Assembly (NCBI RefSeq): GCF_004116495.1
Contig: NZ_PDKC01000016.1
Coordinates: forward strand, 1-60,085
Source of the DNA: Arcobacter sp. CECT 8985
Lineage (GTDB): Bacteria; Campylobacterota; Campylobacteria; Campylobacterales; Arcobacteraceae
DNA: 60,085 nucleotides
Direction: 5' to 3'
The notes under the pieces were generated by a model that was not told the DNA's origin, made no database searches, and saw only the letters and a list, made by a program, of their open reading frames with translations. Shown in pieces: positions 1 to 60,085 of this stretch (position 1 is its first letter; each line of letters begins with the position of its first letter). A program made the translations under genes and the position numbers.

Positions 1-2
1 TA

Positions 3-95
3 TCATATATATGTATTTTGGCTTTAAGCTCAAAAGCTTTATCGATTATTAATAAACAACAAAAACATGTATTAATTGACAATAAAGAGATATAA
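3..95 (+). CDS. possible 3' end of an upstream gene
   Basis: The + strand is open from the left edge to a TAA at 93-95, giving about 30 residues that end in KHVLIDNKEI. Codon use resembles real genes of the window, and no start is visible, so it could be the tail of a gene that begins before the window. Thirty open codons are weak evidence in DNA this AT-rich. The remaining bases up to 193 hold a ribosome binding site (AAGGAAG, about 182-188) for the next gene and nothing else I can name. Confidence 0.25.
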   Translation, partial: SYICILALSSKALSIINKQQKHVLIDNKEI

Positions 96-193
96 TATTT
101 TTATAAAATTATCACTGTTTTAAGTCTATTTAGTGATTGTAATATTGGAAGTTTTTTTATTATTTATAAATATTAAAATAAAAGGAAGATAAG

Positions 194-910
194 ATGCAAC
201 AAAAAAATAAGACAGGTTTTTTTATTTTAGGAGTATTTATATTCTTAGGTTTGAGTACTTTGGGATATTTTTTTAAAAGTGCAGTTGTTGAGTATAAACA
301 ATATGATAGAAGTGTAAAAGTAAAAGGTTTATCCCAAAAAGAGTATAAAGCAGATATTGTAATATGGCCTATTTCATATACTGAAGTTAATAATAATCTT
401 GAAAAAATGTATGATTCTATAGATAAGAACAATAAAAAAATTTATAATTTCTTGATTTCAAATGGTATAGAAAAAAGTGAAATAAGTTTTTCTGCACCAA
501 AAATAACAGATAAAGTTGCACAACAATATGGAAATGAAAAGATAAAATACAGATACAATGCAAAGCAAACAATTACAGTATATTCAAAAAATATTGATAT
601 TGTTCGAAGTGTAAAAAAATCTATATCAAAACTTGGAAAGCAGGGTATCTTATTTGCAGGAAATAATTATGGTAATAGAACTGAGTATATTTTTACAAAA
701 TTAAATGAAATAAAACCTAAAATGATAGAAGAAGCCACAAAAAAAGCTAGAGAAGTAGCTCAAAAGTTTGCAATAGATTCTAAAAGTAAATTAGGAAAAA
801 TAAAAAAAGCCTCACAAGGTCAATTTTCAATCTCACAAAGAGATAAAAATAACCCACAAATTAAAAAAATAAGAGTTGTTTCAACTGTTGAGTATTATTT
901 AACTGATTGA
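194..910 (+). CDS. SIMPL domain (DUF541) membrane-anchored protein
   Basis: The 238-residue protein begins with a short polar stretch and one hydrophobic helix at about residues 8-28, followed by a SIMPL/DUF541-type domain (about 36-236). The pattern is that of COG2859 proteins: an early VKVKGLSQKEYKAD strand, a central YxAxQTITV-like segment and a long helix rich in KAREVAQKFA. These proteins sit in the periplasm or are anchored to the inner membrane; their function is poorly defined, though family members have been linked to outer-membrane and stress phenotypes. The ATG at 194 follows AAGGAAG. The racemase gene starts 24 bases downstream on the same strand, so the two are probably co-transcribed. 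Confidence 0.8.
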   Translation: MQQKNKTGFFILGVFIFLGLSTLGYFFKSAVVEYKQYDRSVKVKGLSQKEYKADIVIWPISYTEVNNNLEKMYDSIDKNNKKIYNFLISNGIEKSEISFSAPKITDKVAQQYGNEKIKYRYNAKQTITVYSKNIDIVRSVKKSISKLGKQGILFAGNNYGNRTEYIFTKLNEIKPKMIEEATKKAREVAQKFAIDSKSKLGKIKKASQGQFSISQRDKNNPQIKKIRVVSTVEYYLTD

Positions 911-934
911 TATTGTAAAAATTTAAGGAATAAG

Positions 935-1627
935 ATGAAAACTATAGGATTACTTGGTGGAATGAGTTGGGAAAGTACTGCTTTGTATTATAAAAAAATA
1001 AATGAAGAGATTAAAGAGCAATTAGGTGGCTTACACAGTGCAAAAATTGTGCTTTATAGTGTAGATTTTGAAGAGATAGAAAAACTTCAACATCTTGGAA
1101 AGTGGGATGAAACAGCAAAGATATTAAGTAATGCAGCCAAAAACTTAGAAAATGCAAGTGCTGATTTTATAGTTATTTGTACAAATACAATGCATAAAGT
1201 TGCATCTATTATTGAACAAAATATAAATATTCCTATACTTCATATTGCAAATGCGACTGGAAAAAAACTTCAAGAAGAAGGTATTAAAAAAGTAGGGTTG
1301 TTAGGTACTGCTTTTACAATGAATCAAGAGTTTTATAAAGATACTATCTCAAATAATTTTGATATTGAAGTTATAGTTCCAAATGATGATGATATTCAAA
1401 TTATTCATAAGATTATATATGAACAGTTATGTCTTGGAATTATAAAAGAAGAGTCAAAAAAACAGTATTTAAGAATAATGCAAAAATTACACAATCAAGG
1501 TGCGGAAGGTATTATATTAGGTTGTACCGAAATTGGTATGCTTATATGCCAAGAAGATACTAATATAAAACTTTTTGATACTACACATATTCATGCTCTT
1601 GAAGCAGTGAAAGAAGCTTTAAAATAG
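935..1627 (+). CDS. aspartate/glutamate racemase family protein
   Basis: This 230-residue protein belongs to the aspartate/glutamate racemase superfamily, which uses two cysteines to move the alpha proton of an amino acid without a cofactor. The N-terminal LGGMSWEST motif, Cys82 in a CTNTMHK motif and Cys197 in a GCTEIGML motif are all present, so it should be active. The GGMSWEST start is typical of the YgeA/RacD branch (broad-spectrum or aspartate racemase) rather than MurI glutamate racemase. The exact substrate cannot be read from sequence. It follows the SIMPL gene in the same direction and meets ynfA tail to tail. Confidence 0.85.
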   Translation: MKTIGLLGGMSWESTALYYKKINEEIKEQLGGLHSAKIVLYSVDFEEIEKLQHLGKWDETAKILSNAAKNLENASADFIVICTNTMHKVASIIEQNINIPILHIANATGKKLQEEGIKKVGLLGTAFTMNQEFYKDTISNNFDIEVIVPNDDDIQIIHKIIYEQLCLGIIKEESKKQYLRIMQKLHNQGAEGIILGCTEIGMLICQEDTNIKLFDTTHIHALEAVKEALK

Positions 1628-1646
1628 TTTAACTATTTAAAAGCTT
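1613..1646. terminator. convergent hairpin between racemase and ynfA
   Basis: Arms AAGCTTTAAAATAG and CTATTTAAAAGCTT pair over 14 bases with one mismatch around a five-base loop. The hairpin spans both stop codons and probably ends transcription from both sides. Confidence 0.6.
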
Positions 1647-1967
1647 TTGATTTCCAAGTAAAATAGTACAAATACCTACAAATATTATAAGTGTTCCTAC
1701 AATATCATATTTAGTAAAGCTTTGTTTCTCTACAAAAAATAACCAGAAAAGTGAAGATACAATGTAAATACCTCCATAAATTGCATAGGCTCTTCCTGCA
1801 AACTCTAAATTAACTTTCGTAAGTAAAAATGCAAAACATATAAGTGATATCATTCCAGCAAAAAGCCAAAAAGATGATTTTTCAAGTTTAAAAACCATCC
1901 AAAAACTATAGCATCCAAATATTTCAAAAAATGCTGCTAAAAAATATATAATGAACTCTTTTATCAA
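1629..1967 (-). CDS. YnfA/UPF0060 family small membrane protein
   Basis: The 112-residue protein is almost entirely hydrophobic, with four predicted transmembrane helices, and fits the usual length of about 108-112 for the YnfA (UPF0060) family. Family hallmarks are the AAFFEIFGCY opening and the central GRAYAIYGGIYI segment followed by LFWLFFVE. YnfA proteins are related to small multidrug resistance (SMR) transporters and some have been reported to export cationic compounds. The start follows AGGAG. It is a single-gene unit between a convergent hairpin and the region upstream of the dehydrogenase gene. Confidence 0.88.
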   Translation of the reverse strand: MIKEFIIYFLAAFFEIFGCYSFWMVFKLEKSSFWLFAGMISLICFAFLLTKVNLEFAGRAYAIYGGIYIVSSLFWLFFVEKQSFTKYDIVGTLIIFVGICTILLGNQKLLNS

Positions 1968-2141
1968 AAAAATCTCCTATTTTAAGTACTTAAAAATACT
2001 ATAAAAAAAGAAAAAATCTCCTTTTAAAAGGAAATTAATAAAGATTAATTTAGAATATATGCGCTATTAGAAGTCTACAGATAAAATATAGTCTATATTA
2101 AAATAATAAAATTCTACAAAAATATTTAATTTAAGTGGCTT

Positions 2142-2166
2142 ACTATCATTTGATTCTTTTGATAGT
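2142..2166. promoter_or_regulatory. inverted repeat upstream of the LDH-like gene
   Basis: Perfect 7-base arms ACTATCA and TGATAGT are separated by 11 bases, ending 34 bases before the start codon. This may be an operator or a leader hairpin. No regulator can be assigned. Confidence 0.3.
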
Positions 2167-2200
2167 TCAAAAGATTTTATAGCATAAGGGAGAAAATTTT

Positions 2201-3190
2201 ATGCATACAAATAAATTAGTAGTTATAGGTGCAGGACATGTTGGGTCATATGTTTTAGCAGATGCGATGAAAATCGGATTATTTGGAAAAATTGGTGTAA
2301 TTGATATTTTAAATAACGTTGCATTTGGTGAAGCAGTTGATCAAGCACAAGCAACTGCTATGACGTATATGAATAATATTGATGTTACAAGTGGTGGGTA
2401 TGAACAGTGTGAAGATGCAGATATTATTGTAGTTGCAGCTGGTCCTAGTGTAATTCCAGATAAAAATGATTCAAAAGCAGAACCAGATAGAGCACAATTA
2501 ACAAAAATTAATTGTGAAGTTATAAGAGAAGTTATGACAGGTATTACAAAATATACAAAAGATGCTATTATTATACTTATTACAAATCCACTTGATACTA
2601 TGGTTTATATAGCTGAAAATGAGTTTGGTTATCCAAAAGGTAGAGTTTTTGGTACAGGAACTATGCTTGATTCTGCAAGATTACGAAAAGTAGTTGCAGA
2701 TATGTATAATATTGATCCAAAATCAGTAACTGGATATATGATGGGAGAACATGGAAAAACTGCCTTTCCTGTACTTAGTAGATTAAATGTTGCAGGTATT
2801 TCTTTTAGTGATTTGAATAAATATTTTGATGAAAAAGATTCAATTATTCATGCTGAAAAAATTCAAAAAGAGATAATTAGTGAAGCATATAAAGTTATGA
2901 ATGGTAAAGGTTGGACAAATGCAGGTGTTGCGCAAGCAGCAGTTACAATGGCACAAGCTGTATTATTAGATGAAAGAAGTGTATATCCAACTTCAACTAC
3001 TTTAAGAGGTCAATATGGTCATGATGGAGATGTTGCTTTAAGTATGCCTTGTATCATTGGTAGAGAAGGTGTTATAAAACAAATTGATGTATCTTTAAAT
3101 GAATGGGAAACTAAAAAATTAGAAGAATCAATTGATTATATTAAACTTGCTATGAAAGATGCAAAAACTGGCTTAGAATTTCTTAAATAA
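2201..3190 (+). CDS. L-2-hydroxyacid dehydrogenase, LDH/MDH superfamily
   Basis: The 329-residue protein has the full lactate/malate dehydrogenase layout: a Rossmann GAGHVGS NAD loop at residues 10-16, the ITNPLDTM strand at about 127-134, Arg160/Arg162 in DSARLRK and the catalytic His184 in GEHGKT. It interconverts a 2-hydroxyacid and its 2-oxoacid with NAD(H). The substrate loop (GPSVIPDKNDSKAEPDR) is unlike the classical lactate loop with its conserved Gln and resembles L-2-hydroxyisocaproate dehydrogenase-like members, so the substrate may be a branched or bulky 2-oxoacid. The gene is monocistronic, starts behind AGGGAG, and faces an SLC13 organic-anion permease. Confidence 0.8.
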   Translation: MHTNKLVVIGAGHVGSYVLADAMKIGLFGKIGVIDILNNVAFGEAVDQAQATAMTYMNNIDVTSGGYEQCEDADIIVVAAGPSVIPDKNDSKAEPDRAQLTKINCEVIREVMTGITKYTKDAIIILITNPLDTMVYIAENEFGYPKGRVFGTGTMLDSARLRKVVADMYNIDPKSVTGYMMGEHGKTAFPVLSRLNVAGISFSDLNKYFDEKDSIIHAEKIQKEIISEAYKVMNGKGWTNAGVAQAAVTMAQAVLLDERSVYPTSTTLRGQYGHDGDVALSMPCIIGREGVIKQIDVSLNEWETKKLEESIDYIKLAMKDAKTGLEFLK

Positions 3191-3193
3191 CAT

Positions 3194-3227
3194 AAGTTTC
3201 TAAAGTTATTAAAATAGCTTTAGAAAC
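3194..3227. terminator. convergent hairpin between dehydrogenase and SLC13 permease genes
   Basis: Perfect 11-base arms AGTTTCTAAAG and CTTTAGAAACT surround a 12-base AT-rich loop just after the dehydrogenase stop. The right arm lies within the last codons of the opposing permease gene. Confidence 0.6.
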
Positions 3228-4561
3228 TCTACCCAAAAATATTGCAATGGATATAAAAAAACAACTGTAATGATAGCTGTTGCAAATAAGGTTTTTATTA
3301 CATATTTTTGTTTTATTTTAGAGAGTGCAAGACCTACAATAAGTGGTGGTGCTTGATGTGCAAAAAATATATTTGAATAAGCAGCAACTTCCATCATAAA
3401 TACTTGATCCAAACTAAAACCTGTTACATTACTTATTTGTTCTGCCATTGGTGTAAATATAGCAGGAATAGTTGGTTGAGTAGTAAATATTCCAGATAAA
3501 GACATAAATAAAGTAACTTTAATATAATCAAATACAGCATAAGAAGATGGTGTATATAAATTAATAATATCAGTTAAAAGAGTTTTTATATAGCTATTAT
3601 GAGCAACAACTGTTCCTAAACCTATTATTGTTGCTACAAATAGAAGTGATGAAAACTTGATACCATTGACATCTTCTGTTTTAATAATACCTACAAATGG
3701 AAGAGCTAAGAATAGAACTCCACAAATAGCAATTGTATTTGGTTGTATTTTATGAATAAAATCAGTAGCCCAAAAACATATCATAATTAAGATAGTAAGA
3801 AGCAGAATTATCTCATTTTTTGAAAATCTAACTTTTGTTTTATTCTGTTCTATTAATTTTGGGGTGTCATTAAAAAATTTATAAATTAAAGTGATAATTA
3901 TGATATTTTTTATAATTCCAAATATCAAAAAGTTTGTAATCAAATAGTGAGAATATAAAATTTCTGTATGGTATATCTGAGAAGTTAATCCTGATAATAT
4001 CATATTTGGTACATTTGCAGGAAGTATAGAAAATCCAGACATTGAAGTAGAAAGAATAAACATAAGCAATATACCAATATATCCTTTATCATGTTCTTTA
4101 AATCCAAAACTATTTGCAACAGCAATAGCAATAGGAACCATCAAAACAACTCTTCCTACACTTGAGGGCATAACAAAACTAAAAATAGATGAAAAGATAC
4201 AAATAGTTATAAGAATATTTAGATAATTAATATTTTTTAAATTTGAAAAGTACTTAGAAAATCTACTAGTTAAATTTACATTTTTTATAGCTGCTGCAAT
4301 AAGCATACCTGAAAATACTAACCAAAATGCAGAAGATGCAAAACCAGAGAATATTAACTCTTTTGAACTTAATGAAAATACGCTACAAGAAAATAAAAAT
4401 AATAATGAACTAAAAAAACTAGGAACTAAAGCTGTAGCCCAAAATATAATAGTTGTGGCAACTGTAGTTATAAGAATCAAATCTTTTTGTTCAATTACGA
4501 AATTTGAAAGGATAGTATATATGAAAATTGGAATAAAAATAATAGAAATATTTTTTAACAT
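3209..4561 (-). CDS. SLC13/DASS family anion permease
   Basis: The 450-residue protein is an integral membrane protein with about 11-12 hydrophobic segments and the layout of the divalent anion:sodium symporter (DASS/SLC13) family. A helix-hairpin reading VMPSSVGRVVLMVPIAIA and a second inverted-repeat hairpin near TQPTIPAIFTPMAEQ look like the two hairpins that hold the SNT-type substrate motifs in this family, though the classic SNT triplets are altered. Likely substrates are C4-dicarboxylates, sulfate or related organic anions. It is convergent with the 2-hydroxyacid dehydrogenase, which may only be coincidence. The ribosome binding site before the ATG at 4561 is weak. Confidence 0.75.
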   Translation of the reverse strand: MLKNISIIFIPIFIYTILSNFVIEQKDLILITTVATTIIFWATALVPSFFSSLLFLFSCSVFSLSSKELIFSGFASSAFWLVFSGMLIAAAIKNVNLTSRFSKYFSNLKNINYLNILITICIFSSIFSFVMPSSVGRVVLMVPIAIAVANSFGFKEHDKGYIGILLMFILSTSMSGFSILPANVPNMILSGLTSQIYHTEILYSHYLITNFLIFGIIKNIIIITLIYKFFNDTPKLIEQNKTKVRFSKNEIILLLTILIMICFWATDFIHKIQPNTIAICGVLFLALPFVGIIKTEDVNGIKFSSLLFVATIIGLGTVVAHNSYIKTLLTDIINLYTPSSYAVFDYIKVTLFMSLSGIFTTQPTIPAIFTPMAEQISNVTGFSLDQVFMMEVAAYSNIFFAHQAPPLIVGLALSKIKQKYVIKTLFATAIITVVFLYPLQYFWVEFLKLF

Positions 4562-4665
4562 AAAAGTTCTTTTTTTTTAAATTGTATTAGAGTATTATAA
4601 TTTCTTTTAAGAAACAATATTTTTATTGTTTTGATATAATTTCATCACAACGAAATGAGGTATTT

Positions 4666-5298
4666 ATGAATAAAGAGAAATTAAAAGATGTAGAAGCAGA
4701 GTTTTTAGAAGTTTATCCAAAAGCATTTAAAGATGAAAAATTAATACCAATGATAAAAAAATTTAATCCAGAAAAATTAGAAGAAGTAGCAAAAGAGTAT
4801 TTCAAAGAAGAAAACTTTTCTCAACCACAAATAATATGTGAAGGATTTATGAAAGTAATATCTCGTTCACCTATGGTTTCACTTTTTGATAAAGCAAAAT
4901 TAAGAGATGCTTTAAAATCAATGGATATTTATCAAAAAGATATGTTAAGTATTGAGTTATATGAATTGATACATGGAAATAAAAAAAATGGATTTAATGG
5001 ATTAGTTGAGTTTTTAGCAGAATATAATCTTGGAAAATGGACTTTAGTTACACTTATACCTTATGCTTTAAAAAGAAAAAGAGAATACTTTGTAAAACCA
5101 ACAACAACTAAAATGATTATAGATTATTTAGAGTTAGAAAATTTAACATATAAACCAAGACCAACTTATGAGTTTTATAAAAACTATTCAAAGGCATTAA
5201 CTTCTATAAAAAAAGAGGTTAAAAAATCACTACTTTACGATAATGCTGCATTTACAGGATTTTTGAAAATGGGAATATCAATCTGCCAAGAGCATTAG
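4666..5298 (+). CDS. conserved hypothetical soluble protein
   Basis: I do not recognise this 210-residue protein. It is soluble, lysine and glutamate rich, with no signal peptide or membrane segment, and predicted to be mostly helical. It contains no obvious catalytic motif, and its two cysteines (in IICEGF and SICQEH) are far apart. The start ATG at 4666 follows GAGG at a short distance. The gene is monocistronic and overlaps the end of the opposing Crp/Fnr gene by four bases. Codon usage matches its neighbours, so I treat it as a real gene. Confidence 0.7.
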   Translation: MNKEKLKDVEAEFLEVYPKAFKDEKLIPMIKKFNPEKLEEVAKEYFKEENFSQPQIICEGFMKVISRSPMVSLFDKAKLRDALKSMDIYQKDMLSIELYELIHGNKKNGFNGLVEFLAEYNLGKWTLVTLIPYALKRKREYFVKPTTTKMIIDYLELENLTYKPRPTYEFYKNYSKALTSIKKEVKKSLLYDNAAFTGFLKMGISICQEH

Positions 5299-5897
5299 TC
5301 TTGATTCAAAGATTTTCTTATTCTACTTAAATGTGTAGGAGAAATACCTAAATATGAAGCTATGTGATATTGCGATAGTCTTGATACTATATGTTCAAAC
5401 TCATTTAAGAATCTTTGGTATCTAGCTTTTGCATTTTCTAATACTAAAGCATTAGAAATATGATCTTTTTGTATTATCCAATGTTTTTCTATATATAAGA
5501 TATGGTATATTTTCAAATCTTCGTATTTTTCTAATAATTGTCTATATTTGGTGTGATTTATATCAATTACAATTGAATCTTCAATAGCTTGAACAGATGA
5601 AGTATTTGCAGTATTTGTGAGTAAAGCAACCATAGGCCCATAAAACCTATTTTCCCAAAAGAAATTGTTTGTGTACTCTTCTGCATGTTCATTTGTTGTA
5701 ACTGTTCTAAAAAGCCCTTTATATACATATGATATACAATCTACATTATCATAAAGTTCAAATGCATAATTATTTTTCTTTATTTCTCTTATTTTACAGA
5801 TATTTTTTATATCTTTCCACGTTGTATCAGAAATTTTAGTATATGAATTAAGTGTATCTTTTAAAGAATTAAAAATTTTATTTTTATCTATAGTCAT
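5295..5897 (-). CDS. Crp/Fnr-family transcriptional regulator
   Basis: The protein has an N-terminal cyclic-nucleotide-binding-type beta-roll (about residues 20-115) and a C-terminal recognition helix region IASYLGISPTHLSRIRKSL. It lacks the cysteine cluster of an Fnr iron-sulfur sensor, so the signal is unknown. I chose the ATG at 5897 (MTIDKNK), which has GAGA upstream; an in-frame ATG at 5930 would add 11 residues but has no ribosome binding site. The gene is divergent from the EamA-type exporter at 6007, with a 109-base shared region, and may control it, as is common for this pairing. Confidence 0.8.
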   Translation of the reverse strand: MTIDKNKIFNSLKDTLNSYTKISDTTWKDIKNICKIREIKKNNYAFELYDNVDCISYVYKGLFRTVTTNEHAEEYTNNFFWENRFYGPMVALLTNTANTSSVQAIEDSIVIDINHTKYRQLLEKYEDLKIYHILYIEKHWIIQKDHISNALVLENAKARYQRFLNEFEHIVSRLSQYHIASYLGISPTHLSRIRKSLNQD

Positions 5898-6006
5898 AGT
5901 TTCTCGTATTTTTTTATAAAAGCATAGCATAAATTAAAAAAAAATCAACATAGGTAAATGACAAAAAAATATTATTTATATACTATTCAAATAAAAAAGG
6001 AAAAAA

Positions 6007-6891
6007 ATGTCAAAAGAGTTAAATGCTCACATGATAATATTACTAGCTACTTTTTTAGTAGGTGGTTCATTTATAGTATCTCAAAAAGTATCAGGAATAA
6101 TTGATCCTATTTCTATTACATTACTTAGATTTGTTATAGCTTCAGTTTTATTAGCTCCTTTTGTTTTATTAAATAAAAGTTTAAGACAAAAAATAAAAAC
6201 AACTTTTAAAAGAGCAATGATAATTAGTTTTTTTTATTCACTATATTTTATAGGATTATTTAAATCTTTAGAGTATACAACTGCACTTAATACGGGAACA
6301 CTATATACTTTGGTTCCTTTACTTACAGCAATTATTTCTATTTTTGTATTTAAACAAAAAATACCGCCAAAATATTATTTAGTATATTTTTTAGGGATTA
6401 TTGGAACATGTATTGTTGTATTTAAAGGTAACTTACAGATGTTTTTATCTTTGGATTTAAACAAAGGTGATTTGCTGTTTATTGCAGCTATTTTTTGTAT
6501 GAGTTTATATGCAATAAGTGCAAAATATTTTCATAAAAAAGATGATGAATTAGTGGTATTAGTATTTCTAACTCTTACAGGAGGAATTATTTGGATGAGT
6601 ATTGCTTTGATTGTTTTTCATATCCCATTAGAATGGAATAAAATTGGAAGTTCACAGTTTTTATCAATAGCATATTTAAGTATTGCTGCAACACTTGTCA
6701 CTTCATATCTTTATCAAAAAGGTACAATAGTTTTAGGACCTAAAAAAGTTATGTCTTATATTTATTTAAATCCTGCAACTATTTCAATACTTCTATTTGT
6801 ATTTGAATTTAAATTTATAAATATATGGATGATAATAGGTATTTTAATATCTTCGTTTTCAACATTTATTTTATTAAGAAGTAAAGATTAA
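6007..6891 (+). CDS. EamA/DMT-family transporter
   Basis: The 294-residue protein has ten predicted transmembrane helices in two EamA repeats (about residues 8-142 and 155-290). The first repeat has the family pattern FLVGGSFIVSQ and PISITLLRFVIAS. DMT/EamA carriers export metabolites, amino acids or toxic compounds with a proton gradient; the substrate here is unknown. AAGGA lies 5 to 6 bases before the ATG at 6007. It is divergent from a Crp/Fnr regulator and followed by a GNAT gene 78 bases later. A weak hairpin (AGCAAT/ATTGCT with a following T run, about 6900-6920) lies after the stop. Confidence 0.85.
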   Translation: MSKELNAHMIILLATFLVGGSFIVSQKVSGIIDPISITLLRFVIASVLLAPFVLLNKSLRQKIKTTFKRAMIISFFYSLYFIGLFKSLEYTTALNTGTLYTLVPLLTAIISIFVFKQKIPPKYYLVYFLGIIGTCIVVFKGNLQMFLSLDLNKGDLLFIAAIFCMSLYAISAKYFHKKDDELVVLVFLTLTGGIIWMSIALIVFHIPLEWNKIGSSQFLSIAYLSIAATLVTSYLYQKGTIVLGPKKVMSYIYLNPATISILLFVFEFKFINIWMIIGILISSFSTFILLRSKD

Positions 6892-6969
6892 TTAACAATA
6901 GCAATTTTTGGATTGCTTTAATTACTATATTTGGTTAAACTGAATCAATTATAAAATATAGGATTGAAT

Positions 6970-7545
6970 ATGTTATTAAAAGTTGCGGATGTTTATGATA
7001 TAGATGAGGTTTTAAAATTACATAGTAAATATCAAGTTGATACAATAAATCAAGAAGATAAAAAAGATGGTTTTATTACAACTTCTTTTACAAAAGAACA
7101 ATTAGAAAAATTAGTAATAGAAGAAAAAGGGCTTTTTATTGCAAGAAAAGATGATAAAATTGTAGCTTATGTTATGGCTGCATCTTGGCAATTCTGGTCA
7201 GTATGGCCAATGTTTGAACATATGATAAAACAATTAAATAGTGTTGAATTTCAATGTGAAAAATTGACAATAGATAACTCATATCAATACGGACCAGTTT
7301 GCGTAGATAAAAGTGTAAGAGGTACTGATGTTTTAAAAACTATTTTTGATTTTGCAAGAAAAAAGATGAATGAAAGATACCCAATTTTAGTTACTTTTAT
7401 AAATAAAATAAATGGAAGATCATTTAATGCTCATAAAAATAAATTAGGACTTGAAGTTGTAAATGAATTTGATTTCAATAATAACAACTATTATGAGCTT
7501 TGTTATGATACTTCAAAACCACTTGTTTTTGAAACTAAAAAATAG
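6970..7545 (+). CDS. GNAT-family N-acetyltransferase
   Basis: The protein (191 residues from this start) has the layout of a GNAT acetyltransferase: an N-terminal strand-helix (LLKVADVYDIDEVLKLH), a central beta strand GLFIARKDDKIVAYVMAAS, and the acetyl-CoA loop region YQYGPVCVDKSVRGTDVLKTIFDFARKKM, in which the RGTDVL stretch stands in for the canonical Q/RxxGxG/A. The acceptor is unknown. I start at the ATG at 6970, which has AGGA seven bases upstream; a TTG six bases earlier would overlap that site. The gene ends in a strong hairpin. Confidence 0.75.
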   Translation: MLLKVADVYDIDEVLKLHSKYQVDTINQEDKKDGFITTSFTKEQLEKLVIEEKGLFIARKDDKIVAYVMAASWQFWSVWPMFEHMIKQLNSVEFQCEKLTIDNSYQYGPVCVDKSVRGTDVLKTIFDFARKKMNERYPILVTFINKINGRSFNAHKNKLGLEVVNEFDFNNNNYYELCYDTSKPLVFETKK

Positions 7546-7555
7546 TTTCAAAAAC
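7525..7555. terminator. hairpin after the GNAT gene
   Basis: Perfect 13-base arms GTTTTTGAAACTA and TAGTTTCAAAAAC flank a five-A loop and include the last codons and stop of the acetyltransferase gene. There is no strong T run downstream. Confidence 0.55.
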
Positions 7556-7679
7556 ACATATAATTCTTAAAAAAATACTTTATTTAATTATTGATTAAAT
7601 AGTTTTACTAACTTTATGATATTATTTTCCCTTATTTAATTTATTAAATACACATACTTATAAATCTTTGGAGAATTAA

Positions 7680-9053
7680 ATGTTTAAATTTATCAGTGCT
7701 TTGGTTCTATTCTTTACAAATGTTGCATATGCAACTACTACAACAGAAACAGCACCAAACTTGACTAATACATGGGTTGGAATAGCAACTCTTGTAATTT
7801 TTGTAATAGGGTATTTCGTCATCGCAAATGAAGAAAAATATGATGTAGATAAGTCTTTACCTGCACTTTTTGTAGGTATTTTTACTTTTCTATTAATAGC
7901 TTTTTATTTTTATATAAATAATTTGGATATAAAACTTGTACATGAAGAAGCAGAAAGAGTTATATTGGAAATTGCAGAGATTTTCTTCTTCTTATTTGTT
8001 GCTATGACATATATCGAATCGCTTATTCATATGGGTGTTTTTGATAAGCTAAAATATAATCTAGTTTCAAAAGGGTATAGTTATAGAAAACTTTTTTGGC
8101 TTACAGGTTTCTTATCGTTTTTCATTTCACCAATTGCAGATAACTTAACAACTGCACTTATTCTTTCAACTGTTTTAATTACAATTGAAAAAGAGAAAAA
8201 AGAGTTCTTAGTTCCAGGTGCAATTAATATCGTTGTTGCAGCTAATGCGGGAGGTGCGTGGTCTCCATTTGGTGATATTACAACTTTGATGGTTTGGACT
8301 TCAGGTAAGGGGCAATTTATGGACTTTTTATATCTATTCCCTGCATCAGTTTTAGGGTATTTAGCAACAGCATTTTTATTATCACTTGTTGTTCCAAAAA
8401 CAAAACCTGAATTTGATTCAAAAGTTGAAGTTCCTCAAATGAAAGACGGTGCAAAAACTATCATTTTCTTAGGTGTTGTTACAATTGTCATGGCAGTTAT
8501 TTCTCACCAATTCTTAGATTTCCCAGCTATGTGGGGTATGATGTTTGGTTTAGTGTTATTAAAATTCTGTTCATTTAAATTAAGAAAAAAATATGGAAGT
8601 GAACACTTTAATATCTTCTATTCTATGTCAAAAATTGAAAATAATACTTTGATGTTTTTCTTTGGTATTTTAGCAGCAGTTGGAGCTTTATATTTTGTAG
8701 GTTGGCTAACTCTTGCTTCAGTAGTATATCATCCAAATCATTTAGGACCAACTTTATCAAATATTGCAGTTGGGTTCTTATCAGCAATTGTAGATAATGT
8801 TCCAGTTATGTCTGCTATTTTAAAAGCAAATCCAAATATGGATATTTCAAACTGGCTATTAGTTACATTAACAGCTGGTATTGGAGGTTCTTTAATCTCA
8901 TTTGGTAGTGCTGCAGGTGTTGGTGTTATGGGGAAATTAAAAGGTGTTTACACATTTAGTAGTCATATGAAATATGCTTGGACTATATTAGTAGGATATT
9001 TTGTATCAATTGGTATTTGGTATTTTCAATTTGAGATGCTAAAACTTTATTAA
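7680..9053 (+). CDS. nhaD: NhaD-type Na+/H+ antiporter
   Basis: The 457-residue membrane protein matches NhaD antiporters of the ion transporter superfamily: about 12 to 13 hydrophobic helices, the sequence SPIADNLTTALILSTVLITIEKE and the later AIVDNVPVMSAIL, whose Asp residues (DN in both) are characteristic of the two broken helices of the NhaD fold, and a GGAWSPFGDITTLMVW segment between them. The first 20 residues look like a cleavable signal (LVLFFTNVAYA), a known feature of NhaD proteins. It should expel Na+ in exchange for H+ in the inner membrane and fits a marine or salt-tolerant organism. TTTGGAG precedes the ATG. Confidence 0.9.
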   Translation: MFKFISALVLFFTNVAYATTTTETAPNLTNTWVGIATLVIFVIGYFVIANEEKYDVDKSLPALFVGIFTFLLIAFYFYINNLDIKLVHEEAERVILEIAEIFFFLFVAMTYIESLIHMGVFDKLKYNLVSKGYSYRKLFWLTGFLSFFISPIADNLTTALILSTVLITIEKEKKEFLVPGAINIVVAANAGGAWSPFGDITTLMVWTSGKGQFMDFLYLFPASVLGYLATAFLLSLVVPKTKPEFDSKVEVPQMKDGAKTIIFLGVVTIVMAVISHQFLDFPAMWGMMFGLVLLKFCSFKLRKKYGSEHFNIFYSMSKIENNTLMFFFGILAAVGALYFVGWLTLASVVYHPNHLGPTLSNIAVGFLSAIVDNVPVMSAILKANPNMDISNWLLVTLTAGIGGSLISFGSAAGVGVMGKLKGVYTFSSHMKYAWTILVGYFVSIGIWYFQFEMLKLY

Positions 9054-9060
9054 AGTATTT

Positions 9061-9086
9061 ACTCTAACTACTTTTGTAGTTAGAGT
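9061..9086. terminator. convergent hairpin between nhaD and hxlR gene
   Basis: Perfect 11-base arms ACTCTAACTAC and GTAGTTAGAGT enclose a TTTT loop, lying between the two stop codons. Confidence 0.75.
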
Positions 9087-9092
9087 AATTTA

Positions 9093-9428
9093 TCAATTAT
9101 TATTTATTCCCTTTGCATAATTCTCGCCCCATTTAGCCATAACTTCAAAAATTTCAACTAAACCTTCACCATATGTACTTAGTGAGTATAAAACTTTTGG
9201 TGGAACTTCTGGATAAACTTCTCTTTTTATTAAATATGAATCTTCTAATGCTTTTAGTTTTCTACTAATTGTTCTTTGTGAAGTATCAGGTATTTTTTGC
9301 GCAAGTTCACTTAAACGCAATGCACCTTGTGACAAATTCCATAAAATAAGAAATTTCCATTTATCATCTAATAAATCAATAGGAATTTTGCTTCCACACT
9401 CATACTCTTTACCATTTACGCAAAACAT
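9093..9428 (-). CDS. HxlR-family winged-helix regulator
   Basis: This is a 111-residue HxlR-type repressor with the family core: DLLDDKWKFLILWNL, LRLSELAQKIPDTSQRTISRKLKALEDSYLI and a wing KREVYPEVPPKVLYSLS. Cys3 and Cys11 lie in the N-terminal MFCVNGKEYEC stretch, where redox or electrophile sensing cysteines occur in YodB, HypR and QorR. I use the ATG at 9428, with GGATAAAA upstream; a longer frame to 9491 would run through the operator-like repeats in front of the divergent reductase gene. It probably controls that reductase and itself. Confidence 0.85.
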   Translation of the reverse strand: MFCVNGKEYECGSKIPIDLLDDKWKFLILWNLSQGALRLSELAQKIPDTSQRTISRKLKALEDSYLIKREVYPEVPPKVLYSLSTYGEGLVEIFEVMAKWGENYAKGINNN

Positions 9429-9476
9429 TTTTATCCTTTGATTTAGTATAACAAAGTTAATATAATAATTCAATAT

Positions 9477-9509
9477 TGACATAAAAGTCACTATTTGACA
9501 AAAATGTCT
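9477..9509. promoter_or_regulatory. paired dyad operators, HxlR/reductase divergent promoter
   Basis: Two short dyads lie in tandem: TGAC-N6-GTCA at 9477-9490 and TGACA-N4-TGTCT at 9496-9509, with a 19-base start-to-start distance. The second runs into TATAAT at 9509-9514, a good -10 box for the reductase gene. This arrangement suits a repressor dimer of HxlR type. Confidence 0.55.
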
Positions 9510-9544
9510 ATAATGTATATAATTTTGAAAATTAAGGAGTAATT

Positions 9545-10072
9545 ATGAAAAAAGTATTAATAAATTTGGTTCATCCAAATATGAAAGAATCAAAAATAAA
9601 TAAACAATTATTAAGTGAAGCTACAAAGTTAGATAATGTAACTATTAATAATTTATATGAAAAATACCCAGATTTTAAAATTGATTTTGAGAGAGAACAA
9701 AAACTTTTAATAGAGCATGATGTTATTATTTTTCAGTTTCCTATGTATTGGTTAAGTTCACCTGCATTGTTAAAAGAGTGGTTTGATGTGACACTGACAT
9801 ATGGTTTTGCATATGGAACAGAATATAATCTTAAAAATAAAGATTTTGTTGTTGCAACTACTACAGGAAGTAGTTCAAAAGAGTTTGCTTCTACTGGTAA
9901 TAATGAGTATGAAGTTGCGGAGTTTTTAAGACCATTTGAAGGTACAGCAAAATACATACAGATGAAATATAAAAAAGAGTTTGTTTGTTATGAATCATTT
10001 GTTATTAGTGATGAAGAACTTGATAAAAGAGCAAAAGAGTATAAACAATATATAGAAGAATTATCAAAATAA
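9545..10072 (+). CDS. flavodoxin-fold NAD(P)H oxidoreductase (KefF/YwrO-like)
   Basis: The 175-residue protein has the flavodoxin-like NAD(P)H:quinone oxidoreductase fold: a first beta strand with KKVLINLVHPN, the loop IIFQFPMYWLSSPALLKEWFDVTLTYGFAYG that carries the flavin-binding FPxYWxSxPAxLKxWxD pattern, and a VVATTTGSS phosphate-type loop. Enzymes of this group reduce quinones or act as ancillary subunits of Kef K+ efflux systems; no kef gene is seen nearby. The divergent HxlR regulator suggests induction by electrophiles or oxidants. TAAGGAG is placed six bases before the ATG. Confidence 0.85.
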   Translation: MKKVLINLVHPNMKESKINKQLLSEATKLDNVTINNLYEKYPDFKIDFEREQKLLIEHDVIIFQFPMYWLSSPALLKEWFDVTLTYGFAYGTEYNLKNKDFVVATTTGSSSKEFASTGNNEYEVAEFLRPFEGTAKYIQMKYKKEFVCYESFVISDEELDKRAKEYKQYIEELSK

Positions 10073-10153
10073 CATTAGTAAAATTTTATTTGATAAAACT
10101 AGCATAAATTTAGTTATGTTATAATACAAGTTAAATAAAATTAAAGGAATTTG

Positions 10154-10504
10154 ATGGAACAACTACCAAATTGTCCAAAATGTAACAGTGAATATACTTA
10201 TGAGGATGGTTCACTTTTTATTTGTCCAGAGTGTGCGCACGAATGGTCTAAAGATGCTGTAGAAGAAGTTGAAGAAGATGTTTTAGTTGTAAAAGACGCA
10301 AATGGAACAGTTTTAGCTGATGGAGATGATGTAACAGTAGTAAAAGACTTAAAAGTAAAAGGTAGTTCTTCTGGAATTAAAGTAGGTACAAAAATCAAAG
10401 GAATTAGGCTAGTTGATGGAAATGACGATCATAATATTGACTGTAAAGTACCTGGAGTTGGAGCAATCAAACTAAAACAAGAGTTTGTTAAAAAATCATC
10501 ATAA
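10154..10504 (+). CDS. PhnA/YjdM family zinc-ribbon protein
   Basis: The 116-residue protein matches the PhnA (YjdM) family from end to end: an N-terminal zinc ribbon with CPKC and CPEC pairs (residues 7-10 and 24-27), then a beta-rich domain with [15 protein letters not shown] and [21 protein letters not shown]. Despite the historical name, alkylphosphonate uptake protein, it is not a phosphonate hydrolase, and its role is unclear. I start at the ATG at 10154, since AAGGA sits seven bases upstream; a TTG directly before it adds one residue and is less likely. Confidence 0.9.
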
Positions 10505-10535
10505 GCAAAGAGAGTTTTAACTCTCTGTTGCTTTT
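10504..10535. terminator. convergent terminator between phnA-like gene and ribB
   Basis: The arms AGCAA-AGAGAGTT and AACTCTCT-TTGCT pair with a small bulge and are followed by TTTT on the + strand. The hairpin overlaps the stop of ribB on the other strand. Confidence 0.65.
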
Positions 10536-11152
10536 CTATAATCTATTATATCTTCTACACTAAGAATTGGCATATTAAATTTTTTTGCAATATTTTTTAT
10601 ATCTTCACCTTTTGCCATAGTTCCATCTTCATTTGTGAGTTCACATAAAACTGCGACAGGTTCTAAATTTGACAATTTCATCAAATCAATACTTGCTTCT
10701 GTGTGACCTTGTCTTTCAAACACACCATTATCTCTAGCTCTTAAAGGAAATACATGTCCTGGAGATACAATATGGTTTATTCCATCTTTTTTTATTGCTG
10801 ATTTGATTGTAGTAACTCTATCTTTTGCACTAACACCTGTAGTAACATTTTCTTTTGATTCAATTGTTATTGTAAAAGGAGTTTGATATTTTGAATTATT
10901 TGATTCAACCATCATTGGAAGTTGTAACTCATTTACTTTTTTTGAAGTTAGACATAGGCATACAATACCACTACATTCTTTTATTAAAATAGCCATCTGT
11001 TTTTCAGTTATAGTATTTGCATAAAATATAATATCTGCTTCATCTTCTCTATTTTTGTCATCATTTACGATAACACCTTTGCCATTTTGAAGCGCTTTTA
11101 TAGCAGCTTGAACATTTTGTTTAAAATTTGAATTTGAAATTTTTTGATTCAT
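10517..11152 (-). CDS. ribB: 3,4-dihydroxy-2-butanone 4-phosphate synthase
   Basis: RibB converts ribulose 5-phosphate into 3,4-dihydroxy-2-butanone 4-phosphate, the four-carbon precursor of riboflavin. This 211-residue protein has the single-domain length of E. coli RibB, and motifs for metal and substrate binding: NDDKNREDEADIIF, SGIVCLCLT, the DRVTTIKSAI loop, ISPGHVFPLRARDNGVFERQGHTEASIDL and the late CELTNEDGTMAKGEDI. No GTP cyclohydrolase II domain is fused. The gene stands alone behind an FMN riboswitch about 105 bases upstream, so expression should fall when FMN is plentiful. Confidence 0.95.
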   Translation of the reverse strand: MNQKISNSNFKQNVQAAIKALQNGKGVIVNDDKNREDEADIIFYANTITEKQMAILIKECSGIVCLCLTSKKVNELQLPMMVESNNSKYQTPFTITIESKENVTTGVSAKDRVTTIKSAIKKDGINHIVSPGHVFPLRARDNGVFERQGHTEASIDLMKLSNLEPVAVLCELTNEDGTMAKGEDIKNIAKKFNMPILSVEDIIDYRKATES

Positions 11153-11257
11153 TTAGTTTATTCCCTTAATTGAATTAACTTATTGAATCAGGGCTTTATA
11201 TAGTAAGTCATACAAGTGTATATGTATATATTTAATAACAGTAGTAAAACTTTTATA

Positions 11258-11395
11258 TTCTCTTTCATCCAGACTTTAACTGTTGGTTTTGGATTTGCAC
11301 CAAATCTGCTTGACCTTTACAAATGTAAAGCGCTCGTGGACTTCTATAAAATTATAGTTACCACCAGTAAGGAATTTCACCTTGCCCTGAGAAAT
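11258..11395 (-). promoter_or_regulatory. FMN riboswitch (RFN element) for ribB
   Basis: Read on the minus strand, the region has the conserved RFN sequence blocks in the right order: TCAGGGCAAGGTGAAATTCC, then ACTGGTGGTAA, AAGTCCACGAGCG, GGTCAAGCAGATTTGGTG, ATCCAAAACCAACAGT and TCTGGATGAAAGAGAA. The outer CTC/GAG-type ends pair to close the multi-branched aptamer. About 105 bases separate it from the ribB start, enough for an expression platform. The rest of the 340-base space between 11153 and 11493 holds only AT-rich leader and the promoter of the divergent AraC gene. Confidence 0.95.
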
Positions 11396-11493
11396 AAATT
11401 TATAAAATTATAACTGAATCTTACTTATTTAAATGTTATAAATAAGCATCAAAATAATTGACTTTATATATTTGATTTTTGTAATATTTTATT

Positions 11494-12390
11494 ATGAATA
11501 ACAATATTGAAAAAATAGAAGACTTTTATAAACATAAGTTTAATTCTCTTCCTTTAACATTTGAAAATGAATTAGGGCATTTTAATGTTTTTAAAAGAGG
11601 AACAACTAAAATAAAATCCATAAAATTTGGAAGAAGAGATTTTTTTAAAATATCATTATTAAAAGGTAAAATGAAAATTCATTACTCTGAAAAAACTATT
11701 CAAAGTGACAAATATGTACTTTTGATATCTGATCCACTTGTGCCTTATTCATGGGAAACATTAGAAGAAAATTTGGGTGGATATTATTGTATATTTAGTA
11801 AAGACTTTTTCTTTGATTCTATGGATATTAGGAAATATCCACTATTTAAATTAGATGCTAAAAAAGCTTTTATTTTAACTGAACAAAATGTATTAGAAAT
11901 TGAGAATATTTATGAAAGAATGTTTAAAGAAATTGAATCTACTTATATTTATAAATATGATGTATTAAGAAATCTAGTTTTAGAACTTATTCATTATACA
12001 ATGAGGTTAGATCCAAAATTTCTATCAAATAAAAGTGCAGATACAAATATAAATATAACAACAAAATTTAATGAAATATTACAAAGACAATTTCCAATTG
12101 AATCGCCTTATCAAAGAGTGGAATTAAAAGCACCTAGTGACTTTTCGTCTATACTAAATATACATACAAATCATCTTAATAAAACATTGAAAAGTACAAC
12201 TGGTAAAACTACTTCTCAAATTATTGCAAATAGGTTTGCCCAAGAAGCAATAGCTTTACTAAAACATACTTCTTGGACTATAAGTGATATTGCTTATGCA
12301 TTAAAGTTTGAAGAGACTTCTCATTTTATCAGTTTTTTTAAAAAACATTTTAAACAAACTCCTAAAAAATTTAGAGACTCAATAAAATAA
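11494..12390 (+). CDS. AraC-family transcriptional regulator
   Basis: The 298-residue protein has an N-terminal cupin-like sensing domain (about 20-165, including KMKIHYSEKTIQSDKYVLLISDPLVPYSWE) and a C-terminal AraC DNA-binding domain with two helix-turn-helix units: SSILNIHTNHLNKTLKSTTGKTTSQ and WTISDIAYALKFEETSHFISFFKKHFKQTPKKFR. It lies 98 bases before an MFS exporter in the same direction and may activate it. The inducer is unknown. There is no clear ribosome binding site before the ATG at 11494, and the start could be slightly different. Confidence 0.85.
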   Translation: MNNNIEKIEDFYKHKFNSLPLTFENELGHFNVFKRGTTKIKSIKFGRRDFFKISLLKGKMKIHYSEKTIQSDKYVLLISDPLVPYSWETLEENLGGYYCIFSKDFFFDSMDIRKYPLFKLDAKKAFILTEQNVLEIENIYERMFKEIESTYIYKYDVLRNLVLELIHYTMRLDPKFLSNKSADTNINITTKFNEILQRQFPIESPYQRVELKAPSDFSSILNIHTNHLNKTLKSTTGKTTSQIIANRFAQEAIALLKHTSWTISDIAYALKFEETSHFISFFKKHFKQTPKKFRDSIK

Positions 12391-12487
12391 ATTATTTGAA
12401 TTTTACTATTTTTTGATTGAATATTGTATATAAAAAATATAATTTATTTGATAATATTCTTTCAAATAAAATAAAAAGGTTAAATAA

Positions 12488-13645
12488 TTGATTACTAAAA
12501 AACAAATTTTTGTAATGTCTGCAACAGCAGGCATTAGTGTTGCAAATATTTACTATAATCAACCAATCTTAAGTGATATTGCAGAAGATTTAAATATAAG
12601 TCATTTAGCAGTAGGAAATTTACCTACATTTTCTCAAATTGGATATGGTTTAGGATTATTTTTTGTAAGTCCTCTTGGGGATAAAATGAATAGAAAAAAA
12701 CTAATTATAATTTTACATATTTTATTAGGGCTCTCTTTATTAGGACTTACTTTTCTAAATAACATATTTGTTTTATATATTTTAAGTCTTTTAGCTGGAC
12801 TATTTGCAGTTTCAACGCAAGTTGTTATTCCTATGGCTGCAGCGATGAGTGGAAAAGAAAAGGGAAGGGTTATAGGAACTATTTTTAGTGGCTTATTAAG
12901 TGGAATATTATTAGCAAGAACATTAAGTGGTTATGTAACTGAGTGGTTTGGGAATTGGCATATGATATTTGCGATATCTGCACTTTTAGTTTTTGTTACA
13001 ATTATATTTATTTCAAAAACCTTACCAAATATGGAATCACATTTTTCAAATAGTTACTTTTCACTTCTAAAATCATCAATTTATCAGTTAAAAAGATTTT
13101 CATTGCTTAGAAGAAATACTTTGCTTATTGCAGTTTCTTTTGGAATTTTTTGTTCTTTTTGGACTACTTTAACATTTAAGTTAAGTCAAGCACCATTTTA
13201 TTACAATAGTGACATTATTGGACTCTTTGGTGTATTAGCAATAGGTGGAGCAATGTTAGCTCCTTATGTTGGAAAACTTTCAGATAAAATAAATGCAAAT
13301 GCAATAAAACTAATTTCTGTAGTTATGATTATGATTTCTGTATTTCTAATTAGATTTTTTGATACAAGTTTATATGCTTTTATTCTTGCAACCTTACTTT
13401 TGGATATAGGTTTTCAATCAATACAAGTTAATAATATTTCTCAAATTTTTACTTTGGATGAAAAAGCACATAGCAGAATAAATACAGCATATATGTCTAG
13501 TATGTTTATTGGAGGTTCAATTGGTACATTTATTGGAGTATTATGTTGGGAAGCTGGAGGTTGGAATTTTGTAACTTTACAATTAATAATATTGTCTTTC
13601 ATATCTTTAATTATAGTTTTTTATAGTTTGATAAGTAAAAAATAA
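12488..13645 (+). CDS. MFS transporter (YnfM/sugar-efflux-like)
   Basis: The 385-residue protein has twelve predicted helices and the major facilitator signature between helices 2 and 3 (GLFFVSPLGDKMNRKKLI). The start TKKQIFVMSATAGISVANIYYNQPILSDIA is typical of a large group of proton-driven drug or metabolite exporters (the Bmr/YtbD-like group), where YYNQP is strongly conserved. The start codon is TTG at 12488, with AAAAGG eight bases upstream; no suitable ATG exists before residue 9. The gene follows an AraC regulator, which probably controls it. Confidence 0.85.
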   Translation: MITKKQIFVMSATAGISVANIYYNQPILSDIAEDLNISHLAVGNLPTFSQIGYGLGLFFVSPLGDKMNRKKLIIILHILLGLSLLGLTFLNNIFVLYILSLLAGLFAVSTQVVIPMAAAMSGKEKGRVIGTIFSGLLSGILLARTLSGYVTEWFGNWHMIFAISALLVFVTIIFISKTLPNMESHFSNSYFSLLKSSIYQLKRFSLLRRNTLLIAVSFGIFCSFWTTLTFKLSQAPFYYNSDIIGLFGVLAIGGAMLAPYVGKLSDKINANAIKLISVVMIMISVFLIRFFDTSLYAFILATLLLDIGFQSIQVNNISQIFTLDEKAHSRINTAYMSSMFIGGSIGTFIGVLCWEAGGWNFVTLQLIILSFISLIIVFYSLISKK

Positions 13646-13739
13646 ATAAAAATGTAATTAGATTTATATTTTTAAAATGGCACAATTGCTATAATATTTT
13701 GTGCTTACATTTTAATATAAATAAAAGGATATAAATATT

Positions 13740-14030
13740 ATGTTTATTATAAATTTAACATATATAGAGCCACTTGATATAGTTGATAATTATTTGCCAT
13801 TACATGTAAAATATTTAGAAGAACAATATTCAAAAAATAATTTTATTGCATCAGGAAAAAAAGTTCCTAGAAATGGGGGAATTATTCTTTCTTTATTATC
13901 TTCAAAAGAGAAATTAGAAAAAGTATTATCTCAAGATCCATTTTCTATAAATAAAATTGCAGAATATGAAATTATAGAATTTATTCCGAGTATGACATCA
14001 AGTGATTTTCAAAATTTAAAACTGAGTTAG
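13740..14030 (+). CDS. YciI-family protein
   Basis: This 96-residue protein is a YCII-related domain protein with a ferredoxin-like fold: strand FIINLTYIEPLDIVDNYLPLHVKYLEEQYSKNNF, then SGKKVPRNGGIILSLL and a C-terminal DPFSINKIAEYEIIEFIPS that matches the usual DPF end pattern. The His in LPLHVKYL is at the conserved active-site position of the family. Function is not known for most YciI proteins; some are dehydrochlorinases or accessory oxygenases. AAAAGGA lies about ten bases upstream of the ATG. It is its own unit, ending in a hairpin over its stop codon. Confidence 0.85.
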   Translation: MFIINLTYIEPLDIVDNYLPLHVKYLEEQYSKNNFIASGKKVPRNGGIILSLLSSKEKLEKVLSQDPFSINKIAEYEIIEFIPSMTSSDFQNLKLS

Positions 14031-14050
14031 CATTTATGCTAACTCTTAAT
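14024..14050. terminator. terminator over the yciI-like stop codon
   Basis: Perfect 10-base arms GAGTTAGCAT and ATGCTAACTC with a two-base loop are followed by TTAATTTTT on the + strand. The yciI-like stop codon (14028-14030) is inside the left arm. It can also serve the opposing aldehyde dehydrogenase gene. Confidence 0.8.
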
Positions 14051-14052
14051 TT

Positions 14053-15507
14053 TTATTGTTGTTTATTCATGTTGTATTGTAAATATACTACCTTTGTTTG
14101 AAGAAACTCTTCAAGGCCGTGTTTACCATCAGCTCCTCCAATTCCTGATTTTCTCCACCCCGCATGAAAACCTTGCATTGCTTCAAAGTTTTCTCTATTT
14201 ATATATGTTTCACCAAATTTTATCTCTTTGCACGCTCTCATAGCCAAATCAATATTTTGAGTATATATTGAAGAAGTAAGACCAAACTCACTATCATTTG
14301 CCATATTGATTGCTTCATCAAAAGTTTCAAATGTAACTATAGGTAGAACTGGTCCAAATATCTCTTCATGAATAATATTCATATCTTGCGTGACATCTGT
14401 AATAACAGTAGGTTCATAATAAAAACCATCTTCTCTTTTAGGTATTTTTCCTCCAAGTGCTATAGTTGCACCTTGCTCTTTTGCTTTATTTACAAGTGAT
14501 TGGACATGATTTACTGCTTCTTGATTTATAAGTGGTCCCATATCCACTTCCTCTTCTAAAGGATTACCATAAGTAGTGCTTTTCATAGCTTTAATCATCT
14601 TAGATGTAAACTCTTTTTCTATACTTTTGTGTACATATACTCTTTCTGCACAATTACAAACTTGTCCATTGTTTATAACTCTTGAGTTTTTAATAGCTTC
14701 CACGGCTAAGTCAATATCTGCATCAGCCATTACAATTGCAGGTGCTTTCCCTCCTAATTCTAACGATACTTTTGTTACATTTTTTGCAGCTGATTCCATG
14801 ATTTTTACACCAGTTGGAACACTTCCTGTAAAACTTACAATACCAACTTTTTCATGTCCTGCGAGTTTGTCTCCTACTTCAGATCCTGAACCACTAATAA
14901 GATTAAATACTCCTTTTGGTAATCCTACTTCATCTACTAATTTAGCAAATTCAAAAGCATTGTTTGGTGTATCTGAACTTGGTTTTATAACAATGGTATT
15001 TCCTGTTACAAAAGCGGGTGCAAGTTTTCTTGCAATTAAGAAAAATGGGAAATTCCAAGGTAAAATACCTGCAGCTACTCCAATAGGAAGTTTAAATAAA
15101 AAGATATTTTCATTTGGTCTATCACTTTGTATTATTTCCCCTTCATATCTTCTTGCCCATTCAGCCATATAATCCATATAATCAGCAGTAAAATTAACTT
15201 CTATTGTAGCAAGACTCAGAACTTTACCTTGCTCTTGACTTATAGTTTTTGCTAGCATATTAGCATTTTCTCTAATTTTTTGCGCGATTTTTTTGATATA
15301 TTCTGCACGTTGTATTGCAGGAAGTTTTTCCCAAGAAGACTGTGCTTTGTTTGCAGCTTCAACTGCATTATTTACGTCAGTTTCACTACCTTTTGGAACA
15401 TAAGATATTGTTTGTTTACTTGAAGGATTAATTACCTCAATATTTTCATTTGTAGATATAAACTCTCCATTTATATAAAGTTTATATTTTTTTATCCCAT
15501 CACTCAT
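14053..15507 (-). CDS. aldA: AldA-type NAD-dependent aldehyde dehydrogenase
   Basis: The 484-residue protein is a complete aldehyde dehydrogenase: NAD-binding PWNFPFFLIARKLAPAF and KPSSDTPNN, Glu in SLELGGKAP, catalytic Cys in NNGQVCNCAERVYV, and EIFGPVLPI. The C-terminal NRENFEAMQGFHAGWRKSGIGGADGKHGLEEFLQTKVVYLQ is close to E. coli lactaldehyde/glycolaldehyde dehydrogenase AldA. It should oxidise L-lactaldehyde or glycolaldehyde to the acid in the cytoplasm. AAGGAG lies before the ATG. The gene is alone, with no fucose or rhamnose genes nearby, so the in vivo substrate is open. Confidence 0.88.
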   Translation of the reverse strand: MSDGIKKYKLYINGEFISTNENIEVINPSSKQTISYVPKGSETDVNNAVEAANKAQSSWEKLPAIQRAEYIKKIAQKIRENANMLAKTISQEQGKVLSLATIEVNFTADYMDYMAEWARRYEGEIIQSDRPNENIFLFKLPIGVAAGILPWNFPFFLIARKLAPAFVTGNTIVIKPSSDTPNNAFEFAKLVDEVGLPKGVFNLISGSGSEVGDKLAGHEKVGIVSFTGSVPTGVKIMESAAKNVTKVSLELGGKAPAIVMADADIDLAVEAIKNSRVINNGQVCNCAERVYVHKSIEKEFTSKMIKAMKSTTYGNPLEEEVDMGPLINQEAVNHVQSLVNKAKEQGATIALGGKIPKREDGFYYEPTVITDVTQDMNIIHEEIFGPVLPIVTFETFDEAINMANDSEFGLTSSIYTQNIDLAMRACKEIKFGETYINRENFEAMQGFHAGWRKSGIGGADGKHGLEEFLQTKVVYLQYNMNKQQ

Positions 15508-15596
15508 AGTTTCTCCTTTTTAGATTATGTGTAAATTATGTTACTCTTTAAAGATTAATAAAGAGTAAATACATAAACTACTTAGAAAAATTCATA

Positions 15597-16454
15597 TTAA
15601 GCTTTTGTTTGTTCTTGAAAAAAGTCTTCTAATCTTTTATCTCCATAGGTAGAAGCAATATTGTCTTTTGCCAAAAGAGTTAAAAAAAATTCAATTGGTC
15701 CATATACTTTAGATGAAGTGAAAATTCTAAGAAGTTTTATAATAAGAACTCTAATAAAATCAGGCAAATGTACTATTTTAATCTCTTTGTTCCAAGCTTT
15801 TAGTGCAAGTTTAGCTATTTCATTTTGAGTTAGTATATCTGGACCTCCTATTTGTTCCTCTTCATTTCCAGTTGAAATTAGTTTTTTTACACAAAATTTT
15901 GCTAAATCTTCTCCATGTATAGGATTAAGTTTATATTGCCCATCTGAGAATAGATATACCTTTCCTCTTTTTGCCATATTTAAAAAATCTTTCATATCTG
16001 AAAAAAAGCCATTTGGTCTTATGATACTATATTTTAATGATGAGTTTTTTAATTCCTCAACAAACTTCTCTTTTGCTTCAAATATTTTTAAATTTTTAAA
16101 TTTATCTCCATCTATAGCAGAGATATATTCAAATTTTGTTACATTTGATTTAATAGCTTCATTTAATAAATTTTTATTCCCTTGATAATCTACATCCATA
16201 TAAGTTAAACCATCTCTTTGTCTAGTAATACCAATACTTGAAAAAATATAATCAATATTATTAGCTATATTATTTAATGTTTCAGGTTTTGTAACTTCTG
16301 CAATAAAAAACTCATCAACATTTGAAAATAACTCTTTTTGTTTTTCCTCTCTAATTAATACTCTTACAAAGTAATCTTGCTTTTTTAATTCTTTTACAAT
16401 ATATTGACCTAAATATCCTGTTGCTCCTGCAACTAAAAATCTTTTTTTCTTCAA
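15597..16454 (-). CDS. atypical SDR / NmrA-like NAD(P)-binding protein
   Basis: The 285-residue protein begins with the Rossmann loop GATGYLGQYIVKEL (residues 9-22) and continues as an extended short-chain dehydrogenase of the NmrA/atypical SDR-a5-like type. It has DYIFSSIGITRQRDGLTYMDVDYQGNKNLLNEA and SIIRPNGFFSDM, and lacks the classical YxxxK pair. Such proteins are reductases, epimerases or NAD(P) sensors; the substrate is unknown. It is divergent from an AraC gene at 16618, and the 163 bases between them hold a 45-base palindrome, making it a likely target of that regulator. Confidence 0.8.
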   Translation of the reverse strand: MKKKRFLVAGATGYLGQYIVKELKKQDYFVRVLIREEKQKELFSNVDEFFIAEVTKPETLNNIANNIDYIFSSIGITRQRDGLTYMDVDYQGNKNLLNEAIKSNVTKFEYISAIDGDKFKNLKIFEAKEKFVEELKNSSLKYSIIRPNGFFSDMKDFLNMAKRGKVYLFSDGQYKLNPIHGEDLAKFCVKKLISTGNEEEQIGGPDILTQNEIAKLALKAWNKEIKIVHLPDFIRVLIIKLLRIFTSSKVYGPIEFFLTLLAKDNIASTYGDKRLEDFFQEQTKA

Positions 16455-16535
16455 GATTCTTTCCTTATATTGATTATTTATTTTGTTTTTATTAGATAAT
16501 ATAATTTTTTTAATTCAAAGAGTATAAAAGAATTT

Positions 16536-16580
16536 ATTACTTGTAAAATATTTTTATATAATATATATTTTACAAGTAAT
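16536..16580. promoter_or_regulatory. large palindromic operator, SDR/AraC divergent region
   Basis: Perfect 16-base arms ATTACTTGTAAAATAT (16536-16551) and ATATTTTACAAGTAAT (16565-16580) flank a 13-base AT spacer. It lies between the divergent SDR gene and the AraC gene. The TTGTAAA half-site recurs as a smaller dyad before the downstream methyltransferase gene, so this is most likely the AraC protein's own binding site. Confidence 0.7.
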
Positions 16581-16617
16581 ATAACTATTGCATATAATAT
16601 AAAAAGGAAAAATCATC

Positions 16618-17469
16618 TTGACTTATGTAGTGCCAAATTATTTTATTGAAAACGAATATAAAAATCTTTTAAAAATAGATGATTTATTGTGTTTAAATTA
16701 TATTACTAAAACACAAAACTCCAATGTATATGCTAGAACCACAATGCATAGTATGGGTATAGTACTTGAAGGTTCAAAAGTTATTCATCTAAGTAAAGAA
16801 GATATTAATATAGAAAAAACAGATATATTTTTTCTTACTCAAAATAACTACTATATGAGTGAAAGATTGGTTAATGATTCTAAATACAAGTCATTATTAG
16901 TATATTTTGATGATAAATTTATTTTTGATTTTATAAATAAATATAATATTCAAATCAATATAAAAGATGAAGAAAGTACAGTAAAGTCAAGTTATAAAAG
17001 TGATAAATTATTTGAAAATAGTGTGCAAACTTTTCAAGAATATTTAAAAGTTGATTTCAATAAAAATCTTTTAAAACTTAAAATTGAAGAGATATTTCTA
17101 CAAGCAATAAAACACAATGAAAAGCAAATGTACTCTTTTTTTAACTCCATTTTAGCTACAAGTCAAGATAGAATCAAATATATACTAGAATCAAACATTG
17201 ATCTTATCCAAACCCTTGATGATATGTGTAAAATCACAAGATTATCAGAAAATAAAATTAGAAGATATATTAAAAAAGAGTTTAATCAAACTCCAAAAAT
17301 ATGGCTTGATACAAAAAGATTAGAAAAAGCAATTTTACTTTTAACTAATACAAATAAAAGTATCTCAGATATATCTACAACTTGTGGATACTCTACTGTA
17401 TCATGGTTTATTTCCCAATTTAAAAAATATTATAAGCAAACACCTAAAGAATTCCGATATAAAATCTAA
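16618..17469 (+). CDS. AraC-family transcriptional regulator
   Basis: The 283-residue protein carries an N-terminal sensing domain (about 20-130; SMGIVLEGSKVIHLSKEDINIEKTDIFFLTQNN reads as a small cupin strand set) and a C-terminal AraC domain with two HTH units, DDMCKITRLSENKIRRYIKKEFNQTPKIW and SISDISTTCGYSTVSWFISQFKKYYKQTPKEFR. The start is a TTG at 16618 with AAGGA nine bases upstream. The 16-base-arm palindrome ahead of it and the matching half-sites before the methyltransferase gene point to control of both neighbours and of itself. Confidence 0.85.
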   Translation: MTYVVPNYFIENEYKNLLKIDDLLCLNYITKTQNSNVYARTTMHSMGIVLEGSKVIHLSKEDINIEKTDIFFLTQNNYYMSERLVNDSKYKSLLVYFDDKFIFDFINKYNIQINIKDEESTVKSSYKSDKLFENSVQTFQEYLKVDFNKNLLKLKIEEIFLQAIKHNEKQMYSFFNSILATSQDRIKYILESNIDLIQTLDDMCKITRLSENKIRRYIKKEFNQTPKIWLDTKRLEKAILLLTNTNKSISDISTTCGYSTVSWFISQFKKYYKQTPKEFRYKI

Positions 17470-17498
17470 GATTTCTTGTACATATATATTTTAAACTC

Positions 17499-17523
17499 TT
17501 GTAAAATACTTATAGATTTACAA
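17499..17523. promoter_or_regulatory. TTGTAAA/TTTACAA dyad before methyltransferase gene
   Basis: The dyad TTGTAAA (17499-17505) and TTTACAA (17517-17523), 11 bases apart, uses the same core as the arms of the 16536-16580 palindrome (CTTGTAAAATA is shared as a longer word). It ends 11 bases before the methyltransferase start and overlaps its AAGGA site, so binding there would repress. Confidence 0.55.
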
Positions 17524-17534
17524 AAAGGAAGAGT

Positions 17535-18284
17535 ATGAAAGAATCAAATAGTTGGAATGCAAACAAATATAAAAAACATGCAAAATTTGTATCAAATTTG
17601 GCATTAGGGGTAGTTGAATTACTAAATCCAAAAGAGGGTGAGAAAATTTTGGATTTAGGTTGTGGTGAGGGAACTTTGGCTTTAGAGATAAAAAAATCAA
17701 AAGCTGAAGTTATTGGTATAGATTTAAGTAAAGATATGGTTGAAAAAACAAAATCTAAAGGAATAATAGCAAGTGTTGGAAGTGCTACTGATTTGAGTTT
17801 TGAAAATGAGTTTGATGCAGTTTTTTCAAATGCAGTATTACATTGGGTAAAGAATAGTGAACTTGCAATTGATAAGATAAATAAAGCATTAAAAAAAGAG
17901 GGTAGGTTTGTAGCTGAATTTGGTGGCTATGGAAATATTAAGAGTCTAACTGATGCTATGCAAGAAGTTTTTGATAAGTATCCTTCCTGGGGAGAATTTA
18001 ATAATCCTTGGACTTTTTTAAGTGATACAGAGTATAAAACGCTTTTGGAAAATAATGGCTTCAGAGTAGAATATATAGAACTAATATCAAGACCAACACC
18101 AATTGATGATATCACAAATTGGTTAGATGTATTTGCAAATGGTATAACAAAAAATTTAACAGATGAGCAAAAGGTATTATTTAAAGAAGAAGTAAAAAAA
18201 ATATTAAAACCAAAACTATATAATGAAAAAGATGGGTGGATTGCTGATTATGTAAGATTAAGAGTTAAGGCTATTAAGAAGTAA
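17535..18284 (+). CDS. class I SAM-dependent methyltransferase
   Basis: The 249-residue protein has the class I methyltransferase signature KILDLGCGEGTLALEI (motif I, about residues 38-53), acidic post-I VIGIDLSKDM, and motif II-III FDAVFSNAVLHWVKN. The LHW and later sequences resemble trans-aconitate methyltransferase-like proteins (Methyltransf_11/25), but this is not enough to name the substrate. AAAAAGGA lies eight bases before the ATG. The promoter region holds the AraC-type dyad. It converges on the LprI-like gene with a hairpin between. Confidence 0.82.
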   Translation: MKESNSWNANKYKKHAKFVSNLALGVVELLNPKEGEKILDLGCGEGTLALEIKKSKAEVIGIDLSKDMVEKTKSKGIIASVGSATDLSFENEFDAVFSNAVLHWVKNSELAIDKINKALKKEGRFVAEFGGYGNIKSLTDAMQEVFDKYPSWGEFNNPWTFLSDTEYKTLLENNGFRVEYIELISRPTPIDDITNWLDVFANGITKNLTDEQKVLFKEEVKKILKPKLYNEKDGWIADYVRLRVKAIKK

Positions 18285-18304
18285 ATAGTATTCACTTCTA
18301 ATAG
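18271..18304. terminator. convergent hairpin after methyltransferase gene
   Basis: Arms CTATTAAGAAGT and ACTTCTAATAG pair with one bulged base around an 11-base loop and span both stop codons. Confidence 0.55.
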
Positions 18305-19524
18305 GTCAATATTAGTTTTAATTGATTTGTTCTTTGCTTAGTTAAATATGCTTCCCAATTTTCTTTTTTCGAAGAGGGATTTATTGTTAAAAAGAGTTTA
18401 GTATTAGCATCTCTATATTTTATCCAAATCCTTTGAACAGTTCTTATATTATCAAAGGTTATTGGATATGACATTGTATATTCTATACTTGATTTTTTTA
18501 GTTTTTTTAGAACTTTTTTGTATGTTTCATTTAATTTTTTGTCATAGTATTTTAAAGAATACTTTAATTTTGCAGTAAAACCTTTTTGTACTTTTTTTAG
18601 TAGTTTTAAATATTCGTTTTTTTGTTTAGTTTCTGAATTTATTAGAAAACTAGCTCTTCCTGAACCTCCATGTCCTTCTTCTAAAATAGCCTTTTTTTCG
18701 ATAAATTTATTTGTATATTTTAAAGCATCATTAAGTAATGTTTGATTTTCTTTTGAAAGTTTTTTTCTAAATTGTTTTATCTCTTTTGCTCTTTTTATTT
18801 GTTGTTTTTCTTCCTCTTTTTTTGCACAATATCCCATGCCCATACCACTTGTGATAAAATTGCACAAGTCAAATTTAGCAATACCATTTTGCCAGTTATT
18901 ATATGTAACTTTTACTGCTGCTTCATATTCAGCTGGTACATTTCCACCTCTTACTACTAAATCAAAAACAAGTTTTGGGTTTGCTTTTCCAAATCTTCCA
19001 TCTTTTGATGCTTCTTGGGCTAATTCCCAGATAAAATAGGGTGATGAATTTGTATCTTTTATCTTATATTTTTTTATAAATGCTTTTGCATCAAAATCAC
19101 TAGATTTTACCGCTAATTTTAAAGTTTTAACTTTATTTTTTTCATCATATAATTTTAAATTTGGATTGTTCTTTTTAGCTTCTTTATAAATTTCTAAAGC
19201 TTTTTTAGGATCTGTAAGTTCTAAGCTATTTGCCCTAAAAAGTAAGTAGTCTAATGTATAAGCTAATGCTTTTTCATGACCTTTTATTGCAGCTTGTGTA
19301 AAGTGATAAATTGTTTGTTTTTTTGTAAGTACATATTTATACGCTAGGGCAAAATGAGCTTCTGCTTCCCCTTGTTTTGCTATATCTTCATATAGCTTTT
19401 TTGCTTGTATTTTTTTACCAGCCTCATAAAGTTTGTTTGCTTTTGATAATAAAGATATTTCATTTTTTGCAAAACAAAAAGTTAATGAGAAAAATATTAA
19501 GATAAATGGGCTTAGAAGTTTCAT
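18298..19524 (-). CDS. secreted Sel1-repeat / LprI-like (DUF1311) protein
   Basis: The 408-residue protein starts with a signal peptide (LLSPFILIFFSLTFCFAK). Residues about 25-95 form Sel1/TPR-like helix pairs (ANKLYEAGKKIQAKKLYEDIAKQGEAEAHFALAYKY). The C-terminal third (about 325-400) has the pattern of LprI/DUF1311 proteins: KLNETYKKVLKKL, VQRIWIKYRDANTKLF and YLTKQRTNQL. LprI-type domains can inhibit lysozyme, but the cysteines typical of that domain are not all present here. It probably acts in the periplasm; the role is unknown. Its long central helix is rich in Lys and Glu. Confidence 0.65.
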   Translation of the reverse strand: MKLLSPFILIFFSLTFCFAKNEISLLSKANKLYEAGKKIQAKKLYEDIAKQGEAEAHFALAYKYVLTKKQTIYHFTQAAIKGHEKALAYTLDYLLFRANSLELTDPKKALEIYKEAKKNNPNLKLYDEKNKVKTLKLAVKSSDFDAKAFIKKYKIKDTNSSPYFIWELAQEASKDGRFGKANPKLVFDLVVRGGNVPAEYEAAVKVTYNNWQNGIAKFDLCNFITSGMGMGYCAKKEEEKQQIKRAKEIKQFRKKLSKENQTLLNDALKYTNKFIEKKAILEEGHGGSGRASFLINSETKQKNEYLKLLKKVQKGFTAKLKYSLKYYDKKLNETYKKVLKKLKKSSIEYTMSYPITFDNIRTVQRIWIKYRDANTKLFLTINPSSKKENWEAYLTKQRTNQLKLILTY

Positions 19525-19605
19525 TATAATTCTTTTTAAATAATTATATATTCTTATAATTTAATATATACTTTTTCATGAAGAATTTACTAGTAGGAAA
19601 TTTTC

Positions 19606-20433
19606 CTACCAGTTATTATTTATTAGGTTTTGTTCTTTCATTGTTTGAGTTAATAATTCATAACCTTTTAATTCTTTATGTGTTGTTTTAACCCATTTAT
19701 TTAAACCTTCCATTTGCATCATTTTTTTTATGATCGGTTCATTTGAATCTTGAGCAAGCATCATTTCTGTAAAAACTTTTTGAATATTATTATCTAGACT
19801 ATCTAAAACAGTAAAATTACAATGACAATAACCTTCACTTGTATAAAAAGATTCTATTTCATCACTTGGAAACATTCCTTGTTCAATCATTCTAACCCAG
19901 GTGCTAATTCCTATTGCTCCTGCATCTACTTTATCATTTAAAATTACTTCTAATATATCAAATTCGCTTTTTCCTGTATCCCCATGTTTCCCTAAGTCTG
20001 AATTAAATCTTACAATTTTTACATCATTAATATTCTCTAATTCTTTTTCTAAAAATTTGTATGGAAGTATTGCTGCTTGTGCAGAATCAGCACTTCCTAA
20101 TGCAAATTTTTTCCCTTTTAAATCTTTAATTGATTTTATATTACTATTTGATTTTGTAATAAATACTGATTTAAAATCAATATCTGTATCTCTCATAAGT
20201 AAAGCTTTTACTTTACCATTGCTTTGTTCATGACATCTTACCCAAGCTACATTTGTATTCCAAGCTATATCAATTTTCCCTGATAATAAATACTCAACTT
20301 GAGCTTCATAATTAGAAAACATAACATAGTCAAGTCTAACACCTCTATCGTTAAAATAGTCTCTTATAATATCCCAAATTGGTAATACTTTTGGATCATA
20401 AGCAACTGCTCCTAGCATAATTGTTTTTTGCAT
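19606..20433 (-). CDS. cytoplasmic PhnD-like substrate-binding-fold protein
   Basis: The 275-residue protein has the PhnD/SsuA/transferrin binding-protein fold: GAVAYDPKVLPIWDIIRDYF, LLSGKIDIAWNTNVAWVR, SIKDLKGKKFALGSADSAQAAILPYKFL and DAGAIGISTWVRM. Unlike normal binding proteins it has no signal peptide or lipobox. The ATG at 20433 follows AAGGAG, and only 11 bases separate it from the preceding stop codon, so an exported N-terminus is not possible. It is the last of three genes after the flavoprotein and the ferritin-like protein. I infer an intracellular ligand-binding or enzymatic role in that operon. A weak hairpin (GTAGGAAA) follows at about 19590-19607. Confidence 0.75.
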   Translation of the reverse strand: MQKTIMLGAVAYDPKVLPIWDIIRDYFNDRGVRLDYVMFSNYEAQVEYLLSGKIDIAWNTNVAWVRCHEQSNGKVKALLMRDTDIDFKSVFITKSNSNIKSIKDLKGKKFALGSADSAQAAILPYKFLEKELENINDVKIVRFNSDLGKHGDTGKSEFDILEVILNDKVDAGAIGISTWVRMIEQGMFPSDEIESFYTSEGYCHCNFTVLDSLDNNIQKVFTEMMLAQDSNEPIIKKMMQMEGLNKWVKTTHKELKGYELLTQTMKEQNLINNNW

Positions 20434-20444
20434 CTATTTTCTCC

Positions 20445-21572
20445 TTATGGAATAGGTTGATCAGTTAAAGCTTTTCCTAACCAAGTTGAAAGTACATCTG
20501 TACTTGGTGCCATGACTTGAGCTGCAAATGCATCTCTTAAAAGTCTTTCAATTTTTATTCTTTTTGCATAGGCAGTTCCACCACCTATTTTCATAGCTAA
20601 AGTACATACATCAACTGCAACTTCTGATGCGTTTAATCTTGCAGAAATTATTTGAGCTAATGCATCTTCTTGTCCTGTTGCTCCACTTTTTGCTGCTGCT
20701 AAAGTGAAATGTTTAGCGCTTGTAGCTTTAGTATATATTTTAGAAATATGATTTTGTACAGTTGGTATATTACTAAGAGTTGTATTATCTGGATATTTTC
20801 TATTTTTTGCATAATCAATTATTGTATTGCATGCATTAAGTGCTACACCACTATAAACAGCACTTAATCCCAAAATAAAAAATGGTCCAACAGTATTAAA
20901 TATTTGTTCTTCTGCACTACCAGCTTCACCTAATCTATATTCACTACCAATTTGAACATTCTCAAGAAACATAGGCATTGAAGCATTTCCTCTCATTCCT
21001 AAACCATCCCAATTTGATTCTTGATAACTTACTCCCATTAAATCTTTATGTACTAGCCAATTATCTAGTCCTTCAGTATCAATACTATTTGCATCAATAA
21101 GACAATAATCCGCATATAAAGCAGAAGTAACAAAACTTTTTTTACCATTTAAAATATATTTATTATCTTTTTTAGTTACTTCTAATTCTGGTTGATAAAA
21201 ATGTGTTCCTGAACCACTTTCACTATATGCTAATGCAAGAAGTATTTCTCCATTTGCAATTTTTGGAAGAAATTTTTGTTTTAGTTCTTCACTTCCATGT
21301 GTTACAATGCAATTTGTTGCAACATTATGCATCATATAACAAAGTGCAGTTGTTGCACAAGTAGAAGCAAAAGCTAATACAGTTTGAGCATGTTCTTCCA
21401 ATGATAAACCCATTCCTCCATACTCTTTGGGTACTAAAAGAGCAGTTATTCTCTCTTTTTTTAAAGCATCAAAACTTTCTTTTGGAAAAGTTGCATTTTT
21501 ATCTACATCTGTAGTATAAGGTTCAATATGTTTTTTTGCAAATTCCTGCATTTTATTATAAATATTATCCAT
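20445..21572 (-). CDS. acyl-CoA-dehydrogenase-fold flavoprotein
   Basis: The 375-residue protein has the acyl-CoA dehydrogenase fold throughout: N-terminal helical domain with LLVPKEYGGMGLSLEEHAQ, the FAD-binding ALAYSESGSGTHF, beta-domain WDGLGMRGNASMPM, and C-terminal helices ending RLLRDAFAAQVMAPSTDVL. The last motif is where true dehydrogenases have YEGTxEI with the catalytic Glu; here Ala-Pro replaces Glu-Gly, so ordinary acyl-CoA dehydrogenation is unlikely. Flavin monooxygenases of this fold (DszC-like) also lack that Glu. It is the middle gene between the ferritin-like and PhnD-like genes, 12 and 11 bases away, so all three form one operon. Confidence 0.8.
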   Translation of the reverse strand: MDNIYNKMQEFAKKHIEPYTTDVDKNATFPKESFDALKKERITALLVPKEYGGMGLSLEEHAQTVLAFASTCATTALCYMMHNVATNCIVTHGSEELKQKFLPKIANGEILLALAYSESGSGTHFYQPELEVTKKDNKYILNGKKSFVTSALYADYCLIDANSIDTEGLDNWLVHKDLMGVSYQESNWDGLGMRGNASMPMFLENVQIGSEYRLGEAGSAEEQIFNTVGPFFILGLSAVYSGVALNACNTIIDYAKNRKYPDNTTLSNIPTVQNHISKIYTKATSAKHFTLAAAKSGATGQEDALAQIISARLNASEVAVDVCTLAMKIGGGTAYAKRIKIERLLRDAFAAQVMAPSTDVLSTWLGKALTDQPIP

Positions 21573-21584
21573 CTGAATTTTTTC

Positions 21585-22835
21585 CTACATAAAATTTGGT
21601 GTATGTGCTTTGGAGATATCATTTGCTAAATCTTCATCCATACCTATATCAATAAGTCTTTTAATTCTATTTTTATTCATTGTCTTTTTTAGTTCTTCTA
21701 CTAGGTCAAAACCTCTTTTGTAGTCATCTGGTTCATCACTTCCTCCTGCCAAGATAGCAAGTGATTCTAAAAGCATTGTTGATTCTGTATTTAATTCATC
21801 CATAAACTCTTTTCTTTTAAATGCCGTGTTTTTTAAAGAGTTTATTCTATATGGATTTTGTTCAATAGCAGATCTTACATGTTCCATACCATATGCTACA
21901 TGTCTCATCTCATCTCTTTTTGCTAATTTTATAAGTTTTTTTGTTGCCTCATCTGGCATATACTTTTCTAAAAAACTTAATAAATCAACAAATGTTCCTT
22001 CACCCATAACATGAAGTAAAAAAGAACTTTTTATATAATCCTCTTCTTTAAAAAGAGAGTATAATGAGCGTTGAGTTACTTCACTAGAGTATTGAAATCC
22101 ACCTCCATTTGCATTTGCTCTTTTTGTAAAAACTTCTATATGTCTTGCTTCATCATTCATTAAAGATGATAAAAAAAGTGGAACTTCCATGTAATATGGA
22201 TTGATTTTACTAATAAATTTACCAGGAATGTATAACGCAGAAAATTCATTTTCTACTAGATATGTCATGATTTGGCATATTGCTTTTTCTAATATTGGAT
22301 CAAGATTTGGAATCTCATTCCATGCAATATCTGTTGTTGCGTTCCATTGTAAATTTTTACCTTCTTCATAAAGTATAGAAACAGGATCTGACCATATAAG
22401 TTCTTTATGGGAAAGTTCAAAATTATAATGAGGTGAACCTTCTTGTGTAACTATTCCTCTAGTTAAAAGACCATTATCTATTGGGGCTTTATCTAATATT
22501 TCTTCACTCAAATTTAAATCTTTCAATTTTGGATTTGATGTTTCAATACCTTTCATCTTTTTATTCCAAGATGCTGATGATGAAAAACTATTTTTTGTGA
22601 TTTTTTGTATTTTGTAAGAGTATTGTTGTTTTAAAACTTCTCTTCCTAAATATAAATGTCCTTTTATTTTTGCCCAACCTCTAAGTTCTGTTTCAATGTT
22701 TGGATTTAAAGAAATGATTTCGATGATTTCATAAGTATTTGAAACTAAAAATGCATTTTCTAGTTTTAAAAATAGTGCTTGGGAAGGCTTTAAATGACCT
22801 GTAAAAATAGATATACAATGATTTTGATTATTCAA
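21585..22835 (-). CDS. TusA-like domain fused to ferritin-like di-iron protein
   Basis: Two domains are visible. Residues about 1-75 look like a TusA/SirA domain (FTGHLKPSQALFLKLENAF, NPNIETELRGWAKIKGHLYLG), but the sulfur-carrying Cys of the GxxCPxP motif is Lys and the second Pro is Gln. The remainder is helical with a complete di-iron ligand set: Glu in VENEFSA, EARH, Glu in HVMGEGTF and DEMRH, the E-ExxH-E-ExxH order of ferritin-like oxidases. I choose the TTG at 22835 (MNNQNH), six bases after GGAG, giving 416 residues; an ATG at 22868 adds 11 residues but has no ribosome binding site. It is the first gene of the trio. Confidence 0.75.
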   Translation of the reverse strand: MNNQNHCISIFTGHLKPSQALFLKLENAFLVSNTYEIIEIISLNPNIETELRGWAKIKGHLYLGREVLKQQYSYKIQKITKNSFSSSASWNKKMKGIETSNPKLKDLNLSEEILDKAPIDNGLLTRGIVTQEGSPHYNFELSHKELIWSDPVSILYEEGKNLQWNATTDIAWNEIPNLDPILEKAICQIMTYLVENEFSALYIPGKFISKINPYYMEVPLFLSSLMNDEARHIEVFTKRANANGGGFQYSSEVTQRSLYSLFKEEDYIKSSFLLHVMGEGTFVDLLSFLEKYMPDEATKKLIKLAKRDEMRHVAYGMEHVRSAIEQNPYRINSLKNTAFKRKEFMDELNTESTMLLESLAILAGGSDEPDDYKRGFDLVEELKKTMNKNRIKRLIDIGMDEDLANDISKAHTPNFM

Positions 22836-22950
22836 AAGTATCTCCAAAACTAAAATAATTTTGGCCATCTAATAAATTAATAACTTAATGATGGAATCTC
22901 ATCCTGAGATCTGATTTTGTCATTTTATCGTAACAATTTTAAAATGTAGA

Positions 22951-24786
22951 TTATTTTATAGGAATACTTAATATAAATTTTGCACCTTTTAATTTAAGCT
23001 TATTATAAGAGTATTCTATATTTTTAGCTGTTAATGTTCCATTCATATGTTTTGTAATCATCTCTTTAGACATGTATAATCCAATTCCTGTACCATTTTT
23101 ATTACTCTTTGTTGTAAAATATGGATTGAAAATCTTATTAATAATATTTTCTGGTATTCCATCTGCATTATCTGTAATTTCTAAAATTATTTCATTTGTT
23201 TCTTTATTGACCTTTGAATCAAAGAAAATATATTTGTTTTGTTTATTTTTCTCCTCTAGTGCATCAATGCAGTTATTTATAATATTTATTATAACTTGGA
23301 TAAATTCATTTTTTAGACCAAATATTTTAATTTTTTGTAGATTCTTTATAATAGATATATCTCTATTTTTAATTTTTGATTGAGTCAAAAACAGAACCTT
23401 TTCTATACACTCTTCTATATCAAAATAAGTTAATTTTTTATCAGGTTTAAAATAATTTCTAAAATCTTCAATTGTTTGATTTAAATGATTTACAGAATTA
23501 GTTATTCTATTAATAGCTTCATCTAAAAACTCATCATCTAATATTTCAAACTCTTTTTTTACTTTTATTCCTGTTGCACTTGATGAAATAACAGAAAGAG
23601 GTTGTCTCCATTGATGCGCAATATTTTCAAGCATTTCTCCCATTGCAGCCATTTTTGATTGTTGTTCTATCATTTTATTTTTACTATCTAGTTCTTCGTT
23701 CATCTTTTTTATATCTGTTATATCCATAAATATTCCAAGAACACCAATAATTTCGCCTTTTGTATTTGTCAATGGAACTTTTGATGTAAGTATATCTAAT
23801 CTTCTTTTGTCATGTGTAAGTATGCTCTCTTCAATTTGAAGTATTTTTTCTCCAGTTTTTAAAATATGTTTATCATCTTTTCTATATTGAAGTACATCTT
23901 TTGGAGCCCAAGGTAATTTAAAATCGGATTTTCCAATTATTTGTTGTTTAACTCTAAGTCCTGCTAAATTTAAGAAGTATTTATTCCCTCCTAAATATTT
24001 GAAATTAGTATTTTTCCAAAAAATTGCAATAGGAATGGAATCAATGATATTATCTAAAAGCAATTTACTCTCTTGAGATTCTTGAATTTTTTCATATAAA
24101 TCATCTTGTGATTTAATTAGTTTATTTTCAATATTAGATATTTTTTTATTTAATATGAAAATTGTAAATATAACAATGACAAGAATAAATAAACTAAATA
24201 CGACAGAATATATTTTTGTTTGTTCTATTTGCTCTTTTATTATTTTTTTATCAATTCTATCCATCTGTTTAAATTCATTAAAAATAAAGTTTTCATATTG
24301 AAGTAGAAACTCAATTTTTCTTGTTAATGATAAAATTGTTTTATAAAGTTTACTATTTACATCTTGTATAAAAAGTTCACCTTGAAGCATTAAAATAGAT
24401 CTTTTATGTAAATTATATGGTTGCAAAATATCTTCATTTAGTATAGTTTTTATTTGTTCAATCTCTTTTTTTGAGATATACCAAAGTTTATGAATTCTTT
24501 CTCTTTGCTCTTTTGTTATTGTTTTTATGTGATCATCAAAGTTTTTAATTGAGCTTATCCAAATTATTTTTTTATCTTCAAGATGAAGTGTTGATAATAA
24601 ATTTTCTGTATTCATTTTTAATTCTAAAAATGAATTTTTTGTATTTGAAAGATTAGTTAATGTATTATTTAAAGTTTCAACTTTCTTTAAAAAGAAAAAT
24701 AAAACAATAGTACTTAATAAAAGACCAATAATAAGTATTATAAAGCTATATAATGTAAAATCTTTTATTTTTTTATTATTAGTCAT
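22951..24786 (-). CDS. membrane PAS sensor histidine kinase
   Basis: The 611-residue protein has a transmembrane helix at about 12-32, a helical periplasmic domain of about 160 residues, a second helix at about 195-213, a PAS domain (about 245-365, with NTNFKYLGGNKYFLNLAG and GVLGIFMDITD), a His box with His391 in ENIAHQWRQPLS and an HATPase domain (N box INNCIDALEEK, DNADGIPE, FTTKSNKNGTGIGLYMSK). It autophosphorylates on His391. Its start overlaps the end of the solute-binding lipoprotein gene by eight bases, so the two are translationally coupled. No response regulator gene is adjacent. Confidence 0.88.
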   Translation of the reverse strand: MTNNKKIKDFTLYSFIILIIGLLLSTIVLFFFLKKVETLNNTLTNLSNTKNSFLELKMNTENLLSTLHLEDKKIIWISSIKNFDDHIKTITKEQRERIHKLWYISKKEIEQIKTILNEDILQPYNLHKRSILMLQGELFIQDVNSKLYKTILSLTRKIEFLLQYENFIFNEFKQMDRIDKKIIKEQIEQTKIYSVVFSLFILVIVIFTIFILNKKISNIENKLIKSQDDLYEKIQESQESKLLLDNIIDSIPIAIFWKNTNFKYLGGNKYFLNLAGLRVKQQIIGKSDFKLPWAPKDVLQYRKDDKHILKTGEKILQIEESILTHDKRRLDILTSKVPLTNTKGEIIGVLGIFMDITDIKKMNEELDSKNKMIEQQSKMAAMGEMLENIAHQWRQPLSVISSSATGIKVKKEFEILDDEFLDEAINRITNSVNHLNQTIEDFRNYFKPDKKLTYFDIEECIEKVLFLTQSKIKNRDISIIKNLQKIKIFGLKNEFIQVIINIINNCIDALEEKNKQNKYIFFDSKVNKETNEIILEITDNADGIPENIINKIFNPYFTTKSNKNGTGIGLYMSKEMITKHMNGTLTAKNIEYSYNKLKLKGAKFILSIPIK

Positions 24787-26248
24787 TAATTGATTCCTTA
24801 TATAACATAATTTGTTTATTACGTCCTATTTCATCAGTGATTTTTTCCCATTGTTTAGCAATATTATCTAAAGCTTCTTTAGGTGTTAATTCTTTTATTA
24901 TTGCTTTGTGTAAATATTTATTCATTACTTGATAATAACGATCTGCACCATCAATTTTTATATCTGTAATTACATTTTTATTTGAAAATGAGTCTTTAAT
25001 AGTTTTTAAATATGCTTTTGCTTCATCTTCTGTAAAACCACTATCTTCCCATTCTTTATAAGAATTTGGTTCTAAGTGAGATATTCTTGATGGATTTACA
25101 CCACTCCAACTTTTGGATATAAGTTTTTCTGTTAACTCTTTAGATGACATTTTAGCAGCAAATTCAAGTGCAAGTTTTTTATTTTTTGAGTTCTTATTTA
25201 TTACGATTATCCAGTTTCCTGTTAATGCTGTTACTCTATTAAATTTATTTTCCCATTTTTTTGTAATAGAGTTATATACTTTATTACTTCCTGGTAAGAC
25301 TGCATATCCAACTTTTCCTTTTACAACAGATTCTTTTGCATTTTGTGCCATAATACCAATATCTCCCCAATCTATTGCTAAAGCCACATCTCCTGCTATA
25401 AAACTTTGTCTTACTTCAAAAGGAGAATAGTTTACTATTTGTTTGGGAGCAAATTTCATAATATCAATATATTCTTTTAAAGCTTTTACAAAAGCAGGAT
25501 TGTTTATTCTTGGTTTAAGAGTATTTTTGTCAAAGTAAAATGCTTTATCTGAAGGATATTTTGCATATGCTGCTGCTCTTGTAAAGAATAGTAAAGTAGT
25601 CCCATAATTAGGAACTCTACTTCCTACTAATCCATGTTCGATTTTACCATCATTATCCCAATCCCAATCATTGAAAAATTCAGCAATATCTCTATATTCG
25701 TCCCATGTATTAGGAGCTTTTAATTCATAATGATATATATTTTTGAATTTTTGTTTATATAGCTTATTTTGAAATATATCTTTTCTATAATATACTACTA
25801 CATTATCCCCATCGTATGGTAAAAAATAACATTTATTATTCCAATTATATATATTTTCTTTATATAATGGTAATACATCATTCCAATCAATTTTATCTTT
25901 TACCCATTTTGGAATTTCTAATGCATTATGATTAGCTAATATTGCTCCTGCCCATGAAGAAAATAAAAAATATACATCATAATTGATATCTTTATCTTTT
26001 AGTGATTCTTTTATTTTTGGAATAGTATCATCCCAACTTGGAGTAATAACTCGAATGGTAATATTTTTTTGTTTAGACATTTTTTTTGCTTCCATTTTTA
26101 CTGGATCGCTAATTAATCCACCTAAATGGGGTACTATAACAGTAATAGGAGTATTATTTACTTCTTGTTTTTGTTTTGAATCTCTTTTTTCACATGAAGT
26201 TAAAGAAACTATAATTATGAAAAAAAAACATATTTTTATAATGTTCAT
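24779..26248 (-). CDS. extracellular solute-binding lipoprotein (family 1)
   Basis: The 489-residue protein has a lipoprotein signal peptide with lipobox LTSC (Cys19) and the fold of family 1 solute-binding proteins (sugar, glycerol-phosphate, oligosaccharide): YFLPYDGDNVVVYYRKDIF, APNTWDEYRDIAEFFND, FIAGDVALAIDWGDIGIM and GNWIIVINKNSKNKKLALEFAAKM. No ABC permease or ATPase lies near it. It is instead coupled to a membrane histidine kinase, overlapping by eight bases. I infer that it is a periplasmic ligand receptor for that kinase rather than a transport subunit; the ligand is unknown. Confidence 0.85.
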   Translation of the reverse strand: MNIIKICFFFIIIVSLTSCEKRDSKQKQEVNNTPITVIVPHLGGLISDPVKMEAKKMSKQKNITIRVITPSWDDTIPKIKESLKDKDINYDVYFLFSSWAGAILANHNALEIPKWVKDKIDWNDVLPLYKENIYNWNNKCYFLPYDGDNVVVYYRKDIFQNKLYKQKFKNIYHYELKAPNTWDEYRDIAEFFNDWDWDNDGKIEHGLVGSRVPNYGTTLLFFTRAAAYAKYPSDKAFYFDKNTLKPRINNPAFVKALKEYIDIMKFAPKQIVNYSPFEVRQSFIAGDVALAIDWGDIGIMAQNAKESVVKGKVGYAVLPGSNKVYNSITKKWENKFNRVTALTGNWIIVINKNSKNKKLALEFAAKMSSKELTEKLISKSWSGVNPSRISHLEPNSYKEWEDSGFTEDEAKAYLKTIKDSFSNKNVITDIKIDGADRYYQVMNKYLHKAIIKELTPKEALDNIAKQWEKITDEIGRNKQIMLYKESIND

Positions 26249-26372
26249 AATAACTCCTATATTTAGGCTATTACATAAATTTTACAGTTTAATTGCTTAA
26301 TTTTTTTAATATAAGAATTAATAATAATTGTTTTTAATAATAAAAAAATTTAAATTCACAAAAAAATCATAT

Positions 26373-27572
26373 TTAATTCTCATAAATTATTTTATTTTTT
26401 TCTTTTGAAAAAGTAAAATGTTTAAAATCAAACTTTATCTTATATGGATATAGTTTTTGTCTATTTTGAAATGAAATAATAGAATCTTTTTTAATTATTC
26501 CATCTTCAATATTAATTGCATAATTTATAGTTTTATTTTTATGCCACATTTTTTTTCCTGCTAAAACAATAGGTAAATATACTAATAGTGCTTCTGAAAT
26601 TGAACGCGTCGCACTTTCCCATAAATAACTAGGGGTGTGGTCAACAGCATAATAGTTTATTGTTTTATATTTTATTATTGGTTTTTTAAATGTGGTAGGT
26701 TTTGCAAAAAAAAATCCCATTTTTTCATCACAACTTACATCTATGATTAAGCAGTTTGGTTTTAAACATGAACTCTCTTTTTCAATTACAAAGTTTGTGG
26801 GATTTTGTGTATTTTGATAGACACCATTTACAATAATATCTGATTGACTAATTAGTTCAGTAAGTGCTCTTTTTGAGCCATCGTGTTCAACTACTATCAT
26901 ACGAGCTTGATCTTTTTGTCCTTGTTCAATTCTAACATAATGACAATCAAGTATCTCTTCTCTTACTTCGTAATTATTTCTTTGAATACAAATAGTTATA
27001 TCTCTAAAACCATGGGCTTTAAGAGCATAAATTGCTCCACGACTTACTGCTCCAAATCCAAAAATAATAGTTTTACGTTGATTCCCATAATGACCATCAA
27101 TACCTTTTAATTGCAGTGCATGAATTACTGCACAGTAACCTGCCATTTCGTTATTTTTATAAAAAGTATGCCTACCAATTTGTCCAGTTGTTGACCATGC
27201 AAACATATCTTCAAATGCAATAAGTGTTTGTTTTCTTTTTATTGCAATTTGTGTAATATCTTGTTGTTGGACACAATGTACATATCCCCAAAGTGTTCCA
27301 CCAATTTTTAATTCTTTTAAATCTTCTAACATAGGTTTATTAATTATTACTATACCAATATTTGCAAGTAAATTATGTCTTGTATCTATTCCTGCACATA
27401 AAAGTGAAATTTCATTGTCTGAAATACCAAGCGAAGCACCATAACCCTCTTCAAATATTAATTGTTCTCTTAATTCTTTTGGAATTCGTGATAAATGTTT
27501 TGGATGAATCGGAAGCCTTTTCTCATCAATTTTCTTTGAAGTTCCAATGACTCCTATTTTTAATTTATGCAT
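26373..27572 (-). CDS. N5-(carboxyethyl)ornithine synthase-like enzyme
   Basis: The 399-residue protein belongs to the alanine dehydrogenase/CEO synthase fold. The N-terminal IGVIGTSKKIDEKRLPIHPKHL and EEGYGASLGISDNE, then a Rossmann NAD(P) loop IIFGFGAVSRGAIYALKAHG at about 169-188, and the C-terminal NYYAVDHTPSYLWESATRSISEALLVYLP follow the N5-(L-1-carboxyethyl)-L-ornithine synthase branch. That enzyme condenses pyruvate with ornithine (or lysine) using NADPH. The gene is monocistronic, and the 303 bases upstream contain an unusual structured element. It could instead be a saccharopine- or alanine-dehydrogenase relative with another amine substrate. Confidence 0.75.
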   Translation of the reverse strand: MHKLKIGVIGTSKKIDEKRLPIHPKHLSRIPKELREQLIFEEGYGASLGISDNEISLLCAGIDTRHNLLANIGIVIINKPMLEDLKELKIGGTLWGYVHCVQQQDITQIAIKRKQTLIAFEDMFAWSTTGQIGRHTFYKNNEMAGYCAVIHALQLKGIDGHYGNQRKTIIFGFGAVSRGAIYALKAHGFRDITICIQRNNYEVREEILDCHYVRIEQGQKDQARMIVVEHDGSKRALTELISQSDIIVNGVYQNTQNPTNFVIEKESSCLKPNCLIIDVSCDEKMGFFFAKPTTFKKPIIKYKTINYYAVDHTPSYLWESATRSISEALLVYLPIVLAGKKMWHKNKTINYAINIEDGIIKKDSIISFQNRQKLYPYKIKFDFKHFTFSKEKNKIIYEN

Positions 27573-27740
27573 ATTATAATTTCCTTTGATTTAATTCACT
27601 ATCTTTTTTTCCCATATTTTAAAATACTTTATTAGATATGATATATATTAGAAAAGCAAAAAATGCCAATAATTTATATCTATGATAGGTCTATTTAATT
27701 TTTGCTCTGTTTTAGATGTATAGATTTTTACTTTTATACA

Positions 27741-27800
27741 AGTAACGGTGTATCAAGCCTGAGAAGCGACTTTTTAAGGTGCAATACGCGTTTGTTATGC
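27741..27800. other. GC-richer 60-base imperfect dyad, attC-like
   Basis: This 60-base stretch has 26 G or C (43%), far above the AT-rich flanks, and lies in the 303-base gap between the dsbC-like and CEO synthase genes. Its ends hold imperfect complementary boxes: AAGTAAC on the left and GTTATGC on the right. Inner pairs are GTAT/ATAC, GCCT/AGGT and AGAAG/CTTTT around a CGA loop. On the minus strand it begins GCATAACAAACGC, which resembles the start of Vibrio attC sites as I remember them, and the length fits a 59-base element. No integrase is in the window. It could also be a small RNA or a leader of the CEO synthase gene. The rest of the gap is featureless AT-rich DNA. Confidence 0.4.
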
Positions 27801-27847
27801 AGTTTATCTGAATTGTGAAATTAAATCAAATTATAAAATTATAAAAG

Positions 27848-27869
27848 CAAAATCACAAGTGTGATTTTG
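27848..27869. terminator. hairpin after the dsbC-like gene
   Basis: Perfect 10-base arms CAAAATCACA and TGTGATTTTG with a two-base loop lie just past the minus-strand stop codon at 27876. A T-rich stretch follows on the + strand (TCTTTTTT) and CTTTTATAA on the minus strand, so it may work both ways. Confidence 0.7.
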
Positions 27870-27875
27870 TCTTTT

Positions 27876-28616
27876 TTAGAAATTAACTTTGATACCTTTT
27901 TTTTGTAATATCTCTACCCAAGATACTTTTTTACCATTAATATCATACATAGTAGGAGTTGCACTAACATTTAACTTTTTTGCAGCATTTATTTGTTCAT
28001 TAAGTCTTTTTTCTAGTTTAGCATATTCTGCATCATCATATTTTCTATTTTTAAATTCTGCAGATTGTGCAGTTACATTTAATAAAGCATCAACTTTTTC
28101 TTTTTTAGTTTTTTTACTCATGTAATACAAAGATAACTCTTTTGCATTTTTATGATAACTTAAAGGGAAAAGAAATATTCTTATTTTTACATCTTTTTCT
28201 ATTTGAGAGAAATAAGACTCAAATTTTTTACAATAAGGGCACTCAGGATCTGTAAATAATATATATTCATCTTTACCTGAACCAAATGTAAAGGCTTCTT
28301 TGCCTAAAATATTTGATAAATCAATTGGCAAGGTATAATTATCTCCATTCTTTGTATTTATTGCATTACCTGAAAAAACTACTTTTTTATCTTTTGTTAA
28401 AAAAAGTTCTTGATGAGCATGACCTTGAATTGTTGCATCTAGTACAAATATACTACCTAAATCATAAGCTTTACTAATAGTAATCCCTGATTGTTTTATT
28501 AAATTCAAGTTGTTGATTGTATTCAGTTCTTTTTTTGATACTTCTTTACTTTTTTGAGCATATAGTAAAGTTGAACATAAAAGTACTAAAAATAAGTTTT
28601 TAATTATGTTAGACAT
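27876..28616 (-). CDS. DsbC/DsbG-like periplasmic thiol-disulfide oxidoreductase
   Basis: The 246-residue protein has a signal peptide (NLFLVLLCSTLLYAQ) and a thioredoxin-fold domain with the active site CPYC at Cys126-Cys129 in FTDPECPYCKKFE, then the cis-Pro loop VSATPTMYDINGK. The short N-terminal domain (about 25-110) resembles the cystatin-like dimerisation domain of DsbC. It probably shuffles or reduces disulfides in the periplasm. The gene stands alone with its own terminator. Whether it is an isomerase (DsbC) or an atypical DsbA/DsbG cannot be settled by sequence. Confidence 0.82.
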   Translation of the reverse strand: MSNIIKNLFLVLLCSTLLYAQKSKEVSKKELNTINNLNLIKQSGITISKAYDLGSIFVLDATIQGHAHQELFLTKDKKVVFSGNAINTKNGDNYTLPIDLSNILGKEAFTFGSGKDEYILFTDPECPYCKKFESYFSQIEKDVKIRIFLFPLSYHKNAKELSLYYMSKKTKKEKVDALLNVTAQSAEFKNRKYDDAEYAKLEKRLNEQINAAKKLNVSATPTMYDINGKKVSWVEILQKKGIKVNF

Positions 28617-28694
28617 TATTACCTTTCTAATTTAGATTAGAAATATAATACAAAAAAAATGTTTAGAAAGTGTAAAATTTAGAGAGTAAAAAAG

Positions 28695-28946
28695 TTAATA
28701 TCCATATTCTTCTTTTAATTTTGCTATTTTATTTCTAATAAGGCTCTCTTTCCATCCATGTCTACTAGCAAATTCAGCAATTTCTTTTTCTCTTTGTTCT
28801 TTATCACAAAAAACAAAAATTCTTTTTATAAATGGTTTTGGAATTTGTATAGCAACCATTTGAAAATAGTTGTCTTTACATTCTCTTGAACAAAAAACTT
28901 TACTAATAGATATTTTTTTTTGACAATATGGACAATGATTAGACAT
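28695..28946 (-). CDS. small zinc-finger-like hypothetical protein
   Basis: I do not recognise this 83-residue protein by name. It begins MSNHCPYCQKKI and has CSREC 13 residues later, a four-cysteine arrangement (CxxC...CxxxC) resembling a treble-clef or FCS-type zinc finger. The C-terminal half has a helix-turn-helix-like run, EKEIAEFASRHGWKESLIRNKIAKLKEEYG. It could be a small DNA- or RNA-binding protein. The start ATG at 28946 follows GGGATA. It sits alone, with 246 bases of AT-rich DNA upstream holding nothing else that I can name. Confidence 0.65.
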   Translation of the reverse strand: MSNHCPYCQKKISISKVFCSRECKDNYFQMVAIQIPKPFIKRIFVFCDKEQREKEIAEFASRHGWKESLIRNKIAKLKEEYGY

Positions 28947-29192
28947 AGGTATCCCTTTAATGTATTTTAAAATTTGGAGTATAACAAATAAACTTTAAAT
29001 GCAACTAAGTCGCCGTGAAAATATATAAAAAACTTTTTTATTTAAGCTTTAAATTAAAAAAATATAACAAAAATAAGCATTTATTAATAGAAAAATCAAA
29101 AAAATTTTATGTTTTTTGATTATATTAAATTTGATATAAATCATAATTAATTTTCAAATTTTTTTATATAATTATAAAATTAAGGAGAAGAG

Positions 29193-29741
29193 TTGTTAAA
29201 AAAATATTTTTTTAGAATGAGAAGTAAATCTAAATGTACACCTAGAATACCAACTTCCAAAATTATTTGGTCTTTTTTTGGATCTTTTGTAGGGATTTAT
29301 ATAATATCTATATTTGGTAAGTTTTTTTCTATTGAAGATAGTTTTTTTCTTTTAGGTTCATTTGGTGCAAGCGCAGTTTTGATATATGGTGCACCACAAG
29401 CTGCATTTTCACAACCAAGAAATTTAGTTGGAGGGCATATTTTATCAGCATTTGTATCTGTAACTCTTGTTAAAGTATTTTCATTTTTGCCTATTGAGAT
29501 TCTTTGTGCTTTAAGTGTATCAATTTCTATTGTAATAATGCATATAACATGTACAATGCATCCTCCTGGAGGCGCAACTGCTTTAATATATGTAATTGGA
29601 AGTGAAAAAGTTCATGATTTAGGTTGGTTCTATCCTTTTACTCCTATTGCAATAGGTTCTTTACTTATGTTAGTTGTTGCATTGTTTATAAATAACCTAT
29701 CGCAAAATGAGTTAAGACATTATCCAGTTTATTGGTTTTAA
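29193..29741 (+). CDS. HPP-family membrane protein
   Basis: The 182-residue protein has four to five hydrophobic helices and the family-defining HPP motif in ITCTMHPPGGATALIYVIG, along with LLGSFGASAVLIYGAPQAAFSQPRNLVGGH near the first half. HPP proteins are integral membrane proteins; some cyanobacterial and plant members have been reported to transport nitrite. No CBS domains are fused here. The start is a TTG at 29193, seven bases after AAGGAGA; an ATG nine codons later lacks a good site. It converges on the AEC transporter gene with a four-base overlap. Confidence 0.82.
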   Translation: MLKKYFFRMRSKSKCTPRIPTSKIIWSFFGSFVGIYIISIFGKFFSIEDSFFLLGSFGASAVLIYGAPQAAFSQPRNLVGGHILSAFVSVTLVKVFSFLPIEILCALSVSISIVIMHITCTMHPPGGATALIYVIGSEKVHDLGWFYPFTPIAIGSLLMLVVALFINNLSQNELRHYPVYWF

Positions 29742-30640
29742 ACTAATCTTGAAATAACAAATGTAGTTAGAAAAGATATAATAATTCCATAACCTACAAT
29801 TGCTGTACTAAGTCTTGGTGCAAGTCCAACCATTGCAGCAATTGCACCTGCAGTGATCATTGGGGACATACCAGCTTCAAAAATAGATACATCACTTGCA
29901 AGAGTTGTATCCCATCCAAATATAACTGCAATTAAATATGCAATTATAGGTGCCAAAATCAATTTTATTAATAAAGCAATACTTAATGGTTTTAAGTCTG
30001 ATTTAGGTAGTTTTAATTTAAGTTGAAGACCAACAGCTACTAAAGCAACAGGAATAAGAGTGCTACTAAAGTCTCTCAAAATGCTTGATATAATAGGTGG
30101 ATAATCTATACCTAAAAAACAAAAAGCAATAAGTAACGACATAAATGGAGGAAATGTTAAAACTTTTTGAACAATAATTCTAGGAGTTGTCCTTTTTGTA
30201 CTATCTGCATAAATTGCAGTAATTAAAGTTCCATAAGTAGCAAGTGCAATAAATGTACCCAACTGATCATAAATAACTATATAAGGGATTGACTTTTCTC
30301 CTATATACATACTTATTATTGGAATACCTGCAATTGAACTATTTGTTAATACAGCAACTAAAAGTAATGAACCTGTTATCTCTTTTGACCATTTTAAATA
30401 TTTTGCGAATATTAGTACAATAATTGCAGAAAATATTATTACTAACCATGCAATAGCAGCAGGGATAATAATATCAAATGAAATATTTAGTTTGGGAATT
30501 TGTAATAATATTATCGCTGGAAGAGATATATAAATAATGTACTGGTTTAATATTATTGGAGTTTCTTGAGAAAAAATCTTAAATTTTTGTAATGCATATC
30601 CAATTAGTATTGCAACAATAATTAATGCAAAATTTTCCAT
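29738..30640 (-). CDS. AEC-family (auxin efflux carrier type) transporter
   Basis: The 300-residue protein has about ten transmembrane helices and the AEC/membrane transport family pattern: an N-terminal LIIVAILIGYALQKFKIFSQETPIILNQYIIYISLPAIILLQIPK and the central LLVAVLTNSSIAGIPIISMYIGEKSIPYIVIYDQLGT, then FEAGMSPMITAGAIA near the C-terminus. AEC carriers move organic anions such as malate or other weak acids. It begins one base before the end of the HxlR gene (TAATG), so both are made from one transcript, and it is a likely efflux component of that regulator's response. Confidence 0.85.
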   Translation of the reverse strand: MENFALIIVAILIGYALQKFKIFSQETPIILNQYIIYISLPAIILLQIPKLNISFDIIIPAAIAWLVIIFSAIIVLIFAKYLKWSKEITGSLLLVAVLTNSSIAGIPIISMYIGEKSIPYIVIYDQLGTFIALATYGTLITAIYADSTKRTTPRIIVQKVLTFPPFMSLLIAFCFLGIDYPPIISSILRDFSSTLIPVALVAVGLQLKLKLPKSDLKPLSIALLIKLILAPIIAYLIAVIFGWDTTLASDVSIFEAGMSPMITAGAIAAMVGLAPRLSTAIVGYGIIISFLTTFVISRLV

Positions 30641-31023
30641 TATTTATTTTTTCTTCTATTCTTTTCAGAATAGCACATATTTTCTTCTGTTATTGTCCCA
30701 AACTCTTCAACATATTTTACACCCCATTCATACATGTCTTCAAGTAGGGGTTTAAGTCTTTTACCTGCATCAGTCAATGAGTATACAACTTTGGGTGGTA
30801 CTTCTGGGAAAACCTCTCTATTTATGATATTTTTATACTCTAATTCTTTTAATTTCACAGTTAATGTTTTTTGTGTAATCTCAGATATCTCTTCATGTAA
30901 GTCCTTGAACCTTTTGTTATCTTGAAGTAGATGCCATATGATTGATAACTTCCATCTGTCATTAAAGATATCTAATGTCACACTAATTGAACAATTAAAT
31001 TCTTTATCATTTACATAATACAT
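30640..31023 (-). CDS. HxlR-family regulator
   Basis: The 127-residue protein is an HxlR winged-helix regulator: FNDRWKLSIIWHLLQDNKRFKDLHEEISEITQKTLTVKLKELEYKNII followed by the wing NREVFPEVPPKVVYSLTDAGKRL. Cys11 in the N-terminal EFNCSISV lies where YodB/QorR-type sensors carry their redox-reactive cysteine. The start follows AAGGAAAAAAT. It is cotranscribed with the AEC transporter, divergent from the EamA genes, and close to an mdaB/ygiN/nitroreductase operon, all consistent with sensing quinones or other electrophiles. Confidence 0.87.
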   Translation of the reverse strand: MYYVNDKEFNCSISVTLDIFNDRWKLSIIWHLLQDNKRFKDLHEEISEITQKTLTVKLKELEYKNIINREVFPEVPPKVVYSLTDAGKRLKPLLEDMYEWGVKYVEEFGTITEENMCYSEKNRRKNK

Positions 31024-31076
31024 AATTTTTTCCTTTCTTATTGAAATTATAGCACAAAAAATATAAAACTCCTTTA

Positions 31077-31096
31077 CTTACATAAAATAAAGTAAG
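31077..31096. promoter_or_regulatory. CTTAC-N10-GTAAG dyad, copy 1
   Basis: The dyad CTTAC (31077-31081) N10 GTAAG (31092-31096), inside a longer word ACTTAC...AAAGTAAGG, lies between the divergent hxlR and eamA genes. The same dyad with the same spacing recurs at 32623-32642 before mdaB. It is a candidate operator for the HxlR protein. Confidence 0.6.
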
Positions 31097-31152
31097 GATA
31101 TATTAAGTAGATAATAGAGATAATTCTCAATCTTATTATAGAAAGGATATAA

Positions 31153-31727
31153 ATGAGAACAATAAGAACATTATTTTTTTTAAATCAAAAAATTACTTCA
31201 GATAATAAATATTATATTTTTATTTTTCTTGCAATGGTATCATGGGGTATCTCATGGCCAGCAAGTAAAGCTGCAACAATGCATTCAAATCCTGAAATTG
31301 CTGCATTTTGGAGATATGCGATATCTTTTATTTCAATAATTCCAATACTTTTTTATTTAAAGATATCTTTTAAAGCTGATAAAATAGGAATAATATATAT
31401 GTTTATTGCAGGCATGTTAAGTGCAGGATTTAATTATTCAACTTTTTTAGGTTTAAGTTATGAGCAAGCAGGTTATGGTGGAACAATTATGACTTCATTA
31501 GCACCTATATTTACATATTTTTTATCAATAATATTTTTAAAAAATAAGATGACTCTTACGCAGTCAATTGCATTATTCATATGTTTATTATACCTGCAGT
31601 TGCTATTTTATCAAGTAATATAATTTATCATGAGAAAATATTATTTTCAACTATACTTGGATGTATATTATCTTTTTTTGCAGTAATTATATTTAATAAA
31701 AGAAAGGAAAAGAAAAACAATTTATGA
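31153..31727 (+). pseudogene. EamA/DMT transporter with internal deletion
   Basis: The first reading frame (31153-31623) encodes the N-terminal EamA repeat up to about residue 140, clearly paralogous to the next gene (shared AAFWRYAISFISIIP and GLS-EQAGYGGTI). It then runs out of frame. From 31581 another frame encodes MFIIPAVAILSSNIIYHEKI and the rest of a C-terminus that matches the last 45 residues of the neighbour, ending at a TGA (31725-31727) that overlaps the neighbour's ATG. The second repeat's first four or so helices, about 100 residues, are missing and the junction is frameshifted. I regard it as a decayed tandem duplicate. Confidence 0.85.
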
Positions 31728-32620
31728 GAAAAGAAGAAAATAAAACAAAATATATAATAGCAATGTTTATATCAATGATTTTTTGGGGAATTGCATGGAC
31801 ATCTGGGAAAGTGACTATGCAACACACTGTTCCCCAAGTAGCTGCTTTTTGGAGATATGCTATTTCTTTTATAAGTATAATACCTGTTGTGTTATATATG
31901 AAAGTCTCTTTTAAAGTAGATATTATTGCAATAATTTATATGATATTAGCAGGTATATTAAGTGCCATATTTAATTATTTGTTTTTTCTTGGTTTGTCCC
32001 ATGGGCAAGCAGGTTATGGAGGTACAATAGTAACTTCATCAGTTCCTTTAATTACATATTTTTTATCAATTATATTATTAGGAATAAAAGTAAATAAAAT
32101 TCAAATATTTGGATTATGTATTGGTTTTTTTGGGGCATTAATACTGTTAAGAATTCCTATGGAAGGTTTTGCTTTTTTAAATGTAGATAGTTTATATTTT
32201 TTATTAGCTGCATTAGTATGGTCTTTTGTGACAATTATTGCACAAAAAATTTCATCACGTGCAAATCCTATGTTATATACATTAGTTGTATTTGGAATAA
32301 CTGCATTTATAAATATGATATTTGCATTACCTTATCATCCATTTGATTTTGTTGCTTTGGATTCGGTATTTTGGTGGAATATTCTATTTATTGGTTTATT
32401 TTCTGGAACATTTAGTATGACATTATTTTTCATCTCTGCAAGTCATCTAGGAGCACATAAAACTGGAGTTTTTATGTTTATAGTTCCAATTGGTGCAATA
32501 ATATCTAGTTGGATTGTATTTGATGAAAAAATTTTATTATCTACTATAATAGGGTGTTTTTTTGTATTTTTATCTGTTATAACATTTAATTTTAAAAGAA
32601 AATCAAAAATAAAAGTGTAA
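31724..32620 (+). CDS. EamA/DMT-family transporter
   Basis: This intact 298-residue copy has ten predicted helices in two EamA repeats: AMFISMIFWGIAWTSGKVTM and AAFWRYAISFISIIPVVLYMKVSFK in the first, then AALVWSFVTIIAQKISSRANPMLYTLVVFG and AHKTGVFMFIVPIGAIISSWIVFDEK in the second. It is an exporter of unknown substrate; its setting in an HxlR-linked quinone-stress block suggests it expels an electrophile or a related metabolite. The ATG at 31724 overlaps the end of the broken paralogue (ATGA), showing the two were one operon before the deletion. A possible operator dyad lies three bases after its stop. Confidence 0.87.
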   Translation: MRKEENKTKYIIAMFISMIFWGIAWTSGKVTMQHTVPQVAAFWRYAISFISIIPVVLYMKVSFKVDIIAIIYMILAGILSAIFNYLFFLGLSHGQAGYGGTIVTSSVPLITYFLSIILLGIKVNKIQIFGLCIGFFGALILLRIPMEGFAFLNVDSLYFLLAALVWSFVTIIAQKISSRANPMLYTLVVFGITAFINMIFALPYHPFDFVALDSVFWWNILFIGLFSGTFSMTLFFISASHLGAHKTGVFMFIVPIGAIISSWIVFDEKILLSTIIGCFFVFLSVITFNFKRKSKIKV

Positions 32621-32622
32621 TA

Positions 32623-32642
32623 CTTACTAAAAGTAAAGTAAG
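32623..32642. promoter_or_regulatory. CTTAC-N10-GTAAG dyad, copy 2
   Basis: CTTAC (32623-32627) N10 GTAAG (32638-32642) has the same arms, spacing and right flank (AAAGTAAGG) as the copy at 31077-31096. It sits 49 bases before the mdaB start, with a TATAAT (32665-32670 region) between. It probably links the mdaB-ygiN-nitroreductase operon to the HxlR regulator. Confidence 0.6.
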
Positions 32643-32690
32643 GGTAAATTAATCTAGTAAAGTGTATAATTTTATAAAAAATAAGGACTA

Positions 32691-33284
32691 ATGATGAAAA
32701 AAATATTAATAATAAACGCACATCAAAAATATGAAGGTTTTGCAAATGGAGAATTAACTCAAAATTTTATAGACAAAGCAAATAAATTTTTTGTTGATAA
32801 TGGATTTAAAGTTAAAAATACTGCAATTGATAAAGGTTATGATGTAAAAGAAGAGTTAGAAAAATTTGCATGGGCTGATTTTATACTTTTTCAATATCCT
32901 GTTTATTGGATGAGTGTACCTTGGCTTGCAAAAAAATATTTTGATGAAGTATTATCAGGTGGTGTTGGTACTGTTACATATGAAAATGATGGAAGAAGTA
33001 GAACAGATGCAAGCAAAAAATATGGAAGTGGTGGATTAATGAAAGGCAAAAAGTATATGTTAAGTATTACATATAATTGTCCTGAAAGTGAATTTGACAA
33101 TAAAGATGGTTTTTTTGAAGGATTAACTCTTGATCAAGCAAATTTTGCAGTACATAAAAACTTCCAATTTTGTGGATTAGAAAAATTAAAAACCTATTCA
33201 ATTCACGATGTATATAAAGGTGATTTAGATTTAGAAAAAGAGTTATCTAAATTTGAAACTACTTTACAAGAAAATTTTAAATAA
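32691..33284 (+). CDS. mdaB: MdaB-like NADPH:quinone oxidoreductase
   Basis: The 197-residue protein matches MdaB (modulator of drug activity B), a flavodoxin-fold FAD enzyme that reduces quinones by two electrons. Hallmarks are KKILIINAHQKYEGFANGELTQ, ADFILFQYPVYWMSVPWLAKKYFDEVLS, the DGRSRTDASKKYGSGGLMKGKKYMLSITYNCP segment and FQFCGLEKLKTYSIHDV near the end. MdaB protects epsilonproteobacteria from oxidative stress. Two ATGs (32691 and 32694) follow AAGGA; either may be used. The next gene, a YgiN-like quinol monooxygenase, starts 10 bases after the stop. Confidence 0.9.
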   Translation: MMKKILIINAHQKYEGFANGELTQNFIDKANKFFVDNGFKVKNTAIDKGYDVKEELEKFAWADFILFQYPVYWMSVPWLAKKYFDEVLSGGVGTVTYENDGRSRTDASKKYGSGGLMKGKKYMLSITYNCPESEFDNKDGFFEGLTLDQANFAVHKNFQFCGLEKLKTYSIHDVYKGDLDLEKELSKFETTLQENFK

Positions 33285-33294
33285 GGTTGATTAA

Positions 33295-33588
33295 TTGGAA
33301 AATATTACAGTAGTTGCAAAAATTAAAGTAAAAGAAGAGTATAACAATGAGATTTATGAAGTTTTAAAACAACTTTACAAAGATACACATAATTATGATG
33401 AAGGTTGTATTCAATATGATTTTCATAAGAATATAGAAGAAGAAAATAGTTATACTTTTATTGAAACTTGGGAAAATGTAGAGTACTTAAAAAAACACTC
33501 AGAAAAAGAACATTTTAAACTGTTTATTTCTAGTATTGAAAATAAAGTTGAAAGTGTTGATATTAATAAATTACAAAAAATAAAATAA
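33295..33588 (+). CDS. YgiN-like quinol monooxygenase (ABM domain)
   Basis: The 97-residue protein is an antibiotic biosynthesis monooxygenase (ABM) domain: ENITVVAKIKVKEEYNNEIYEVLKQL, the pattern EGCIQYDFHKNIEEENSYTFIETWEN and HSEKEHFKLF. This matches the YgiN group, which works on quinols in partnership with MdaB, and here it lies 10 bases behind mdaB. Together they should form a quinone redox cycle. The start is a TTG at 33295 behind AAGG. It is followed by a nitroreductase gene nine bases later. Confidence 0.85.
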   Translation: MENITVVAKIKVKEEYNNEIYEVLKQLYKDTHNYDEGCIQYDFHKNIEEENSYTFIETWENVEYLKKHSEKEHFKLFISSIENKVESVDINKLQKIK

Positions 33589-33597
33589 AGGAATAAT

Positions 33598-34230
33598 ATG
33601 ACTAAAGAACAATTCTTAGAAGCAATGAATTTTAGACATGCATGTAAAGTTTTTGATGAGACAAAAAAAATATCTAATGATGATTTGAATTTTATCTTAG
33701 AAATAGGGCGAAAATCGCCTTCTTCTTTTGGTATGGAACCTTGGAAATTCTTAGTAATTCAAAATCAAGAATTAAAAGAAAAAGTAAAACCTGCTTGTTG
33801 GAATCAAGCTCAAATTACATCTTGTAGTGATTTAGTTATTGTTTTAGCAAAAATTGAAGATTTAAAAGTAGAGACTGGCATTCCTGAAAAAAGATTTGCA
33901 AGAAGACCTATGCCACAAGAAAAAAGAGATTTTTATGTAAATCTTTATGCAAGTCATTTAAAAGAAACTTTAAGTAGTGATAAAAATATTTATGAATGGA
34001 CTGCAAGACAGACTTATATCGCAGCAGGAAATATGATGACAGCAGCTGCTGGTATTGGAATTGATTCTTGTCCTATTGAAGGTTTTGAAAAAGAGAAGTT
34101 AGAAGCAATTTTAGAGTTGGATACTACAAAATATCAAGTTGCATTGGTTTTACCTTTTGGGTATAGACTAAATGAACAATCTGAACAATTAAGACTAGAC
34201 TTTAATGAGGTAGTTGAATTTGTAAAATAA
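33598..34230 (+). CDS. nitroreductase-family NAD(P)H oxidoreductase
   Basis: The 210-residue protein is an FMN-dependent nitroreductase of the NfsB/YdgI group. It opens with EAMNFRHACKVFDETKKISNDDLNFILEIGRKSPSSFGMEPWKFLVI, holding the R-x-A FMN phosphate contacts and SPSSFGMEPW, and ends with a GIGIDSCPIEGFEKEKLEA pattern and a VALVLPFGYR strand typical of the family. It reduces nitro compounds and quinones with NAD(P)H. It completes the mdaB-ygiN-nitroreductase operon, with nine bases between genes and a perfect terminator after it. Confidence 0.88.
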   Translation: MTKEQFLEAMNFRHACKVFDETKKISNDDLNFILEIGRKSPSSFGMEPWKFLVIQNQELKEKVKPACWNQAQITSCSDLVIVLAKIEDLKVETGIPEKRFARRPMPQEKRDFYVNLYASHLKETLSSDKNIYEWTARQTYIAAGNMMTAAAGIGIDSCPIEGFEKEKLEAILELDTTKYQVALVLPFGYRLNEQSEQLRLDFNEVVEFVK

Positions 34231-34252
34231 AAGAGATTTTCTCTTTTATTTT
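34224..34252. terminator. convergent terminator after nitroreductase gene
   Basis: Perfect 13-base arms AAAATAAAAGAGA and TCTCTTTTATTTT with a TTT loop overlap the stop codons on both strands. A T-rich tail follows (ATCTTTTG). Confidence 0.7.
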
Positions 34253-35148
34253 ATCTTTTGTTTTTCTTTTTCTAGTCTTTTGATAACTCTATCAAAATCA
34301 TCTTTTGTATTACATTTTAATAATAAGTGTTCAATATCTAAATCTTTCTTTCGTGAAGTTCTTTTTTGTTTTCTTAAATTAATTACATCCGAATCATTTA
34401 AAATTGTTATTTTATCTTCTAAATTAAGTGTTTTTAACTCTTGGGTTATCTCATCAATATATGTAGGTTTTAGATGATTTATATATATTTTAATATCATC
34501 TCTTGTTAGTTTTGTAAGTTCATCTTTTAATAGTTTTAATGTTAAATGTTTACTTGTTTGTGCAGCTATTTCTAATCTAGAAGGAAAGGAAACATCAATA
34601 ATTAATTGTTTTATTGATGGATTTTCATTTAACTCTTTCCATATCTCATCACAAATATATGTATCAGCAGTAAAAAATATGGAATTTGTATTTTTTGTAA
34701 TTACATATCCACAACTTGAAATTGTATGATTTGTTTTTATTGGTTTTATTGAAAAGTTTTTAAATTGTAATACTTTGTTTACTTCAAGTTCAATAAATTC
34801 AATAGAGTGCTTTTGATTTATTATATCAATATCTGAGAAATCTGGCCAAATATTCCAATTAAAAATATATCTATTTAGATGGTCAATTGTCTCTTTTAAT
34901 GCATAAATTTTAATAGGTTTATTTCTTGTTTCATAAAATGATTCTACTAAAAAAGGAATATCAATTATATGATCAAGGTGAGAGTGAGTAAGAAAAATAT
35001 TATCAATATATCTTGCATCTTCCCCAATAGCTTTAATAATATTACCTGCATCAATTACACTACACCTGTCAATTTGAATAGTTGTATTATTTGCATCTAA
35101 TCCTTTTCCTCCATGTGCACCTAAGATCTTTATCTTATCATTAAACAT
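34246..35148 (-). CDS. MBL-fold phosphodiesterase, class II cAMP-PDE-like
   Basis: The 300-residue protein is a metallo-beta-lactamase-fold hydrolase with the metal motif THSHLDH (His55, His57, Asp59, His60). The N-terminal ILGAHGGKGLDANNTTIQID and DAGNIIKAIG fit class II 3',5'-cyclic-nucleotide phosphodiesterases better than RNase Z or glyoxalase II; further ligands are in IKTNHTISSCGYVI, FTADTY and INHLKP. It may hydrolyse cAMP or a similar nucleotide in the cytoplasm. The last 45 residues are an unusual Lys-rich helical tail (KQKRTSRKKDLD onwards). It is monocistronic. Confidence 0.72.
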   Translation of the reverse strand: MFNDKIKILGAHGGKGLDANNTTIQIDRCSVIDAGNIIKAIGEDARYIDNIFLTHSHLDHIIDIPFLVESFYETRNKPIKIYALKETIDHLNRYIFNWNIWPDFSDIDIINQKHSIEFIELEVNKVLQFKNFSIKPIKTNHTISSCGYVITKNTNSIFFTADTYICDEIWKELNENPSIKQLIIDVSFPSRLEIAAQTSKHLTLKLLKDELTKLTRDDIKIYINHLKPTYIDEITQELKTLNLEDKITILNDSDVINLRKQKRTSRKKDLDIEHLLLKCNTKDDFDRVIKRLEKEKQKIK

Positions 35149-35510
35149 TTATACCCTTATAATTTTAATATATTAAATTATATCAAAAAAAAGTTGATAT
35201 GGCTATATGTATTTTTTTAATATTATTTAATGTTATACAAAAGTTGAAAAAATGACTAATTATAGTTTAGCAGTAATAAAGTAAATAGATATTTTGTAAA
35301 CAGTTTTATCTATTTTTAGTTATACAAAAATAAGAGAAAAAAATAGAAATAATTTTAAATATATTTTCATATTGAAAATGAAACTGTTAAGTTTTAACTG
35401 ATTTTATACATTATGTAATATCTTAAATAGTATATTCATTATACACCATTAATTTAGAGGTTTACATCAAAGGTTTTTCTAGTAAATAAATACTAGAAAA
35501 ACAAATATCA
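35149..35510. other. AT-rich intergenic region with one terminator
   Basis: This 362-base region separates the phosphodiesterase gene's promoter from the chemoreceptor gene's end. I see only AT-rich DNA and a single hairpin near its right end. No reading frame, repeat or structured GC-rich segment stands out. Confidence 0.5.
35473..35502 (-). terminator. terminator of the chemoreceptor gene
   Basis: Perfect 12-base arms GTTTTTCTAGTA and TACTAGAAAAAC flank a six-base loop nine bases beyond the minus-strand stop at 35511. Confidence 0.7.
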
Positions 35511-38057
35511 TTAAATATTATGTTTACCTTTGAAGTTATTTTTATCTACATTTTTAACGACTTTTTTTGCAATATCAGAAGTTTGTATTGCAATGTCATT
35601 TGTTTGTGATGCAACATGTGCATTTTCCTGTGTTTTTTTATCTAAACTATTTACTGCATCATTTATTTGTTCAATTCCATTAGTTTGCTCTTTAGATGCA
35701 TTTTGGATATTTTGAATTAGTGAAATTGTATTTTCTACGTTATTATTTAATTGGTTATATCCTTCAATCATACTAAAAGAGATTTTTTTACCTTCCTGTG
35801 CTTTTATAGATGCATTTTCAACTATTGATTTGATTTTATTTGCAGCATCTGCACTTCTAGATGCTAGACTTCGAACTTCTTGTGCAACTACTGCAAATCC
35901 TTTACCAGCTTCTCCTGCTGTTGCTGCTTCTACTGCTGCATTTAATGAAAGTATGTTTGTTTGAAATGCAATTTGGTCAATAAGGCTAGTTGCTTCTGTT
36001 ATTTCTGCTACTTGTTGATTTATCTCTTCCATTGATTTTGTTGTTTTATTTGCTAAATCTTTCCCTTTGCTAGAAGACTCTCCTAGAATATTTGCATTTT
36101 TACTCATTTCTTGAACAAAGTTATTTGTAGAAGCAATATTCCCTGTAATTTCTTCAATTGCTGCAACTGTTTCTTCTAATCTTACTGCTGCATCATTTGA
36201 TGATCTATTTAATGTATCAACGTTTTTAAGAAGATTACTTGAACTATCTTTAAGTGTATATCCAATATCTTGATTTTCAATTAACATTTGCGTAATAGAT
36301 TTTCTTAATTTATTAATACCTTCTAATACCTCTTCTAGTTCACCACCTAGATCAAAATTAATATTATGCATACTTACTGTGTAATCATAGTCTGTATATT
36401 TTTCTAGAGTTGATAGTATCTCTTTAAATATTTTATGTTGTGTTTCAATTGTATGGTTTACTGAATTTGTTAAAGCTTGTAATTGTGGGTTAGAAGCTTT
36501 AGATTTGATTTTACAATTATAATATCCTTGTCTCATTTTATTTAGTACCATTATTGCTTCACCTACACAGAACATATCATTTTCTAAACCTTGATTGATC
36601 TTTTTGATATTTTCATTTGCCATTTTAGAAATATGTCCAAGTTCATCATTCCCATATATTTTTATTTCATCTAACTCATTGATTTCTCTATTTAAATAAA
36701 GCATGAAGTTACTAATTCCTTCATACACTGCTGTTGTTGATTTAGAAATATTTCTATAAATGAAATATGTTAATCCAATTAGTAAAGATAAAGCAATTAT
36801 TAAAATACCTATTTGTGTATAAAATGAATTTGTAATATTTTTATATTTTTTATTTATGTCTTTTAGTATAAAAGAAGATATATTGTCATCAACTTTTTTT
36901 AATAGATTTATTTTTTTAGTAATCGTATCAAACCAAACATCAGGTTCAATATCAAACTGACTATTAAAAAGTTTTTTTATTGCATTAATTGTTGTTTTAT
37001 CATTCTTATTTTTAAGATAATCAATTTTATTTGCTTCAACACTATTTAAATAATCATCAAAACCTTTTTTAACTTTATCTAACAATTTTTTCTCTTTTTC
37101 ACTTGTAGCTGATAGTTTTTTATAATCATTTATATGTTTTATTAACTCATCATGTTTTTGTTTTATTAAATCAATATATTTACTATCTTTTTCATGAATA
37201 TATTTTTGAACATAGTAAATAATACCACCAAAACCAATATCTTCTTCAATATATCCTAAAACAATAGTTTTTTGTTCAGCTTGTAAAATCTGTTCTCTCA
37301 TTTTTTGTACATCTTTTACCACTTGCGTATCAAAAGCATCATTTACGTATGAAATTATTTGGCTTTTAGCGTATATAGAAAATTCTTTAATAAACTCTTT
37401 TTGAGAAGAGATGAGATTAACAAACTTTGGATACATCCCTTTTGCAAAATTACCTCTTGCTAGAGTATTAGCTCCAACTGCTCTTTCTATTCCTGCTTTT
37501 TCTTTTGCAACAAGAAAATTATAATAAGAGAGTATTTCTCTTGTAATACTTGGATCATGTGAACTAGCTGATGAACGTGCAATAAAATCTAATAATTTTG
37601 CATTTATATTTGTATAATAAGAAATAGCATCATTTGTTTTTATATTTAAACTACTAATAGCTTCTCTTTTTTCTTTTAGCATATTAAGTTCATTTATTGA
37701 TTCATCTATATATTTAACAGAGTTTTTTGATAGAAAAGATTTGTTTAAATTTTTATACTCATTTTTTAATTGAGTAAACTTTTCATTCGTTAGTTCTCTT
37801 TGTGAGTTTAATTTATCTTTAAATTTAATACCTTTACTTCCTAAGTAGCCAGCTGTCATTCCTCTTTCTTTTTGTGTTTCATGAACAAGCGAAGATATTA
37901 TAATGTTTATTTTGATAACACTTTGTAAGTTTTCATAACCTTTTTTTTCTTTGGATGCTTTAAATAAGACTACTGAAGAAAGAATAATAACAAAAATAAT
38001 TGATATTGAAACTAAAATTAAAAGTTTTACTTTTATTGATAAGTCATTGAATTTCAT
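35511..38057 (-). CDS. NIT-domain methyl-accepting chemotaxis protein
   Basis: The 848-residue chemoreceptor has a transmembrane helix at about 11-33, a long periplasmic nitrate/nitrite-sensing (NIT) domain (about 45-400) marked by [20 protein letters not shown], a second helix at about 413-436, a HAMP-like linker and a signalling domain with the conserved hairpin tip [37 protein letters not shown] domains are thought to sense nitrate or nitrite. It forms a two-gene operon with the PAS protein, which starts the transcript and ends 10 bases before it. The receptor should drive CheA-dependent taxis. Confidence 0.9.
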
Positions 38058-38067
38058 TTTTTATCCT

Positions 38068-38457
38068 TTACTTCAACATATTTTTATAGATATTTGCATA
38101 TTTTTCTATTTCTTCTTTTGAAGCTTTTTTTCTACAAGAAATATAGCCTTTTGAACCATCACATGAAGTATAGGGATAAATTGTTGCATAGACCCAGTAA
38201 TACTTACCTTTTTTTGTACTATTTTTTACAAAACCTCTCCATATATTGCCTGCTTGTATTGTTTTCCATAAATCTTCAAAAACAGATGCTGGGATATCTT
38301 TATGTCTTACAATACTGTGGGGTTTTCCAATTAGTTCATTTAAAGGAAATTCAGAATATTTGCAAAACTGTTCATTCGCAAATCTAATTATTCCTTCTTC
38401 ATCAGTTTCAGAAACTAAAAAAGAGTCATTTGTTAATTCTAATTCATCTTCTTTCAT
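38068..38457 (-). CDS. stand-alone Aer-type PAS domain protein
   Basis: The 129-residue protein is a single PAS domain of the Aer type: NDSFLVSETDEEGIIRFANEQFCKYSEFPLNELIGKPHSIVRHKDIPASVFEDLWKTIQAGNIWRGFVKN and KGKYYWVYATIYP. In Aer this domain holds FAD and reports redox state. Here it is not fused to a receptor but sits 10 bases upstream of the NIT chemoreceptor in the same operon, similar to the split CetA/CetB energy-taxis pair of Campylobacter. I infer that it signals to the adjacent receptor. Confidence 0.88.
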   Translation of the reverse strand: MKEDELELTNDSFLVSETDEEGIIRFANEQFCKYSEFPLNELIGKPHSIVRHKDIPASVFEDLWKTIQAGNIWRGFVKNSTKKGKYYWVYATIYPYTSCDGSKGYISCRKKASKEEIEKYANIYKNMLK

Positions 38458-38583
38458 AAAGAATCCTTCGAAGTGTAGTTATTTTAAGTATATGGATTGT
38501 GAGAAAATATATTGCTTTAAAAATATAGTTAAATTAAAAATGTAATTATAATATTATTACTAAATTATAAAAAAATCATAAAA

Positions 38584-40140
38584 TTACTTATAAAGTATCT
38601 TAATTATAGAAAAAATAAATAATCCAAGTGCGATTTCTTTGTATGACTTGTCATAAAGTAATAAAAAAATGGAACTAAGTATTAAAGAAATTGATAAAAT
38701 ATAAGACTTTACATTTTTACTCAATTCTTTTTTTAAAAACTCAAGTTGATTATCTGAAATTTCAACTTTTAGTTCACCTTCAGTTGCTTTTTTAATAGTT
38801 GCCTTAAAATTTTTTACTGTAAAAGGAATATCTTTTATTTCATCAATTATAGTTTCAACTATTGAGTCTTTTGAACCTAAAGCTTTTGGAAGATTATCTT
38901 TTAGAATTGGAAGTATATCTTTTATTCCATTAAAATTTTCTATATATGTTGTTCCTAAACCTTCTATAATTGCACTTACTCTTAATATGTATATTGCATC
39001 ACTTGGTAATTTAAATGGTAGATTTCGAGTACTTTCAAGTACTTCAAAAGCTAATTTTTGCATAGACTCACTATTTAAATTATTATTTGAAAAAATATCA
39101 AACATTTTGCTAGTAAATTCTGCAAGATCTGAAGTAGGGGCTTCATATGCAATTGTTCCTAATTTTTTGCTTGCATTGATATATGATTCATAATCTTGCT
39201 CATTTGCTGCTTTAATTAATTCAATAATTGCAATTCTTGTATTATTTGGAACTGTCTTTACCATACCAAAGTCAAGTAAAATTATCTCGCTATTTTTTGT
39301 AATTAATAGATTTCCAGGATGAGGGTCTGCATGAAAATATCCTTTTATTAACATTTGTTCTGTATAAAAGTTAACTAATATTGATATTATACTTTTAAAA
39401 TCAATATTATTTTTATAAATATTTTCTTTGTCATCAAATCTAAAACCCTCTTCAAAACTCATTACAAGTGCATCATCACATGAAAACTTTTCATATGCCA
39501 TTGGAAATTTTATATTACTATCTTTGTATGTATTTGAGAATTTTTTTAGATTTTGAAGCTCTGTATTTAAACTTACTTCTTGAATAATCATAGATGAAAA
39601 CTCTTTTATCACTGCTTCAATAGAGTTTTTTGTATAGTGGGAAAATAAAGGTTTAAATATTATATTAAAAAAGTTAATAATTTTTATATCAGCAATAACT
39701 CTTTGTTTTATGCCTTCTCTTCTTAGTTTTACTGCAACTTTTTCACCTGTATTTAAATATGCAATATGAACTTGTCCAATAGATGCAGATGCTATTGGTT
39801 TTTCATCAAAAGAATGAAACTTAATATTTGAAAATGCTCTTTCATATACCAAGTTGAACTCTTTTTTAGACATTGAAGGAAGTTTGTCATGTAGTTGCTT
39901 TAGTTCAATAAGATAATCTTCACTAAAAAAGTCTGCTCTAGTTGCTAAAACCTGCGCAAGTTTTATAAAACTTGCACCCAAATCAACTATAGTATTTTTT
40001 AAATCTTTTGCATTTAAAGGTTTTACTCCTAAAAAACTATTTTTTTTCTTAATTACTAAATATATAGTAAGTAAGAATCTAAATATTTTGTATACTCTTT
40101 TATAAGAATATAGATTTATGTTTTTGAAAAAATTAACTAT
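38584..40140 (-). CDS. ABC1/UbiB-family atypical kinase, ATA start
   Basis: The protein has the ABC1/AarF/UbiB kinase layout: LGASFIKLAQVLATRADFFSEDYLIEL (KxGQ-like motif), EKPIASASIGQVHIAYL (Ala-rich nucleotide loop), VAVKLRR, FHADPHPGNLLI and LLDFGMVK, with two C-terminal membrane helices. Family members act in quinone biosynthesis. The region from 39982 to 40140 is open in the same frame and encodes the normal N-terminus (NFFKNINLYSYKR... SFLGVKPLNAKDL), but has no ATG, GTG or TTG. An ATA at 40140 lies six bases after AAGGA and overlaps the stop of the upstream gene (ATAG), so I infer an ATA start (518 residues). If not, translation from the TTG at 39981 would remove 53 residues. Confidence 0.78.
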   Translation of the reverse strand: MVNFFKNINLYSYKRVYKIFRFLLTIYLVIKKKNSFLGVKPLNAKDLKNTIVDLGASFIKLAQVLATRADFFSEDYLIELKQLHDKLPSMSKKEFNLVYERAFSNIKFHSFDEKPIASASIGQVHIAYLNTGEKVAVKLRREGIKQRVIADIKIINFFNIIFKPLFSHYTKNSIEAVIKEFSSMIIQEVSLNTELQNLKKFSNTYKDSNIKFPMAYEKFSCDDALVMSFEEGFRFDDKENIYKNNIDFKSIISILVNFYTEQMLIKGYFHADPHPGNLLITKNSEIILLDFGMVKTVPNNTRIAIIELIKAANEQDYESYINASKKLGTIAYEAPTSDLAEFTSKMFDIFSNNNLNSESMQKLAFEVLESTRNLPFKLPSDAIYILRVSAIIEGLGTTYIENFNGIKDILPILKDNLPKALGSKDSIVETIIDEIKDIPFTVKNFKATIKKATEGELKVEISDNQLEFLKKELSKNVKSYILSISLILSSIFLLLYDKSYKEIALGLFIFSIIKILYK

Positions 40141-40400
40141 TTTAGTTCCTTTTTTAACTCTTCTAAATCATCTTTTGTCACTAATCCTAATTCACTAATT
40201 GCTTCTTTAATACTTTTTTTTAGTTGTTCTTTAAATTCTTTGTCTTGTTCTTTTCCTTTTTTTTCTAAAGACTCTATAAAACCTTTTATATCACCTTTAT
40301 CAATTTTGCCTTTTTCTTCAAGTTTTTTTAATTCATCTTCAACTCTATCTTTTAATAGTGCTGTTGCACCAATACCAGTATATAAAAGTTCTTTTAGCAT
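40137..40400 (-). CDS. phasin-like small helical protein
   Basis: The 87-residue protein is almost all charged helix after a short hydrophobic start (LLYTGIGATALLKDRVEDELKKLEEKGKI). It resembles the short phasin/PhaF-like proteins often found just before ubiB-type genes in this phylum and others; the ending TKDDLEELKKEL is typical. It may associate with membranes or lipid granules. The start follows GGAAGAAAA. Its TAG stop overlaps the ATA that I take as the start of the UbiB-like gene, so both are translated together. Confidence 0.75.
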   Translation of the reverse strand: MLKELLYTGIGATALLKDRVEDELKKLEEKGKIDKGDIKGFIESLEKKGKEQDKEFKEQLKKSIKEAISELGLVTKDDLEELKKELK

Positions 40401-40537
40401 TTTTCTTCCTTTTTATTTATTATATCACTTTTAAATAGTATTTAATAGTTCTGTTTTGTCCACTTATTGTAAGCCTTTTATTTATATATTTTTCCAATAA
40501 GTTTATTTTTTTAAATAATTTCTCTTTTTTGTCAATA

Positions 40538-41056
40538 TCATCTTTTTTCTTGTATTGTCCAAATTAACTTATCAGTTGAAAATCCAAGGGATTTTATTTT
40601 TACTAATATTTCATCAAGTGTTTGTTTGTTCAATTTTGGTGTTCTTGATAAAATCCATAAATATTCTCTTGATGGAGTCCCTACTACTGCATATTTATAA
40701 TCTTTATCTAAATCTATAATCCAATAATCACCATAAAATGGTCTAAAAAAACTAACTTTCAATTTGCTATTTGCTTCATTTGTTGCATAAGCTATTCCAT
40801 TTGCACTTGTTTTTTCATTTGTATCTATTTTTTGGCATCTGTTTATAACTTTTAATTCATTATTCTGTTTTAAAGAATATGTGGCCGTAACATTTTTACA
40901 ACCTTTTTCAAAGAAGTGTTCATATCTTGCAATTTCATACCATGTACCAAGATATTTTTGTATATTTACACTATTTACTGTAGGTAAATGTTCATGTTTT
41001 GTACTACAACCTGTAAAAACAAATATAGTAAAAACTACATATAATAAATATTTCAT
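40538..41056 (-). CDS. blc: outer-membrane lipocalin (Blc-like)
   Basis: The 172-residue protein is a bacterial lipocalin. It has a lipoprotein signal with Cys17 in FVFTGCS, the lipocalin motif YLGTWYEIARYEHFFEKGCKNVTATYSL, then FRPFYGDYWIIDLDKDYKYAVVGTPSREYLWILSRTP, which is the second conserved block. Blc proteins bind fatty acids or lysophospholipids at the outer membrane, often under stress. The start follows AAGGAGAAA. It is monocistronic and divergent from the hypothetical gene at 41161. Confidence 0.92.
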   Translation of the reverse strand: MKYLLYVVFTIFVFTGCSTKHEHLPTVNSVNIQKYLGTWYEIARYEHFFEKGCKNVTATYSLKQNNELKVINRCQKIDTNEKTSANGIAYATNEANSKLKVSFFRPFYGDYWIIDLDKDYKYAVVGTPSREYLWILSRTPKLNKQTLDEILVKIKSLGFSTDKLIWTIQEKR

Positions 41057-41160
41057 TTTTTCTCCTTATTTCATATATTATAAAACTATATTAAGATTTT
41101 TAGTATAGATTTTTTGTAAATTGATATATTCATTCGATATAATTTTATAAAGGCTAAAAA

Positions 41161-41808
41161 ATGAAAATAGAAACAAGCTTTAATCAAACAAATAATAGTT
41201 CATTAGAAAATAAAAGTCAAAAGAGTACAACTAGCTTTAAGGATGTATTACTTGGTGATTTTGAAGATTTGAGTGAAGATTTCTCTTTTGAAACAATACA
41301 AAAAATACCACTTAATAAAATTGAAGATATTTATCAAACTGAACACAATATTAAAAAAGCTAAAAACTTAAAGATTGCAACTATGTTTACAGAAGATAAA
41401 AGTTTATCAAAAGCTTTGTATGAACAAGTACTAAATAAACAAGCTTCAAATAAAGATGAAGAGTATTTATTTGATATGATACAAGATAAAATTATATTTT
41501 TAAGTAGTGACTCAACAACACTAGAAAGCTTACTTCAAAAAAGTGTAGAATCAAGAGTAGATTTATCTTCAAATGAAAAAATTTTACAAAGAGTAACTCC
41601 TAGTGAAATCAATGCTGTTTTATCTTATGTAAATGCAATTAATTTTATAAGTTCTATGGGAAATACATATGAAAGTTTAAATAATAGATATCTTAATAAA
41701 GATGATAAATACTCTATTTTTTATAATAATCACTATTTAGAATATCATTTTTTAATAGCAAAATTTAAAGAGTATGATAGACAAATAGAAAAGCTTAGTC
41801 AGCTTTGA
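41161..41808 (+). CDS. hypothetical protein
   Basis: I cannot place this 215-residue soluble protein in a family. It has no signal or membrane segment. The first 30 residues are Ser, Asn and Gln rich and look disordered; the remainder appears helical, with TPSEINAVLSYVNAINFISSMGNTYESLNNRYLNKDDKYSIFYNNHYLEYHF as the most distinctive part. There are no cysteines and no recognisable catalytic motif. Such a disordered N-terminus with a helical body is seen in secreted or flagellum-linked proteins of the phylum, but that is only a guess. It overlaps the opposing repair-related gene by 10 bases at its end. Confidence 0.6.
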   Translation: MKIETSFNQTNNSSLENKSQKSTTSFKDVLLGDFEDLSEDFSFETIQKIPLNKIEDIYQTEHNIKKAKNLKIATMFTEDKSLSKALYEQVLNKQASNKDEEYLFDMIQDKIIFLSSDSTTLESLLQKSVESRVDLSSNEKILQRVTPSEINAVLSYVNAINFISSMGNTYESLNNRYLNKDDKYSIFYNNHYLEYHFLIAKFKEYDRQIEKLSQL

Positions 41809-42530
41809 AACTCTGTCATATATGTTCTATAGAGTAAAGGGACAAGGTTTTTTTGAAGTTTTACATTTTTTCTTGATTCTATAGTAACAGCTTGAAAAAA
41901 ACTACTCCAAAGTTTTTTAAATTTTTGTTCATTTTTTGATAAAGTTGGTTGTTCAAATGATGCAATACTTTGAACTCCCAGAAAATTTTCATTTTTTATA
42001 AATGCTAATTTCCTATTTATATCATGAATTATATAGTTTTGATTATTTAATCTTTTATAAAAATGTATACCTAGAAAATAAGATAGATTAAACTGGCTTT
42101 GTATTTTTGCATAAAGTGTTTTATCTTCAAGCTCTTCAAATCTTAAGAAACCAGTCATCTTATGTTTTGCACTAAATAGCTGTTTTTCAAGATTTTGTAT
42201 AAAAAATATAGAACTATTATTTATATTTGAAAGTTCCTTTTTGTTTCTAAAGCCTAATATTATAAAATTTAATAAGTGTAGTTCAAAATTATGATTATCA
42301 CACATAAAGATATTTAAAATAGTATGAAAAGTATTTTTAGAAAAATGTTTTTTTATACTCTCAAGAACTTTACTAGCTTTTTTTTCATCTGTTTTTATTT
42401 CTAATAACTCTTCAAGTATTAAAATATTAGGTTTTTGTTTTAGTATTGTGTTTGGTTTTAACTTTTTGTAATAAACATCATAAACTAAAGTTAAAAAACC
42501 TTCAAAACTATTATCATAAATTAAAATCAT
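41799..42530 (-). CDS. TIGR03915-type putative DNA metabolism protein
   Basis: The 243-residue protein matches the TIGR03915 (SAM/DUF4130) family, always encoded beside a radical SAM partner. The signature pieces are present: YDNSFEGFLTLVYDVYYKK at the start, HKMTGFLRFEEL in the middle, YIIHDINRKLAFI, and the end VTIESRKNVKLQKNLVPLLYRTYMTEF. The domain is related to uracil-DNA-glycosylase-like proteins, which suggests a role in DNA repair or modification. Its ATG overlaps the end of the radical SAM gene by four bases. Confidence 0.85.
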   Translation of the reverse strand: MILIYDNSFEGFLTLVYDVYYKKLKPNTILKQKPNILILEELLEIKTDEKKASKVLESIKKHFSKNTFHTILNIFMCDNHNFELHLLNFIILGFRNKKELSNINNSSIFFIQNLEKQLFSAKHKMTGFLRFEELEDKTLYAKIQSQFNLSYFLGIHFYKRLNNQNYIIHDINRKLAFIKNENFLGVQSIASFEQPTLSKNEQKFKKLWSSFFQAVTIESRKNVKLQKNLVPLLYRTYMTEFQS

Positions 42531-43768
42531 ATTTCACCTGTTATTGCACTAAAATCCATATCAAATAGTGATGGTTGAAGTATCTTTTTTTTAGGTGGAG
42601 TAATTATTGCTTGTTTTATTTTATCATCACAAAAAGATATCTTTGCACAATATTTACCTTTGCAAGTTATAAAGTATTGTGCTTTTTTCAATGATATTTT
42701 TAGTTTTTTTAAATCATAAAAATCTAAAGTTTTAAATTTTCTTGCTTTTAATATTTTAAAAACTGATTTTATTCCTATACCTGGAATTCTAAGTAGTTCA
42801 TCTTTACTTACTTTATTTATTTCCATAGGAAAGTATTTTAAGTTATTTAAAGCCCAAAAAGTTTTTGGGTCTAGTTCTTCATCAAGGTTTGGAAATTCAT
42901 CATTTACAATTTCATCATAAGTAAAATCATAAAACCTTAAAAGCCAATCTGCTTGATATAACCTATGCTCTCTTAACAATGGAGGTTTATTTATAATTGA
43001 AGGAAGATTTTTATGGTCATTTACTGGAATATATGCACTATAATATACTCTTTTTAATAACGCTTTATCATATAAAACAGAACTAAGTTTTAATATATCT
43101 TTATCACTTTCAGGTGTGGCTCCTATTATAAGTTGAGTACTCATGCCTATTGGTCTTGTATTTTTTTCTAAACTTTTATCTCGTGCATGCTTTAGTGGTT
43201 GTAATATCTTTTCTTTTGTTTTATTTGGTGCTAATAGCTTCAATGATTTATCACTTGGTAACTCTATATTTGAACTAACTCTATTTGCTAAAGCAACAAC
43301 TTCATCAATAAGTCTATCATCAGCACCTGGAATTAGTTTCACATGGATATAACCATTAAAATGATATTCGTATCTTAATATTTTGAGTGTTCTTAGAATT
43401 AAAATCATTGTATGATCTTCATTTTCAATTATTCCTGAACTTAAAAAAAGACCTTCAATATAGTTTCTTTTATAAAAATTTATTGTGATATCTGCAAGTT
43501 GTTTAGGTGAGAAAGCTGCTCTTTTTATATCATTGCTTTTTCTATTTATACAATAAGCACAATCATATATACAAAAATTAGTAAGCAATACTTTTAATAA
43601 AGATACACATCTTCCATCTGATGTAAATGTATGGCATATCCCACTATTATGAGTCGCTCCAAGTTCTCCTGTTTTGTGATTGTTTTCACTTCCACTTGAA
43701 CTACAACTTACATCATATTTTGCACTATTGGCTAAAATTTGCATTTTTTCAAAGATATCTTTTTTCAT
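42527..43768 (-). CDS. TIGR03916-type radical SAM DNA repair/modification protein
   Basis: The 413-residue protein carries the radical SAM cluster motif CIYDCAYC (Cys66, Cys70, Cys73) and matches the TIGR03916 family, named for a putative DNA modification or repair role: it contains GICHTFTSDGRCVSLLKVLLTNFC, FLSSGIIENEDHTM, ATPESDKDILKLS and a helix-hairpin-helix (KDELLRIPGIGIKSVFKILKARKF) that binds DNA. It is related in sequence style to spore photoproduct lyase. It starts the two-gene operon with the TIGR03915 partner; the four-base overlap implies coupled translation and likely a complex. Confidence 0.88.
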   Translation of the reverse strand: MKKDIFEKMQILANSAKYDVSCSSSGSENNHKTGELGATHNSGICHTFTSDGRCVSLLKVLLTNFCIYDCAYCINRKSNDIKRAAFSPKQLADITINFYKRNYIEGLFLSSGIIENEDHTMILILRTLKILRYEYHFNGYIHVKLIPGADDRLIDEVVALANRVSSNIELPSDKSLKLLAPNKTKEKILQPLKHARDKSLEKNTRPIGMSTQLIIGATPESDKDILKLSSVLYDKALLKRVYYSAYIPVNDHKNLPSIINKPPLLREHRLYQADWLLRFYDFTYDEIVNDEFPNLDEELDPKTFWALNNLKYFPMEINKVSKDELLRIPGIGIKSVFKILKARKFKTLDFYDLKKLKISLKKAQYFITCKGKYCAKISFCDDKIKQAIITPPKKKILQPSLFDMDFSAITGEI

Positions 43769-43833
43769 AGTGATATTTTATATAAATTAAAACAAATAAT
43801 GTAAATATATTACGATTTGTAATATAAAGTTTT

Positions 43834-44892
43834 TTAACAAATCTCTCTTATTATTTCTGCAGCAGGTTTAGCAAAGAAGTAACCTTGTGCGTAATCAACC
43901 CCAATACTTTTGACAGTAGCTAGTTCATTTGCCGTTTCAACACCTTCTGCTAATATTTTTATATCATTCTCCATTGCAAGAATTCTTAAGGCCCTGTATA
44001 CAGATCTCTTCATTTCATCTTTATCAATATTATCAATAATATTTCTATCGACTTTTATTATGTCTGGTTTTAAATCAATTATCATATTTAAAGATGAATA
44101 TCCTTCTCCCACATCATCTAATGCAATTAAAAAGCCTTGCTCTCGATAATAGTTTAAAATTATTTTAAGATGATTTATATCTTTTACTTTTTGTGTCTCA
44201 ACTACTTCAAATACAATATTTTTAGGATCAAATTCTAATTGTTTTGCCCATTTTACAGTTGATGCAAGACAAAACTTTGGATCATAAATAGTAGTTGGAA
44301 TGAAATTAATAAATACTTTTGCATCTACTTTTTTTACAGCAGTAGTTTTTAAAGCATTTTCTCTACATAATCTATCAAAATTAAAATCCATATCATTTCT
44401 TGCAGATTTTTCAAACAAAACATCAGGGTATACTAAATCACCATTAGGCATAACACCTCTTACTAAAGCTTCATAACCAAAAATAGAACTATCTTTCATA
44501 TCAACAATTGGCTGAAAATGTGTTGTTATACTTTTATTTTCTAAAATATCAAAAAATGATCTATCTTCTATATAGTTTAAGTACTTTTGAAGTGATTTTG
44601 CATAAAGAATTGTACTAAAAGATAATTTATTATTTTCATTTTCAATATATATTTTTATCTCATCTGTTTCTAGTGAATTAAAATATGATTTGAAAGTACT
44701 TATATATTTTTGAAAAAATTGTTTAGGATTATCTTCTTTTATGGAGATTATATTCTCAACTATATTATAAGGTATAGATAATTCTTTCAAAAAAATAGTT
44801 AGTTTTTTATTTATTTCAGGAATTACACTAATAAAGTGAATATCACTTTTATTTTCACATATTTTAAATAGTTGTGTACACTTACAAGCCAT
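43834..44892 (-). CDS. EAL-domain cyclic-di-GMP phosphodiesterase
   Basis: The 352-residue protein has an EAL domain from about residue 110. The catalytic elements are all there: EALVRG (as EAL), FINFIP, FEVVET, LDDVGEGYSSL, KVDR, AEGVET and QGYFFAKP, so it should hydrolyse c-di-GMP. The N-terminal 100 residues form an uncharacterised region that begins MACKCTQLFKIC, with three cysteines in eleven residues, possibly for metal or redox sensing. It is cytoplasmic, with no membrane helix. The gene is monocistronic. Confidence 0.88.
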   Translation of the reverse strand: MACKCTQLFKICENKSDIHFISVIPEINKKLTIFLKELSIPYNIVENIISIKEDNPKQFFQKYISTFKSYFNSLETDEIKIYIENENNKLSFSTILYAKSLQKYLNYIEDRSFFDILENKSITTHFQPIVDMKDSSIFGYEALVRGVMPNGDLVYPDVLFEKSARNDMDFNFDRLCRENALKTTAVKKVDAKVFINFIPTTIYDPKFCLASTVKWAKQLEFDPKNIVFEVVETQKVKDINHLKIILNYYREQGFLIALDDVGEGYSSLNMIIDLKPDIIKVDRNIIDNIDKDEMKRSVYRALRILAMENDIKILAEGVETANELATVKSIGVDYAQGYFFAKPAAEIIREIC

Positions 44893-44958
44893 ATAAAATT
44901 CCTTTTTTATTGTTTTAATTTATTTTATAGGAATTTTATATTAGTTTGTAGTGATTAT

Positions 44959-45807
44959 TTATTCTTTAATTTTTAAATTACAGCCTATATTAGACATACC
45001 ACATGAGTACATACTACTAGTAACTATTCCATCAGCATTTAATTTAGCATACTCTTGTATATTTGATAAGTTTATTCCACCTGCTAGTAATATTTTGATA
45101 TTGCTATTTTTTTTGTTTTTATATTCAATTATTTTTTTAGTTGTATCAATGTCAACTTTATCTAATTGAATTACATCAATATTATTATTTATAAGCTCAA
45201 TACTATCTTCTAACTGTTTTGATTCTACAACTAACCTTTTTTCTGGAAGTCTATTTTTTAGTAATACCATTTGTTTATAAAATTGTTCATTTGAGTTATA
45301 CAATTTTCTATGATAGTCAAAATATAAAATAGAATCACTTAATCCTAATCTATGGGGTAATGCACCACCACTTAAAATAGCTTTTATACACATTTTTTTA
45401 TTAAATGGAATGGTTTTTCTTGTAGTTAAAAGTTCACATGAATTATTATGACTTTTTAAAATTTCTATCATTTTATATGTTGTTGTTGATATCTTACAAC
45501 TATATTCAAGTAGTATTTGAGATAGTTTAATAGTTTTATGTATATCTTCATATTTACCTTTTATTTTTAGAATAGTATTACCTTTTTCTAACTTTGTACT
45601 TGATGCAATAAGTTTTTTTACTTTACATCCTAAAAGTTCAGCTATTCTTGCTGCTTCTTCACTACATGAAACTATTATATCTTCTCTTGTATATATTTGT
45701 AGTGTTGCTTTTTTATCTTTTGTATCTTGTAAAAATGTTGTATAGTCTAAGAAGGGTAAATCTTCATTAATATATTTATATAGTTCATTATCATTTAAAT
45801 TAAACAT
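44959..45807 (-). CDS. modD: ModD, quinolinate-PRTase-like molybdenum protein
   Basis: The 282-residue protein has the nicotinate-nucleotide pyrophosphorylase (quinolinate phosphoribosyltransferase) fold with the ModD pattern: DLPFLDYTTFLQ, a TRKTIPFNKKMCIKAILSGGALPHRLGLSDSILYFDYHRKL segment and ILLAGGINLSNIQEYAKLNADGIVTSSMY. In true NadC the motif TRKTTPGLR is followed by EKYAV; here it is altered, as in ModD. Its role in molybdenum metabolism is unresolved. It is the last gene of the mod operon, 12 bases behind modB', matching the usual position of modD. Confidence 0.88.
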   Translation of the reverse strand: MFNLNDNELYKYINEDLPFLDYTTFLQDTKDKKATLQIYTREDIIVSCSEEAARIAELLGCKVKKLIASSTKLEKGNTILKIKGKYEDIHKTIKLSQILLEYSCKISTTTYKMIEILKSHNNSCELLTTRKTIPFNKKMCIKAILSGGALPHRLGLSDSILYFDYHRKLYNSNEQFYKQMVLLKNRLPEKRLVVESKQLEDSIELINNNIDVIQLDKVDIDTTKKIIEYKNKKNSNIKILLAGGINLSNIQEYAKLNADGIVTSSMYSCGMSNIGCNLKIKE

Positions 45808-45819
45808 CTTTTTCCTTTT

Positions 45820-46503
45820 TTATAAATTTGTTTGTTTCTTTTGTAAAAAATTTAGTAGTATAAAAAATATAAGTGAAATAAGTACTAATATTGCACTTAA
45901 TATTAAAGCAAGATTATAGTCTCCATCAAATACTGCATTATAAATAGCTAGTGATATTGTATCTGTCTTTCCTATTATATTTCCACCTAACATAAGTGTT
46001 ATTCCAACTTCACCTAACGATCTTGCACATGCAATTATTAAACATGCTAATAGACTTTTTTTTATTGAAGGAATTATTATATAAATAAGTGTTTTTAATC
46101 TACTTTTGCCACTTAAGTATGCAGCTTCTTTAATATTTTTTGGAAATTGTTCAATGGCTGATTGTAAAGGTTTAACCATTAAAGGAAGACCTGCAATAAA
46201 ACCTGCTAAAACCAAAGCTTTAAAAGAGAAAATAAAACTTATATCATAATTATAAAAAAAAGCTCCAATAAATCCATTTCTACCTAAAAGTAAAAGTAAA
46301 AAAAAGCCAATAGCAATTGGTGGAAAAATTAAAGGTAAAGTAACAACTGTATTAAGAAGCCATTTAAACCTAAAATCTTTTTTAGATAATAAAAATGCCA
46401 AATATGTACCTAAAAAAATAAACAAGATAAAATTAACACCAATAGTTTTTGCGCTTAATATAAGTGGATCAATAATTGATGAATAATTTATTTTATAATC
46501 CAT
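45820..46503 (-). CDS. second molybdate/tungstate ABC permease (ModB-like)
   Basis: The 227-residue protein has five to six membrane helices and the ABC permease EAA loop EAAYLSGKSRLKTLIYIIIPSIKKSLLACLIIACARSLGEVGITLMLGGNIIGKTDTISLAIY, which is ModB/TupB-like. It begins 11 bases inside the end of the second binding protein gene. Because the operon holds only one ATPase gene, this permease most likely shares ModC with the first permease. Confidence 0.87.
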   Translation of the reverse strand: MDYKINYSSIIDPLILSAKTIGVNFILFIFLGTYLAFLLSKKDFRFKWLLNTVVTLPLIFPPIAIGFFLLLLLGRNGFIGAFFYNYDISFIFSFKALVLAGFIAGLPLMVKPLQSAIEQFPKNIKEAAYLSGKSRLKTLIYIIIPSIKKSLLACLIIACARSLGEVGITLMLGGNIIGKTDTISLAIYNAVFDGDYNLALILSAILVLISLIFFILLNFLQKKQTNL

Positions 46504-47191
46504 AATTTTTAAATATAGTTTTTGCTTTTTCTGATTTTAGAAATTGCAAGAAACTTTTACACTTTTTATTACAATTTTTAGTAATTGCAGCAACAATATC
46601 AATTTTTGAATATAAATTATCATCAATTAAAATATAGCCTTTAAATTTAGACTTATTTGCTAGTGCTGAGGTAAGATTTATTATTCCTGCATCTACTTCA
46701 TTTGTTATTAGATATGTACTTACTTGCGGTACAGTTGCAACAATTAAGAGCTTATTTTTTATTTTATTTAATAATTTACTATTTTTAAGTATTTGCATAC
46801 TTGCAATTCCATAAATTGCTTTTTGAGGAGCAGGAATAGCAATTCTTTTTATTTTATTTGATAATAAATCTTCAATAGAATCTATATCTTTTGTATATGC
46901 AAGAACAGCTTTCCCTTTTCCAATTGTTATGTATTTTTTAAAATCAACGCCACTTTTTGTTTTTAAAAAGTTTTTATCTCCAATTACTAATTGCAGATCC
47001 ATATTTTTTGCTTGAGTAGATACTTGTCGTAAATTCCCATAAAATGAATCTATTTTTGAATTAGTTTGTTTTTCATATAATTTAATAATTTTTACTAAAG
47101 GTTTTTTATATCCTGCACCTGCTGCAACTTTTAGATTTTGTGCATTTGCAAAATAGAAAAAAAGTAAAAATACTAATAATATTTTTTTCAT
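46493..47191 (-). CDS. second ModA-like periplasmic binding protein
   Basis: The 232-residue protein has a signal peptide (MKKILLVFLLFFYFANAQ) and the ModA fold: LKVAAGAGYKKPLVKIIKLYEKQ, DLQLVIGDKNFL, KRIAIPAPQKAIYGIASMQIL and a late VDAGIINLTSALANK. It differs clearly from the 249-residue ModA in the same operon, with a shorter N-terminal anion loop lacking the SSGK motif (SFYGNLRQV in its place). It should bind molybdate, tungstate or another oxyanion. It lies nine bases downstream of modC and overlaps its permease gene. Confidence 0.82.
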   Translation of the reverse strand: MKKILLVFLLFFYFANAQNLKVAAGAGYKKPLVKIIKLYEKQTNSKIDSFYGNLRQVSTQAKNMDLQLVIGDKNFLKTKSGVDFKKYITIGKGKAVLAYTKDIDSIEDLLSNKIKRIAIPAPQKAIYGIASMQILKNSKLLNKIKNKLLIVATVPQVSTYLITNEVDAGIINLTSALANKSKFKGYILIDDNLYSKIDIVAAITKNCNKKCKSFLQFLKSEKAKTIFKNYGL

Positions 47192-47199
47192 TTTTTTCC

Positions 47200-48051
47200 T
47201 TATAAAGAAATCGTTGGTGAAAATGCTTTTGTACTTACTCTTACTTTTGAGCCTATTTCTAAGCCTTTAGCTTCATCTTCACTTAGTGCAACTTCAACTA
47301 ATTGTTGACCAATTGAGATAATTGCAACATAAATTACATCAATTTTTACAATATCTAAAAGTTCTCCTTCAAAAGAGAATTTTGCACTACCACTAGTTTT
47401 TAATAATACATCTTTTGCATTACCTTCTTTTATTACAATACCATTTTGTAAAACAACTACTTTATTACTTAATCTATATATTTCACTTGGGTCATGACTT
47501 ACCATTATTGTTGTTATATTGAATTTTTTATGAAGAGTCAAAATCTCATCTTGCAGTTTTGTTCTAATTGCAGGATCTAAGGCACTCAAAGGTTCATCCA
47601 TCAAAAGTAGTTTTGGTCTATTCATTAATGCTCTACATAGACTAACTCTTTGTTTTTGTCCTCCACTTAAAGTTGTAACATTTCTATTTTTTAACTTACT
47701 TAGTTCTGTAATTTCTAATAATTCATTGGCTAATTTAATATCATTTTTTACAAATAAAAGGTTTTCAATAACACTCATATTAGGGAATAATGCATAATCT
47801 TGAAATACAAAGCCTATTTGTCTTTTTTGAACTGGAATATTTGTTTTTTCATCTTGCCAAATCTTTCCATTAACGCTTATATGGCTATTTGACTCTTCTA
47901 GACCTGCAATGATTCGAAGTAGGGTAGTTTTACCACTTCCACTAAGTCCTGTTAATGCAACAAAATCACCTTTATATATATGTAAATTAACATCTAAGTT
48001 CATTTTGCCATTTGAACCAATTAACTCTTTATTTATATCAATTTTTATCAT
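47200..48051 (-). CDS. modC: molybdate ABC transporter ATPase ModC
   Basis: The 283-residue protein is a ModC-type ATPase: Walker A GLSGSGKTTL, Q loop VFQDYALFPNM, signature LSGGQKQR, Walker B LLLMDEPLSALD, the H loop SHDPSEIYRLS, and a C-terminal TOBE/Mop domain (about 215-283). It powers the import of molybdate or tungstate. It is the only ATPase in the operon, though there are two permeases and two binding proteins, so it may serve both. The ATG overlaps the end of modB by four bases. Confidence 0.93.
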   Translation of the reverse strand: MIKIDINKELIGSNGKMNLDVNLHIYKGDFVALTGLSGSGKTTLLRIIAGLEESNSHISVNGKIWQDEKTNIPVQKRQIGFVFQDYALFPNMSVIENLLFVKNDIKLANELLEITELSKLKNRNVTTLSGGQKQRVSLCRALMNRPKLLLMDEPLSALDPAIRTKLQDEILTLHKKFNITTIMVSHDPSEIYRLSNKVVVLQNGIVIKEGNAKDVLLKTSGSAKFSFEGELLDIVKIDVIYVAIISIGQQLVEVALSEDEAKGLEIGSKVRVSTKAFSPTISL

Positions 48052-48737
48052 AGAAAACTCTTTTTTTGTTTTTGATTAAATATATAGACACTTAAAAGTA
48101 CAATAAAACTTATTATTAACATAATTGCACTATAAATATGAGCACTTTCATAATCCATAATTTCAACAAATTCATAAATTGCAACAGATGCAACTTTTGT
48201 TTGATCAGGAATACTACCTCCTACCATTAAAACAACACCAAACTCTCCAACAGTATGTGCAAATGTAACAATCAATGCAGTAAGTAATGATGGTTTGATA
48301 TTTGGAATTGCAATTTTTAATATTGTTTGAAATTTACTTTTACCAGAGATAAAACTAGCTTCAATCATATTTTTATTTAAACTTTCAAAGCCACTTTGTA
48401 AAGGTTGAACCATAAATGGCAAACTATAAACACAACTTGCAATAACTAATCCTGAAAAGTTAAATACTAATTGAATATCAAAATAATCTTCAAAAAATTT
48501 ACCTAAAAATGAGTTTTGTGATAGACTAAAAAGAATATAAAATCCCAAAACAGATGGTGGTAAAACTAAAGGTAAAGCTGTTATAGCTTCCAAAATAGGT
48601 TTTAATTTTGATTTTGTTTGAGATAAATACCAACTTAAAGGTAGTGAAATAATAAAAAGAATAATTGTTGTAATAAAAGCTAATTTAAAAGATAATATAA
48701 ATGGCTTAAAGTCTATATTTGATAATATTTCAATCAT
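48048..48737 (-). CDS. modB: molybdate ABC transporter permease ModB
   Basis: The 229-residue membrane protein has about six helices and the ModB cytoplasmic loop EASFISGKSKFQTILKIAIPNIKPSLLTALIVTFAHTVGEFGVVLMVGGSIPDQTKVASVAIY, matching E. coli ModB. It forms the membrane channel of the molybdate importer with ModC and ModA. It overlaps the upstream mop gene by eight bases and the downstream modC by four, so all three are translationally coupled. Confidence 0.92.
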   Translation of the reverse strand: MIEILSNIDFKPFILSFKLAFITTIILFIISLPLSWYLSQTKSKLKPILEAITALPLVLPPSVLGFYILFSLSQNSFLGKFFEDYFDIQLVFNFSGLVIASCVYSLPFMVQPLQSGFESLNKNMIEASFISGKSKFQTILKIAIPNIKPSLLTALIVTFAHTVGEFGVVLMVGGSIPDQTKVASVAIYEFVEIMDYESAHIYSAIMLIISFIVLLSVYIFNQKQKKSFL

Positions 48738-49128
48738 TGCAAACCTCTTTTATTGACAATTCGCTAGATTTAAAAATTGCATTTACTATATCACCTAATT
48801 TTAGATTCATTCTGTTTGCAGATTTTGAAGTTATAATACTTGTAATAACTGTATGTTTATGTTGAATTCTAATACTTGTAAGTAATTTTCCAATATCAAG
48901 TGTTACAATCTTTCCTTCAATTGAGTTAGCAAGGCTTATTTGGCCTTGAAACTCTTTTGCTATTGCTATATTTGATGCTTTTGCTGTCAATACAACTTTT
49001 GTTCCTACTGAAATGTTATGTAAATCTAAACTCATCATTGACAAAGTAATATCGTAAAATTTAAATTCAACAATATTCAAAGTATCTAAAGTATCAATTT
49101 TACTTACAGTAGCATTTAATAAATTCAT
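48730..49128 (-). CDS. di-Mop/TOBE molybdate-binding protein
   Basis: The 132-residue protein consists of two TOBE/Mop repeats, about residues 1-63 and 67-130. The second, SIEGKIVTLDIGKLLTSIRIQHKHTVITSIITSKSANRMNLKLGDIVNAIFKSSE, is a clear Mop repeat; the first is more diverged. Such di-Mop proteins store or buffer molybdate or tungstate in the cytoplasm. It lies between modA and modB, overlapping both (four and eight bases), an arrangement found in mod operons of Campylobacter. Confidence 0.85.
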   Translation of the reverse strand: MNLLNATVSKIDTLDTLNIVEFKFYDITLSMMSLDLHNISVGTKVVLTAKASNIAIAKEFQGQISLANSIEGKIVTLDIGKLLTSIRIQHKHTVITSIITSKSANRMNLKLGDIVNAIFKSSELSIKEVCND

Positions 49129-49874
49129 GGCACTAAGTATCCAAAATCGTTAAATATTTTTTTTGCTTTTTTACTTAAAATAAAGCTATAAAAAGCACTT
49201 GCTTCACTATTTTTTTGAGCTTTTTTTAGTAAAACTATACCTTGATTTATTGGAGTATAAAGTTTACTATTTACTGTATACCAGTTTATTCCTTCTTTAT
49301 ATTTTTTCATTTTTGGTGAATATAAAGATGATTTTGCAATAAATCCAACATCTGCGGCTGTTAAAGCATATGTTACTGTTTGTGAAATAGATTCAGCATA
49401 AATTAGCTTACTTTTTATATCTTTATAAACTTTTGCATTTTTCATTGCTTCAACACTTGCTGTTCCATATGGAGCAGTTTTTGGATTTGCAATTGCAATT
49501 TTCCTAAAATTAGGATTTTTGATAAAATTTATACCTTTTTTAAAATCTTGTTTTTTGGCACTTAAATAAGCAAGAGATCCTTGAGCATAAACTAGTGGTC
49601 TAGTCACTGCTAAATCTTCTTTATATAAAGCGTTTGGATATTTCATATTTGCAGCCATAAATATATCATATGGTGCACCATTTCTAATTTGTGCAGTTAA
49701 TTTTCCACTACTTGTAAGAGTTACATTTACTTTAGTATCTGGATAGAGCTTATTAAACTCTTTTTTCAAATTATTTATTGCATACGATACATTTGCTGCA
49801 ACTGCTACATTTATTGTCCCTGCGAACATACTACTTATACAAAGTATACTTCCTAGAAAAATTTTTTTTAACAT
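49125..49874 (-). CDS. modA: molybdate-binding protein ModA
   Basis: The 249-residue protein is ModA: signal peptide MLKKIFLGSILCISSMFAG, then TINVAVAANVSYAINNLKKEFNKLYPDTKVNVTLTSSGKLTAQIRNGAPYDIFMAANMKYPNAL, which holds the TSSGK oxyanion loop and the DIFMAA hinge strand. The second lobe has KIAIANPKTAPYGTASVEAM and the AADVGFIAKSSLY. It captures molybdate (or tungstate) in the periplasm. Ten bases separate it from modE. Confidence 0.95.
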   Translation of the reverse strand: MLKKIFLGSILCISSMFAGTINVAVAANVSYAINNLKKEFNKLYPDTKVNVTLTSSGKLTAQIRNGAPYDIFMAANMKYPNALYKEDLAVTRPLVYAQGSLAYLSAKKQDFKKGINFIKNPNFRKIAIANPKTAPYGTASVEAMKNAKVYKDIKSKLIYAESISQTVTYALTAADVGFIAKSSLYSPKMKKYKEGINWYTVNSKLYTPINQGIVLLKKAQKNSEASAFYSFILSKKAKKIFNDFGYLVP

Positions 49875-49883
49875 AAAAACTCC

Positions 49884-50666
49884 TTAATTTCCAATCATAA
49901 TATCTGATGATTTTATCACGGCAAAAACTTTTTGCCCAACTTTTAAATCTAATTGTTTTGCAGCTTCATTTGTAATTACTGAAGTTATTGTTTCATGAGT
50001 TGATATTTCAAGAACTACTTCACAGCTTACTTCACTAAAATTTAAACTTTTAATTATTCCTTCAAGTTTATTTCTAGCGCTTAAGCCTAAAAGTTCAGTT
50101 ATTGAAATCATTACATTATTAGATTTAAAAATAGCGATAATCTCATCTTCTTTTTTTAAACCAAGTGTTTCAACACTGTTCTTTGATATATTAGATATCA
50201 TCTTTTGTTTGCTTTTTGTTTGTAAAATAATATTTGCATTAACATTATCTTCAATAATATCAATAATTTTTACTGCCAATTGATTTCTTGCACTGATTTG
50301 CATGGAAAACCTTTTTAATGATTTTAAGCTACCTGTATTAAAATCTGTTAGATTTGTAAGTTTTTCTAAAAACTTTTTGTGTTCATCTTGTAGTGTAGAG
50401 TAGGTTTGAATAAGGTTTTTACCATATTCAGTAAGTATTGCACCACCACCACCTTTTCCTCCAGTTTCCTTTTTTACAACAATTTTAGGACAAAGGTTAT
50501 TAATACTATCAACTGCTTCCCATGCTGTCTTATAACTCATTGGCACAAGTTTTGCTGCTTTACTAATAGAACCTTCTTGTTCAATTGCTTCTAAAAGTTT
50601 AATTCTTTTTTCCAATAAAAATGGAATATCAGAATTTAAAATTGTTAGTGTTGATTCAAACTGCAT
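49884..50666 (-). CDS. modE: molybdate-responsive regulator ModE
   Basis: The 260-residue protein has the ModE layout: a LysR-like winged HTH (LLEKRIKLLEAIEQEGSISKAAKLVPMSYKTAWEAVDSINNL, followed by the wing GGKGGGGAILTEYGKNLI) and two Mop domains (about 122-190 and 195-258) that bind molybdate. When loaded it dimerises and represses mod genes. It is the first gene of the mod operon and has the expected palindromic operator 20 bases upstream, so autorepression is likely. Confidence 0.95.
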   Translation of the reverse strand: MQFESTLTILNSDIPFLLEKRIKLLEAIEQEGSISKAAKLVPMSYKTAWEAVDSINNLCPKIVVKKETGGKGGGGAILTEYGKNLIQTYSTLQDEHKKFLEKLTNLTDFNTGSLKSLKRFSMQISARNQLAVKIIDIIEDNVNANIILQTKSKQKMISNISKNSVETLGLKKEDEIIAIFKSNNVMISITELLGLSARNKLEGIIKSLNFSEVSCEVVLEISTHETITSVITNEAAKQLDLKVGQKVFAVIKSSDIMIGN

Positions 50667-50685
50667 ATGTTTCCTTATATACTTT

Positions 50686-50719
50686 GTTATATAACGATAA
50701 AATATTATCGTTATATAAC
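50686..50719. promoter_or_regulatory. ModE-type operator
   Basis: Perfect 15-base arms GTTATATAACGATAA and TTATCGTTATATAAC flank a four-base centre (AATA). The CGTTATATAAC core resembles the ModE consensus CGTTATATA known from E. coli. Its edge lies 20 bases before the modE start, so it should set repression of the whole mod operon. Confidence 0.85.
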
Positions 50720-50755
50720 TTAATATATAATGAAAAAAATAAGAAAATAAAAAGA

Positions 50756-51952
50756 TTAGATTTTAAATGGCAAAGTAATAATTATATTTGCACCTTCATA
50801 TTCTTTATTTTTATAATCAAACTTACTATTTATCGCTTTTATTTTTCCATACATAGAATCATTTATGATTTTATATGTAATATTTAAACCAAGTCCTATA
50901 CCTTTGGCTTTATGTTTTGTAGTAAAATATGGTTCAAATATTTTATTTATATATTCAGTTTTTATTCCACCGGCGTTATCTTTTATAGAAATTTCTATAA
51001 AATTATTATTATTTATATGAGTATCAATAATAATAATTTTTTTAGTATCAATTTTATCTAAAGCTTCTTTTGAATTTTGAATTAGATTTATTAATGCTTG
51101 TATTAAACTATTAGGCAAATTAATAAGTTCAATTGAATCATCTAAATTTGTTACTATATCAATATTGTTCTCTTTTATTAAGTGTTCTTTTGTATCAAGA
51201 GTTTTATGTATAATTTCTGAAAGATTAAATTTTGATAAATTATCTTTGTATGAATAATCGTTAAAACTATCTATCATCTCAGATAACTCTTTAGTTGTGT
51301 TCATTATGCTTTGAATTGAATTTGAAACTTCTTCTTCTTTTGAAATTCCAAGTTGAATATTTAATTTTACTCCTGAAGCCAAAGTTGAAATCAATGAAAG
51401 AGGTTGTCTCCATTGATGTGCAATATTTCCTATCATTTCACCTAATGCTGCCATTTTACTTTGTTCTATTAATTCTAATTGTTGCTTTTGTATCTGTTTT
51501 TTTAATTCTATTTCTTTTTTTAATGCTTTGTATAAATTGTCATTTACTGCTTCAAGTTGTTTATTTTTTATTATTACTTCTATATATAAAGATAGTTTAT
51601 TGATTAGTTGATGATTTTCTATTGGTTTTGTTAAATAGTCAATAGCACCAATTTGAAAACCTTTTTGTTGAAATTCTTCTTCTTTAAATGCTGCAGTTAA
51701 AAAAATAATTGGAATATTCTGTGTTTTAGGATTGCTTTTTAGATATTTTGCAGTATCAAAGCCATCTAATCCTGGCATTTGAACATCTAATATAATAATA
51801 TCAATCTCTTCTTTATAGGTTATTTTTAGTGCTTCTTCACCATTTGAAGCTAAGACTAAATCAATATTTTCCAAATATTCTTGAATTAAATATTGTAATG
51901 ATACAAGATTTGCTTCTATATCATCAACTGCTAAAATTTTTATTGGTCTCAT
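50756..51952 (-). CDS. REC-histidine kinase hybrid (inverse orientation)
   Basis: The 398-residue cytoplasmic protein has an N-terminal receiver domain (about 5-125) with phospho-acceptor Asp56 in IIILDVQMPGLDGFDTA, a short coiled coil, and a histidine kinase with His179 in IGNIAHQWRQPLSLIS and an HATPase domain (NLIQNSKEALDKI, DNAGGIKT, FTTKHKAKGIGLGLNI). Such REC-HK proteins take phosphate from an upstream kinase or are switched by it. Its ATG overlaps the CheB-CheR gene stop by four bases, so it belongs to the same operon. It has no membrane helices. Confidence 0.9.
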   Translation of the reverse strand: MRPIKILAVDDIEANLVSLQYLIQEYLENIDLVLASNGEEALKITYKEEIDIIILDVQMPGLDGFDTAKYLKSNPKTQNIPIIFLTAAFKEEEFQQKGFQIGAIDYLTKPIENHQLINKLSLYIEVIIKNKQLEAVNDNLYKALKKEIELKKQIQKQQLELIEQSKMAALGEMIGNIAHQWRQPLSLISTLASGVKLNIQLGISKEEEVSNSIQSIMNTTKELSEMIDSFNDYSYKDNLSKFNLSEIIHKTLDTKEHLIKENNIDIVTNLDDSIELINLPNSLIQALINLIQNSKEALDKIDTKKIIIIDTHINNNNFIEISIKDNAGGIKTEYINKIFEPYFTTKHKAKGIGLGLNITYKIINDSMYGKIKAINSKFDYKNKEYEGANIIITLPFKI

Positions 51953-53604
51953 ATTTTCCTCTTATATATTTTGTTTTTACTATCAATAGTTAAAAACTTA
52001 TCGTTTGTTTCTAGTGATTCACTCTCTCCTAAAATAAGGAATCCATAAGAATCTAAAGAATCTTTAAATAGATTAAAAATAGTATTTTTTAACTCTTTGT
52101 CAAAATAGATAATAACATTTCTACAAAAAATTAATTGAAAATCATTTATTTTTTTATCTTCAACTAAGTTATGTCTAAAAAATAGAATTTTTTCTTTTAT
52201 CTCATCAGAAATTTGAACAAACTCACCTAAGTCATTAAAATAACTACTAAAACTTTCACTTCCACCTGCTTGATAATAACTTTTCATAAATTGTTTATAA
52301 TCTTCTTTTGAATACAAACCATTCTTTGCATTTCTTAAAATAACATCATTTAAATCAGTTGCATAAATTAGACTTCTATCAAGTAATCCAATCTCTTTTA
52401 AAAATATTGCAATAGAGTAGGGTTCTTCGCCACTACTGCAGCCTGCACACCATATTTTTATATCTAAAAAACTATCAAGTTTTGGTAAAATGTTCTTTTT
52501 TAGTTCTTGAAAAACTTCAGGGTTTCTAAAAAAAGTAGTAACATTAACTGATATATTTAAAAATAGATCTTTAAATATATTCTTATTTTTCAAAATCAAC
52601 TCTTGGAATTCATTAAAATCTTTTGGTTTTAATGTACTATAAAATAGTTTCACTCTTCTATTTATATGTTCTAAATTATAACCTCTATAGTCATATCCAT
52701 ATTTGATATATATTTTTTCTAAAAGCTTTTCTACATCTTTTTTTGTAAAAAGATCACTATTTAAAAAGTAGTTTATATAAGAGCTAATTTCATTAATGTT
52801 TAAAATGCTGTCATAATTATTAGTTCTTATGGCACTTTCTAACATTTGATTTGCTTCGCACTCTATTGGATCTTCAATTATTACGGTTGTTCTATTTTCT
52901 TGTAATAGTCTTAAACTGTCACTACCATCATTGCCATAACCGCATACGAGTACTGCAAGTAAGTTATTTTTATATTCATTTGAAAGACTTTCGAATGTTG
53001 TGCTAATAGAAGGTCTTGAAAAATTTCTTTTGGGTTCATTTGTTAGGAAAATAAAACCTCCTACAATTATCATATGTTTGCCAGGAGGTGCTGTATATAT
53101 TGTCTTTGGTTCTATACACATATCTGATTTTGCTTCTACTACTTTAAAATATTTTGTTTTGCTTTTAAGAATTTTACTTAAGCTACTTTCCTCACTACTT
53201 TTATAATGCATAATAATAAAAATTGTGATATTTGATTCAGGTATATTTTCTATTATTTTAATAAATTTTTTTAAACTTCCTGCACTTCCACCAATTGCTA
53301 GATATTCAAGGTTTAATGTTTTTAATTTTTCAATTTGTTTTTTTACCAACTTTACAGTAAAACCAAGGTTTATAAGATATGTTTTTAGTGTATTTTCATT
53401 CGTAATTATTTTTGTTTTATATTTTATATTTTTTAAAGCAATTATAATAGAAATAGGTATACATTGTACTCCTAAAAAATTTATCTCAACAAACTTTTTA
53501 GAATTTAATAGTTTAAGAAGTAATGAAATATCATTTTGTTTTTCTATTTCTTGAACTACAATTTTTAAATTCTCTTTATTCTCATAAAAAACTATTTTTT
53601 TCAT
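51949..53604 (-). CDS. CheB-CheR fusion protein
   Basis: This 551-residue fusion has three parts. Residues 1-98 resemble a STAS-like domain. Residues 100-265 form a CheB methylesterase domain with Ser107 (IGGSAGS), His133 (IIMHY) and Asp226 (GYGNDGSDS), so the catalytic triad is complete. Residues 270-551 form a CheR methyltransferase domain with NVTTFFRNPEVF, the SAM motif IWCAGCSSGEEPYSIAIFL and IFCRNVIIYFD. No receiver domain is fused to CheB. Its gene overlaps its upstream and downstream partners by four bases each, with no chemoreceptor in the operon, so the methylation target may be the neighbouring Cache kinase or something else. Confidence 0.9.
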   Translation of the reverse strand: MKKIVFYENKENLKIVVQEIEKQNDISLLLKLLNSKKFVEINFLGVQCIPISIIIALKNIKYKTKIITNENTLKTYLINLGFTVKLVKKQIEKLKTLNLEYLAIGGSAGSLKKFIKIIENIPESNITIFIIMHYKSSEESSLSKILKSKTKYFKVVEAKSDMCIEPKTIYTAPPGKHMIIVGGFIFLTNEPKRNFSRPSISTTFESLSNEYKNNLLAVLVCGYGNDGSDSLRLLQENRTTVIIEDPIECEANQMLESAIRTNNYDSILNINEISSYINYFLNSDLFTKKDVEKLLEKIYIKYGYDYRGYNLEHINRRVKLFYSTLKPKDFNEFQELILKNKNIFKDLFLNISVNVTTFFRNPEVFQELKKNILPKLDSFLDIKIWCAGCSSGEEPYSIAIFLKEIGLLDRSLIYATDLNDVILRNAKNGLYSKEDYKQFMKSYYQAGGSESFSSYFNDLGEFVQISDEIKEKILFFRHNLVEDKKINDFQLIFCRNVIIYFDKELKNTIFNLFKDSLDSYGFLILGESESLETNDKFLTIDSKNKIYKRKI

Positions 53605-56600
53605 TTATGTTTTTTATTACTCCATAATTTAATTAAGTTTGCTAATATATTTATATCTATGGGTTTTGATAAATAATCATCTGCACCCAATTTTATACAT
53701 TTTTCTCTATCATCTTTCATGGCTTTTGCAGTAACTGCAATTATAGGGATATCTTTTGTTTTATTATTTTGTCTTATTTTTCCCATTGCTTCATAACCAT
53801 TCATTATTGGCATCATTATATCCATAAGTATTAAATCAACGCTGTTTTTCTGTAAAAAATCTAAAGCCTCTTGCCCATTAAATGATGTAAACGTAGTTGC
53901 ATTAAACTCTTTTAATGCTGCATCCAAAACAAAAATATTTTTTATATCATCATCAACAATTAATATTTTTTTATTTGTTAAATCCACATTATTAAAAATT
54001 TCATTTGATTTATCTTCTTGTTCTTTATTTAAAAAAAGATTGATTTCATTTAATATTCTTTCATTAGAGTTAGCTGTTTTTACAATAATACTATTACTAT
54101 ACTCTTGAAGCTTGATTTTTTCTTCTTTTTGTAACTCTTTTGCAGTATAGATAATTATAGGAAGTTTAGGATATCTATTTTTTATATATTCGCAAACTTC
54201 TTCTCCTGATCCATTCATTAGTGCTAAATCCACAACAACAGTATCATAAATATCTTTTTTTATTTCATTAATTGCCTCTTGTGCACTATTTACAGTTAAT
54301 ATATTTATATCCTCTGAACCTATTAATTCTACTAATGCTTCTTTTTGAATATTATTATCTTCAATAATAAGTAGATTTTTTATTTTCTTTTTATTTATAT
54401 CTTCAATAGAATTTATAATATTATTTATATCTCCATCTAGTACAGGTTTTTGTAAGTAACCAATAGCTCCTAGATTAAGAGTTTCACTATTCTTATCTTT
54501 TGAAGATATAATATGAACAGGAATATCTTTTGTATTTTGTTTTGATTTTAACACTTTTAAAACTTCAATTCCATCCATATCTGGAAGAGTTAAATCTAAC
54601 ATAACACCTTTTATTTTATATTTTTTTATAAGTTCTAATCCATCTGTTCCATTTAAAGCAATAAGTCCATAGTTTTCACTTTTTTTAATCTCTTCATAAA
54701 CAATAGAAGAGAATACTTTATCATCATCAATAATTAAAAAAGCCTCTTTTGAATTATCTAGAATATTTCTATCATCATTTAATATTTCTGTTTGCTTAGG
54801 CTTAATACTATTTTGTTGAATATTTTTAGGTTTTTTTATAATAATTTCATCTTGTTTAATATTTTGTTTTTTTTGTAAATTTGGAAGAGTAATCGTAAAT
54901 GTACTTCCTTCATCTATTTTTGATTCTAAAGATATATATCCTCCTAAAAGTCTACTTAATTCTTTTGAAATAGATAAACCAAGTCCTGTTCCACCATATT
55001 GTCTACTTGTACTTCCATCAGCTTGAGTAAATGCTTTAAAAATAAGATCTTGTTTTTCATTTACTATTCCTATTCCTGTATCTTTTACACTAATAGTAAA
55101 ATCTTTTGTTTTATCTTTAGATGGATTTATAGATAATGTGATTTTACCTTTACTTGTAAATTTTAAAGAATTAGAAACTAGGTTTCTTATAATTTGAGAT
55201 ATTCTATCTCTATCATTACAAATAGTTTTTTTATAGTTGTCTTTAATCTCAAATTCTATACCTTTTTCAATTGCTTGATAGCTAAATATCTCTTTCATTT
55301 GTTCTAATAAGTCAATACTATTAAATTTATCAACAATTATATCCATTTTCCCAGATTCTACTTTTGATAAGTCAAGAATATCGTTAATTAATCTTAATAA
55401 TTCATTTCCAGATTCAAATATAGTTTTTGCTTTTTTTATATCATCTATTGTTAAAGTATTCTTGCTATTTTTTTGAAGTAGGGAAGATAGTAAGATTATT
55501 GAGTTTAATGGAGTTCTTAATTCATGGGACATATTTGCAAGAAACTCTGATTTATATTTTCCTGAAAGCTCTAGCTCTTTTGCTTTTTGTTCTATTTCTT
55601 TTTTTGTCTCTTCTAAAAGTCGATTTTGCTCTTTTAGATGTTGTTCTGATATTTTTAGTTGTTGCTGTTGTTCTTCCATATTAGCATTTGCTTCTTCTAG
55701 TTGCTGTTGTTGCTCTTCTAGATTTGTATTTGCTTCTTCTAATTGTTGTTGCTGTTCTTCCATATTAGCATTTGCTTCTTCTAGCTTGATTTGATTTATC
55801 TCAAGTTCTTCATTTGCTTTTTTTGTCTGTTCTAATAACTCTTCTACTCTTTTATTTTTTATGGCACTAGATATTGCAATACAAACAGTTCTATTTATAC
55901 TATCAAAAAAATCTATTATCTTTTTATCAAATTTTTCAAATGAACCAATTTCAATAACACCAAATAATTCATTATTATAAATCAATGGATAAGTATATGT
56001 ATTAAATGAATTTTGAGTTACTAACCCAGTTGTAATTAAAGCTTCATCATTTTTTATATTTGTTAATAAAATAGGTTTTTTTTGATAAGCAACTTGTCCA
56101 ATAATTCCTTCTTTTAAATCAAATGAATCTGATAAATTATTTTTATTACTATATGCAAAACTTGAATATCTTTTTAATTTTTTATCATTTGTATTATAAA
56201 TATATAAAACTGCAAATCCTGCATTTATATAATTACTGATAAAATCAATAGATTCATCTGTTACTTTTTTTAAATCTTTTAGGTTAATCAAAATTTGATT
56301 TAACTGTGTTATTCCATCTTTTATCCAGTTTTCAATCTCTATTTTCTCTATATTTTCTTGGGTTCTTATGATTCCTTTATTTACAGCTTTACTCATTAGT
56401 GCAATTTCATCGTTTGAGTCTATTTTTAATAGTTCTACTTCATTTGTTTCTCTATTTAAAAATTTAAAGAAAGTTAATAGTCCTTCTTGAAAAGTATTTA
56501 AAGAGTTAATTATATATTTTTGAATAATCAAATAAAGTATAATTGATACTACAAGTAATGTAATAAGAGTAATAATAATCAAAGTACGTTTTAGTTCTTC

Positions 56601-57566
56601 AGGTGTTTTTAAAATCTCTTTTAAATCAACTTGTGAGATTATTGCCCAAGATAAGTTTTTATCTAAATTAAATATAGTATAAGAAGATAGTACTTTTTTA
56701 CCTCTAAAATCTATATTTATTTTTGTATCAGTTATGCCTTTAAAAGCTTCTTGAACTGGTTTTGTATTAATAAAACCAGTTTTGGGATTTTTAAATGAAT
56801 TTTCTAAAGAATGAGTATTACTTGATAAAAAGCTATCACTTCTCATTAAGTAATCTTTACCTACTAAATAATCCTCATGAGTTTTTGCATATCCAGCTCT
56901 AAATTTCATTATATTTTGAATACTACTTAACTTTAATTTTAAAATAACTATGGATTTAAACTTTGCATTTATATAAACAGGAGCTGCTAAGAACATTGCA
57001 GGTTCATTATTATCAGGGCTGTAAGGAGCAATATCACTATAAACTATTTTTCTTGTATCTTTTGCTTTTTGCCAAATCTTTGCAAGAATTGATTTATTTA
57101 GTATTCCTGTTGAAAGATTTTCTCCATAATCTGATAGCTTTTTATATGTATAAATAACTTGTCCATACTTTGATATTATAATGACATCACTAAATGGATA
57201 TGTTTTTGTATACTCTTTATAAAAATTATCCCACTTTGATAAGGTTTTTTTTATCTTTTTATTATTTACAGGATATTTTTCATATTTGTTAAATCTAATT
57301 TGTTTATTTAAAGATTCGAACTGTTTTGTAAAATCTTTTACATAAGAACTATCAGACAGAAGGTTTATTTGTTTTGTATATTGTTTAAAAAGCTCTTTTA
57401 ATTGCTTTACTTTTGAATCTCTTGTTGCAGTTAGTGCTTTATATTTTTGTTCTATTAAAGTATTTTGCGTTTCTTTTATAGAAATTATTCCTAAAATTGA
57501 TGATAGAAAAATTAAAGAAAATATTGAAAGTATTAATAGTTTTAATTTTATAGATAGGTTTTTCAT
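53601..57566 (-). CDS. Cache-GAF hybrid histidine kinase with three receivers
   Basis: The 1321-residue protein has a transmembrane helix near the N-terminus (about 8-28), a periplasmic dCache-like sensor (30-325), a second helix (328-350), a HAMP-like linker, a GAF domain (about 435-575), a Q-rich coiled coil (about 580-670), a His kinase domain with His681 in ANMSHELRTPL, an HATPase (DTGIG and GTGLGLSIS motifs), then three receivers with acceptor Asp in MLDLTLPDMDG, VVDLALMNGSG and LMDIMMPIMNGYE. It is the first gene of the operon with CheB-CheR and the REC-kinase. All three receivers keep acidic pocket and acceptor residues, so a multi-step relay is likely. Confidence 0.9.
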   Translation of the reverse strand: MKNLSIKLKLLILSIFSLIFLSSILGIISIKETQNTLIEQKYKALTATRDSKVKQLKELFKQYTKQINLLSDSSYVKDFTKQFESLNKQIRFNKYEKYPVNNKKIKKTLSKWDNFYKEYTKTYPFSDVIIISKYGQVIYTYKKLSDYGENLSTGILNKSILAKIWQKAKDTRKIVYSDIAPYSPDNNEPAMFLAAPVYINAKFKSIVILKLKLSSIQNIMKFRAGYAKTHEDYLVGKDYLMRSDSFLSSNTHSLENSFKNPKTGFINTKPVQEAFKGITDTKINIDFRGKKVLSSYTIFNLDKNLSWAIISQVDLKEILKTPEELKRTLIIITLITLLVVSIILYLIIQKYIINSLNTFQEGLLTFFKFLNRETNEVELLKIDSNDEIALMSKAVNKGIIRTQENIEKIEIENWIKDGITQLNQILINLKDLKKVTDESIDFISNYINAGFAVLYIYNTNDKKLKRYSSFAYSNKNNLSDSFDLKEGIIGQVAYQKKPILLTNIKNDEALITTGLVTQNSFNTYTYPLIYNNELFGVIEIGSFEKFDKKIIDFFDSINRTVCIAISSAIKNKRVEELLEQTKKANEELEINQIKLEEANANMEEQQQQLEEANTNLEEQQQQLEEANANMEEQQQQLKISEQHLKEQNRLLEETKKEIEQKAKELELSGKYKSEFLANMSHELRTPLNSIILLSSLLQKNSKNTLTIDDIKKAKTIFESGNELLRLINDILDLSKVESGKMDIIVDKFNSIDLLEQMKEIFSYQAIEKGIEFEIKDNYKKTICNDRDRISQIIRNLVSNSLKFTSKGKITLSINPSKDKTKDFTISVKDTGIGIVNEKQDLIFKAFTQADGSTSRQYGGTGLGLSISKELSRLLGGYISLESKIDEGSTFTITLPNLQKKQNIKQDEIIIKKPKNIQQNSIKPKQTEILNDDRNILDNSKEAFLIIDDDKVFSSIVYEEIKKSENYGLIALNGTDGLELIKKYKIKGVMLDLTLPDMDGIEVLKVLKSKQNTKDIPVHIISSKDKNSETLNLGAIGYLQKPVLDGDINNIINSIEDINKKKIKNLLIIEDNNIQKEALVELIGSEDINILTVNSAQEAINEIKKDIYDTVVVDLALMNGSGEEVCEYIKNRYPKLPIIIYTAKELQKEEKIKLQEYSNSIIVKTANSNERILNEINLFLNKEQEDKSNEIFNNVDLTNKKILIVDDDIKNIFVLDAALKEFNATTFTSFNGQEALDFLQKNSVDLILMDIMMPIMNGYEAMGKIRQNNKTKDIPIIAVTAKAMKDDREKCIKLGADDYLSKPIDINILANLIKLWSNKKHK
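55659..55784 (-). repeat. three 42-base coding repeats (Q-rich heptads)
   Basis: Three head-to-tail 42-base units at 55659-55700, 55701-55742 and 55743-55784 encode the 14-residue period EEANANMEEQQQQL (the middle copy has T-N-L). They lie in the coiled coil between the GAF and kinase domains, about residues 595-636. Two units are almost identical at the DNA level. Confidence 0.85.
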
Positions 57567-57684
57567 CTAGCCTCTTTATATATTTATAAATTAATTTTAT
57601 CATTTAATTACTTTATATTTTAAAGTAAAGGGCTAATATTTATTAGTTGTTTTTATATTAATTTTCAAATTAGTAACATTTCGT

Positions 57685-57711
57685 TATAATCGCGATAGCT
57701 TACAAATGGAG
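57685..57711 (+). promoter_or_regulatory. -10 box and ribosome binding site of the ABC-F gene
   Basis: TATAAT at 57685-57690 is followed 17 bases later by GGAG (57708-57711), ten bases ahead of the ATG at 57722. The leader is therefore very short. Confidence 0.5.
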
Positions 57712-57721
57712 TATATTTTAT

Positions 57722-59317
57722 ATGGTACAAATAGTTAATTTGAAAAAATCTTTTGGTTCAAGAGTTTTATTTCAAGATATAAATTTAAAATTTGATACAG
57801 GGAAAAAGTATGGACTTATTGGTGCAAATGGTGCTGGTAAAACAACTTTTTTAAAAATCCTTTCTGGTCAAGAAGATGCAACAGAAGGTGAAGTACAAAT
57901 TCAAAATGGTAAAAAAGTAGGGGTTCTTTCACAAAATCAATTTGCATATGAAGAATACTCAATTTTTGATACAGTACTTTTAGGGAACAAAAGACTTTAC
58001 GATGCAGTAAAAGAAAAAGAAAAACTTTATATGAGTGAAGAGTTTACTGATGAAGTAAATAATAGATTAGGTGAATTAGAAATTATTAGTGTTGAAGAAG
58101 ATCCAACATATGAATATGATGTAAAAATTACAAGAATATTAGAAGATTTAGGTTTTCCATCTTCTCAACATCATGATTTAATGAGTACATTAACAGGTGG
58201 AGATAAATTTAAAGTTTTATTAGCACAAGTTTTATATCCAAAACCAGATATTTTATTTTTAGATGAGCCTACAAATAACCTTGATATTGATACTATTGGG
58301 TGGTTAGAAAACCAACTTCAACATCATGACGGTACTATGGTTGTTATTTCTCACGATAGACATTTCTTAAATGCAGTATGTACACATATTTTAGATGTTG
58401 ATTATAAACAAATAAGAGAGTTTACAGGTAATTATGATGACTGGTATATCGCATCAACTGTTATCGCAAAACAACAAGCAGCAGATAGAGATAAGAAATT
58501 AAAAGAAAAAGATGAATTAGAGAAGTTTATTGCTAGATTTAGTGCAAATGCTTCAAAAGCAAAACAAGCAACTTCTAGACAAAAACAATTAGATAAATTA
58601 GATGTTGGTTCAATTCAACTTTCAAGTAGAAGAGATCCATCAATTATCTTTAGACAAAAAAGAGAAGTAGGTAAAGAACTTTTATCTGTAAAAAATATAT
58701 CAAAATCATATGATGGACATGTTGTATTAAATGATATCTCTTTTTCAGTAGATAAAGATGATAAAATTGCACTTATTGGGCCAAATGGTATTGGTAAAAC
58801 AACATTATGTGAAATTTTAGTTGAAAATATCAAACCTGATAGTGGAGAAGTTCACTGGGGTGCAACAATACAAAATGGTTATTTCCCTCAAAATGCAACA
58901 GATATAATTTCTGGAGATGTAACTTTATATGATTGGTTAAGAAGTTTTGATAGAGAAGCTGATATTAATGAAATTAGAAACTGTTTAGGTAGAATGTTAT
59001 TTAATGGCCAAGAGCAAGAGAAAAAAGTTGAAGCTTGTTCAGGTGGTGAGAAACATAGAATGTGGCTTTCTAAAATTATGTTAGAACAACCAAACTTTAT
59101 GATTTTAGATGAACCAACAAACCACTTAGACTTAGAAGCAATTATCGCACTAGGTGAAGCATTACATGAATATCCTGGTTCTGTAATTTGTGTATCTCAT
59201 GATAGGGAATTACTTGATGCTTATGCAAATAGAATTTTTGCTATTCAAGAAGATGGTTCAATTTTAGATTTTAAAGGTACATACGAACAATATCTTGAGT
59301 TTAAACAGAACCAATAA
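57722..59317 (+). CDS. ybiT: ABC-F ATPase, YbiT type
   Basis: The 531-residue protein has two ATPase domains and no membrane segment. Domain one (1-250) has Walker A GANGAGKTT, signature LTGGDKF and Walker B ILFLDEPTNNLD. A charged linker (about 250-320) holds the P-site interaction arm, and domain two has GPNGIGKTT, CSGGEKHR and MILDEPTNHLD. The signature variant LTGGDKFKVLLAQVL and the start MVQIVNLKKSFGSRVLFQDINLKF are typical of YbiT. ABC-F proteins act on the ribosome to rescue stalled translation. It has its own promoter and is followed by a membrane protein gene. Confidence 0.92.
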   Translation: MVQIVNLKKSFGSRVLFQDINLKFDTGKKYGLIGANGAGKTTFLKILSGQEDATEGEVQIQNGKKVGVLSQNQFAYEEYSIFDTVLLGNKRLYDAVKEKEKLYMSEEFTDEVNNRLGELEIISVEEDPTYEYDVKITRILEDLGFPSSQHHDLMSTLTGGDKFKVLLAQVLYPKPDILFLDEPTNNLDIDTIGWLENQLQHHDGTMVVISHDRHFLNAVCTHILDVDYKQIREFTGNYDDWYIASTVIAKQQAADRDKKLKEKDELEKFIARFSANASKAKQATSRQKQLDKLDVGSIQLSSRRDPSIIFRQKREVGKELLSVKNISKSYDGHVVLNDISFSVDKDDKIALIGPNGIGKTTLCEILVENIKPDSGEVHWGATIQNGYFPQNATDIISGDVTLYDWLRSFDREADINEIRNCLGRMLFNGQEQEKKVEACSGGEKHRMWLSKIMLEQPNFMILDEPTNHLDLEAIIALGEALHEYPGSVICVSHDRELLDAYANRIFAIQEDGSILDFKGTYEQYLEFKQNQ

Positions 59318-59343
59318 TATTATAAATAGAAGAGTAATATTTA

Positions 59344-60085
59344 GTGGATTTTTTCAATATATTATATATTTTAATTAATATTATTCTTCTTTTTTGTGCA
59401 ATATATTTAATTATTGTTAATTCAAAAAAAAGAAAAATATATAAGCAAAGAGCAAAAGAATTATCTCAAGTCTCTAAATCTAGAGAATGTACTCAAAAAG
59501 AAAAAGAGCTTTTAAAAAAATATTATCATATAAATATAAAAGATGAAAAGGTTTGTTCTACAGATTGTATTTTTTTAGAAGAGTTAACAAACTCTTCTAA
59601 TTGTGATAATAATATTATTAATAAACGCTTTATTTTTAATGGTGCAATACTAATTTGTGGATTATTTTTTAACTATTTTTATAAAAGATCTAAACCTAAA
59701 AATTTTGAATATATAGTTTATAAAAATAATGTCTATTTAGTATCAGTTTTATTTGAAAATAGTAATGTTTTACATGATTTAAATATGGAACATGAATTTT
59801 ATTATCAATATAATGTTGATAATGGACTTATAGAAGAGGGTAAGTATATAATTACAGGTTTTAAAGCCTCTGTTCTTAGTTTATTAGTTACAATTTCATT
59901 TTTAATATTACTTAATTTTATAGATATAAAAGTAGATGCAATTTTATATGTAATTTCTATGATTTTTATCTATTATTCTTTTTTAAAAGATAAGAGAAAA
60001 TCATTTATTAAATATAGAAAACATAATTTAACAATTTCAATTTTTACTTTTATAAATATAATTTTACTACTTATATGTCTTTATG
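59344..60085 (+). CDS. membrane protein of unknown function, cut by window end
   Basis: An open frame begins with GTG at 59344 (AGAAGAG about 10 bases upstream) and is still open at the right edge, giving more than 240 residues. It has a hydrophobic N-terminal helix (FNILYILINIILLFCAIYLIIV), a basic segment, a Cys-containing stretch (ECTQKEKELLKKYYH, VCSTDCIFLEEL), then hydrophobic helices around 105-120 and a cluster near 180-245. I do not recognise the family. It starts 26 bases after ybiT in the same direction and may be co-transcribed. Codon use matches its neighbours. Confidence 0.6.
   Translation, partial: MDFFNILYILINIILLFCAIYLIIVNSKKRKIYKQRAKELSQVSKSRECTQKEKELLKKYYHINIKDEKVCSTDCIFLEELTNSSNCDNNIINKRFIFNGAILICGLFFNYFYKRSKPKNFEYIVYKNNVYLVSVLFENSNVLHDLNMEHEFYYQYNVDNGLIEEGKYIITGFKASVLSLLVTISFLILLNFIDIKVDAILYVISMIFIYYSFLKDKRKSFIKYRKHNLTISIFTFINIILLLICLY

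Follow-up and report, generated by a model that had tools for sequence, protein, structure and literature searches.

The GC-rich element at 27740-27800 of the window (the whole stretch of DNA analysed here, 60,085 nucleotides from Arcobacter sp. CECT 8985) is probably the 5' leader of a CEO-synthase-like gene, the ancestor of which entered the Campylobacterota as an integron gene cassette. The element is conserved within a larger block of roughly 140 nt (minus strand, 27837-27697), a unit that the first-pass annotation had missed. Judging from comparison with related genomes, this unit is a promoter-like block together with the 5' leader of the CEO-synthase-like gene. The parts of the locus are as follows.

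27876-28616, minus strand: DsbC/thioredoxin-like protein, the upstream neighbour, outside the unit
27847-27870, no strand assigned: two-way terminator-like hairpin 3' of the dsbC-like gene (terminator scan: 2 found, 0.0 expected)
27801-27830, minus strand: promoter-like block, TTTGAT - 18 nt - TAAACT, recognised by eye and conserved in the Arcobacteraceae copies (alignment)
27763-27800, minus strand: segment between the promoter-like block and the cassette boundary (GCATAACAAACGCG...CTTC), conserved in 6 genomes
27757-27762, minus strand: TCAGGC, counterpart of the relatives' TTAGGC at the cassette 5' boundary (alignment and boundary sharpness)
27697-27762, minus strand: conserved stretch of the cassette-type leader (GCTTGATACACCGTTACTTGTA ... 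CATCTAAAACAGAGCAAAA), its conservation exceeding that of fourfold sites
27573-27696, minus strand: decayed 3' half of the leader (alignment)
26373-27572, minus strand: CEO-synthase-like protein, 399 aa, AlaDH/PNT fold family

The promoter, TTTGAT-18-TAAACT, is putative and was absent from the output of a consensus promoter scan. The segment at 27763-27800 (minus strand), which is the part that had been taken as attC-like, likely forms the first bases of the transcript.

The element had been described as a GC island in AT-rich DNA, and this was borne out by a GC content of 41.7% at 27740-27799, with adjacent 60-base windows down to 15-25%. The minus strand opens with GCATAACAAACGC, as had been reported. 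The exact 13-mer occurred a single time in the window and was private to the window genome; G030, G016, and G032 carry CATAAACGCG, and G018 and G067 carry AATAATCGCG. When the same genome was searched for further copies, as the first-pass annotation had proposed, one full copy was found, and the other matches were 41 bases or shorter, bar one of 53 bases at 72% identity. Regarding the imperfect dyad, the end boxes are present (AAGTAAC at 27740-27746 and GTTATGC at 27794-27800), but the dyad does not exceed chance. The plus-strand 60-mer folded with a z of -1.46 (19 of 200 shuffles were equally good) and the minus-strand 60-mer with a z of -0.15 (83 of 200), and the spaced motif GTAAC-N40..60-GTTA was observed 10 times in the window versus 6.9 +/- 2.7 expected. 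As a whole, the first-pass observation was partly confirmed, and its interpretation partly supported.

The element had been proposed to be an attC site. The GCATAACAAACGC start with its GCATAAC box is the chief likeness of the stretch to Vibrio attC sites; unlike these, the element keeps no R'/R'' pair in its relatives and has no attC model score, and the GCATAAC (R'' / TAAC) box is absent in all five other genomes that keep the region. The model was our own covariance model, not that of IntegronFinder, and was built from 20 sites, to which the structure was added manually; an attC model lacking such a hand-drawn structure contained no base pairs. With filters off, 27740-27800 was the top place of its 161-base stretch, yet its score was 4.2 bits and its E-value there 0.38. 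In the same model, the array on contig C66 of the host scored 67-77 bits (training sites), and the non-training sites that were found scored 72.2 and 36.3 bits on C82 and 41.6 bits on C33. A scan of the whole window with default filters gave no match at the element; the sole match was at 10828-10872 (17.3 bits, E = 0.19). By this model, the window has no attC 3' of the CEO-synthase-like gene, after 26373, and none is left at either end of the window copy. The segment upstream of the boundary was not alike to the attI or attC of the host, and a blastn comparison of the leader with ten integron regions gave, among the matches listed, short weak ones only. The attC reading was rejected on the 4.2 bits, the lack of a match at the element in the whole-window scan, the unconserved R'' box, the pairing test (p = 0.21), and the chance-level count of the spaced motif.

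The first-pass annotation had also named a leader of the downstream gene as an alternative, and this is what the distribution of the block upheld. A DNA search of 60 relatives hit 8 genomes at E <= 0.1, of which four gave long matches (the own genome, G018, G032, and G016) and the other four 17-base matches. Of 104 family genomes, six (G000, G018, G067, G032, G016, and G030) contained the block according to a sequence-only model, run with stricter filters from which weak copies could escape. All six carry the CEO-synthase-like gene, which is read as two pieces in G067, and the block was conserved solely 5' of CEO-synthase genes (6 of 6 places in the 104 genomes), a pattern that the annotation itself had set against an attC. 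Another genome of the same genus, G003, retains the promoter-like part along with the distal leader and lacks the intervening segment. Among ten pairs of five genomes, the segment upstream of the boundary showed 65-86% identity and the leader part 72-92%, compared to 46-66% at the fourfold sites of the gene; both segments exceeded the fourfold value in 10 of 10 pairs. As judged by eye on the leader alignment, no short reading frame is conserved in the leader, the frame not being kept.

The block lies directly 5' of the CEO-synthase-like gene in the window and in G032. In the other four genomes (G018, G067, G030, and G016), a DUF2179-type gene lies between leader and CEO-synthase-like gene, assigned by Pfam in G018, by a similar reading frame in G016, and by the upstream DNA in G067 and G030; the frame in G030 looks broken. 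The last ~55 bases before the window start codon resemble the DUF2179 gene end and spacer of G018 and G030; given the AT-richness of this region the likeness is suggestive only, but it would point to the loss of a DUF2179-type gene in the line of the window. In L020, L021, and L034, a frame of ~10 codons (ATGAAC...) stands between the leader and the DUF2179-type gene, and its TGA overlaps the DUF2179-type start; to the eye, it looks like the former start of the CEO-synthase gene and the first few codons, left after the insertion of the DUF2179-type gene.

A protein search of genome contigs gave 282 confirmed relatives, the best 80 of which were used as loci. At E <= 1e-5, a profile of ten leaders matched 51 of 92 upstream stretches, namely 46 of the 80 loci, among which the ten profile seeds are counted, and five stretches of the Campylobacterota set. 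Going by the titles of their records, the matches fall in Pseudomonadota, Campylobacterota, Acidobacteriota, Nitrospirota, Verrucomicrobiota, and Lentisphaerota; since metagenome bins make up several of them, some of these labels may be wrong. The window leader itself was not matched by the profile at E <= 1; it joins the marine leaders in the alignment via L020, L021, L034, and L035. In the relatives, the cassette-type leader runs for ~130-165 nt from TTAGGC to the start codon. Across 12 loci, the mean pairwise identity upstream of TTAGGC was 20-28% per 10-base bin over 60 bases, and that in the first four 10-base bins downstream was 74, 42, 51, and 37%, the first bin being raised by the choice of these loci for a TTAGG/TTGG-like start. 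Such a start is missing from other loci that carry the leader, L044, L045, and L060 for example. In the alignment, the 5' boundary of the window copy is homologous to the cassette start and lies at 27763/27762.

The cassette form is seen most fully in L069 (CP037918.1), the complete chromosome of a Chromatiaceae bacterium. It has five attC sites on one strand, each with 7/7 paired R boxes, and reading frames between them. The leader and the gene follow the second attC and precede the third, the latter overlapping the stop codon of the CEO-synthase-like gene, so that the gene has an attC on both sides, one of them overlapping its end, within an array. A high-scoring attC stands beside the gene in a few loci (both sides in L069, 3' in L090, 5' in L041, weak and 3' in L068), all of them training sites. 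The stop codon lies inside GCCTAAC in 8 of the 80 loci (L059, L061, L064, L068, L069, L073, L085, and L090), and in 15 of the 80 it continues as TAAC. Six seeds (L068, L064, L059, L044, L063, and L041) and L039 have in common a short attC-like tail 3' of the stop. An initial search for attC that required strict cores gave no array beside intI and one stray match, and repeats exposed the arrays. The relaxed scan was noisy (99 matches in 532 kb of loci versus 50 in 261 kb shuffled), and its matches were used only where they were placed at leader or gene ends. When nine related loci were searched whole against Rfam, group II introns were found in L068 alone, with several matches around the cassette gene at 442-5252. 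No phage relative of the CEO-synthase-like gene was found in the phage search, and the plasmid search gave two relatives, with identities of 42.1% and 39.7%, which bear the annotation N(5)-(carboxyethyl)ornithine synthase. The one at 39.7% is in the E. coli plasmid NZ_AP027746.1 (L146, 2001-3116), among polysaccharide genes for a flippase, a glycosyltransferase, and a sugar-phosphate transferase.

In PMC8618304 and PMC11014356, an integron gene cassette with its own promoter is described as a gene with an attC after it, with a boundary at G^TT, arranged in arrays and carrying expression signals of its own. L069 matches the gene-attC order and the array described there; in contrast, the leader here is very long and conserved, and the window copy lacks both attC and array. 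The window locus has in common with a CALIN, an attC cluster without integrase (PMC8618304), that it would be cassette-derived DNA away from intI, but it is not a CALIN since no attC is left.

In the tree of 90 proteins, 17 Campylobacterota rows including the window form one clade (100/96). This clade sits in a fork of 46 rows, the other 29 of which are Pseudomonadota, with a support of 91/86 that is not starred and a bootstrap that is unsettled. L104, L110, and CAMP_L030 group with Neptunomonas (97/83), CAMP_L028 falls at no resolved place, and CAMP_L032 is on a long branch. Because the rows fall in separate places, the gene probably entered the Campylobacterota more than once, with the window in the largest entry, and the transfer would have run from proteobacterial genes to the Campylobacterota. 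A second Campylobacterota leader set (L026, L027, L029, L040, and L066) has ATAAACG in common and a different body.

Integrons in Campylobacterota are already in print (PMC8618304). An intI above the cut-off was found in 16 of 104 family genomes and, in a sample of 397 genomes of the phylum, in 34. In the window genome, contig C66 carries an intI split over two frames, of 239 and 152 bits, both below the cut-off of 265, and a divergent array in which small reading frames are accompanied by attC repeats. The region at 7246-10979 of L126 (C66:10019-30000) is a decaying chromosomal integron with attC repeats of ~64 nt. In L128, L131, and other Arcobacteraceae intI regions, an attI-like ending, AATAAATAGTTA, adjoins the first cassette, and the common attC type of these regions is ATAACAAA..CA.TGGAG...CTCA..TCAAACGTTA.

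The earlier suggestion of a past integron capture is thus supported at one remove, by the cassette boundary, the attC-flanked relatives, and the decayed integron in the same genome, and not by an attC at the element. In favour of capture, the leader homology in the 12 chosen loci starts at TTAGGC, as at a cassette boundary. On the other hand, the gene and a conserved leader could have been passed on in ordinary fashion, vertically or horizontally, with integrons in a few marine bacteria capturing the gene secondarily and the Campylobacterota copy never having been a cassette; we regard this as unlikely, though worth weighing. Such a history would agree with the high-scoring attC beside the gene in only a few of the 80 loci and with the lack of attC in the window. 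However, the homology of the Campylobacterota copies to the marine leaders also begins at the TTAGG boundary, as cassette descent predicts. It is still less likely that the element is a decayed attC of a preceding cassette (minus strand, 27800-27757), with R'' GCATAAC, R' CTCAGGC, and AA[C]GCG pairing CGCTT around an extra base. Its arms pair in attC fashion (-10.5 kcal/mol, total length 45), and the true cassette boundary in the alignment falls exactly at the would-be R'. Nevertheless, the pairing test upstream of the boundary gave p = 0.21 against shuffles (a weak test, by which the real attC in L041 was also missed), the attC model gave the 4.2 bits mentioned above, the other five genomes are without GCATAAC, and the constraint keeps the block, contrary to a decaying site.

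A structured regulatory RNA of riboswitch-like type, or a separate small RNA as the first-pass annotation had offered, seems to us the least probable of these readings. The untranslated sequence is strongly conserved, and a 146-nt stretch of the plus strand folds with a z of -2.81 (2 of 200 shuffles as good), the terminator hairpin included. A plus-strand small RNA was rejected as a candidate: its fold takes in the terminator, and it is on the minus strand that both the gene and the conserved promoter-like part are read. Rfam gave no gathering-score match over the core and weak matches only at 27812-27886; its sole gathering-score match in the window is an FMN riboswitch far off (11253-11398, minus strand, 114.9 bits). 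None of the 23 predicted pairs changed on both sides among five sequences, and no consensus pairs were obtained in 27 leaders. Three leader subsets had no folding advantage over shuffled columns, 11-16 of 100 of which were as low; the mean fold z of single leaders was -0.15. The Rfam, covariation, consensus-pair, and shuffled-column tests all argue against a structured RNA. No conserved RNA fold was found, and the leader most likely acts at the DNA or mRNA-start level.

The cassette origin of the leader, which we prefer, would have run as follows. The ancestor of the CEO-synthase-like gene probably entered the Campylobacterota as an integron gene cassette that started at TTAGGC and carried the leader. 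In the Arcobacteraceae copies, the boundary at 27763/27762 can still be read, the attC would have been lost, and a putative promoter lies just upstream of the old boundary. The line of the window probably lost the DUF2179-type gene and, with it, the 3' half of the leader. The leader most likely would set the start of transcription and the expression of the enzyme. We also speculate, with considerable doubt, that the leader is a portable cis-regulatory unit (an operator or an mRNA element) through which the gene stays under its own control whichever host the cassette enters, and that the Arcobacteraceae rewired it with a promoter before the old boundary.

No paper joining the name of the enzyme with integron or cassette was found in a search of open-licence PMC articles. 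The locus would represent a metabolic-enzyme gene that travelled in cassette form, bringing a long leader with it, and then settled in chromosomes that retain a readable boundary but no attC. Domesticated cassettes of this kind escape tools based on attC or intI, and the share of integron-derived genes in chromosomes may therefore be underestimated.
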